From contig JAATFH010000348.1 of the NCBI GenBank assembly GCA_015655315.1, forward strand, positions 1 through 41,353: 41,353 bases of DNA, in the 5' to 3' direction. This DNA is from Terriglobales bacterium. Its GTDB lineage: Bacteria > Acidobacteriota > Terriglobia > Terriglobales > Acidobacteriaceae. Under the pieces are notes generated by a model. The model saw only the letters and a program-made list of their open reading frames with translations, was not told the origin of the DNA and ran no database searches. Below are positions 1 through 41,353 of this stretch, piece after piece (the stretch's first letter is position 1; the number at the start of each line of letters is the position of its first letter). The position numbers and the translations under genes were made by a program.

Positions 1-4
1 CAGA

Positions 5-1468
5 CTAAGCCTCGCCCAGTCCGTATTCTTGGAGCTTGCGGTACATGGTGGTTTTGCCGATGCCGAGCAGCCTGGCTGCGGCCAGCTTGTCGCCCTGCAA
101 CTCCCGCAGCGCGGCGAGAATTGCCTGCTTTTCCATCTCGGCCAGCGATGTGATCGACGGCGAGATCAGCGAAGTGTCGTTCAGCGGCGGAGGAGCCGCA
201 ATTTTCGGACGAGAGTTGGAGTAGTACTCAATGATCGGCGACGACGAATCGCCCAGTTGCAACACAGTACCCGAGCAGTAGGCGCAGGCGCGGTCAATCG
301 TGTGCTCGAGTTCGCGCACGTTGCCCGGCCATTCGTAGTCCATCAGCACGCGCAGCATCTCATCGCTGACGCGGAAGTTCTTGCCGTACTCGCGATTCTT
401 GCGGTCGAGAAAATGCGCGATCAGTAGTGGCAGATCTTCACGCCGCTGCCGCAACGCGGGCAGACGAAGGTTCACGACATTCAGGCGGTAGTAAAGGTCT
501 TTGCGAAAACGTCCCTGTTCGACCATCTCGGTGAGATTGCGGTTCGTGGCGGCGAGAATGCGCGCGTTAACCGGGACGCGATGCGTCGCACCCACAGGGC
601 GAACTTCCTTTTCCTGCAAGGCGCGCAACAGTTTGGATTGCAGATCGAGAGGCAGCTCGCCGATCTCGTCAAGGAATACAGTCCCGCCCTCGGCTGAGAC
701 CAGAAGCCCGTCCTTGGAGCGGTTCGCCCCGGTAAATGCGCCTTTGACGTAGCCGAACAATTCGCTTTCGACCAGCGTGGGTACAAGCGAGCTGCAATCG
801 ACGGGAATGAATGGCTTGGTGGCGTTCGGCCCATTTGTGTGAATCGACCGCGCAATCATCTCCTTGCCCGTACCGCTCTCACCCAGGATCAGCACGGGAT
901 GCGCGGTAAACGCTACCTTCGAGAGGATGCGGTAGATCTTGTCCATCTCCGCGCTGCGCCCGATGATGTTGCCGAGACCCTGTTGCGTGCGCAGCTTCTC
1001 GCGCAGACGGCGGCTGGCGAGATCGAGCGTCCGCCGCTCCGATGCGCGTTCGAGCACCGTCGCCAACTCATCCAGGGCAAAGGGCTTGGTGAGGTAGTCG
1101 GTTGCGCCGGTGCGCATCGCTTCGACCGCCGAAGTCACGGTGGCGAAGGCCGTCATGACGATGATCGCCGTCTCCGGATGCAGCGTCTTCACCTCATCCA
1201 GCAATTCGAGGCCGGGCGCGCCCGGTCCTTTCAAATCCAGCAGGATAATGTCGATGCTGTTACCGCGCAGCAATTCGCGGGCAGCGGCAACACCTACAAC
1301 GCCGTGCGAGAGGAAACCTTGCTTACGGGCAATTTCGCAGCATGCTTCGCGTACAGCCGCGTCATCGTCCACAACGAGAACACTCATCCGCGCCGATTGC
1401 TCGGCAGCCAGGTGTTCCCCTATTGGAGGGTAGGCAGAAGTAGTCATAATTGGAGCAGTGGTTAGCAT
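5..1468 (-). CDS. Sigma-54-dependent response regulator, NtrC family (REC - AAA+ - Fis HTH)
   Basis: Receiver VLVVDDDAAVREA...ILLDLKGPGAPG...MTAFATVTSAVEAMRTGATDYLTKPF; Walker A GESGTGKE; GAFTGA motif; C-terminal Fis-type HTH AAARLLGIGKTTMYRKLQEYGL. Confidence 0.96.
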   Translation of the reverse strand: MLTTAPIMTTSAYPPIGEHLAAEQSARMSVLVVDDDAAVREACCEIARKQGFLSHGVVGVAAARELLRGNSIDIILLDLKGPGAPGLELLDEVKTLHPETAIIVMTAFATVTSAVEAMRTGATDYLTKPFALDELATVLERASERRTLDLASRRLREKLRTQQGLGNIIGRSAEMDKIYRILSKVAFTAHPVLILGESGTGKEMIARSIHTNGPNATKPFIPVDCSSLVPTLVESELFGYVKGAFTGANRSKDGLLVSAEGGTVFLDEIGELPLDLQSKLLRALQEKEVRPVGATHRVPVNARILAATNRNLTEMVEQGRFRKDLYYRLNVVNLRLPALRQRREDLPLLIAHFLDRKNREYGKNFRVSDEMLRVLMDYEWPGNVRELEHTIDRACAYCSGTVLQLGDSSSPIIEYYSNSRPKIAAPPPLNDTSLISPSITSLAEMEKQAILAALRELQGDKLAAARLLGIGKTTMYRKLQEYGLGEA

Positions 1469-2376
1469 TCTAAGTTTGTCCTTTCCGGAAAGTCAGCAAG
1501 AAAGCCGCTGTTTCTCTGCGCGCGATGAATCATAGGTAACTCGATTTCGAAGCGCGATCCTCCACCAGGAGCGGCAACGGCGCGCACGCTGCCTCCTGCG
1601 GTCTCGGCGAGCCTGCGCACGATGTGCAGACCCAGTCCTCGCTGTGTTTCATGCGATTCTTTGGTGGTAAAGCCGGCATCGAAAATGTGTTCCATCTGAT
1701 CTTTCGCGATTCCCGGTCCCGAGTCCTGCACACACAGGAGCGCCGTGCGCGGCGCAAACTCCATATCGCCATCGAAAAAGCTGCCGCCGCCGCCCTGCTG
1801 CACGGAGACGCGAATGCGTCCTCCTCGCGGCATGGCTTCGGCGGCATTGCGCGTAAGGTTGATGAGAATGCGGGTGAGGTCTTCGCGAGAGATGCCGATG
1901 CGCCCGGAACAGGGCAGACATTCCATCTCAAGTCGAATTGCCGCTCCGGCCAGCGCGGCCAGTGGCCCCTTGAGGTATTCGACTTCGGTGGCCAGATCGT
2001 CGATAGGAGTTGCGTGTACGGGAGATGCCGTCCTCTCCTGCGGGGAAGCTTCTCTTGCTGCTGCATCGCCCATGCTGAGAGCCGCAAGCTGCTCCACCAG
2101 GCCACAGCCGGCCGAGGCTACCGTCTGCAATTCGGCGGCGAAATGTCCGTGCTCTTCCGTCAGCACTCCCGGCTCCGCGAGCAAATCGCAATAAAGCCTG
2201 AGAGCTGCCACCACGTTGCGGGCATCATGCGCAAGAGAAGCAAGCTGCTCTTCGACCTTCCCGTCCGCCGCTGACCTCGCCAGGATGGATTTCCTTGTAG
2301 AAGAAATGGACCACGAGGGTAAACGGCTCAACTGGTTTTTCACGGCTGCCTGCATTTCCGGCTCCAGTGGAAACAA
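1462..2376 (-). CDS. Soluble sensor histidine kinase (NtrB-like), partner of the downstream regulator
   Basis: H-box LAHDARNVVAALRLYCDLL, N-box LINLTRNAAEAMPRGG, G-boxes DSGPGIA and GLGLHIVRRLAE; start is TTG with AGGAGG upstream; 7-nt overlap with regulator start (ATGCTAA). Confidence 0.9.
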   Translation of the reverse strand: MFPLEPEMQAAVKNQLSRLPSWSISSTRKSILARSAADGKVEEQLASLAHDARNVVAALRLYCDLLAEPGVLTEEHGHFAAELQTVASAGCGLVEQLAALSMGDAAAREASPQERTASPVHATPIDDLATEVEYLKGPLAALAGAAIRLEMECLPCSGRIGISREDLTRILINLTRNAAEAMPRGGRIRVSVQQGGGGSFFDGDMEFAPRTALLCVQDSGPGIAKDQMEHIFDAGFTTKESHETQRGLGLHIVRRLAETAGGSVRAVAAPGGGSRFEIELPMIHRAQRNSGFLADFPERTNLEC

Positions 2377-2473
2377 AATGTTGTTGCACCTCCTAGTACA
2401 CGTCGCGTGCCAAAGTGGGAGTAACTTCAGAAGTAATTGATTTTGTGTTACTTAAGAGGCAGATGGGGGCCGG

Positions 2474-2635
2474 TCACAGGAAATGCTTCCGCGATAAAAT
2501 TTCCCGAAATGGAATTTTGTCCCCCTGATGTACCCGAAAGTGATTGATTCCGCACGTCTTGCAAACATGGCCCAATTCGGAACCGATCGGGACTTGTGCC
2601 AGATCGGGAATCGACACCCAGGCAGGTTTATTCAT
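2474..2635 (-). CDS. Putative 53-aa small CxxC protein (MNKPAWVSIPDLAQVPIGSELGHVCKTCGINHFRVHQGDKIPFREILSRKHFL)
   Basis: C-terminal part of ORF 2474..3064; internal ATG preceded by AGGAGCAAGGTCCT; CKTCG plus His residues; divergent from rph. Confidence 0.55.
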   Translation of the reverse strand: MNKPAWVSIPDLAQVPIGSELGHVCKTCGINHFRVHQGDKIPFREILSRKHFL

Positions 2636-2680
2636 AGGACCTTGCTCCTGCCTCGCTGACCCTTTGCTTACAATGAAGCG

Positions 2681-3427
2681 ATGCCAGATTTGTCCAAATC
2701 TTTTTTCCGCTCTGCCGACCGCGCACAGGATGCACTGCGCTCCGTTCGCTTGACGCCTCATTATGTAGCCGCCGCAGAAGGCTCCGTTCTCATTGAATTG
2801 GGGAATACGCGGGTACTCTGCAATGCAACCGTCGAACAAAGCGTGCCCGCGTGGCTGCGCAACAGCGGGCGCGGATGGGTCACTGCCGAATACGGCATGC
2901 TGCCTCGGGCTACGCTTACGCGCACGCCGCGTGAATCGGAGCGCGGAAAAGTGGGGGGGCGCACGCATGAGATTCAGCGGCTCATCGGGCGTTCGCTGCG
3001 CGCGGTGGTGGATTTGAAAACGCTGGGCGAGCGTATGGTGATTCTCGACTGCGATGTGCTGCAAGCCGACGGCGGTACGCGTACGGCGGCCATCACCGGC
3101 GCCTGCGCCGCTCTCGCCATTGCGTTGAACCGCATGGTAAAGACAGGCGCGTTGCCGAAGTCTCCGCTACGGCAGCTGGTTGCGGCTACGAGCGTCGGCA
3201 TTGTCGAAGAGACGGTACTGCTCGATCTCGCCTATGAAGAAGATTCCCAGGCCGAGGTGGACATGAACGTCGTCATGACGGAAGACGGAGGACTGGTCGA
3301 AGTACAGGCCACCGCCGAAAAGACTCCATTTGTGCGCAGCCGCATGCTGGAGATGATGGATTACGCTGCGCGCGGCATCGATCAGCTGCTGGAAGCACAG
3401 AGAACACTGCTGCGGGAAGCGGTCTGA
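2681..3427 (+). CDS. rph: Ribonuclease PH
   Basis: [36 protein letters not shown]...[19 protein letters not shown]...[21 protein letters not shown]. Confidence 0.95.
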
Positions 3428-3503
3428 AAACTGAGTTAAAATCATCCGTGCAATTCGTTTCCGAAATTTCGTAACACCAACCGAAGAGAGCAGGAGAAAA
3501 CCA

Positions 3504-4517
3504 ATGTCGACAAAACTGACCCCCGGAAAACTTGCCGGACTGAGAGCAGTCTCCGATGAGCGCGGCGTGATTGCCGCCGCCGCCATGGACCAGCGCGGCT
3601 CGCTGAAGAAATCGCTGGCGAAGGAAAAAGGCGTCGCCGAAGTACCCGATTCGGCGCTGGAAGAGTTCAAGTCACTTGTCACCGAAGTCCTGACCAAGCA
3701 TGCCTCGGCCATCCTGCTCGATCCCGAGTTTGGCCTGCCCGCATCGAAGAAGCGCAATGGCAAGGGCCTGCTGCTCGCCTATGAAAAGACCGGCTACGAC
3801 GCCGCTACGCCGGGCCGCCTGCCCGACCTGCTCGATGTGTGGTCGGTGCGCCGCCTGAAAGAAGCGGGCGCGGACTGCATCAAGATCCTGCTCTACTACA
3901 CCCCTTTCGAGAAGTCTCCGGTTAACGACCTGAAGCATGCATGGGTCGAGCGCATTGGCGACGAGTGCCGCGCGCACGACATTCCTTTCTTCCTCGAAAC
4001 GGTTGGCTATGCTGTCCACGGCGAAGACGAAAAGGGCATCGAGTATGCAAAACGCAAGCCTGACGTCGTAACCGGATCGATGGAAGAGTTCGGCAAGGAA
4101 CGCTATGGCGTTGACGTGCTGAAGGTCGAGGTTCCCATCCAGATGGAATTCGTCGCCGGAACCCGCGCCTTCAAAGGTGATGCGGCTTACACGCGCGCAG
4201 AGGCGCTGGAGCACTTCCGCATCGCCGCTTCCTCCACGCACAAGCCTTTCATTTATCTCTCGGCTGGCGTATCGAACCCGGTCTTCATCGAAACGCTCGA
4301 ACTGGCCGGCGAAAGCGGAACCACCTTCAACGGTGTTCTCTGCGGCCGCGCTACCTGGAAGGACGGAATCGCCGTTTACGCCAAGCAGGGCGCGAAGGCA
4401 TTCGAGGACTGGCTCAATACCGAAGGCGTGAAGAACATCGAGAACGTCAATACCGCCCTCAAGGCTGCCCACTCCTGGTTTGACAAGGTGGGAGTCAAGG
4501 CCGAAGCCCTGGTCTAA
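3504..4517 (+). CDS. lacD: Tagatose 1,6-diphosphate aldolase family protein
   Basis: AAAMDQRGSLKK, AILLDPEFG, DCIKILLYYTPFE, FLETVGY; AGGAG RBS upstream. Confidence 0.85.
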   Translation: MSTKLTPGKLAGLRAVSDERGVIAAAAMDQRGSLKKSLAKEKGVAEVPDSALEEFKSLVTEVLTKHASAILLDPEFGLPASKKRNGKGLLLAYEKTGYDAATPGRLPDLLDVWSVRRLKEAGADCIKILLYYTPFEKSPVNDLKHAWVERIGDECRAHDIPFFLETVGYAVHGEDEKGIEYAKRKPDVVTGSMEEFGKERYGVDVLKVEVPIQMEFVAGTRAFKGDAAYTRAEALEHFRIAASSTHKPFIYLSAGVSNPVFIETLELAGESGTTFNGVLCGRATWKDGIAVYAKQGAKAFEDWLNTEGVKNIENVNTALKAAHSWFDKVGVKAEALV

Positions 4518-4540
4518 GTCAACGGATCAACCCCGCTCAG

Positions 4541-4570
4541 ACGCCGCGATTTTTATCGCGGCGTTTTTCT
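4541..4570 (+). terminator. Intrinsic terminator downstream of lacD
   Basis: GCCGCGAT-TTTT-ATCGCGGC hairpin followed by GTTTTTCTT. Confidence 0.85.
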
Positions 4571-4705
4571 TGATGGTTGCCGCGTGTACAAATATTCCGT
4601 ATCTTGCCAGCTTCCTGAACGGCATTTACAGGGAACTTAGGAGGACAACAAATTTTTAGTAATGTTGTGCTATTTCGATGCAATGTTTGTACTCTTTCAG
4701 CCCCA

Positions 4706-4721
4706 TTGGTCTACAGACCAA
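4706..4721. promoter_or_regulatory. 16-bp perfect palindrome TTGGTCTACAGACCAA, operator-like
   Basis: Perfect 7-bp arms around AC in a non-coding region. Confidence 0.4.
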
Positions 4722-4973
4722 AGAGCGCATCGAGTAGTTACTGAAATCCTTACATGCAGCATTTCAATGACTTAATTGTGATCCCGCAAGATTAGAAAAT
4801 AATAGGAATTTCAGAGCAACTTTGGCGACAAATTTGCACTCCTATGATCAACGTTTAGAGGCAACTTCATTTGCAACCACACCTTGTTGAGTAACAACTC
4901 TTTGACTTGTCCGCGTAATACGGACCCTCGTTAACACTACCCTTTGGCTACCCATCCCTACTGCCTCTGAAGC

Positions 4974-4995
4974 GGGCCCGCTGGAAAGCGGGCCC
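4974..4995. other. Strong GC hairpin GGGCCCGCT-GGAA-AGCGGGCCC
   Basis: 9-bp perfect stem with GGAA loop; no T tract on the + strand. Confidence 0.6.
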
Positions 4996-5051
4996 TATGC
5001 TTTACGGCGCATCACTCTCGCACTTCCCTTCCCCACTACAATAAAAAGCGC

Positions 5052-6023
5052 ATGCAATTCTCTTCGGGAAGGCGCGTTTCCAACTCTCATCCGGGTACAA
5101 AAGCCAGCGGACAGGCTGTGCCTCCGCAGCAAAAGCAGAGCCGTGTGGCCAAAACACAACTCAAGGTCGTGCCCGTGCCTGCATGGTCGGAGATACCGTG
5201 GCTCCTGCACGGCTTCAGCACGCGCACAGGAGGAAGGACGACCGCGTACAGGCCGGACCAGCGGGCGGGTGAACTCAATCTCGGATTCACCGCCTCCGAC
5301 CCGAAGGAAACAGTCCTGGCCAACCGCCGGCTCTTCGTCGCGGCGGTCACAAACAATGAAACTGTGCCGCTGGTCACGCTCAAGCAGATTCATTCATCGA
5401 TCGTGCGGAGTGTGGGCAAAAGCGATGCGAGTGACGAAGCATCGTCCAAGGCTGTCGGCATGACGACAGCTCAACCCGGCATCCTGCTCGGCATTCAGAC
5501 GGCGGATTGCATCCCCGTACTGATTGCGGACCGAAAGAAACGTGCCGTAGCCGCGTTCCACGCCGGCTGGCGGGGAACGCTGAAGCGTATCGTCGAGAAT
5601 GGCGTGGGGCGCATGCGCCTGGAGTTCGGGAGCCGTCCACAGGATCTGGTCGCCGCCATCGGCCCCGGCATCGGCTCCTGCTGCTATGCCGTGGGCGACG
5701 AAGTCCGGATGGAGTTTGAATCGCAGTTCAGCTATGCATCGGAATTATTCTTCGAGGCATACGATTCGAACCCGGTGAAGGAGAAGTATCCGCTGCTCTT
5801 TCTCACCGCTCGCGCGCCGGGACATAGCCATCTTGGTCCGGCTCTTCATCTCGACCTGATGGAAGCCAACCGCCGCCAGCTGCTTGATGCCGGACTCAGC
5901 GCGGAGAGTATTTTCGTGCAGGGCGACTGCACCAGCTGCCGCACCGATCTCTATTTCTCCCACCGCGCCGAACACGGCTTTACCGGCCGCAGCCTTTCCG
6001 TGATTGGGATTAGAAAAAAATAA
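5052..6023 (+). CDS. pgeF: Polyphenol oxidase / laccase-domain (YfiH/PgeF) family protein
   Basis: TLKQIHSSIVR, GIQTADCIPVLI, AAFHAGWRGTLKRI, GDCTSCRTDLYFSHRAEHGFTGRSLSVIGI. Confidence 0.9.
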   Translation: MQFSSGRRVSNSHPGTKASGQAVPPQQKQSRVAKTQLKVVPVPAWSEIPWLLHGFSTRTGGRTTAYRPDQRAGELNLGFTASDPKETVLANRRLFVAAVTNNETVPLVTLKQIHSSIVRSVGKSDASDEASSKAVGMTTAQPGILLGIQTADCIPVLIADRKKRAVAAFHAGWRGTLKRIVENGVGRMRLEFGSRPQDLVAAIGPGIGSCCYAVGDEVRMEFESQFSYASELFFEAYDSNPVKEKYPLLFLTARAPGHSHLGPALHLDLMEANRRQLLDAGLSAESIFVQGDCTSCRTDLYFSHRAEHGFTGRSLSVIGIRKK

Positions 6024-6027
6024 AAAA

Positions 6028-6050
6028 GGCATGGACGGACTGTCCACGCC
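6028..6050 (-). terminator. Terminator between convergent pgeF and HU gene (acting mainly on the minus strand)
   Basis: GGCATGGAC-GGACT-GTCCACGCC; on the minus strand followed by TTTTTTATTTTTTT. Confidence 0.8.
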
Positions 6051-6070
6051 TCCCGCTCGATCAGCGAAAT

Positions 6071-6388
6071 TCAGGCCGAATGCGGCTCCGGGTTAGGAGG
6101 GGCGGATTCAGCCTTGGGATTGACTAAATCGCGTAATTCTTTGCTGGGCTTGAAGTAAGGTACACGCTTGGCCGGAACTTCGACCTTTGCGCCTGTCTTA
6201 GGATTGCGGCCGATCCGGGGCTTTCGCTGCCGGATGCGAAAGCTGCCAAAACCGCGAATCTCAATCTTGTCGCCTGTCTTAAGCGCATGGATGACGGAAT
6301 CGAAGATCGTATCCACGATCACTTCACCATCGCGCCGCGTCAGGTCTCCGAGTTGGGTCACTTCCTCCACCAAGTCTGCTTTGGTCAT
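6071..6388 (-). CDS. HU/IHF family DNA-binding protein
   Basis: MTKADLVEEV...GDKIEIRGFGSFRIRQRKPRIGRNPKTGAKVEVPAKRVPYFKPSKELRD. Confidence 0.95.
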   Translation of the reverse strand: MTKADLVEEVTQLGDLTRRDGEVIVDTIFDSVIHALKTGDKIEIRGFGSFRIRQRKPRIGRNPKTGAKVEVPAKRVPYFKPSKELRDLVNPKAESAPPNPEPHSA

Positions 6389-6454
6389 GGCAAGTTCTTG
6401 CTCCAGTCATTAGGGTACGCCTGTTAACCGTAATAGATGCAACAAATTTAACCA

Positions 6455-7360
6455 CTATCGCCAAAGAAAATAGAAGCCGGCATGTTTTTCTAATAGGCGC
6501 TCCGGATTCGGCAACAGATCGTCCGCATCCGAGGTCACCAGGTCCAACACAGTACGGCCTTTTTTCGCCGGTTTCACTACATTCGGTTCACCCGAGATGC
6601 CGACCTGCTTGGCCGTCTCAAGTAGAGCATCGCGGAATCCACCCTGTTTATCAATCAGATGCAGGGGAAGCGCCTGCTGTCCCGTCCAGACTTGCCCGGT
6701 AGCCAGAGGCTGCAGCTTATCTGCGCCCATGCCTCGTCCCGAAGCCACATCGCGGATGAACTGGGTGTGCATGTTATCCACCAGGCCTTGAAAATAGGCC
6801 CGCTCTTCGGGGGTCATCTCGCGTGTCGGCGATCCGGCATCCTTGAGTGATCCAGCCTTCAGGACTTCGGGCTTCAATTTGGCCCACTTCAGCAGATCGC
6901 CGTAGTTGGTCCACTCCATAATGACGCCGATGGAGCCGACGATGCTGGCATCATTCGCGTAAATTTTACTGGTACCCGAAGCGATATAGTAGGCACCGCT
7001 CGCGCCCACGCTTTCTATCGACGCGATGATCGGCTTCTTTTTCTCGTCGCGGATATGCCGGACTTCTTCATAAATTTCCTGCGACGCGGCAGCTCCGCCG
7101 CCCGGCGAATCGATGTGCAGGATAATTGCCTTGATCGAATCGTCCTGATCGAACTTCCGCAGCTGGTCAACCGTTTTGTCCGCGGACAGAATTACGCCAT
7201 CGACATCGATGACCCCGATGCTGTCTCCGAAACTGGTGCCCCCGCCAAGCGACTGCACGGCAACGTATCCCAGCAGACTGACCACGACAATAAAGGCAAC
7301 AAAAAGTCCGCCGCCCAAAAACACCCAGAACCATGCCGAATGACGCTTTCCTTCTGTCAT
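6455..7360 (-). CDS. sppA: Signal peptide peptidase SppA, S49 family
   Basis: Internal ATG (MTEGKRHSAWFWVFLGGGLFVAFIVVVSLLG TM segment), HIDSPGGGAAASQEIYEEV, SVGASGAYYIASGTSKIYANDASIVGSIGV. ORF extends to 7612 but the N-terminal extension is not protein-like. Confidence 0.92.
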   Translation of the reverse strand: MTEGKRHSAWFWVFLGGGLFVAFIVVVSLLGYVAVQSLGGGTSFGDSIGVIDVDGVILSADKTVDQLRKFDQDDSIKAIILHIDSPGGGAAASQEIYEEVRHIRDEKKKPIIASIESVGASGAYYIASGTSKIYANDASIVGSIGVIMEWTNYGDLLKWAKLKPEVLKAGSLKDAGSPTREMTPEERAYFQGLVDNMHTQFIRDVASGRGMGADKLQPLATGQVWTGQQALPLHLIDKQGGFRDALLETAKQVGISGEPNVVKPAKKGRTVLDLVTSDADDLLPNPERLLEKHAGFYFLWR

Positions 7361-7780
7361 AGCGGCGAGTGTAGCACTTCTATTCCCGGAACGTGGAAAA
7401 GCTCTTCCGCCTCCTGTTGATTGCATGCATCGGGAAGGGCGGGTGCCCGGGTTTCTGGAATCGATAAAACGTTTGACTCCGAGACATTTTTCGCGACCGG
7501 ACGCATCTCCGTGGAAGAAGATGGGCAACGGCTCGCTGCCCGTCTTCTCGGGACATGGACGCCATCCCGGCTGTGCCGCAAATCGAATCGACTCCAACCC
7601 CCGCCACCGCAAATCAGTTGCATTTTGCAGGTCATACCACTACGGTTTCCCTCGTGGCAGAAATTCATCTTTGCCGGGCGTTGCGACTGCCGCAAAGCCG
7701 GGTTGTCGTCGAGAAGCGCGAATGACCGGACGGACTGATTTCTGCTGCAGAAAAGTAACTACGGATGGCGAAAGGCTTTC

Positions 7781-9127
7781 ATGACAAGGGGTGTGGATCG
7801 TCGCACATTTCTAAAAGGCGCGGCAGCCTCGGCAGCTGTGGTTGCGCCGTCCAGCGCGTATGCCGCAGCGCCGGCCTCGGCTCCCGACACACCGCAGCCG
7901 TCGCCGCGGAAACCGGTGCCGTCTTCCGGTCTCTCGCAAAAGGGACTGAACCGCATGTACGGCGTCATGACCGATTACGTCGACAACGGCGAAGTTCCGG
8001 GAATCGTCACACTGGTCAGCCGGCGGGGCGAGGTCGATGTGAACGCGATCGGCATGAAGAAGATCGGCGAGAACAACGCGGTCCAGCGCGATACCATCTT
8101 CCGCATCTCCTCCATGACGAAACCGATCACCGCGGCGGCCGCCATGATCCTGATTGAAGAATGCGTGCTGCGTCTGGACGACCCCGTGGACCGACTGCTG
8201 CCGGAACTGGCCAATCGCAAGGTCCTGAAACGCATCGACGGGAAGCTCGATGACACGGTGCCCGCCCGGCGCCAGATTACGGTGCGCGACCTGCTGACCT
8301 TCCGCATGGGCTTTGGCCTGGTGATGGGTACGCCGGACGCATATCCGATTCTGAAGGCGGCGAACGAACTGCAAATCGGCATGGGTGCGCCGATCCCAGC
8401 CTCTATGTCCGCTCCCGATGAGTGGATACACCGATTGGGAACACTTCCCCTCATGCACCAGCCAGGCGAGATGTGGATGTACAACACCTCGGCGGATGTT
8501 CTCGGCGTCCTGATAGCCCGCGCATCGGGCCAGCCCTTCGATATCTTTCTGCGGGAACGGGTCTTCGGCCCGCTGGGGATGAAGGACACTGGGTTCAGCG
8601 TACCGGCGGAAAAAATTGGACGCTTTGCAACCAGCTACTGGCTCAATCCGCAAACCGGGAAGCTGGAAGTATTCGACGAGGCCGACACCGGCCAGTGGAG
8701 CCGTCCGCCAGCTTTTTCTTCGGGCTCGGGCGGACTGGTTTCTACCATCGACGACTACTTCGCATTCAGCGAACTGCTGCTGAATACCTCAAAGCGCACT
8801 ACGCCGCGCATCCTCTCCCAGCGATCGGTTGAGTTGATGAGGATGGATCAGTTGACTCCCGAACAAAAGGCAATATCCGGACTGGTGCCCGGTTACTTTG
8901 ACAGCCATGGCTGGGGCTTCGGCATGTCCATCGTTACCCGGCGCACCGATCTCACCGGAAGTGTCGGAACCTTCGGCTGGGATGGCGGTTTGGGAACGTC
9001 GTGGGCTGCCGATCCGAAAGAAGGCCTGACCACCATCCTGATGACGCAGCGCGCCTGGAGTTCGCCCAGCCAGCCAAATGTATGTCTCGACTTCCGGACC
9101 TCGGCGTACCTGACAATTGAGGACTGA
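7781..9127 (+). CDS. Tat-exported serine hydrolase, class C beta-lactamase/esterase family
   Basis: DRRTFLKGAAASAAVVAPSSAYA Tat signal; SSMTK (SxxK), MYNTSADVLG (YxN). Confidence 0.9.
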   Translation: MTRGVDRRTFLKGAAASAAVVAPSSAYAAAPASAPDTPQPSPRKPVPSSGLSQKGLNRMYGVMTDYVDNGEVPGIVTLVSRRGEVDVNAIGMKKIGENNAVQRDTIFRISSMTKPITAAAAMILIEECVLRLDDPVDRLLPELANRKVLKRIDGKLDDTVPARRQITVRDLLTFRMGFGLVMGTPDAYPILKAANELQIGMGAPIPASMSAPDEWIHRLGTLPLMHQPGEMWMYNTSADVLGVLIARASGQPFDIFLRERVFGPLGMKDTGFSVPAEKIGRFATSYWLNPQTGKLEVFDEADTGQWSRPPAFSSGSGGLVSTIDDYFAFSELLLNTSKRTTPRILSQRSVELMRMDQLTPEQKAISGLVPGYFDSHGWGFGMSIVTRRTDLTGSVGTFGWDGGLGTSWAADPKEGLTTILMTQRAWSSPSQPNVCLDFRTSAYLTIED

Positions 9128-9162
9128 GCCGGATATCCTGAAACGGCTGTTGCCCCGTCAGA

Positions 9163-9993
9163 GTGGTGAGGCCAGCGTATGATACGAAGAAAGCCCGATC
9201 AAGGACGGCGAGGTTGCACCAAGTAGATCCTGATTACAGTATTGTCGTTCCCGCCTATAACGAAAGTGCGCGCATAGGGCAGACGTTAGAGCGCATACTG
9301 GACTGCGTCCACAGTCGCGGCTGGCATGCCGAAGTGCTGGTCGTTAACGATGGCTCGACTGATTCGACTGCGGCCATCGTGGAAGAGTTCGCCGCCAAGG
9401 ATCCTATCGTTCGGCTCATCAACAACTCCAGCAATCGCGGCAAAGGATACAGCGTCCGCAACGGCATGCTGCAGGGTCTGGGCGCGATCGTAATGTTTAC
9501 CGATGCCGATCTCTCTTCGCCGATGGAAGAGGCGGAGCTGCTCTTCGCGGCCATTCGCGAAGGAGTCGATATTGCCATTGGCTCCCGCTGGCTCGAAGTC
9601 AAGCGGCAGACGCTGCGGCAACCCCTATACCGGCGCTTTTTCGGACGATGTTTCAATGCCGTTACGCGTCTGGTCATGTCTCTGCCTTTTGCCGACACGC
9701 AATGCGGCTTCAAGGCTTTTACCCGTCAGGCCGCGCAGACTGTCTTTCAGCTGCAACGCATCGAGCGCTGGGGCTTCGACCCGGAGATTCTGTTTATCGG
9801 TATCAAGCGCGGCTATTCCATCCGCGAGGTGCCGGTTACCTGGGGACATGACGAGCGATCCCGTATCAGCTACCTGAAGGATGGACTCAAAATGCTGGAA
9901 GAGCTTGTCTATATCCGCTGGAATGCGCTCACCGGTGTCTATAACAAACCAGTAAAAGAGCTGGAGCCTGAGGTACCGGTCACCCGGTCCTAG
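9163..9993 (+). CDS. Family 2 glycosyltransferase, dolichyl-phosphate beta-glucosyltransferase-like
   Basis: DYSIVVPAYNESARIGQTL, VLVVNDGSTDST, MFTDADLSSP, QCGFKAFTR, GFDPEILFI; GTG start uncertain. Confidence 0.9.
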   Translation: MVRPAYDTKKARSRTARLHQVDPDYSIVVPAYNESARIGQTLERILDCVHSRGWHAEVLVVNDGSTDSTAAIVEEFAAKDPIVRLINNSSNRGKGYSVRNGMLQGLGAIVMFTDADLSSPMEEAELLFAAIREGVDIAIGSRWLEVKRQTLRQPLYRRFFGRCFNAVTRLVMSLPFADTQCGFKAFTRQAAQTVFQLQRIERWGFDPEILFIGIKRGYSIREVPVTWGHDERSRISYLKDGLKMLEELVYIRWNALTGVYNKPVKELEPEVPVTRS

Positions 9994-10200
9994 GCGGTAT
10001 CGATATATAAGCGCAAGCGAAAGTATTTATTTCAACGAAGAATTGTCATCCTGAGCCGAGGCGAAGGATCTGTTTTCTTTTCGGTCGGTAGAAATATAGG
10101 CGGGAAAAAGCAGATCCTTCGACTGCGTATGACGCAAAAAACGCGTCATACTCCGCTCAGGATGACAACCAAGGTGTTCTATATGTCGATACGACCCAGG
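9989..10200. mobile_element. MITE/REP-like palindromic element, copy 1
   Basis: Terminal inverted repeats CCTAGGCGGTATCGATATATA / rc CCTGGGTCGTATCGACATATA (17/21 matches by hand); inner inverted repeat GTCATCCTGAGC...GAAGGATCTG / CAGATCCTTC...GCTCAGGATGAC; nested hairpin TATGACGC-AAAAAAC-GCGTCATA; homologous copy at 41260-41353. Confidence 0.75.
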
Positions 10201-10241
10201 CGGTATGCCAATACACCCTAAGTAATCGCTTACAGAAAGCA

Positions 10242-10265
10242 AAACCGCCCATCTCTGGGCGGTTT
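10242..10265 (-). terminator. Intrinsic terminator downstream of the 10293-10577 gene
   Basis: AAACCGCCC-ATCTCT-GGGCGGTTT; T-rich run on the minus strand (TTTTGCTTTC). Confidence 0.75.
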
Positions 10266-10292
10266 GTCAATGACCGGGTGACGGAATCCGAA

Positions 10293-10577
10293 TCATGAAG
10301 CCAGGACGCTGATGCCTGCTATCTCTGACGCTTTTTCCCTGGTAACGCTCATGTGGACGGGGCGCTTGGGTACGAGACGAACGCCTGTTTCGATTCCCTG
10401 TTCTATACGGAACTGCAGAGAACAAGTCCCGCACAGCCAGAAATGCTCCAGGTGATGGCTTCGTTTCTCGCCAGCAGCACTGACGGAACGGTCCTGTACG
10501 TCGAAGACAAAGATTCGGCCCTCGCGCAAATAGTGCAGGGGCTTGGCACACTTAGGATTCGCGCGGTTACTTACCAT
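10293..10577 (-). CDS. Small hypothetical protein (94 aa) with C..C / CxxC cysteine pairs, zinc-ribbon-like
   Basis: MVSNRANPKCAKPLHYLREGRIFVFDV...HFWLCGTCSLQFRIEQ; GGAGA RBS upstream of ATG; terminator downstream. Confidence 0.65.
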   Translation of the reverse strand: MVSNRANPKCAKPLHYLREGRIFVFDVQDRSVSAAGEKRSHHLEHFWLCGTCSLQFRIEQGIETGVRLVPKRPVHMSVTREKASEIAGISVLAS

Positions 10578-10880
10578 CTTAGTTCTCCACTACGCCTTTG
10601 CGGTTTCCCGTGCGGGCGCCGACTTAAGTAGTTTTCCCTCTGAACGCTGGAGGATACTCCCCCAGCCATGAACGTGGGCTTTTTGCTCATGTTTTCTAAC
10701 TAACAATTCTCTGATGCAAAGTGTTGCCAGTTTGTTACCAGGAATCAGTAACACTTACATGGAATTTAATAATTCCAGCAAAAACTTACAGGCCCGGAAG
10801 AAAGGTTTTACTCAACACGCAGAGCGAATCACGCTCGATGCATTATGCGAAAATGAGAGGTTCGCTCATTTTAGAACAAT

Positions 10881-11807
10881 ATGCCTATACTGCGCTCTAC
10901 TTTTATTGCCCTTTCCCGTAACGCAACTCTCAGAAGTTTCTCCGAACGGTCAGCGCTGGGCCGCCGGATGTCCTCCCGTTTTGTCGCCGGAATGACTCTT
11001 GACGAAGTCGTCCATGCCGCCGAGGCGCTCCAGCGCCTCGGCATCGCCTCCACCCTCGACAGCCTGGGCGAAAACGTCTCCACGCCGGAAGAGGCCCGTC
11101 ACTCCGCCGATATCTACCACCGGCTCCTCGACGCGATCCATACCCGTAAACTAGACGCCAACGTCAGCGTAAAGCTCACGCAGATGGGAATGGACCTCGA
11201 TCCGGGCCTGGCCGAGGAGATCGTCGCCCAGCTGGTCGAACATGCCGTGGCCGCAGACACCTTTGTTCGCGTCGATATGGAGGGCAGCGAGTACACCCGG
11301 GCCACTATCGACATGGTCCGCCGCCTGCACGCCATCCCGCAAAACCGGGGCCGCGTCGGCATCGTCATTCAGGCCTATCTCTACCGCAGCGAAGAAGATA
11401 TCCGCACTTTGACGAGTGAAGGCATCCGCATCCGCCTGTGTAAAGGCGCTTACAAAGAACCGGCCAATCTGGCGTTTCCGGAAAAGAAAGACGTGGACGC
11501 AAACTTCGTGAAACTGACTCAGATCCTGCTCACCAGCGGCATCTATCACGGCATAGCCACCCACGACGAGCACATGATCGCCGCGACCCAAAAACTCGTT
11601 CGCGAGCACAGCATCGACCCGAAGACCTTCGAGTTTCAGATGCTCTACGGAGTTCGCCGCGACCTCCAGAAGTCCCTCGTCCGCGAAGGCTTCAACACCC
11701 GCGTCTATGTTCCCTTTGGAACCGAATGGTATCCGTACTTCATGCGTCGCCTCGCTGAGCGCCCCGCAAATGCGCTCTTTATCGCCAAAAACATGCTCAA
11801 ACAGTAG
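10881..11807 (+). CDS. Proline dehydrogenase
   Basis: VSVKLTQMGMDLD, FVRVDMEGSEYTRATIDMVRRLH, GIVIQAYLYRSEEDIRTL, RLCKGAYKEPA, IATHDEHMI, FQMLYGVRRDLQ. Confidence 0.92.
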   Translation: MPILRSTFIALSRNATLRSFSERSALGRRMSSRFVAGMTLDEVVHAAEALQRLGIASTLDSLGENVSTPEEARHSADIYHRLLDAIHTRKLDANVSVKLTQMGMDLDPGLAEEIVAQLVEHAVAADTFVRVDMEGSEYTRATIDMVRRLHAIPQNRGRVGIVIQAYLYRSEEDIRTLTSEGIRIRLCKGAYKEPANLAFPEKKDVDANFVKLTQILLTSGIYHGIATHDEHMIAATQKLVREHSIDPKTFEFQMLYGVRRDLQKSLVREGFNTRVYVPFGTEWYPYFMRRLAERPANALFIAKNMLKQ

Positions 11808-11853
11808 TTTTTCGCGCGATCCCGCCGTCGAATACTACCTATCACTTTTGCCA

Positions 11854-11900
11854 TTGACACTCTATCCATAGATAATCTATACCTACGAACAAGATCGTAG
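11854..11900 (+). promoter_or_regulatory. Promoter/operator region of the ADOP gene
   Basis: TTGACA at 11854, palindrome TAGATAATCTA at 11869-11879, inverted repeat CTACGA-N6-TCGTAG at 11883-11900. Confidence 0.45.
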
Positions 11901-11959
11901 ATAGTGGGGAACCCGACCCACCCTCGGCCCGTATCTCTGAAAACAGGCAGGAATTCTCT

Positions 11960-14605
11960 ATGCAAGCCATGACGCTCTTCCTCCGAAAGCTGCGCATCCT
12001 GTTCAGCCGCGACCGCTTCAATCGAGAATTAGACGAAGAAATGGCCTTCCACCGTGAACAGGCTCAGCAGGAGATGCAATCCGACGGCATGCCTGCGGAC
12101 ACGGCGCGCTACGCTGCGAGACGGCAGTTCGGCAATGAAACGCGAGTCAAAGAAAAGAGCCACGAAATCGTCGGCTTCCGCATGGAGAGCGTCTGGCAGG
12201 ATCTCCGTTTTTCCCTCCGGCAGCTGCACAAGAATCCCGGCTTCGCCAGCATCGCCATATTGGTGCTGACACTGGGCATCGCCGCCAGTGTCGCTATCTT
12301 CTCGTTCGTGGATGCAGCGCTGATCAAGCCGCTGCCCTACCAGAATCCATCCCGGCTCGTCGGCGTCTATGAGGCCGCCACGTTCTGCCCGCACTGCAAT
12401 CTTTCCTACCAGGACTATCTTGACTGGAAAAAGGACAACAAGGTTTTCAGCTCATTCGACGCCTGGGGCTGGGCCAATTACCTCTGGAAAAGCCCTGCGG
12501 GCGTGCAGCCGATTCCCGCCGCTCGTGTAGCGGGAGGATTCTTTCAGACGCTGGGCGTAACTCCGGCTTTGGGGCGCGTTTTCAACGATGGCGATGACAC
12601 TCCCTCTGCACCCCGCACCGTGCTGCTCAGCTACAACTCATGGCAGAAACGCTTTGGCGGCAGGCGGGATGTCGTCGGCCAATCGATGACGCTTGATGAC
12701 GCCTCCTATACCGTGATCGGCGTGTTGCCGCGCGACTTCCACTTCGCTCCGCGCGGAGCCGCCGAGTTCTGGACCACGCTGCACGATCCAAACAGCTGCG
12801 AAAAGCGGCGCGGCTGCCATAGCCTTTTTGGCATAGCGCGGCTTAAAGATGGCGTCACCGTCCAGACCGCGTTTGCCAATATGAAATCGATCGCAGCGCA
12901 GCTGGAAAAGCAATATCCCAGCTCCAATCTTGGACAGGGCGCGCTGGTCATGCCTTTGAGCGAAGCCATCGTCGGCGATATTCGCCCGATTCTGCTTGTG
13001 CTGCTGAGCGGTGCCGGACTGCTGCTGCTCATCGCCTGCGTCAATGTTGCCAGCCTGCTCCTGGTCCGCGCGGAAAACCGCAAGCGCGAAATGGCCGTGC
13101 GCGGAGCACTCGGCGCTTCGCCTGCCCGGCTCATACGCCAGTTCATTACTGAAGGTCTGGTGCTGGTTGCCGCCGCCGCTGTTTCAGGTCTCGCTCTCGC
13201 CTATGGAGCCATTCACCTGCTCCTCAAATTGATCCCGGAAGAGATGCTGGCCGGGATGCCCTATCTCCAGAGTATCGGCTTGACGCCGCACGTGCTGGCA
13301 TTCGCCGCCATACTCGCGTTGTTTGCCGCGGCGATCTTCTCTCTCACTCCAGCGTTGCGCCTCTCCGTGTCGAACCTGCGCGAAGACCTCGCCGAAGGCG
13401 GACGCAGTTCTGCAGGAGTGACCTGGAAACGGCTCGGCTCGAATCTCGTTGCGCTGGAACTGGCTATCGCGGTGGTGCTGCTCGCAGGCGCAGGACTGCT
13501 GGGCAAGAGCTTTTACCGCCTGCTTCACGTTGAGCTGAATTTCAACCCGGACCACCTGGCCATGCTCGATATCGCGGCACCCGACGCAAGCTATGGAAAA
13601 GAGCCGCAGTCCATCGCGCTCTCAAAGCAGGTGCTGAGCCGCATCGCCAGCATACCGGGCGTGATCTCTGTGAGCCACACCAGCATGACTCCGGTCCAAT
13701 GCAATTGCAACACGACATGGTTCAGAGTGCTCGGCAAGCCCTATCATGGAGAGCACAACGACGCCCCTGAACGCGAAGTCACGGTGGAATTCTTCAAGAC
13801 CATCCAGGCAAAGCTGATACGCGGCCGCTTCTATACCGAGGCCGACAACGCCTCCTCCACCCCTGTCGTCATCATTAACCAGACGCTGGCGAAACAATTC
13901 TTTCCCGGCGAAGATCCCATCGGCAAAATGATCGGCGACACCGAGCTCTCGCCGAAGTCGATGCGGCAGATCGTCGGAGTCGTCGATGATATCCGCGAAG
14001 GCGGCCTCGACCAGGAGATACGCCCCGCCGTCTATTACCCCTTCGATCAATCGGCGGAAGACGGTTTTTCTGTTGTCGCCCGCACCGCGCAGGACCCGAA
14101 GGCCGTGCTGCAGTCTATGGTTGCAGTTATCCATCAGATTGATCCGAATATCGGCGTCAGAAACGAAGTAACGATGACGCAGCAGATCAACGATTCAGGG
14201 ACCGCCTACATGCATCGGTCGTCTGCCTGGCTGGTGGGTGGTTTCGCAGCTCTCGCGCTTCTGCTCAGCGTTGTCGGGCTGTACGGAGTCATTGCCTACT
14301 CGGTGAGCCAGCGAACGCGCGAGATCGGAGTGCGCATGGCGCTGGGCGCGCAGCGCAGCTCTGTCTATCAGCTCATTTTGAAAGAAGCAGGCTGGCTGAT
14401 TGTGCTGGGCATCGTTGCCGGACTGGCGGGTTCGCTCGCCTTCACCGCACTGATGGGCAAACTGCTCTTCGGAGTCCATTCGTGGGATGTGCCTACCCTT
14501 GCCGCCGTCGCTCTCCTGCTTGGGTTCTCAGCCTTGTTTGCCAGCTACATTCCAGCCCGCCGCGCCGCATCGGTCAATCCGGTGGAGGCGCTGCGGGCCG
14601 AATAA
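11960..14605 (+). CDS. ADOP-type (acidobacterial duplicated orphan permease) MacB/FtsX-like ABC permease
   Basis: N-terminal ELDEEMAFHREQAQQEMQSDGM segment; MacB periplasmic cores; two FtsX-like permease domains, C-terminal SQRTREIGVRMALGAQRSSVYQLILKEAGWLIVLG and PARRAASVNPVEALRAE; no adjacent ATPase. Confidence 0.93.
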   Translation: MQAMTLFLRKLRILFSRDRFNRELDEEMAFHREQAQQEMQSDGMPADTARYAARRQFGNETRVKEKSHEIVGFRMESVWQDLRFSLRQLHKNPGFASIAILVLTLGIAASVAIFSFVDAALIKPLPYQNPSRLVGVYEAATFCPHCNLSYQDYLDWKKDNKVFSSFDAWGWANYLWKSPAGVQPIPAARVAGGFFQTLGVTPALGRVFNDGDDTPSAPRTVLLSYNSWQKRFGGRRDVVGQSMTLDDASYTVIGVLPRDFHFAPRGAAEFWTTLHDPNSCEKRRGCHSLFGIARLKDGVTVQTAFANMKSIAAQLEKQYPSSNLGQGALVMPLSEAIVGDIRPILLVLLSGAGLLLLIACVNVASLLLVRAENRKREMAVRGALGASPARLIRQFITEGLVLVAAAAVSGLALAYGAIHLLLKLIPEEMLAGMPYLQSIGLTPHVLAFAAILALFAAAIFSLTPALRLSVSNLREDLAEGGRSSAGVTWKRLGSNLVALELAIAVVLLAGAGLLGKSFYRLLHVELNFNPDHLAMLDIAAPDASYGKEPQSIALSKQVLSRIASIPGVISVSHTSMTPVQCNCNTTWFRVLGKPYHGEHNDAPEREVTVEFFKTIQAKLIRGRFYTEADNASSTPVVIINQTLAKQFFPGEDPIGKMIGDTELSPKSMRQIVGVVDDIREGGLDQEIRPAVYYPFDQSAEDGFSVVARTAQDPKAVLQSMVAVIHQIDPNIGVRNEVTMTQQINDSGTAYMHRSSAWLVGGFAALALLLSVVGLYGVIAYSVSQRTREIGVRMALGAQRSSVYQLILKEAGWLIVLGIVAGLAGSLAFTALMGKLLFGVHSWDVPTLAAVALLLGFSALFASYIPARRAASVNPVEALRAE

Positions 14606-14757
14606 TCGGAGGCCCCTCGCTGTGTCAGGAGATAACGGTGAGGGTGCTCACCTGACAGGAAAACAATCGAGGTCGTTGGCGAATACGATCGGGCCTGCAT
14701 ACCGACGCTTGATGCCGAAAGCGAATGGATCTAAGAAGCAGGCCTCCACTGTGGGTC

Positions 14758-15534
14758 CTATGCCGAAGCGTACTGGCTCGGCAGCTTTCCGGTGACTCGC
14801 TTGAACATGGCGGTGAATGCCCACGCGGTGTCATAGCCTAACAATTCCGCGATCTCCACGAGTGGCTTTCCTTCCGTCAGCATCGGAATCGCAACGAAGG
14901 TGCGAATCTGATCTCGCCATGTCTGAAAGGTCAGCTCCGTCTCTTTGCGAACCAGCCTGGTAAGCGTGCGCGGGGACATATCGAACCTGGCCGCCCACTG
15001 CTCCACAGTGCTTGCATCCCCGGGGTTGCCGAGAAGCGATTGCTCCATCCGTTGCAGCCGCCCATCTCGAAGAGACGGCAGGCTGACGGGATGGATCGGT
15101 GTCCAATCGATTTCGCCCAACAAGGATTTCACGATCTGTCCATCCTGTCCGTCTTCGTCATACTCGATCGGCATCCTGACGACGCGCAGCACAAGCTCGT
15201 GCAGCAGTGAAGAGACGCGCAGCATTCGCGGAGCCTTCGGCAAGACGACAACATCGACAGCTGGATCGATATACAGTGTGCTCATCTCAAGCTGTCCAAT
15301 GCTTCCGGTCTGATGCAGATAACCGGCAGGCAGCCAGACCGCACGTTTCGGCGGAACGATCCAGCAGCCAAGGTCCATCGTGAGCCGCATGCTTCCAGAA
15401 GCGGCATACAGAAACTGTGACCGCGTGTGGGAATGCAGGTATCCCGCATACCCGGGCGGGTAGCTCTTTGCCATCGCCGCAACAGGGCGAGGCACGGTTT
15501 GCAGATATTCGTGATCTTCGGATCGCTTCGCCAT
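14758..15534 (-). CDS. AraC-family transcriptional regulator with cupin-like N-terminus
   Basis: HSHTRSQFLYAASGSMRLTM; C-terminal HTH AARFDMSPRTLTRLVRKETELTFQTWRDQIR...PLVEIAELLGYDTAWAFTAMFKRVTGKLPSQY. Confidence 0.92.
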   Translation of the reverse strand: MAKRSEDHEYLQTVPRPVAAMAKSYPPGYAGYLHSHTRSQFLYAASGSMRLTMDLGCWIVPPKRAVWLPAGYLHQTGSIGQLEMSTLYIDPAVDVVVLPKAPRMLRVSSLLHELVLRVVRMPIEYDEDGQDGQIVKSLLGEIDWTPIHPVSLPSLRDGRLQRMEQSLLGNPGDASTVEQWAARFDMSPRTLTRLVRKETELTFQTWRDQIRTFVAIPMLTEGKPLVEIAELLGYDTAWAFTAMFKRVTGKLPSQYASA

Positions 15535-15550
15535 GACCGGATCTAAGTAG

Positions 15551-15577
15551 GACGTGACTCCTTACGAGGAGCACGTC
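15551..15577. promoter_or_regulatory. Near-perfect long inverted repeat GACGTGaCTCCT-TACG-AGGAGCACGTC
   Basis: 11-bp arms with a single A bulge, between divergent araC and TonB receptor genes. Confidence 0.6.
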
Positions 15578-15626
15578 ATTTTCTTATTCGATATTCTACT
15601 CGGACTGAACTAGTCGTATATATGAT

Positions 15627-15660
15627 CCTCGCGGCAGTCTTTTGGCGAAGCACCGCGAGG
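15627..15660. promoter_or_regulatory. Inverted repeat CCTCGCGG-N18-CCGCGAGG upstream of TonB receptor
   Basis: Perfect 8-bp arms in the leader region. Confidence 0.45.
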
Positions 15661-15742
15661 ACCTGAGATCGACAACCTGAAGGCTGACGACTGCTCCCAG
15701 TCCAGTGCAGCGGCACGCCCTCGGGTAAAGAACGAAAGGTGC

Positions 15743-18178
15743 GTGTTTATGCTTCATTACTGGCGTTTTTTACGGGTAAATTCGATGCTTTTGTTGGCAG
15801 CGATCAGTTACGCTCAGCCGATACAGTGGCCGGTTTGCAGCTCCCCTTCGAGTGCTACCCGCATAACCATCAATGGAACAGTCTCCGATGCGACGGGCGC
15901 CCGTGTCACCTCGGCCACCGTTCAGGTTGGATGCGGGAATCGTGTGCAGCAGGCCCGAACAGATGGCACAGGGCACTTCACGCTTACGGTTCCGGAGGGC
16001 GAGTACAAGCTGCAGGTCGAGGCTGCCGGTTTCGCAGTCTTCACGAAGGACCTCAGTGTCAGCAACAACTCGTCCAACGCCGACGTGACACTTTCCGTGC
16101 AAAACGCATCGAACACCGTCACGGTCCAGGCAGGAGCGGGGTATGTGGCGGACGACAGTTCGCTGGCCTCGAAGACTGATACTCCATTGCTTGAGACCCC
16201 CCAGACGATCTCGGTCATCACGCGCGACCTGATGGATGCGCAGGCTCCGCAGAGTATCAACGAAGCACTCCGCTACGCACCGGGTGTCGTAGCCGAATCG
16301 CAAGGCACCACGTCTTCGTTCTGGAATGCCAGCAGCCTGCAGCTCCGCGGCTTCATCCCCAATGTCTATCAGGATGGCCTGACCGACGACGAATATGGAA
16401 ACACGCTGCTCGACGCGTACTTCTATCAGCGCATCGAGGTGTTGGAAGGACCATCGTCGGTGCTTTACGGGCAGGGGAATCCCGCAGGCATCGTCAACGT
16501 GGAGAGCAAGCGGCCGATGGCCACGACACTACGCGAGGTGCAACTTGGCTTCGGAACCTATGGTCGATACGAGGGGAACTTCGATTTCAGCGGACCGCTG
16601 AAATCTCCTCGCATGCTTTACCGCGTGACGGGAGTCGGCTTCACCGAGGGCTCCCAGACCTGGTTCGTTCACCCCCAGCGTCTCGCGATTGCTCCGGCGC
16701 TGACCTGGATTCCAGACTCAAAGACGAGCCTCACGTTCCTTACCAACTACACCTACAATCCCGAGGTCGGAGCCTACGCCAATGTGCCTGCTCTCGGCAG
16801 CGCACTCCCGAACCCCAATGGGAAGATCGCACCCGGTTTCTTTCCCGGTGATCCGAACTTCAACATGACGAAGCAATCCTTCATTCAGGCGGGAGATGTC
16901 TTCACCCGCGCCTTCGATCATGACTGGCGGATCGAGCAGAACTTTCGCTTTACCGGCAACAAGGACCACGCCAACATGATCTGGCCGGAAGACCTTGAAG
17001 CGGATAACGCCACACTGGATCGGTATACCTTCATTCGCCACACAATCTTCAACTCAACGCTCTCGGATCAGCGGGTCGCGAAGGTACTCCAGACGGGCAA
17101 GATTCGACAGACGCTTCTGGCGGGCGTGAACTACACCCATTACAGCGAGCACTGGAACTGGGGGGACGGGGATATTGCTCCGATCAATGTCTTCCATCCC
17201 GTCTATCACCTGCAGATTGCCACGCCGGACATTACAGGTATCGAGAGTACTCTCGATAACCAGACCGGCATCTACTTTCAGGACCAGACATCCATCGGTC
17301 GTCTCCGGCTCTCCTTTGCGGGCAGACAGGATTGGCTCTCCTATAACGACACGACAACCAACGTTGACCCGGTGGATGGAAATTCAACAACGGTGACGAA
17401 GCAAGACGCCGATAAATTCACTGTCCGGACTGGAGCCGTCTATCTGATCGGGCGCGGATTCGCTCCCTACTTCAGCTATGCGACTTCGTTCCAGCCGGAC
17501 ATCGGTCTGACGGAGTCCGGCACCCCGCTGCCGCCGACGACCGGCAAGCAGTATGAAGGCGGCATCAAGTACCAGCCCGAACACACGAACATGCTCATCA
17601 CCGCCGACGTCTATGATCTGACACAGCAGAACGTGGGCACGCCAGACCCGCAGAATCCAAACTTCATCATCCCCATCGGAGAGATCCGCTCGCGCGGCTT
17701 CGAACTGCAGGGGCATTCGACCTTCGGCCATCGCGTCAGCCTGATTGCCTCCTACGCGTACACCGATTCCAAGTACAGTAAGTCAAACGCAGCTGGAATT
17801 CCCCTCAATGGGACCGACCCGGAATCCACGCAAGGCAAATATCAGTACGGCGTTCCCCTCAACCTGGCTTCCTTCTGGGTGGACTACAACCTGCCGTACG
17901 CCTCGCTGAATGGATTAGGTGTAAGCGCAGGCAGCCGATTCGTTGGATCGAGCTGGGGCGACAACGTGAACTCGTTCAAGGTTCCGGGCGCAACGCTCTT
18001 CGACGGCGCCCTGCACTATGACTTCTCCAGCGATTCCGGCGTACTGCACGGAGCGCGTCTTCAGATCAATGCCAGCAATATCGGCAACCGCACCTATGTG
18101 GCCTCCTGCTACGCGACCGATGGCTGCTACTACGGTGCGAAGCTCACCGTTTACGGAACGATGCGGTATCGCTGGTAA
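15743..18178 (+). CDS. TonB-dependent siderophore receptor with N-terminal carboxypeptidase regulatory-like domain
   Basis: INGTVSDATGARVTSATVQV domain; plug TPLLETPQTISVITRDLMDAQAPQSINEALRYAPGV; C-terminal beta strand ending YGTMRYRW. Confidence 0.93.
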   Translation: MFMLHYWRFLRVNSMLLLAAISYAQPIQWPVCSSPSSATRITINGTVSDATGARVTSATVQVGCGNRVQQARTDGTGHFTLTVPEGEYKLQVEAAGFAVFTKDLSVSNNSSNADVTLSVQNASNTVTVQAGAGYVADDSSLASKTDTPLLETPQTISVITRDLMDAQAPQSINEALRYAPGVVAESQGTTSSFWNASSLQLRGFIPNVYQDGLTDDEYGNTLLDAYFYQRIEVLEGPSSVLYGQGNPAGIVNVESKRPMATTLREVQLGFGTYGRYEGNFDFSGPLKSPRMLYRVTGVGFTEGSQTWFVHPQRLAIAPALTWIPDSKTSLTFLTNYTYNPEVGAYANVPALGSALPNPNGKIAPGFFPGDPNFNMTKQSFIQAGDVFTRAFDHDWRIEQNFRFTGNKDHANMIWPEDLEADNATLDRYTFIRHTIFNSTLSDQRVAKVLQTGKIRQTLLAGVNYTHYSEHWNWGDGDIAPINVFHPVYHLQIATPDITGIESTLDNQTGIYFQDQTSIGRLRLSFAGRQDWLSYNDTTTNVDPVDGNSTTVTKQDADKFTVRTGAVYLIGRGFAPYFSYATSFQPDIGLTESGTPLPPTTGKQYEGGIKYQPEHTNMLITADVYDLTQQNVGTPDPQNPNFIIPIGEIRSRGFELQGHSTFGHRVSLIASYAYTDSKYSKSNAAGIPLNGTDPESTQGKYQYGVPLNLASFWVDYNLPYASLNGLGVSAGSRFVGSSWGDNVNSFKVPGATLFDGALHYDFSSDSGVLHGARLQINASNIGNRTYVASCYATDGCYYGAKLTVYGTMRYRW

Positions 18179-18191
18179 ATAAGGGGACGCG

Positions 18192-19355
18192 ATGGCTCAA
18201 CTGAGTGCAAAGACCGTAAGGAACTGGTACAGGCTTCACAAGTGGACCAGTCTCATCTGTACCGCATTGCTATTGATGGCTTGTATTACCGGCCTTCCGC
18301 TGGTCTTTCAGGATGAACTCGATGCCCTGCTCGAACCGCATGTAGCGCCTGCCAAAGTGGAGGCAGGCGCTACGACGGCCAGCCTCGATCCCATGATTGC
18401 GCAGGCTCAGGCCAGGTTTCCTGCGCTTCATCCTTTCTCCATCGGATTTGACGACGATGAGCCTCGTATCTTCGTCAACATGAGTCCTTCCGATGATCCG
18501 AAAAAGGGAGAGATTCGCCAGATGATCTTCGACGCTCACACCGGCAAGCTCCTGGAGGTTCCCAAGGATGGCTTCGACCTCACGAGTTTCCTGCTGCAGT
18601 TGCACAGCGAAATCTTCCTCGGCCTTCCGGGCGAGTTGACGATGGGCGTGATGGCTCTGACCTTCGTTCTCTCACTTGTCTCCGGCGCGCTCGTCTACGG
18701 GCCGTTCATGCGCAGGCTGGAGTTCGGTACCTACCGCCGCAACGGAGCCAAACGAACACGGTGGTTCGATCTCCACAACCTTCTCGGGATCGTCACTCTG
18801 GCCTGGGCGCTGGTCGTCGGTGCGACCGGTGTGATGAATGCCTTGTCCACTCCGCTCTTCGGTCTGTGGAGAGCCCAAACACTCCCGAAGATCCTGGCCC
18901 CTTATCACGGCAAGCCTGTCCCCACTCACTTCCGATCGGTCGATGAATCAGTAAAGCAGGTCTCGGCTGCGCTCCCGGAGATGGAGGTGACAGCCGTTGT
19001 CTTCCCAAATTCAGTGTTCAGCAGTCCCCGGCACTATCTTGTCTGGGCCAAAGGTAAGACACCGGTCACGTCTCGACTCGAGACCCCCACTCTCGTCGAT
19101 GTCGAGAATGGCGCTGTCACGATGTCGGGAGGACTTCCCTGGTATCTGCGCATCCTGGAGCTTTCGCGACCGCTCCACTTCGGAGATTATGGTGGGCTCC
19201 CGCTCAAGATCATCTGGGGACTGTTCGATACTGCGCTGATCGTTGTGCTCGTCAGTGGACTCTATCTCTGGTTGTCGAAGCGCAAATCCCCGATTGAGCG
19301 AGAGCTGAATCACCTGGTCGAGCGGGAATTACTTCAGCAGGCTGGAACGGTATGA
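18192..19355 (+). CDS. PepSY-associated TM (iron-regulated) membrane protein
   Basis: NWYRLHKWTSLICTALLLMACITGLPLVF; FDLHNLLGIVTLAWALVVGATGVMNALS; C-terminal TM segment. Confidence 0.9.
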   Translation: MAQLSAKTVRNWYRLHKWTSLICTALLLMACITGLPLVFQDELDALLEPHVAPAKVEAGATTASLDPMIAQAQARFPALHPFSIGFDDDEPRIFVNMSPSDDPKKGEIRQMIFDAHTGKLLEVPKDGFDLTSFLLQLHSEIFLGLPGELTMGVMALTFVLSLVSGALVYGPFMRRLEFGTYRRNGAKRTRWFDLHNLLGIVTLAWALVVGATGVMNALSTPLFGLWRAQTLPKILAPYHGKPVPTHFRSVDESVKQVSAALPEMEVTAVVFPNSVFSSPRHYLVWAKGKTPVTSRLETPTLVDVENGAVTMSGGLPWYLRILELSRPLHFGDYGGLPLKIIWGLFDTALIVVLVSGLYLWLSKRKSPIERELNHLVERELLQQAGTV

Positions 19356-19552
19356 CGGCGGCATCTTTGAAAGTTGTCTATCGCTTGCCGCTGGCTCTGG
19401 CCATGGTTATCCTCCTGGGACTGCTCTTCGCACTCTTAGGAGATGGCTTTTGGGACGTCGTCTCGTGGCTGCTCTTAGCTGTTCCCTTACTGTTACTCGC
19501 CTTCTTTCTGCGCAGGCCTTCACCACGCCCTGGCAGAGGTGAAGTGCTGTAG
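19352..19552 (+). CDS. Small hydrophobic membrane protein (66 aa)
   Basis: ATGA overlap with the PepSY gene; two hydrophobic segments. Confidence 0.75.
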   Translation: MTAASLKVVYRLPLALAMVILLGLLFALLGDGFWDVVSWLLLAVPLLLLAFFLRRPSPRPGRGEVL

Positions 19553-19676
19553 TCGCAGCTCTAATTCTCATTCTTTGAATATCGACCTCCGCGACAGTCT
19601 TGGGCGAAGCGAATTGCTGGATGCAGTTCACGTCCGGTGCACTTTGAGTCCGAGCGGCGGCGCGATCTGCTCATGA

Positions 19677-21608
19677 TTATTTCCCGGCGTGAGCCACATT
19701 GGCCATTGGCGCATTCTTTGCGGCAATCCCGTCATAGACGCTGGGCACAAGGCCTTTTCCCTCTTCAATGACAAAGAAACGGTCAACGTGCGGCAGAGAG
19801 GCGTGCTCCACAGTGCCATCCGGCCAGCGGACCTCGACAGCATCTACCGTAGTTGCCTGCCCCAGACCGAAATGGAGGCGTTGGTCGTTCGACGATTCAT
19901 AGCTTTCACCGCTCATGACATCCGCGCGCTGCCGCATTCCTCCAGACGTCAAATAAGCAGTAGCTCCGACTGCATCCCGAGGCCCCTTCACCCCTCCCTG
20001 AAGCACAATGCCTACCCAATGGTTCTTGTCGTCATTCACGTTGCGCAGCAGGACCGGTGTATGGTCGATGCAGTTCACGACGACATCGATCTTGCCGTCG
20101 TTGAACAGGTCGCCGAAGGCCGCTCCCCGGCTGGGAATGACATCGGCGAGGCCTGTGCCTTCAACAGCCGGAACGACTTCGAATTTCCCTCCATGATTCA
20201 CATTGTGAAAGAGCAGGGGACGCTCTGCGTAGCTGGTGCCCCAGTTATGGTGATCAACCTGCGGCAGCAGATGCCCGTTCAGGGTCATGATGTCCTTCCA
20301 GCCATCGTTGTCGTAGTCGATAAACTCGGTCGCCCAACTCAGGAACGGATAGGTGACCTCTGCGATACCCGCCTCTGGAGTAATCTCCGAGAAGTTCCCT
20401 CCGCCTTCGTTGCGGAAGAGTGTGTTGTAGTCATCCGAGAAGGTAGTGGTGTAGAGATCGACCTTTCCATTATTGAGATAATCGCCGACAGCCAGGCCCA
20501 TGTTGGCTGTCTCACGAGCGTCTTGATTGAGCGCAAAGCCTGAGTAGATGCTTGCATCTTCGAAGGTTCCGTCACCCTTGTTCATATACAGATAGTTCGG
20601 CGAAGAGTCGTTGGAAACCAGCAGATCCACCTTGCCGTCGTTATCGACATCGACGAAAGTGGAAGAAAATCCGTAGTAGCCCTTCTTGTCGCTGACGCCG
20701 GCCTGCTCACTGACGTCAGTGAAGGTCCCGTCGCCATTGTTATGAAAGAGATGATCGGGTTCGCCGGGGAGACCGCGTGGGCCGCACACCACCTTGATTC
20801 CGCGAAACTGGCAGAATGCGGCGTCTACGCCATCGGAACCAGATATGGGAGGGCGTTTAAGGTCATAGTGGACATATCCCGGAACAAAGATATCCAGCCG
20901 TCCATCGCCGTCATAGTCGCCAAATGTCGACCCGTTCGACCAGTTGCCGAGAGTGACGCCTGCCTTTTCTGCCACATCCGTGAATGTGCTGTCATGATTG
21001 TTGTGGTACAGGCGGTTCTTTCCCAGGTTCGAGACAAAGAGGTCAGGCCAGCCGTCGTTGTCGTAGTCGCCTACTGCGACCCCGAACCCCCAACGGCCAT
21101 TGGTCACACCTGCTTTTTCCGCTACGTCAGTAAATGTGCCATCCCGGTTGTTGTGAAAGAGAGCAGCATGGGGAGGCTCAGCTTTCCCATCCATAGCTTC
21201 ATAGGTTGAGCCATTCACCAGGTAAATATCGATCCAACCATCATTGTCGTAATCGAGCAGCCCGACGCCGGAACCCGAAACTTCAATAATGAAGTCCTTC
21301 TTCAGAGTTCCCATCACATGATGCCACTTGGTCAATCCCGCCTTATCCGAAATGTCCCGGAAGACAATCGGACCTACCTTGACGAATCCTCCCGCGGTAA
21401 TCGGGCGTTTCTCCGCGTCAAGAACAGGTGCAAATTCACCCGCCGTTGCCGAGCCTCCTCTCCGCTGCGTCGTTGATCTGTCCCCATAGACCGGGGAGGA
21501 GGGTGGCTGCTGCCCGTTCGCTCCAGATACTGCACAGAAGAAAAACGCCCCGAATGCGGTACTTAGGAAGAATCTCCTCGGGAAGACTTTACGCAGATGC
21601 AAAAGCAT
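19677..21608 (-). CDS. Secreted FG-GAP/VCBS repeat protein with C-terminal UnbV/ASPIC domain (CRTAC1-like)
   Basis: Repeated DYDNDGWxDLFVSN and FHNNRDGTFTDVAEKAGV; C-terminal ESYESSNDQRLHFGLGQATTVDAVEVRWPDGTVEH. Confidence 0.93.
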   Translation of the reverse strand: MLLHLRKVFPRRFFLSTAFGAFFFCAVSGANGQQPPSSPVYGDRSTTQRRGGSATAGEFAPVLDAEKRPITAGGFVKVGPIVFRDISDKAGLTKWHHVMGTLKKDFIIEVSGSGVGLLDYDNDGWIDIYLVNGSTYEAMDGKAEPPHAALFHNNRDGTFTDVAEKAGVTNGRWGFGVAVGDYDNDGWPDLFVSNLGKNRLYHNNHDSTFTDVAEKAGVTLGNWSNGSTFGDYDGDGRLDIFVPGYVHYDLKRPPISGSDGVDAAFCQFRGIKVVCGPRGLPGEPDHLFHNNGDGTFTDVSEQAGVSDKKGYYGFSSTFVDVDNDGKVDLLVSNDSSPNYLYMNKGDGTFEDASIYSGFALNQDARETANMGLAVGDYLNNGKVDLYTTTFSDDYNTLFRNEGGGNFSEITPEAGIAEVTYPFLSWATEFIDYDNDGWKDIMTLNGHLLPQVDHHNWGTSYAERPLLFHNVNHGGKFEVVPAVEGTGLADVIPSRGAAFGDLFNDGKIDVVVNCIDHTPVLLRNVNDDKNHWVGIVLQGGVKGPRDAVGATAYLTSGGMRQRADVMSGESYESSNDQRLHFGLGQATTVDAVEVRWPDGTVEHASLPHVDRFFVIEEGKGLVPSVYDGIAAKNAPMANVAHAGK

Positions 21609-21821
21609 GAATGTACAACCCGCAAGAGAAGGATTTTGGTACGGTGGCTCATTATCTATACCGTCACAAGTGACTGTCTTCCATCAAAAGGTGGAGACGC
21701 AGGTCATCCGCTTACTTATGGACATCGTATATCCTGCTCCCAAACTGGATGATGCCAGGCGAACATCGACTTATCAGCAGGCCCAGCCAGGATATTCCTG
21801 CCGGGCAACTGTGGCTTAGGT

Positions 21822-22199
21822 TTACTCCCCATCCACGCGTTGCAGTCCCAGCGATTCGAGGTCATAAAACGATGCCCTCACTCCATGGAGAGTTGCATAT
21901 TGATAACGCTTGAAGCTTTCCTTCACCACAGCCAAATCCTGTTTGGAGACATCGGCGTGTGGCAGTTGTTTCAGCCAGCGAGCGCATATCGACCAGGATA
22001 CCAGCCCCTCATATACAGCTTGAATGCCTGTCGTCGCCACCCACAGCATTCGTACGTTCGGGGTTCGTCGACCTCCAGACATCCCGATCAAGTGAACGAG
22101 AAATCGCAGCTCAACAAGCCGGGATGCGTCAACGGTAGAAACTTGCAATGCGGAGGCCTGCTTCTTACGAGAAGAAGATAGTTTTGATCCAGAATTCAT
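21822..22199 (-). CDS. Hypothetical protein (125 aa)
   Basis: ATGA overlap with the upstream 63-aa ORF; no family recognised. Confidence 0.4.
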   Translation of the reverse strand: MNSGSKLSSSRKKQASALQVSTVDASRLVELRFLVHLIGMSGGRRTPNVRMLWVATTGIQAVYEGLVSWSICARWLKQLPHADVSKQDLAVVKESFKRYQYATLHGVRASFYDLESLGLQRVDGE

Positions 22200-22387
22200 A
22201 TCCTGCGCTCATCGATACGAGACAGGAGGACATAGTTACGACCCAGATTAAGACGGTAGCCGCGTGTAGTCTCAGAGTGGCGAATAGCGTCTAACGACGT
22301 TTGCCCGGATTCCGTCGGCGCAGCCCCTGCCACAACGGCAGCGAACAAAGATACAAGGGCAGGAGCACGTGAAGTTAGGCTGTTCAT
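22196..22387 (-). CDS. Hypothetical small protein (63 aa) with possible signal peptide
   Basis: MNSLTSRAPALVSLFAAVVAGAAPTES N-terminus; overlaps the next gene by ATGA. Confidence 0.4.
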   Translation of the reverse strand: MNSLTSRAPALVSLFAAVVAGAAPTESGQTSLDAIRHSETTRGYRLNLGRNYVLLSRIDERRI

Positions 22388-22812
22388 CGACGGCGATTCT
22401 CAAAAGAATAGTAGAGAGTATAAGGTTCTATCTCTCGGCGAGATATCATCCAAAAGTATGAGCCCAGCATCAACCCCGATGAAGTCCGGCTACTTATCTC
22501 ATCACTACTTATTCCATCTTCTGGTAGTAGTACATTTTAAATTTGTTGTACACTCCCTCCAAGACGCGCACTGATGATTCTGGGACGATAGCTTCATGGG
22601 ATAGCTTAGAGTGGTTGTGTTCTTTTCACGGTGTCCCCGCCTCAGAGAAAAAACCTTCGCGATCAAAGCGACTAACTCCGTGACTGATATGAAAGACTTA
22701 GGTCATTCAATCGCGGCGTACACTAACTACCCACTGACACAGATATTGGGATGAGCAGCGATAACTTTGATAAGTGGAATAACCTTATCATTCTGATTGC
22801 CAATACTACTCA

Positions 22813-25461
22813 TTGCGGCAACGATCGGCGACCGCTGAGGAACCGATGTTAAATAGCAAAGCTGGAAGGCTCTTGCCCAGAAGAAGCACAGTCGTATTCG
22901 CTCTCTGCCTTTCTGCAATCGCCTCAGTTATCCCCCTGCTAACAGCGCACGCTCAGCGGGATGCGATCTCACCAGAAGCTGACGTGGGAATGATTGTCTC
23001 CCGCACAGCCGAAGACGCCGAGGCAGTCTTGAAGGAGCTCAAGGCAGGAACCGACTTTGGTGTGCTGGCAAAAGAACGATCCATCGATCCGACCTCAAAC
23101 GACGGTGGATATATTGGACGACTGAGCACGGCACAGCTGCGTCCCGAGTTGCTGGAAGCCCTGAGCGGGGTGAGAGTCGGAGAATTTACGAATATCGTCC
23201 ATGTACCTGCCGGATTCGCCATACTTACGATCCTGCCAACGGCTCCGAACACCCAGGATTTGGATGCGAAACGAATCATTTCGCTTACCTCGTCGAAAGT
23301 CGTGAGGCAAAATCTCATCGTCGCGGGCATGGACGAGGCAGATTCCGTCTTCCAGCAATACCCCAAGCCGGATGGCTGGAATCGCGATTTAAGTCAGCCG
23401 TGCAGTATCCGGATGCAATCGCACCAAGCGGGGGTAGAGAGCCTGGAGCGCCTGCTGCCACCGGCCCAGGATCAAGCTACCGGCGGATTCAATCCGGTCG
23501 AATTGTTGAGGGGGCATGCGGCGCTGGCTCAGTTGCACGCATTCATGGGAGACATGGATAAGTCGATCAGCGAGTGGAGAATCGCCTATCAAATTGCCAA
23601 GTCCGGCGTCCCCAATGCAATCCCATACCTTGAGGAAAGCCTTGGCGTCAGCTATCTGCACCTCTCCGAGATGGAAAACGGGATCTATCGTGATTCGGGG
23701 AGCCAAGATTTTTTCCCTCCTCTCAATCCCGGCGCACATTACGCCAAGCGGCAGCACTCGGAGCTCGCCGTTCAGTATTTTCTGAGCTACCTGGCACAGA
23801 AGCCGGACGACTACGAAGTAAGGTGGCTGTTGAATCTGGCTTACATGACACTAGGAGGCTACCCGGCGGAAGTTCCGCCGAGATACTTGATTCCGTTGAG
23901 CAGCTTCGAATCGAAAGAGGACCTCGGGCGCTTTACAGATGTTGCCCCGAGTGCCGGACTGAATGTCTTCTCCGAAGCAGGCGGGGTACTTGTAGACGAC
24001 TTCGATAACGACGGATTGTTGGACGTCGTCACGTCGAGTATGGACATGTGTGCGCCACTGCACTACTTCCATAACAGCGGAGACGGAACGTTCACTGATC
24101 GAAACGTCCAAGCGGGACTATCTGGCCAATTGGGTGGGCTCAACCTGATGGAAACCGACTATAACAACGATGGCTGCATGGACATCCTTTTCTTGCGAGG
24201 GGGGTGGGAACTCCCGATGCGACGATCATTGTTGCGCAATAACTGCAATGGAACCTTCACCGATGTGACCGTGCAGAGCGGTCTTGGCGGAGCCATCACC
24301 GCGACGCAAACTGCAGTATGGGCCGATATGGACAACGATGGCTACCTCGACCTGTTTATCGGGAATGAGAATGCACCAAGCCAGCTGTTTCGTAATAGAG
24401 GCGATGGAACTTTTGAGGACATTTCGCATGCCGCCGACATCGATAAAACCGCATTCACGAAAGGAGTGGTTGCAGCCGACTACGACAATGATGGGTACGT
24501 CGATTTCTATGTGTCGAATGGCAGCGGAGCCAACTTTCTTTACCGGAACAATCATGACCATACCTTTACTGAAATAGCCAGACAGGCGGGAGTACAGGCA
24601 CCATACTTCAGCTTCGCAACATGGTTCTTCGACTACGACAACGATGGCTGGCCGGATCTTTTTGTCACCACTTACTTCAGTTCCATCGACCAGATAATGC
24701 GCAGCTATCTTGGGCTCCCCATTTCAGTCGAGACACTCAAGCTCTACAGAAATCTGCACAATGGCACCTTTCAGGACGTAACTGCGCAGACTGGTCTCGA
24801 CAAAGTGCTCATGCCTATGGGGGCAAACTTTGGCGACGTGGACAACGATGGCTTCCTGGATATCTATCTAGGTATGGGTAACCCATCATTTGCTTCCCTG
24901 ATGCCTCATGTTCTACTGCGCAACAAGGACGGCAAGGCTTTCGTCGACATCACGGCTTCCTCCGGCACCGGTGAATTGCATAAGGGGCACGGTATCGCAT
25001 TTGCGGACCTGGAGCGGAATGGACATGAAGACATTGTTGCCGAAATTGGCGGCGCGGTGCCTTCCGATAAGCACACGCTGCGTCTTTTCAAAAATCCGGG
25101 GAATGACAATGACTGGATCAATATCCATCTCACCGGGGTGAAGAGTAATCGAGCCGCAGTGGGCGCTGAGATCAAGATCGCAGTCCAAAACGATGGAGGT
25201 GTCACACGTTCGATCTATCGCACGATAGGAGATACGAGTTCATTCGGGGGAAACCCGATGGAGCAACACATCGGGTTGGGGCATGGAGCGCGCATTCTTG
25301 GTCTCGATGTGTGGTGGCCCGCGACGAATACGCGACAACACTTTACCCAGGTGGATAAGAACCAATTCATTGCGATCAAGGAATACGACAAGGACTATAC
25401 GAAGATCGAGCGTCAGACATATCGATTCGGTGGAAGCACGACTGTTACTGCGGCAAAGTAG
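22813..25461 (+). CDS. Secreted multidomain protein: parvulin-like domain, TPR-like region, VCBS repeats, C-terminal UnbV/ASPIC (paralog A)
   Basis: EAVLKELKAGTDFGVLAKERSIDPTSNDGGYIGRLSTAQLRPELLEAL (parvulin-like); DDFDNDGLLD, DYDNDGYVD, DVDNDGFLD; SFGGNPMEQHIGLGHGARILGLDVWWPATNTRQHF. Confidence 0.9.
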   Translation: MRQRSATAEEPMLNSKAGRLLPRRSTVVFALCLSAIASVIPLLTAHAQRDAISPEADVGMIVSRTAEDAEAVLKELKAGTDFGVLAKERSIDPTSNDGGYIGRLSTAQLRPELLEALSGVRVGEFTNIVHVPAGFAILTILPTAPNTQDLDAKRIISLTSSKVVRQNLIVAGMDEADSVFQQYPKPDGWNRDLSQPCSIRMQSHQAGVESLERLLPPAQDQATGGFNPVELLRGHAALAQLHAFMGDMDKSISEWRIAYQIAKSGVPNAIPYLEESLGVSYLHLSEMENGIYRDSGSQDFFPPLNPGAHYAKRQHSELAVQYFLSYLAQKPDDYEVRWLLNLAYMTLGGYPAEVPPRYLIPLSSFESKEDLGRFTDVAPSAGLNVFSEAGGVLVDDFDNDGLLDVVTSSMDMCAPLHYFHNSGDGTFTDRNVQAGLSGQLGGLNLMETDYNNDGCMDILFLRGGWELPMRRSLLRNNCNGTFTDVTVQSGLGGAITATQTAVWADMDNDGYLDLFIGNENAPSQLFRNRGDGTFEDISHAADIDKTAFTKGVVAADYDNDGYVDFYVSNGSGANFLYRNNHDHTFTEIARQAGVQAPYFSFATWFFDYDNDGWPDLFVTTYFSSIDQIMRSYLGLPISVETLKLYRNLHNGTFQDVTAQTGLDKVLMPMGANFGDVDNDGFLDIYLGMGNPSFASLMPHVLLRNKDGKAFVDITASSGTGELHKGHGIAFADLERNGHEDIVAEIGGAVPSDKHTLRLFKNPGNDNDWINIHLTGVKSNRAAVGAEIKIAVQNDGGVTRSIYRTIGDTSSFGGNPMEQHIGLGHGARILGLDVWWPATNTRQHFTQVDKNQFIAIKEYDKDYTKIERQTYRFGGSTTVTAAK

Positions 25462-25479
25462 TTCGCTCGGAGGAAAGGA

Positions 25480-26361
25480 ATGATGAACCGTCCGGTTTTG
25501 CTGGTCTTAGCTATATTGCTCGTCACGACACCTGTCTGGGGTGCTTCAGAACAACACGCCGCAAGCGGAATTGTGCTTCAGGTGGTTCCAGCACATCGGT
25601 CCCTTGTAGTGTCCTGTGAGGCTATACCCGGATACATGGACGCTATGGAAATGTCCTACACCGTGCGTGACCCTAAAGCGCTGGTCGCCTTAAAGCCAGG
25701 CGCGAAGGTTCAATTTATCATCGTCAAGCGGGGCAAGCTACTGTATGCGGACAGTATTCATGCGGTCACGGCAGCAAGTTTCGAATCGGAACCGATGGAA
25801 GCTGGAGGTCTGACAGCCCTCCATAATGCAATGAATCCTTCAGCCGCCGCAAAGGTAGTGGCAGTAGGAAAGCAGGTGCCGGACTTTGCCCTGATCGACC
25901 AGGCAGGCAAGGAGATCCATCTATCTCGACTACAAGGCAAGGTCATAGCACTTACTTTTGGATATTCCCGCTGCCCCAATCCGGACTATTGCCTCCGTCT
26001 CTCCAACAACCTGGCCCGGGTGGAGAAACGCTTTCATGACCGGGCAGGACGCGATCTGATATTGCTGACCATCGCGATAGACCCGCAGCACGACCAGGGC
26101 CCGGCACTGACCGCTTATGCCGGTGTCTGGAAGGCCGACCCCGCGGTTTGGCACTTCTTGACTGGTCCTCTGCCCGAGGTGAAACAAGTAGCCGCGATGT
26201 TTGGCATGAACTTCTGGAGTGAGGAAGGCTTGCTCACGCATTCACTGCACACGGTCATCATCGATCGCAAGGGGCAACTGGTAGCGAATATCGAGGGCAA
26301 CCAATTTACCGCCATGCAGCTAGGCGACTTGGTGCAGACCGTCATGAATCGCCCGTATTGA
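25480..26361 (+). CDS. CusF-like copper-binding domain fused to SCO1/SenC thioredoxin-fold protein
   Basis: SGIVLQVVPAHRSLVVSCEAIPGYMDAMEMSYTVRDPKALVALKPGAKVQFII (CusF_Ec-like); FGYSRCPNPDYCLRLSNNL, TIAIDPQHD, THSLHTVIIDRKG (SCO). Confidence 0.9.
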   Translation: MMNRPVLLVLAILLVTTPVWGASEQHAASGIVLQVVPAHRSLVVSCEAIPGYMDAMEMSYTVRDPKALVALKPGAKVQFIIVKRGKLLYADSIHAVTAASFESEPMEAGGLTALHNAMNPSAAAKVVAVGKQVPDFALIDQAGKEIHLSRLQGKVIALTFGYSRCPNPDYCLRLSNNLARVEKRFHDRAGRDLILLTIAIDPQHDQGPALTAYAGVWKADPAVWHFLTGPLPEVKQVAAMFGMNFWSEEGLLTHSLHTVIIDRKGQLVANIEGNQFTAMQLGDLVQTVMNRPY

Positions 26362-26523
26362 TTTGCAACTCAACCAGCCAAAGTGAATAACAGCCTTCCG
26401 ATGCCGAACGTATGTCTTGACTGAGTGGCGGACCAGAGCATCCATCGAATGATGGATACATATATCTATCTTCTGGCGCAAGACATTCCTATCTCGATCT
26501 GACTAAGGTTTTTATTAACCTGC

Positions 26524-29148
26524 GTGCAATTCATGTTCTGCCGTAAGTCAGGAAGACGATTGTTCAATAAGAACTTGGTCGTGCTCATACTCCTGTTCCT
26601 GACGAGCCTTCCCTTAATATTTTCGTCATCGATACAGGCTCAACAGGATGGAGCCTCGCGCGAAGTCGAGGTAGGCATCATCGTTACCAGCACTGCCGAA
26701 GAAGCTGAAAGCATTCTGAAGCAACTCAAGGCAGGCATGGACTTTGGTGTCCTCGCAAAAGAAAAATCTATCGATCCGTCCGCCAACGATGGCGGATACA
26801 TGGGACGACTGAGCCCCGCGCAACTGCGTCCGGAACTGCAGGCTGCTTTGCATGGGCTGAAGGCCGGACAGTTTACAGATATTCTCCATATACCATCCGG
26901 CTTTGCCCTCCTTACTGTTTTGCCTGCGGCGCCAAATACGCAGGACCTTAACATAAAGCAAGCCTTGCCCAAGGCCGTGCTCAATACCATCAGTATTTCG
27001 GGCATGGATGAAGCCGACGCCGCCGTCCTGCAATATCCCAAACCGGATGGCTGGAACAGCGACCTGCGCCAATCATGCGCGATACGGACACAATCGCATC
27101 CTGAGGCCATAGAGGACATCGAGCGATTGCTGGCCACGGATGCGGCTCAGCCTGCCGGCCAGGTCGCTCCTCTCGACCTGCTGAATGCTCATGCAGCGCT
27201 GGCCCAGCTCCACGCATACGTGGGAGACATGAACAAGTCCATCGACGAGTGGAAGATCGCTTACCGGATTGCTCAGTCCAGCGTTCCCGATTCGGTGTCC
27301 TACCTTCAGGAAGCACTGGGAGTGAGCTATCTGCATCTCTCCGAGATGGAGAACGGAGCGTATCGCAACTCGGGCAGCCTGGATATCTTTCCTCCACTGC
27401 ATCCGGGCGCGCACTTTGAAAAGCAACAGGACTCGAAGCTTGCGATTCAGTATTTCCTGAAGTATCTGGAACAGAAGCCGGACGAACAAGAAGCGCGGTG
27501 GCTACTGAACCTCTCTTACATGACTCTGGGCGGATATCCATCGCAGGTACCGGCGAAATATCTAATTCCTCTAAGCAGCTTCGAATCGAAGGAGAGCATT
27601 GGACGCTTTACGGATGTTGCCCCGGCCGCCGGATTGAATGTCTTCGCTGGAGCCGGCGGAGCGATTGTGGACGACTTCGATAACGACGGACAGCTCGATG
27701 TCATGACTTCGAGCCTGGACGACTGCGAGCCGCTGCACTATTTCCATAACAACGGTGACGGCACCTTCACGGATCGAACCTTTCAAGCCGGATTGTCGAA
27801 CCAGCTTGGCGGTCTCAACATCGTCGAGGCTGATTACAACAACGACGGGTGCATGGATTTTCTGGTGCTGCGTGGGGGATGGGAGTTCCCGCTGCGCAAG
27901 TCGCTGTTGCGCAACAACTGTAATGGGACCTTCACCGATGTGACCCAGGAAAGCGGCCTGGGTGGAACTGTCACCGCGACGCAAGCGGCGGCGTGGGCCG
28001 ATATCGACAACGATGGCTATCTCGACCTCTTCATTGGCAATGAAAATACTCCCAGTCAGCTATTTCACAACCGGGGCGACGGAACGTTCGAGGATATCTC
28101 GCATGCGGCAGGCATCGATAACACCGCATACAGCAAAGGAGTGGCCGCGGCGGACTATGACAACGATGGATATGTTGATTTTTATGTATCGAACTCGGGC
28201 GGCGCCAACTACCTTTACCACAACAATCATGACCGCACATTTACCGAAATAGGCCGGCAGGCAGGCGTTCAGGCGCCCTACTTCAGCTTCGCCACATGGT
28301 TTTTCGACTACGACAACGATGGCTGGCCCGACCTTTTTGTCACAAGTTTCTACAGCTCCGTCGACCAGGTGATACGAAGTTACATGAGATTGCCCACTTC
28401 CGGCGAGACGCTTAAGCTCTATCGAAATCTGCACAACGGTGCCTTTGAGGACGTGACCGCTCAGGTTGGCCTCGACCGGGTGTTTATGCCCATGGGATCG
28501 AATTTTGGCGATGTCGACAATGATGGCTTTCTCGATATCTATCTTGGAGTGGGACAACCGTCGCTTGCCTCGCTGATGCCGCACGTTCTGTTGCGAAACA
28601 AGGCGGGAAAGAGCTTCGTCGATATCACGGCTTCGTCGGGCACGGGTGAATTGCATAAGGGCCACGGCATTGCATTCGCCGATTTAGAGCGGCGCGGCCA
28701 TGAGGACATCATTGCGGAAATCGGCGGTGCCGTACCCTCCGATAAGCACGCGTTGCGTCTTTTCGAGAATCCGGGGAATGACAATGACTGGATCAATGTC
28801 CGCTTGACTGGAGTGAAGAGCAACCGGGCTGCTGTGGATGCGCAGATCAAGATCACGGTCGAGAACGATGGACGTGCCACACGTTCCATCTACCGCACAG
28901 TAGGCGACACAAGTTCTTTTGGCGGAAACCCCATGGAGCAGCACATCGGTCTCGGCCATGGGGCACGCATCACCGCTCTCGATGTGTGGTGGCCGGCGAC
29001 GAATACGCGGCAACACTTTGCCCAGGTGGATAAAAACCAGTTCATTGCGATCAGGGAATTCGCCAGCGACTTTACGAAACTCGATCGGCAGCCATATCGC
29101 CTGGGCGGCGACAAGACGTCACCGCAGCAAAGTGATTCGCGCAGGTGA
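26524..29148 (+). CDS. Secreted multidomain protein: parvulin-like, TPR-like, VCBS, UnbV/ASPIC (paralog B)
   Basis: Colinear over its full length with the 22813-25461 protein; signal peptide NLVVLILLFLTSLPLIFSSSIQAQ; GTG start (ATG alternative at 26533). Confidence 0.9.
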   Translation: MQFMFCRKSGRRLFNKNLVVLILLFLTSLPLIFSSSIQAQQDGASREVEVGIIVTSTAEEAESILKQLKAGMDFGVLAKEKSIDPSANDGGYMGRLSPAQLRPELQAALHGLKAGQFTDILHIPSGFALLTVLPAAPNTQDLNIKQALPKAVLNTISISGMDEADAAVLQYPKPDGWNSDLRQSCAIRTQSHPEAIEDIERLLATDAAQPAGQVAPLDLLNAHAALAQLHAYVGDMNKSIDEWKIAYRIAQSSVPDSVSYLQEALGVSYLHLSEMENGAYRNSGSLDIFPPLHPGAHFEKQQDSKLAIQYFLKYLEQKPDEQEARWLLNLSYMTLGGYPSQVPAKYLIPLSSFESKESIGRFTDVAPAAGLNVFAGAGGAIVDDFDNDGQLDVMTSSLDDCEPLHYFHNNGDGTFTDRTFQAGLSNQLGGLNIVEADYNNDGCMDFLVLRGGWEFPLRKSLLRNNCNGTFTDVTQESGLGGTVTATQAAAWADIDNDGYLDLFIGNENTPSQLFHNRGDGTFEDISHAAGIDNTAYSKGVAAADYDNDGYVDFYVSNSGGANYLYHNNHDRTFTEIGRQAGVQAPYFSFATWFFDYDNDGWPDLFVTSFYSSVDQVIRSYMRLPTSGETLKLYRNLHNGAFEDVTAQVGLDRVFMPMGSNFGDVDNDGFLDIYLGVGQPSLASLMPHVLLRNKAGKSFVDITASSGTGELHKGHGIAFADLERRGHEDIIAEIGGAVPSDKHALRLFENPGNDNDWINVRLTGVKSNRAAVDAQIKITVENDGRATRSIYRTVGDTSSFGGNPMEQHIGLGHGARITALDVWWPATNTRQHFAQVDKNQFIAIREFASDFTKLDRQPYRLGGDKTSPQQSDSRR

Positions 29149-29172
29149 AGAGACTGCCGCAATGCACAACAT

Positions 29173-32100
29173 TCAAAAGACCAGCCGCGCGCTCAACTGA
29201 ATTTCTCGCCCTGGTGAAGTCACTTCGGTGATCGAGCCGAAGCCTGCGGTATTTACAAAGCGGTTCGGTATGCCCAGATTTGTGTGATTCAGCGCGTTGA
29301 AAAACTCTCCGCGAGTTTCGAGCTTTAATGTTTCAGCAAGGCTGAAGGTGCGCACCAAGGCCAAGTCTGTCGTCTCCATGCCTGGCCCATAAATGGAGTT
29401 GCGTCCAACATTGCCGAATGTGTATGCCGGTGGAGTGGCAAACGCCTGCGGGTTAACCCATGTCGTTGCGCTGTGAGTCCCCGGCCCATAAATTTTCTGC
29501 CCCGTGGTGTTGGCGCGAATAGGATTTTCGCCCACTGCTGTGCCTGCATTGGCTGTGTCGCCAAATACAGAGATGGTAAGCGGAAAGCCGCTCTGTACCT
29601 GGAAAACAGTGGAGGCTCGCCAATTCTCCGTCATGATCCGGGTGAAATTGTTATGCGACCATGCAGGAATGTCATAAACAGCGCTCAATGAAACGCGGTG
29701 CTTTATGTCACAAGCTGGCCCCTTCTCCGCTTGCAGATCATAGTTGTTCTGCGGGATTGCGGCTTCAAACATCGGAGAGCGAAAGTCGGGGGCGTTCGTG
29801 AGGCTCTTGGCGAAAGTGTAGTTGGCCAAGAGGCTCAACCCTCGCGCATAGCGACGACGCACATTCACGTAGCCTGCGTCATACCAGCTCTGCGCGCTGT
29901 TTTCGAGATAGTTGATCGTGCTAACCGAGATGGTTGTGCTTGCAACAGTTATGTTTGAAGGAAAGGTAGTGTTTGGAACAAAGCTGACTTTGGGATGTGG
30001 ACGCCGCGGTTGAATCAGGCCTTGCCCAGGCTGCGCATTGTTGATGAGGTGTGCGCGCTGCAGATGGAATCCTCCTGAGCCGAGATATCCAATCTCCAGC
30101 GTCGTCTCCTTGCCAAGAGATTTTTCAATGGAGGCGCTCCATTGCTGGATGTACTGCGACTGCGGATGCACCGGCATGGCCGTAAAGCTGACTGCAGTCG
30201 TGCCTCCAAGCACCGGTGGCGCGAAATCGAAGGTCTTGATGGAAGGCGTGAAGTTGTCGCTCTGTGCTGTCTCCGCAAAAACCTTCGGAACATTATGACG
30301 CTGATTGCACCAGGTATTCATGTCGACCGGCGTGTAGAAAATACCGTAGGCGGCGTGCGCGACAATACCAAATTTCGGCAGGCTCTGGGCGATGCCGATG
30401 CGTGGAGCGAAGTTGGCCCGGCCAGGGTAGGCCAACCCTTCAGGGTAGCCGTTCTGTCCACCGATAAAAATGGATGGCACGCCATCGCTGTCGAAGGTGA
30501 GGTTGCTATTTGTGTACTTTATATCTGTCAGCGCGCTCATGTACTCGTATCGCAACCCAATGTCGAGCATGGTCTTCGAGCCGATACGCCATGTATCCTG
30601 CGCGTATCCGTCCGCATACCATTGGCGCAGGTTCATTTGCGGATCGCCAGCCTGTAACTGCCGCGCGACTGGCAGGCCAAGGAGAAAGCTGGCCAGGCCC
30701 GATCCTGTGCCATCGTTTGCGCCGATGTCCGTCGTGAAGCCGTTGGTGAACTGATAATAGCCGCGGCCCTGAACGTAGGCCCACATGGGCCAGATGAACC
30801 ACTGGTATGCGCCGCCAAACTTCAGGCTGTGCTTTCCATACTGCCAGTTCAGCGCATCGCGCCCTTCGATGAGAGTGCTCCAGGCATGCATGGGCGTTGC
30901 AAGCCAGCTATCTCCAAAGGCGGAATATCCCTGAACAGTGAAATACGGGGCGCCCCACGCACGCGGACCGCCGTAGCTCGCACCCTGAATGCCCAGTTCA
31001 TCTACGATGTCGTTCTTGTAAGCGCTTTCTGTGAGGTGGCCCATGCTGAGCCGTGAGATGGCCAGCGTGGTCATGTTAAGCAGATGTGGCGTGAATATCT
31101 GGTTCCACCCCAGAACGCCCTGCTGTGAAAGGTTGTCGTGGGTGTATCCGAAGCCGGGAAGGTTCTCCGGCATGAAGCCGTGCTCGCCACCGGCGCTATA
31201 GCGAATGAACGCCGTATTGCCATTGTCGAAGTCATGGTCGAAGCGCAGCGTTCCCTGGTCGTTGTACATCAATTCGTTGCGGACATCGAGGTAGTTGTTG
31301 GCATCGTTCCCCGCGCCAACGACTGTTGGCTGCCCCATCATGGTCATGCCGTCCATGCCCATGCCCATCATCACGTTTGGCCGTGGCACATATTTCTGCA
31401 GCATGATGGCAGCGGCCTGGTTCAGGCGGTCGGGAGGGATAACATTCATCATGCCGTTATATTGGAACTGCTGGCGCGTGAACTGTGGATTGCTGGGGCT
31501 TACCGGCAACTTAGGGTTGTAGTTCGGATTAGCCTGGGTCGTCTGAGGGTCGTAGATGTCGAGACCGCTCATGCTGAAGTCGCCGCTTACTTCTTCCGCA
31601 GTCGGCACGGTATCGGTCATCGTCATGGCTGCGGCGTGCCGCAGGCCTTCATAATTGACAAAGAAGAAAGTATGCCTGCTCTTGCCCAGCAGCGGGCCGC
31701 CAAAGGCAGCGCCGAAGTTGTTCTGTACCAGATGCTTCGAACCGCCCATGTCATTGAAGGAGTGCGCATCCAGCGCGCCATTGCGCAGATACTCGTATAC
31801 AGCTCCATGAAAACGCGATGTGCCGGAGCGCGTAACTACATTGACCTGTCCACCACCTGCTCCGCCCATGTCCGCGGAATAGCTGCCGATTTCAATCTGG
31901 AATTCCTGCACGGCATCGGGAGAGGCGCTCAGGTTTTGTGTATTGAATGTTGGATCGGTGTTGGTTGCACCGTCGAGCAGGAAGTAATTGGCGTTAGGAC
32001 GAGTGCCGCCGATGCTCACGGCAGAGCGCTGGCCGGGACGCCAGTAGAGAGGATTCATATCTCCAGTCTGCGCGCCATGACTAATATGTGAGCCGGGAAC

Positions 32101-32595
32101 GGTGAGCATCAGGTCAACCAGCATGCGTCCATTGAGAGGAAGCTGCTGGACCGAACGACGGTCCACAACTTCGCCTACGCTCGCATCGGTGGTCTTCAAC
32201 ATTTCCGCCGAGCTGACGGCGGTAACGGTTTGCTTCTCGCCGCCTATCTGAAGCTCCACATCAACGGCTGCTTCCTGTCCTACTTCCAGCTGCAATTCCT
32301 GATCGGATTCAGCGAAGCCTGTATGCGTAACCTGCAGTTCATATTCGCCCGGGAACAACCCCGCTGCCTCATAATATCCACTATCGTTGGAGACAATCTC
32401 CCGCTTTGCCCCAGTAGCTGTCGCGGTCAGCCGCACGGTGGCGCCTGGAATGGCCCGGTGTTGCGGGTCATAAACAGACCCACGCACGGCTGCGTAGTTA
32501 GATTGTGCAAAAACGGAGACAGGCGAAGCCAGAAGAAGGCTGACGCATAGAAACTGCCTGAACATGGCTGGCACTCCTGAAAAGTATCTCGTCAT
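29173..32595 (-). CDS. Oar-like TonB-dependent receptor with carboxypeptidase regulatory-like domain and a Met-rich segment
   Basis: VRGSVYDPQHRAIPGATVRLTA; plug VDRRSVQQLPLNGRMLVDLM; MMGMGMDGMTMMG; C-terminal GREIQLSARLVF. Confidence 0.92.
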   Translation of the reverse strand: MTRYFSGVPAMFRQFLCVSLLLASPVSVFAQSNYAAVRGSVYDPQHRAIPGATVRLTATATGAKREIVSNDSGYYEAAGLFPGEYELQVTHTGFAESDQELQLEVGQEAAVDVELQIGGEKQTVTAVSSAEMLKTTDASVGEVVDRRSVQQLPLNGRMLVDLMLTVPGSHISHGAQTGDMNPLYWRPGQRSAVSIGGTRPNANYFLLDGATNTDPTFNTQNLSASPDAVQEFQIEIGSYSADMGGAGGGQVNVVTRSGTSRFHGAVYEYLRNGALDAHSFNDMGGSKHLVQNNFGAAFGGPLLGKSRHTFFFVNYEGLRHAAAMTMTDTVPTAEEVSGDFSMSGLDIYDPQTTQANPNYNPKLPVSPSNPQFTRQQFQYNGMMNVIPPDRLNQAAAIMLQKYVPRPNVMMGMGMDGMTMMGQPTVVGAGNDANNYLDVRNELMYNDQGTLRFDHDFDNGNTAFIRYSAGGEHGFMPENLPGFGYTHDNLSQQGVLGWNQIFTPHLLNMTTLAISRLSMGHLTESAYKNDIVDELGIQGASYGGPRAWGAPYFTVQGYSAFGDSWLATPMHAWSTLIEGRDALNWQYGKHSLKFGGAYQWFIWPMWAYVQGRGYYQFTNGFTTDIGANDGTGSGLASFLLGLPVARQLQAGDPQMNLRQWYADGYAQDTWRIGSKTMLDIGLRYEYMSALTDIKYTNSNLTFDSDGVPSIFIGGQNGYPEGLAYPGRANFAPRIGIAQSLPKFGIVAHAAYGIFYTPVDMNTWCNQRHNVPKVFAETAQSDNFTPSIKTFDFAPPVLGGTTAVSFTAMPVHPQSQYIQQWSASIEKSLGKETTLEIGYLGSGGFHLQRAHLINNAQPGQGLIQPRRPHPKVSFVPNTTFPSNITVASTTISVSTINYLENSAQSWYDAGYVNVRRRYARGLSLLANYTFAKSLTNAPDFRSPMFEAAIPQNNYDLQAEKGPACDIKHRVSLSAVYDIPAWSHNNFTRIMTENWRASTVFQVQSGFPLTISVFGDTANAGTAVGENPIRANTTGQKIYGPGTHSATTWVNPQAFATPPAYTFGNVGRNSIYGPGMETTDLALVRTFSLAETLKLETRGEFFNALNHTNLGIPNRFVNTAGFGSITEVTSPGREIQLSARLVF

Positions 32596-32611
32596 TCATT
32601 CATTAATCTCG

Positions 32612-32625
32612 TCGATTGATCGACT
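32612..32625. promoter_or_regulatory. 14-bp palindrome GTCGATTGATCGAC upstream of TonB receptor
   Basis: Perfect 6-bp arms around TG, 17 bp before the start codon. Confidence 0.35.
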
Positions 32626-32798
32626 TTTGAGACAGAATCGAGAAATGGTAGCAACGGTATCCGAAAACTGTCTTCAGCCCACGGCTTGATTCCTGCTTCC
32701 ACCCATCGGGGGATGCAATAAGGTTCATGCCCACTTCAATGCTGAACAGCTATGCTTGCCTGATTGCGGCAGATGGCCGCCGAAACATGATTCTGACT

Positions 32799-33704
32799 TT
32801 AGTTCGGCGTTTCGCGGAGCAGTTGTCTCGCCATCATCCAGAAGGCCTCCATCACAGGCGAGAACCATTTGTCTCTGTGTCGGATCAGTTGCGTATACAC
32901 GTGCATCCGCTTTTGCGGCCAGGGTAATGCAACCAATATGCCTCTCTCCAATTCCCTGGCAGCTACCAACTCAGGCAGAACAGCCACGCCCATGCGCGCT
33001 ATGGCGCACTGCTTTAACGCTTCAATGCTGACGAACTCAAGCAGCTTGTTTATACGTCCACCCTCCTGGGCCAACGTACGCTCGAACAGAACGCGATAGC
33101 TGCATCCACGCTCTGTTAACAGAATTTGTTGCTCAGCAATCTCCGCTGCAGAAATTCCCTTCCGGCTGCTCAACGCATGTTCGGCGGCGACCAGCGCCAC
33201 CATGCGCTCCTTACGAAGCTTCTGCACCAAAAGCTGTGGCGCTTCTATAGGCTCGTCGATCGAGATAGCAAGATCAACTCCAGGCTCCATAGCAGCCGTT
33301 GACGCGCAGAATGAGCCAGTGTGCAGTATCAGCTGGACATCCGGATACGTCGCCTGAAATACCTGCAGGAGTTCCGGCAGTCTATAGGTCAACAGACTCT
33401 CCGCCGCACTTACCACCAGTGGCCCCACAATACTGCCGTTCTTCTGAACGGAAAGCCGCGCCTGCTCCGCCATGCATATCAGTTTCTCGGCGTGACGCAG
33501 GAACTCCCGTCCCGTCTCTGTGAGTTCTACCTGCCGCCCCAGGCGATTGAATAGAGGCAGACCGAGTTCCTTTTCCAAGGCCTGCACCTGAGCGGTGACG
33601 CTCGATTGGGCATAGTAAAGCTGGGCCGCGGCTTTGGTAAAGCTGCGCGTCCGTGCTACTTCGACAAACGTCCGGACCTGGCGTAAATCAAGAAGATTAT
33701 CCAT
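32799..33704 (-). CDS. LysR-family transcriptional regulator
   Basis: LDLRQVRTFVEVARTRSFTKAAAQLYYAQSSVTAQVQALEKELGLPLFNRLGRQVELTETGREFL. Confidence 0.96.
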   Translation of the reverse strand: MDNLLDLRQVRTFVEVARTRSFTKAAAQLYYAQSSVTAQVQALEKELGLPLFNRLGRQVELTETGREFLRHAEKLICMAEQARLSVQKNGSIVGPLVVSAAESLLTYRLPELLQVFQATYPDVQLILHTGSFCASTAAMEPGVDLAISIDEPIEAPQLLVQKLRKERMVALVAAEHALSSRKGISAAEIAEQQILLTERGCSYRVLFERTLAQEGGRINKLLEFVSIEALKQCAIARMGVAVLPELVAARELERGILVALPWPQKRMHVYTQLIRHRDKWFSPVMEAFWMMARQLLRETPN

Positions 33705-33722
33705 CGAAATTTCCGATGCAAA

Positions 33723-33751
33723 CTATCATAGCAATTCATTGGACATGATAG
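33723..33751. promoter_or_regulatory. Putative LysR operator CTATCAT-N15-ATGATAG
   Basis: Perfect 7-bp arms in the divergent lysR/eamA intergenic region. Confidence 0.5.
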
Positions 33752-33774
33752 CTTATGCCAGCGATTCTTATCTC

Positions 33775-34680
33775 ATGAAGACGCGCTATGTGGTCCAACT
33801 GCTGCTACTTTCCGCAGTATGGGGGATCTCTTTCCTTATGATCCGCATTGCGGCCTCGGACTTCCCGCCCGTGTGGGTGGGCTTTCTCCGCTCGCTCATG
33901 GGTGCATTGTTTCTCTGGCCAGTGTTGCTTGTCGGCGGCTACAAGCTCCCGCCGCGCAAACTGTTCCACTGGCTTCTGCTCGTGGCGCTTACCAACAACG
34001 CCATACCCTTCAGCTTCTTTGCGTGGGGAGAGCGGGTGGTTCCGAGCAGCACAGCTGCCGTACTCAACGCCACTACTCTGATCTGGACGCTGCTGCTTTC
34101 TTTGGCTGTCACTCGTACGCGAGCGTCGTTGCACACCGTCCTCGGTGTCATTGTGGGCTTTGCTGGTGTAGCACTCGTCGTTAGCTTTCGCGCACCAGAA
34201 GCAACACCAGCCGGACACCGTGGCGACATTCTCTTTGGCGTCTTTGTGATTATGCTTGGGGCAATCGGCTATGCGGTAGCGACGGTTATCGCAAAGACGA
34301 AACTGAAGGGACTTGATCCTATCGGCCTTGCAACGACGCAGCTCTCACTCGCGACTCTTATGCTTGCGCCTGTGGCCTTCATCGGACCACACCCATCCAG
34401 TATTCACCCATCATCCGTTCTCGCGGTACTGGTGCTCGGCTCTGCAGGCAGCGGCATCGCCTATCTGCTCTACTACAACTTACTCGCGCATGTTTCCGCC
34501 ACGCAGGTCACCGCCGTGACTTATCTGCTTCCGGTATGGGGAATCTTCTGGGGGCTGGTGGCACAGGAAACAGTTACCCCACTCGCCTATATCGGGGTAG
34601 TTGTCGTTATCGCTGGACTTATCCTCATGAATCGGCCAGTACGCTCCAAAGCCAGGCTGATAGAAGCATGCGCAGATTAA
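33775..34680 (+). CDS. EamA/DMT-family transporter
   Basis: MKTRYVVQLLLLSAVWGISFLMIRIAASDFPPVWVGFLRSLMGALFLWP; multiple TM segments; earlier in-frame starts overlap lysR. Confidence 0.9.
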   Translation: MKTRYVVQLLLLSAVWGISFLMIRIAASDFPPVWVGFLRSLMGALFLWPVLLVGGYKLPPRKLFHWLLLVALTNNAIPFSFFAWGERVVPSSTAAVLNATTLIWTLLLSLAVTRTRASLHTVLGVIVGFAGVALVVSFRAPEATPAGHRGDILFGVFVIMLGAIGYAVATVIAKTKLKGLDPIGLATTQLSLATLMLAPVAFIGPHPSSIHPSSVLAVLVLGSAGSGIAYLLYYNLLAHVSATQVTAVTYLLPVWGIFWGLVAQETVTPLAYIGVVVVIAGLILMNRPVRSKARLIEACAD

Positions 34681-34683
34681 CTC

Positions 34684-35901
34684 ATGTCTACTTTAACTAT
34701 TGCTGAAAAACCTTCCACGACGCGATCTGCAGGACGCGGTTATCGTGTTGAATCGGTCGACGTCCTCCGCGGTCTTTTGATGCTACTCATGGCACTCGAT
34801 CACACTCGCGACTATTTTTCGAGTGCGACGATAGATCCTGCCGATCCTATTCATTCATGGCCCGCTCTCTTCATCACCCGCTGGATAACGCATCTCTGTG
34901 CGCCTGGCTTCATCCTGCTGGCCGGAGCCAGCATCTATCTCCAGCGTCAGCGAAAGAGCGCACTAACGCTCACCCGAACTCTTGTTCTGCGCGGACTATG
35001 GTTGATCTTTCTTGAGATCACGGTGGTCAGTTTCGGCTGGTCGTTCGGCTTCGGGATGCCGATCCTGCAAGTCATCTGGGTCATCGGCATCTGCATGATC
35101 GCGCTCGCGGGACTCCAGTGGCTGCCGACGGCGGTTGTCGGCATGTTCGGGGTGATCGTGGTCTTCGGTCACAATCTCCTCGATCCCATTCATGCGAGTA
35201 CGCTGGGCGCCTGGGCGAATGCCTGGCGTATCTTGCACGAGCGCGGGATGCTTACCTTCCATGCGCACGCTCTTTTCTTGTACGGTTATCCGGTGATTCC
35301 ATGGGTTGGAGTCATGGCGCTCGGCTATTGCTTCGGCGCAGTCCTTGCGTTGGCGCCGGAGCGGAGGCAGCGCATCTCCGCCATGATTGGAACAGCCAGC
35401 CTTGCAGCATTCGCCTTGTTGCGTCTTACGCATAGCTACGGCGATCCTGGTCCCGGGTTCCAGCATCTCGGAACCCCGGCTCACACGACCATGGCGTTCT
35501 TCTCAGTTCAGAAATATCCGCCTTCGCTTCACTACCTGCTCGCCACGCTTGGAATCGTCCTGCTACTGTTTTCGGCGTTTGATAAGGCAGTCGAAGGTGC
35601 CCTGATACCAGGCTTTCGCAGCTTCCTGAATGTGTATGGCCGTGTGCCTTTCTTCTTCTATATCGTGCATATATTCCTCATTCATGCCCTTGCCCTCACC
35701 GTCGCGCTTGCAATCAATCCCAACTGGCGTTTCTGGATCACACCGGATGTCGTGTTCACGAGTCACTTCAACGGCTGGGGATATTCGCTGCCGATCGTCT
35801 ATCTCATCTGTATCTCGATTGTGCTATCGGTCTACCCGTTATGCGCATGGTTCAGTGGGCTTAAAGACCAGCGCCGGGACTGGTGGCTCGCCTATCTGTA
35901 G
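34684..35901 (+). CDS. DUF1624 / heparan-alpha-glucosaminide N-acetyltransferase-like membrane protein
   Basis: RVESVDVLRGLLMLLMALDHTRDYFS...FITRWITHLCAPGFILLAGASIYL; multiple TMs; 3 bp after the EamA stop. Confidence 0.88.
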   Translation: MSTLTIAEKPSTTRSAGRGYRVESVDVLRGLLMLLMALDHTRDYFSSATIDPADPIHSWPALFITRWITHLCAPGFILLAGASIYLQRQRKSALTLTRTLVLRGLWLIFLEITVVSFGWSFGFGMPILQVIWVIGICMIALAGLQWLPTAVVGMFGVIVVFGHNLLDPIHASTLGAWANAWRILHERGMLTFHAHALFLYGYPVIPWVGVMALGYCFGAVLALAPERRQRISAMIGTASLAAFALLRLTHSYGDPGPGFQHLGTPAHTTMAFFSVQKYPPSLHYLLATLGIVLLLFSAFDKAVEGALIPGFRSFLNVYGRVPFFFYIVHIFLIHALALTVALAINPNWRFWITPDVVFTSHFNGWGYSLPIVYLICISIVLSVYPLCAWFSGLKDQRRDWWLAYL

Positions 35902-35939
35902 GTACCAGGCGGTAAAAGTTCGGGAATAAAACACAGCAG

Positions 35940-35979
35940 GGCTGGCCCGTCTTCGTCGAGTGCGAAGTACGGGCCAGCC
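35940..35979. terminator. Bidirectional terminator-like hairpin between convergent genes
   Basis: GGCTGGCCCGT-CTTCG-TCGAGTG-CGAAG-T-ACGGGCCAGCC. Confidence 0.75.
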
Positions 35980-35984
35980 TCAAA

Positions 35985-38900
35985 TCAGAAAATGATCTTT
36001 AGTCCAAATTGCGTATTGAATGGTTCTCCGGGGCCTATGCCGGGAGCGCCGTTATAGTCGCCGATCGTATCGGAGATCACACCGAAACCATCGCCGACTG
36101 TATTCGAGGGTGGAGCAAGGTTCTTGCGGTTGAAGACATTGAACAGTTCAGCGCGGAACTGTATTTTCACCCACTCTCCAATGCTTCCGGTCTTGAATAC
36201 CGAGAGATCCACATCTTCAAATCCCTGCCCAAAGAGCTGATTGCGTCGGGAGGTGCCGGCGAATGTACCTGCAGGACCGTCTACAAAAGAAGCTGGATTC
36301 ACCCAGGTCACCTGTTGGTCTGCGAAGTCATGGCTAACGCCCGCGTACGGATCATGCAGAACCTGCGTAGCGCGCTGATATCCTTCGCCGGTCCCCGAAT
36401 TGTCGCTGGAACTATAAACGGAAAAGGGTTCGCCACCGTGGAGCGAGACCAGACTGTTGACCTGCCATCCATGTGAAAGCCAATGTGGACCAGCGGATGA
36501 ACCGGGGATATCGTAGATGAAATAGGCATTGAAGGTATTTCTGACGTCGTAGTCACTGTTTCCATAATCACCCTGGATGTTCGTGCTGTCCTGGGGAAGC
36601 GTATTGCGCCACTGCGTCCCTTCATCCAGACTGTGACTCCATGTATAAGAAGCCTGAGAACTAAGTCCATGCCAGCTTCGTAAACGTACTACTGCCTGTA
36701 AGCCGTTGTAATTGGAGTTCCCCGCGCTGGCAGCTTCATTAATAGCCCCGAAGTTGGGGAAGGCGGAGTAATAGGGGCGACTGATCTGTTGTATGTAAGG
36801 ATCAATATTTGATCCTGCAACATTAAGTGCAGGTTGATTGATATCTCGGAGTAGAATCAGCTTCCTGCCCGAGCTTCCAACGTAACCCAGCTGTGTGACT
36901 ATTTTTGACCCGAAGCTTCGTTGAATATTCAGGCTGTAATTCAGATTATGTGGGTTGCGTAGATTCTGGTTTACCGAGAAAAGTCCGCATGGGCTGACAT
37001 TGTCGGGGGTGACTACGCATGCAGTTGTGGGATCGACGCCTGTCGGAGCAAGCAACTGCCCGGGCACGATAACTTGCGTTGGAATACCTAGAGTCAGGAC
37101 GGGACTTGGACCTGCGGGGTTTCCCTGCAGACCGACGGCACCGCCGTTGCCTGGGTTCTGTGACAGGAAAATATTCAAGTTAGGAGTGTCGAAAAATAGT
37201 CCTACTCCGCCGCGAATAACAGTGTTGCCATTTTCTTCTGGCTGCCAGGCGAAACCCACACGCGGGCTTACGCTCGTATACTGTGCCGGATAAACGGAAT
37301 CGATGCCGTTGCCTTGAAAGACGATGCCACCCTTGTTAGGAACAAATACGGAAAGATCCTTGTTGCCGTTGTGCAAAGGACCTTCGTAGTCATAGCGCAA
37401 GCCATAGTTCAGGTTGAATTTGCGCGAAAGCTGCCACGCATCTTGCCCGAAGAGCGCGAAGGTATTGACGAATACCTGCCGCTCCGGATTTCCGCGAGCG
37501 ATAGTACCGCTGTCGAGATACCCACCGAGAAAGTCGGCAAGGATAAGAGTATTGGTATCCGCGTTTAAATCGGTTGCGGTTGCTGTTGTAGGTACCCCCC
37601 ATGGCCCACGTTTTCCCGAAAACGTAAATGAACCCCTCTGGTTGGTGTGATAGAACTCGTCTAATTGCACTTGGCGGAACTCGCCGCCAAAGCGGAATTG
37701 ATGCGCGCCCACTGTCCACGAGAGTGCATCCGTTATATGTCCTGTGATGTCGTTGCGGCCCAGTGGAGGAGTTAGGCCAACTTCTCCGAGTTGCGACGTT
37801 GCCTGCTGCCCGAGCTTAATTTCCGGCGCGCCGAAAATACCCGCGCCGGTATTGAAGCCTAGCGAGATAGGATCGAAATCGGTATTAAAGTCGAGGAATA
37901 CCTGGTCGAAATAGTTCACGCCAACGAGAACCTGATTCGTAATTGAGGGCGAGAGCTGTGAATTGACAACAATCGCATAGTTTTGAACATGCGTCGGCGC
38001 AGTCTGGTAATACCACTTCAGGTCCGAGCCCACCGGTGCTGCGGAGTTCCCTTCGCCTGAGAACCAGTGAAAGGAAATGCTGTTGTGATCGTTGATGGTA
38101 TAGTCCGCTTTAATAATGCCGTTGTAGCTATATCCATCCTCAGGGTCGGGGCTGCTGTAATTGTTTGGAGTTGCCGGCCCATTGAGCGCGCTTGCCGGCC
38201 AGAGCGTATTCAGTAGAGCTTCCGTGGCACTGTTGACCGGGACATTATGCTCTGCAAGTAAAGCTTTTGCCTCTGCCTGATAAGCCAGTGATGGCTGAGT
38301 AGCCCTGCCGGAAAGCCCAATGACGAAACGCTGCTTCTCAAAAGCTCCAAAGAAGAACAGCTTATCGCGAAGAATCGGACCACCTATCGATCCACCGGCA
38401 TTGTAGTTACGCACTTTTTGCTTGCTGTCCTGAAACGGAGAACCGGCTCCGAAGAACTCGTTCCTATCGAAGTAATAAGCAGTTCCGTGAAACCGATTCG
38501 TGCCCGACTTAAGACCTAAATTGATCGTGCCACCGGGATTGCGACCCGCTTCAGGTGCGGACTGCGTCTGCACAGAAAAAGATTCGATGGCATCGACGGG
38601 TAGTATCACCCCGGCAATTCCCGAGACGCCGCTCTGATTGACGGCGGGAATGTTGTGCCATGCGTCGTTGTTGTCGACACCGTCGATCTGCCAGTTGAGC
38701 TGATTTGTTCGCGCACCATTCAGGGAGCCATCGGTGCCATTCGCGGAGTAACCGGCAAAGCCCGGTGTCAATGCAATCAGCCGAGTGAAGTCTCTGCAAT
38801 TCAGCGAAATATCCTGGCCCGATCGTTCCGCAATGGTGCTGGTCTGCGTGGGCGATGTTGTATCCAGAGCCAGAGCTGAAGCTGCCACCTCAATAGTCGT

Positions 38901-39260
38901 GCTCTGCGTAGCTGGCGAGACCTTGACCGGCAAGTTATAAACGGAACCCGCGGATACGGGAACTTTGTTTGTTTTTACTGTCTCGAAGCCGGGGGCAGAG
39001 ACCGTGATGGTGTAAGTACCTAGAGGAATATCCTGGAAGGAAAACTCTCCAGCGCTGGAAGAGACAGTTTGACGCAGCTGGCCTGTACCGTCATTGACGG
39101 CTTGCACGTTTGCACTCGCTACGGCCGCGCCTGACGGGTCCGTCACAATGCCACTGATCCCACCACGAAATGTCTGCGCTCTCCCCAATGGGGCGAAGAA
39201 CGTGAATACAGCAATAACGATGCTAATGTTCTGCAACCATCGCGTGATTCGAAAATGCAT
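35985..39260 (-). CDS. Oar-like TonB-dependent receptor with carboxypeptidase regulatory-like domain
   Basis: GGISGIVTDPSGAAVASANVQAVN...ERSGQDISLNCRDFTRLIALTPG; C-terminal EPFNTQFGLKIIF. Confidence 0.93.
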   Translation of the reverse strand: MHFRITRWLQNISIVIAVFTFFAPLGRAQTFRGGISGIVTDPSGAAVASANVQAVNDGTGQLRQTVSSSAGEFSFQDIPLGTYTITVSAPGFETVKTNKVPVSAGSVYNLPVKVSPATQSTTIEVAASALALDTTSPTQTSTIAERSGQDISLNCRDFTRLIALTPGFAGYSANGTDGSLNGARTNQLNWQIDGVDNNDAWHNIPAVNQSGVSGIAGVILPVDAIESFSVQTQSAPEAGRNPGGTINLGLKSGTNRFHGTAYYFDRNEFFGAGSPFQDSKQKVRNYNAGGSIGGPILRDKLFFFGAFEKQRFVIGLSGRATQPSLAYQAEAKALLAEHNVPVNSATEALLNTLWPASALNGPATPNNYSSPDPEDGYSYNGIIKADYTINDHNSISFHWFSGEGNSAAPVGSDLKWYYQTAPTHVQNYAIVVNSQLSPSITNQVLVGVNYFDQVFLDFNTDFDPISLGFNTGAGIFGAPEIKLGQQATSQLGEVGLTPPLGRNDITGHITDALSWTVGAHQFRFGGEFRQVQLDEFYHTNQRGSFTFSGKRGPWGVPTTATATDLNADTNTLILADFLGGYLDSGTIARGNPERQVFVNTFALFGQDAWQLSRKFNLNYGLRYDYEGPLHNGNKDLSVFVPNKGGIVFQGNGIDSVYPAQYTSVSPRVGFAWQPEENGNTVIRGGVGLFFDTPNLNIFLSQNPGNGGAVGLQGNPAGPSPVLTLGIPTQVIVPGQLLAPTGVDPTTACVVTPDNVSPCGLFSVNQNLRNPHNLNYSLNIQRSFGSKIVTQLGYVGSSGRKLILLRDINQPALNVAGSNIDPYIQQISRPYYSAFPNFGAINEAASAGNSNYNGLQAVVRLRSWHGLSSQASYTWSHSLDEGTQWRNTLPQDSTNIQGDYGNSDYDVRNTFNAYFIYDIPGSSAGPHWLSHGWQVNSLVSLHGGEPFSVYSSSDNSGTGEGYQRATQVLHDPYAGVSHDFADQQVTWVNPASFVDGPAGTFAGTSRRNQLFGQGFEDVDLSVFKTGSIGEWVKIQFRAELFNVFNRKNLAPPSNTVGDGFGVISDTIGDYNGAPGIGPGEPFNTQFGLKIIF

Positions 39261-39297
39261 CTTAGACCTCCAAGAATAAGGGTGGATCGATTTCTGA

Positions 39298-39311
39298 CGG
39301 GATGGATCCCG
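39298..39311. promoter_or_regulatory. Palindrome CGGGATGGATCCCG between LanC-like and TonB receptor genes
   Basis: Perfect 6-bp arms around GG. Confidence 0.3.
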
Positions 39312-39351
39312 CTCAGATCGCTACTTAGTTCAACTACAAGGCACAGGAACA

Positions 39352-40866
39352 TCAAGGAAGATATAGAAACGTGTTGGCTGATCTCCACTGCTTAGCCCTA
39401 AGATCTTCATTCCTGTTACTCGGGAACGGGTTATCAGGAAAGAGAATCGCCTGGTACTGACCTTTTTGAGCAAGAGCTGCGTGAAGCAGGGCCGTACCGA
39501 TACCGGAAGCGCCGATGGAATATCCCGTCTCAGCAGTAACCTCCCACGGCTTTACCCGTGTCCATGCCTGGTACCAGCGATAACCACTACCATCCAGATC
39601 TGTCTGGCGACCTAGTGCCTGATCGGCAACTCGATTCGCGAAGGCATAATATTCCGTCTTTCCCGTTGCTGCCCATAGGCCAAGAAAGAACTCCGTTACG
39701 CCAGCTGAACCGCAGCACTGGCAAACTACATTCCAGAAGCCGGGCGCCAATCTGTCAGGAATATTGCTGGTGATTACACCACGAGCAAGCCGCTCCGTCC
39801 AGTCCAGATATTCCCTATTTTTAGTTACTTTGTAGAGCTGATAGAAGAGCCTTGCCGTTCCTGCCGGCCCGTGGCAAAAGCCGAGATAGTAGAGATCAGG
39901 CAGGTCGGGATAGCGGTAAGAGATCAGGGTGCTGTCGCCACGTACCGTCGCAATCTTTTGTAGATGCAGTGCTCCCTGTTCGGCTGCGTCGAGAAACTGC
40001 GTTTTGCCTGTGTCTTCATATAAGCGGGCAAGAACATAGGCAACGCCTGCAGTTCCCAACTCGAAGTTAGGAAAATAAGTTTCCTTCGGAAGGCCCAAGA
40101 CCTCGGACGGAGCGCCTTTCCAGCTCAGACCTCCGTCAGGATGCGGCAGGGCGATTTCCAACAGATGCTCACCACCGCGGTCGGCGAGAGCAAGATATGC
40201 GTCTTTCTCAAAGAGACGCGCCGCATACAGCAGATAGAGAATGATGCTGCCGTCACCGATGATTCCGGGAGCGGACGACCATGCCACACCTGCCCCGGCG
40301 GGTTTCGCCGCATCTGCAATATATTGGGTAGACGCGAGGGCTGCCTCTTTATATCGCGGATCGCCAGTGGCTTTCCATGTCTCCGCCAGAACAAAGGCGA
40401 GCCCGGAAAGACCGTTGTAGAAAGAGAGGTTCATTCCCGGAAGGCGTTCCTTGCCGGCTGGCAAATCATGCCAGGTTGCGGCGAGAAAGTCAGCTCCGCG
40501 TGTTGCGTCTCCCAGATAAGACGAGTCGTTGGTGGCCTTAGCCAGTTGCAGAAAGAAGAGCACTGTTCCGGCGCTGCCGCTGTAAATGCCATTGATGGGA
40601 GAAACCGTGGTGAGCTTTTCCGGATGATCGGGCTCGGGTAGCCAGTAGCTGCCATGGTCGGTTTTCCGCTCCGCGGTACGAACCCATCGGGCTGTTTCTA
40701 CTGCGGCGCTCAGAAAATTGGGGTCGACATAGAAGCTGGTTGGCCGTGCATCGGTCGCCTCTGCCCAACCTGATAAAGACGGACCCGCGATTGCCGTAAC
40801 AACCCCGGTCTGCAAAAAGGTTCGTCGAGACACCCTGAATAATTCGTTCGTTGAACGAGCATGCAT
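39352..40866 (-). CDS. Tat-exported LanC-like (lanthionine synthetase C family) protein
   Basis: SRRTFLQTGVVTAIAGPSLSGWAEA Tat signal; repeated GxxG barrel motifs (SGSAGT, NGLSGLAF, LGTAGVAYVLARLYEDTG); FCHGPAG and CQCCGSAG. Confidence 0.88.
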   Translation of the reverse strand: MHARSTNELFRVSRRTFLQTGVVTAIAGPSLSGWAEATDARPTSFYVDPNFLSAAVETARWVRTAERKTDHGSYWLPEPDHPEKLTTVSPINGIYSGSAGTVLFFLQLAKATNDSSYLGDATRGADFLAATWHDLPAGKERLPGMNLSFYNGLSGLAFVLAETWKATGDPRYKEAALASTQYIADAAKPAGAGVAWSSAPGIIGDGSIILYLLYAARLFEKDAYLALADRGGEHLLEIALPHPDGGLSWKGAPSEVLGLPKETYFPNFELGTAGVAYVLARLYEDTGKTQFLDAAEQGALHLQKIATVRGDSTLISYRYPDLPDLYYLGFCHGPAGTARLFYQLYKVTKNREYLDWTERLARGVITSNIPDRLAPGFWNVVCQCCGSAGVTEFFLGLWAATGKTEYYAFANRVADQALGRQTDLDGSGYRWYQAWTRVKPWEVTAETGYSIGASGIGTALLHAALAQKGQYQAILFPDNPFPSNRNEDLRAKQWRSANTFLYLP

Positions 40867-41016
40867 CTGCTTTTCCTCTCTTTTCTAAGGCGGCCACCCA
40901 AGTGGACGGTTCTGTGTCGGAAAGTCGGACTCAGAAACAGAAAAGACATCGCTGAACATGCGCATGAAGATTAAGTTTGAATGGTGTTAAATGCATGCGT
41001 CTCCAACAAACCAGCG

Positions 41017-41034
41017 CCTGATTGATTGATCAGG
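41017..41034. promoter_or_regulatory. Palindrome CCTGAT-TGATTG-ATCAGG upstream of the LanC-like gene
   Basis: Perfect 6-bp arms. Confidence 0.3.
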
Positions 41035-41259
41035 ACGAAGTAAGGTGCCGAAGGACAACAGCCCAATGCTGAAGAGCAGCTTAGAAGAACTTGAGGAGAT
41101 GCACGGGCAGGCGGCTAGTCTAGGTGGAGACAACAGAAAAGGCGGGATATAACTTGCTTTAACATCACGTGGATTTGAAAGTAACGCAACGATACTCTAT
41201 TTTGCAAGAAAATTTGTTTTCGTCTGCAATATGCAGAAGGTAAAGCACTATAGGCACTA

Positions 41260-41353
41260 GGTCGTATCGACAGAACACCTCGGTTGTCATCCTGAGCGGA
41301 GTATGACGCGCTTTTTGCGTCATACGCAGTCGAAGGATCTGCTTTTCCCTGAC
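41260..41353. mobile_element. MITE/REP-like palindromic element, copy 2 (truncated by window end)
   Basis: GGTCGTATCGACAGAACACCTCGGTTGTCATCCTGAGCGGAGTATGACGCGCTTTTTGCGTCATACGCAGTCGAAGGATCTGCTTTTCCC matches the reverse complement of 10107-10196. Confidence 0.75.

Follow-up and report, generated by a model that had tools for sequence, protein, structure and literature searches.

A conserved pairing of a CusF-SCO fusion with a CRTAC1-like propeller protein in Acidobacteria suggests a putative copper chaperone and its client

SCO proteins are known assembly factors for the CuA site of cytochrome oxidase, and the CusF of E. coli acts as a chaperone in copper efflux (PMC7558416). For bacterial proteins of the UnbV/FG-GAP (CRTAC1) type, the papers that we searched offered no function; they described no copper role for the CRTAC1 family and held nothing relevant on UnbV together with SCO1 or copper. 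A CRTAC1 family protein is mentioned in passing near hydrazine-synthase-like genes (PMC12758564). Proteins of this type are numerous in Acidobacteria, with 19 UnbV matches in the incomplete genome studied here (5.3 Mb, 77.5% complete). Among named organisms, this genome is closest to Acidobacteriaceae and other Acidobacteria.

We analyzed a stretch of 41,353 nucleotides from this genome (the window), in which an earlier note had proposed a copper-handling locus. Three genes follow one another on the + strand: copy A of a large propeller protein (hereafter P), a CusF-SCO fusion, and copy B of P, with gaps of 18 bp and 162 bp, respectively. A TonB receptor gene on the - strand converges on B at a distance of 25 bp. 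The reading frames, strands and domains described in the note held up (by Pfam, PPIC, FG-GAP_3 and UnbV_ASPIC in A and B; CusF_Ec and SCO1-SenC in the middle gene), as did its motifs (MDAMEM, CPNPDYC, TH and the receptor stretch MMGMGMDGMTMM), with corrections to start codons. The better start of A is the ATG at 22846, with GAGG just upstream by eye, rather than the TTG at 22813; that of B is the ATG at 26533, which by eye has no clear Shine-Dalgarno sequence, rather than the GTG at 26524. The fusion has a good Shine-Dalgarno sequence, GGAGG, just upstream. No promoter scoring above chance was found. The features are as follows:

22846-25461, + strand: P copy A, with signal peptide, probable pseudo-parvulin, TPR, FG-GAP propeller and UnbV_ASPIC; reading frame open from TTG 22813
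23005-23229, + strand: parvulin (PPIC) domain of A, residues 65-139 (Pfam PF00639)
25156-25368, + strand: UnbV_ASPIC domain of A (Pfam)
25480-26361, + strand: CusF-SCO fusion, predicted to be exported, 293 aa, putative dedicated copper chaperone of P (Pfam CusF_Ec and SCO1-SenC)
25636-25653, + strand: CusF Cu(I) motif MDAMEM (M53, M56, M58), from conservation of the Met residues
25972-25992, + strand: SCO CX5C motif CPNPDYC (C165, C171), both Cys invariant in the P-linked fusions
26239-26250, + strand: SCO His ligand H254 and diagnostic H257 (HSLH), from conservation
26533-29148, + strand: P copy B, architecture as in A; reading frame open from GTG 26524
26692-26919, + strand: parvulin domain of B (Pfam), with Ala for the His of G[FWY]H
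27334-27336, + strand: B H271 in the TPR region, diagnostic candidate copper ligand, from clade-specific conservation
28654-28665, + strand: B H711-K-G-H714, where a propeller strand starts; candidate copper ligands, from conservation and the secondary structure of the model
28747-28749, + strand: B H742, diagnostic candidate copper ligand, from clade-specific conservation
28831-29043, + strand: UnbV_ASPIC domain of B (Pfam)

Further upstream, the window encodes a second UnbV/FG-GAP subtype (19677-21608, - strand), relatives of which occur near many of the P loci surveyed below, and an ordinary iron-uptake pair (15743-19355, + strand), in which the gene of a PepSY_TM protein comes after that of an FhuA-like siderophore receptor.

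Both copies of P have parvulin (PPIC), TPR and UnbV_ASPIC domains and FG-GAP repeats, plus a signal peptide assigned by eye; the TPR domain, between parvulin and propeller, was absent from the earlier description. The PPIC domains score 39.7 and 45.9 bits against a curated Pfam cut-off of 21.7, and the FG-GAP repeats and UnbV domain also exceed their family cut-offs. The parvulin is nearest to those of SurA, PpiD and PrsA. It is probably not catalytic, since in B the sequence GFA aligns with GWH of the second SurA domain, so that the His of the catalytic G[FWY]H motif is replaced by Ala; it is probably a peptide-binding or inactive domain. An AlphaFold2 model of B (mean pLDDT 92.6) has murine CRTAC1 (PDB 9etn) as its best Foldseek match, with a TM-score of 0.74 normalized to the target.

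A search with B retrieved 80 loci, all titled Acidobacteria except two that carry gammaproteobacterial names (L013, L086). CusF-SCO lies within the fetched stretch of 62 of the 80, usually directly downstream of P, a strongly positive result for the gene neighborhood suggested by the earlier note. The remaining 18 comprise four whose stretch ends at a contig edge on the 3' side (L048, L079, L081, L087), four with CusCBA-type genes, three whose P lacks the copper-type residues, and seven whose fetched stretch lacks both CusF-SCO and CusCBA (L016, L017, L019, L052, L058, L072, L073). We analyzed 59 pairs of neighboring genes. P and CusF-SCO share a strand in 56 of them and converge in three; the CusF-SCO reading frame starts no more than 64 bp from the P stop, or overlaps P, in 54 of the 56 (large overlaps being a product of start choice). 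The partners are also inherited together: P and SCO distances correlate with a Mantel r of 0.77 (maximum of 0.21 in 2000 permutations), the nearest SCO neighbor is among the three nearest P neighbors in 53 of 59 pairs, and in the L025 genome, which has two complete pairs, each retains its matching partner. Across 399 genomes of the class, CusF-SCO is found in 32 of 38 with copper-type P (assigned by score and context) and in 20 of 361 without; the Fisher p of 1.4e-27 ignores relatedness and overstates independence, because the genomes are related. Gene clustering of the loci revealed no third member. A conserved two-gene unit of P and CusF-SCO is strongly supported.

Other genomes usually have a single P followed by a single CusF-SCO. 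Cultured relatives with the P/CusF-SCO pair include Terracidiphilus gabretensis S55, Occallatibacter savannae AB23, Acidicapsa dinghuensis 4GSKX and Silvibacterium bohemicum S15. The two-paralog arrangement that the earlier note had made part of its system is a local feature and is not a property of the system. A and B are 73% identical and in the tree are each closest to the other, with a support of only 0.54, and the pair looks like a local duplication around one CusF-SCO gene. Two contigs titled Rhodanobacteraceae (L013) and Nevskia soli (L086) carry the P/CusF-SCO pair; mislabelling or mis-binning is likely, since families of neighboring genes are common to L013 and acidobacterial loci. 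At L064 (9322-12678), one strand encodes the parvulin part of P and SCO and the other the body of P, reflecting either a rearrangement or an assembly artefact.

The pairing tracks a residue signature of P better than it tracks the parvulin domain, as the clade of L076, L078 and L080 has the parvulin and lacks both the copper-type residues and CusF-SCO. As controls, we fetched 20 regions that match B from additional genomes of the phylum. A P with parvulin was present in two (one with CusF-SCO, one cut by a contig end), and CusF-SCO was absent from all 18 fetched loci with parvulin-less homologues. Defining as diagnostic a position at least 85% conserved in 75 copper-context P proteins and at most 15% in 24 other homologues, we found only 11 such positions, five of them His or Cys (H271, H711, H742, C443 and C466 in B numbering; Fisher p 1.4e-5 for enrichment). 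H271 is present in 96% of copper-context proteins and none of the others (R in 23 of 24), H711 in 88% and none (Q in 24 of 24), and H742 in 95% and none (mostly Y or F), while H714 is near-invariant in both sets (75 of 75 and 23 of 24). Copy A keeps every candidate residue: its C197, C413, C455, C478, H283, H723, H726 and H754 correspond to C185, C401, C443, C466, H271, H711, H714 and H742 of B.

In the model of B, H714 is at the start of a strand and H711 just ahead of it; a short strand further along that blade contains H742. The general topology of propellers places the strand ends holding H711/H714 and H742 on one face. Judging from the sequence and the order of secondary-structure elements alone, H271, H711, H714 and H742 would lie close together in three dimensions; C401, on a loop of the His-bearing face, could form a pair with C185 in the TPR region. 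H711 and H742 are not strictly required, because a subclade that mostly keeps CusF-SCO (L049, L055, L060, L063, L068, L085, L086) has lost H711 (to P, A or S) and, in part, H742. Eleven loci with all or most of the His set carry neither CusF-SCO nor CusCBA in the stretch, four of them at a contig edge on the 3' side.

The fusion has retained its predicted copper ligands. CusF_Ec matches with an E value of 1.7e-10 (41 bits, curated cut-off 27) and SCO1-SenC with 1.4e-16 (61.2 bits, cut-off 22.8). The CusF Met residues are kept in 63-65 of 67 P-linked and in 27 of 27 other CusF-SCO proteins; C165, C171 and H254 are invariant in all 67 P-linked fusions, and 62 of the 67 carry H257, against none of the other 27. 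The SCO motif is CX5C, whereas in an alignment with solved SCO relatives theirs is two residues shorter (CX3C). P-linked fusions group in the tree as a single, weakly supported clade (0.23).

Taken together, these patterns make a copper function of the unit well supported, as judged from conserved ligands and gene context. The best, if unproven, reading of the mechanism is that CusF-SCO loads P with copper. Exported to the periplasm, the fusion would take up Cu(I) through the CusF Met motif, pass it to the CX5C...H site of SCO and deliver it to the neighboring P, possibly also reducing thiols of P. P itself would be an exported TPR and CRTAC1-like propeller protein with an N-terminal pseudo-parvulin that binds copper at a His cluster (H271, H711, H714, H742), where the TPR faces the propeller. 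It could then act as a cuproprotein, whether oxidase, electron carrier or copper sink; in the source genome, the gene of this presumed client would have been duplicated around a single chaperone gene. That CusF-SCO is a copper chaperone and P its client seems to us an even call, and we regard P as a putative cuproprotein family previously not linked to copper. A bolder possibility, which we advance only tentatively and consider doubtful, is that P is the first family of a new class of copper enzymes, built on a CRTAC1-type propeller with a His site shared between propeller and TPR and served by a dedicated CusF-SCO loader, the same module also serving an unrelated His-rich TPR family. That TPR family was met next to CusF-SCO fusions without P in other genomes: in 11 loci (L172:8379-10007 and 10 further loci among L170-L183), the gene after the fusion encodes a different exported TPR protein, with numerous invariant His residues and the motifs HPG..HY.IH, HMPGH and HHxHN. 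This independently suggests that CusF-SCO partners bind metal. No relative of known structure was found for the His-rich protein, and homology between its TPR and that of P was unsupported (probability 8.6% in a profile comparison).

Copper could instead be handled for tolerance, with P as a periplasmic copper sink or a scaffold passing excess copper on to efflux and CusF-SCO as a buffer that CusCBA replaces in some lineages. In its favor are the role of CusF in E. coli efflux and four P loci without CusF-SCO (L012, L022, L042, L082) that carry CusCBA-type RND genes beside P, an association that also speaks for a copper link of P itself. In the window, the genes that were scanned include no CusA-type RND. 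However, most P loci have no efflux gene nearby; copper delivery is the more typical role of the SCO half, and conserved single His positions look less like a storage region than like a defined site, so we consider tolerance unlikely. The exchange for CusCBA-type genes at those four loci also weighs against a role in folding or redox, whereby the SCO half, from a thioredoxin-fold family, would be a thiol-disulfide reductase for the pairs C185-C401 and C443-C466, with copper incidental. Copper-context P does have four conserved Cys, and some losses are joint (C185 with C401 in several loci, C443 with C466 in L066 and L069). A pure reductase would need neither the conserved CusF Met triad nor the SCO His ligand, however, and L040, L050 and L084 keep CusF-SCO yet lack C185, C401 and C466; we find this explanation distinctly improbable.

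We give very little credence to the remaining two readings. SCO proteins being CuA assembly factors, the fusion might be a general chaperone of cytochrome oxidase that stands beside P by chance or hitchhiking, but its pairing and co-inheritance with P speak against this, and no oxidase gene recurs at P loci. It is probably not an oxidase chaperone because the source genome has a separate SCO, with canonical CX3C, within a respiratory cluster; a congener's copy adjoins coxB and coxA, and CuA loading is probably served by this SCO of its own. The earlier note had proposed copper acquisition with the Met-rich TonB receptor (Pfam CarboxypepD_reg and OMP_b-brl_4) as a component, and the close convergent gene and its Met-rich run would fit. 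At the 80 related P loci, however, receptor matches do not exceed about 33% identity. Orthologues (50-64%) occur in 12 of 60 searched relatives; most of these genomes lack a CusF-SCO of the P-linked type, and in the three having both, the genes are on different contigs. The Met-rich run is inserted in a loop and varies from absent to long among orthologues. We therefore rejected the receptor as part of the unit, which leaves acquisition unsupported, and delivery to the propeller protein fits better. A different copper-related pairing occurs at L154 (7388-10689) and L158 (5254-8561), where a TonB receptor gene directly adjoins another CusF-SCO gene or shares 1-4 bp with it, a point in favor of acquisition.

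If copper loading of P by CusF-SCO is correct, a dedicated chaperone would give one UnbV/FG-GAP clade a testable biochemical role and candidate ligands. It would also suggest that SCO proteins have clients other than cytochrome oxidase and that CusF-SCO is a loading module that can be reused, and the two-gene unit in soil Acidobacteria points to a putative, undescribed family of copper-binding proteins.

Among described systems, the fusion resembles SCO1/SenC proteins of CuA assembly (Thermus 2k6v; Bradyrhizobium Blr1131, 4wbj) in its thioredoxin-fold SCO domain, its two Cys and one His ligand and its predicted export, but it adds a CusF domain, has CX5C rather than CX3C and an extra H257, and is genetically linked to a propeller protein, not to an oxidase. 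It shares with CusF of CusCFBA efflux a CusF domain with conserved Met ligands, here joined to SCO; by hand comparison, the positions that we take to be W44 and H36 of E. coli CusF are Met and mostly Cys, respectively, in CusF-SCO fusions. NosZ, galactose oxidase and other copper propeller enzymes also combine copper with a beta-propeller, a conceptual likeness; P belongs to a different propeller family, with no sequence relation found to these enzymes and no cupredoxin domain or Tyr-Cys cofactor identified in it. P shares the PPIC domain of SurA, PrsA and PpiD but differs in the GFA that replaces the motif His. Finally, P is like CRTAC1 and the UnbV_ASPIC FG-GAP family in its propeller and UnbV fold, and is set apart from them by its N-terminal pseudo-parvulin and TPR, its clade-specific His and Cys residues, and its copper neighborhood.
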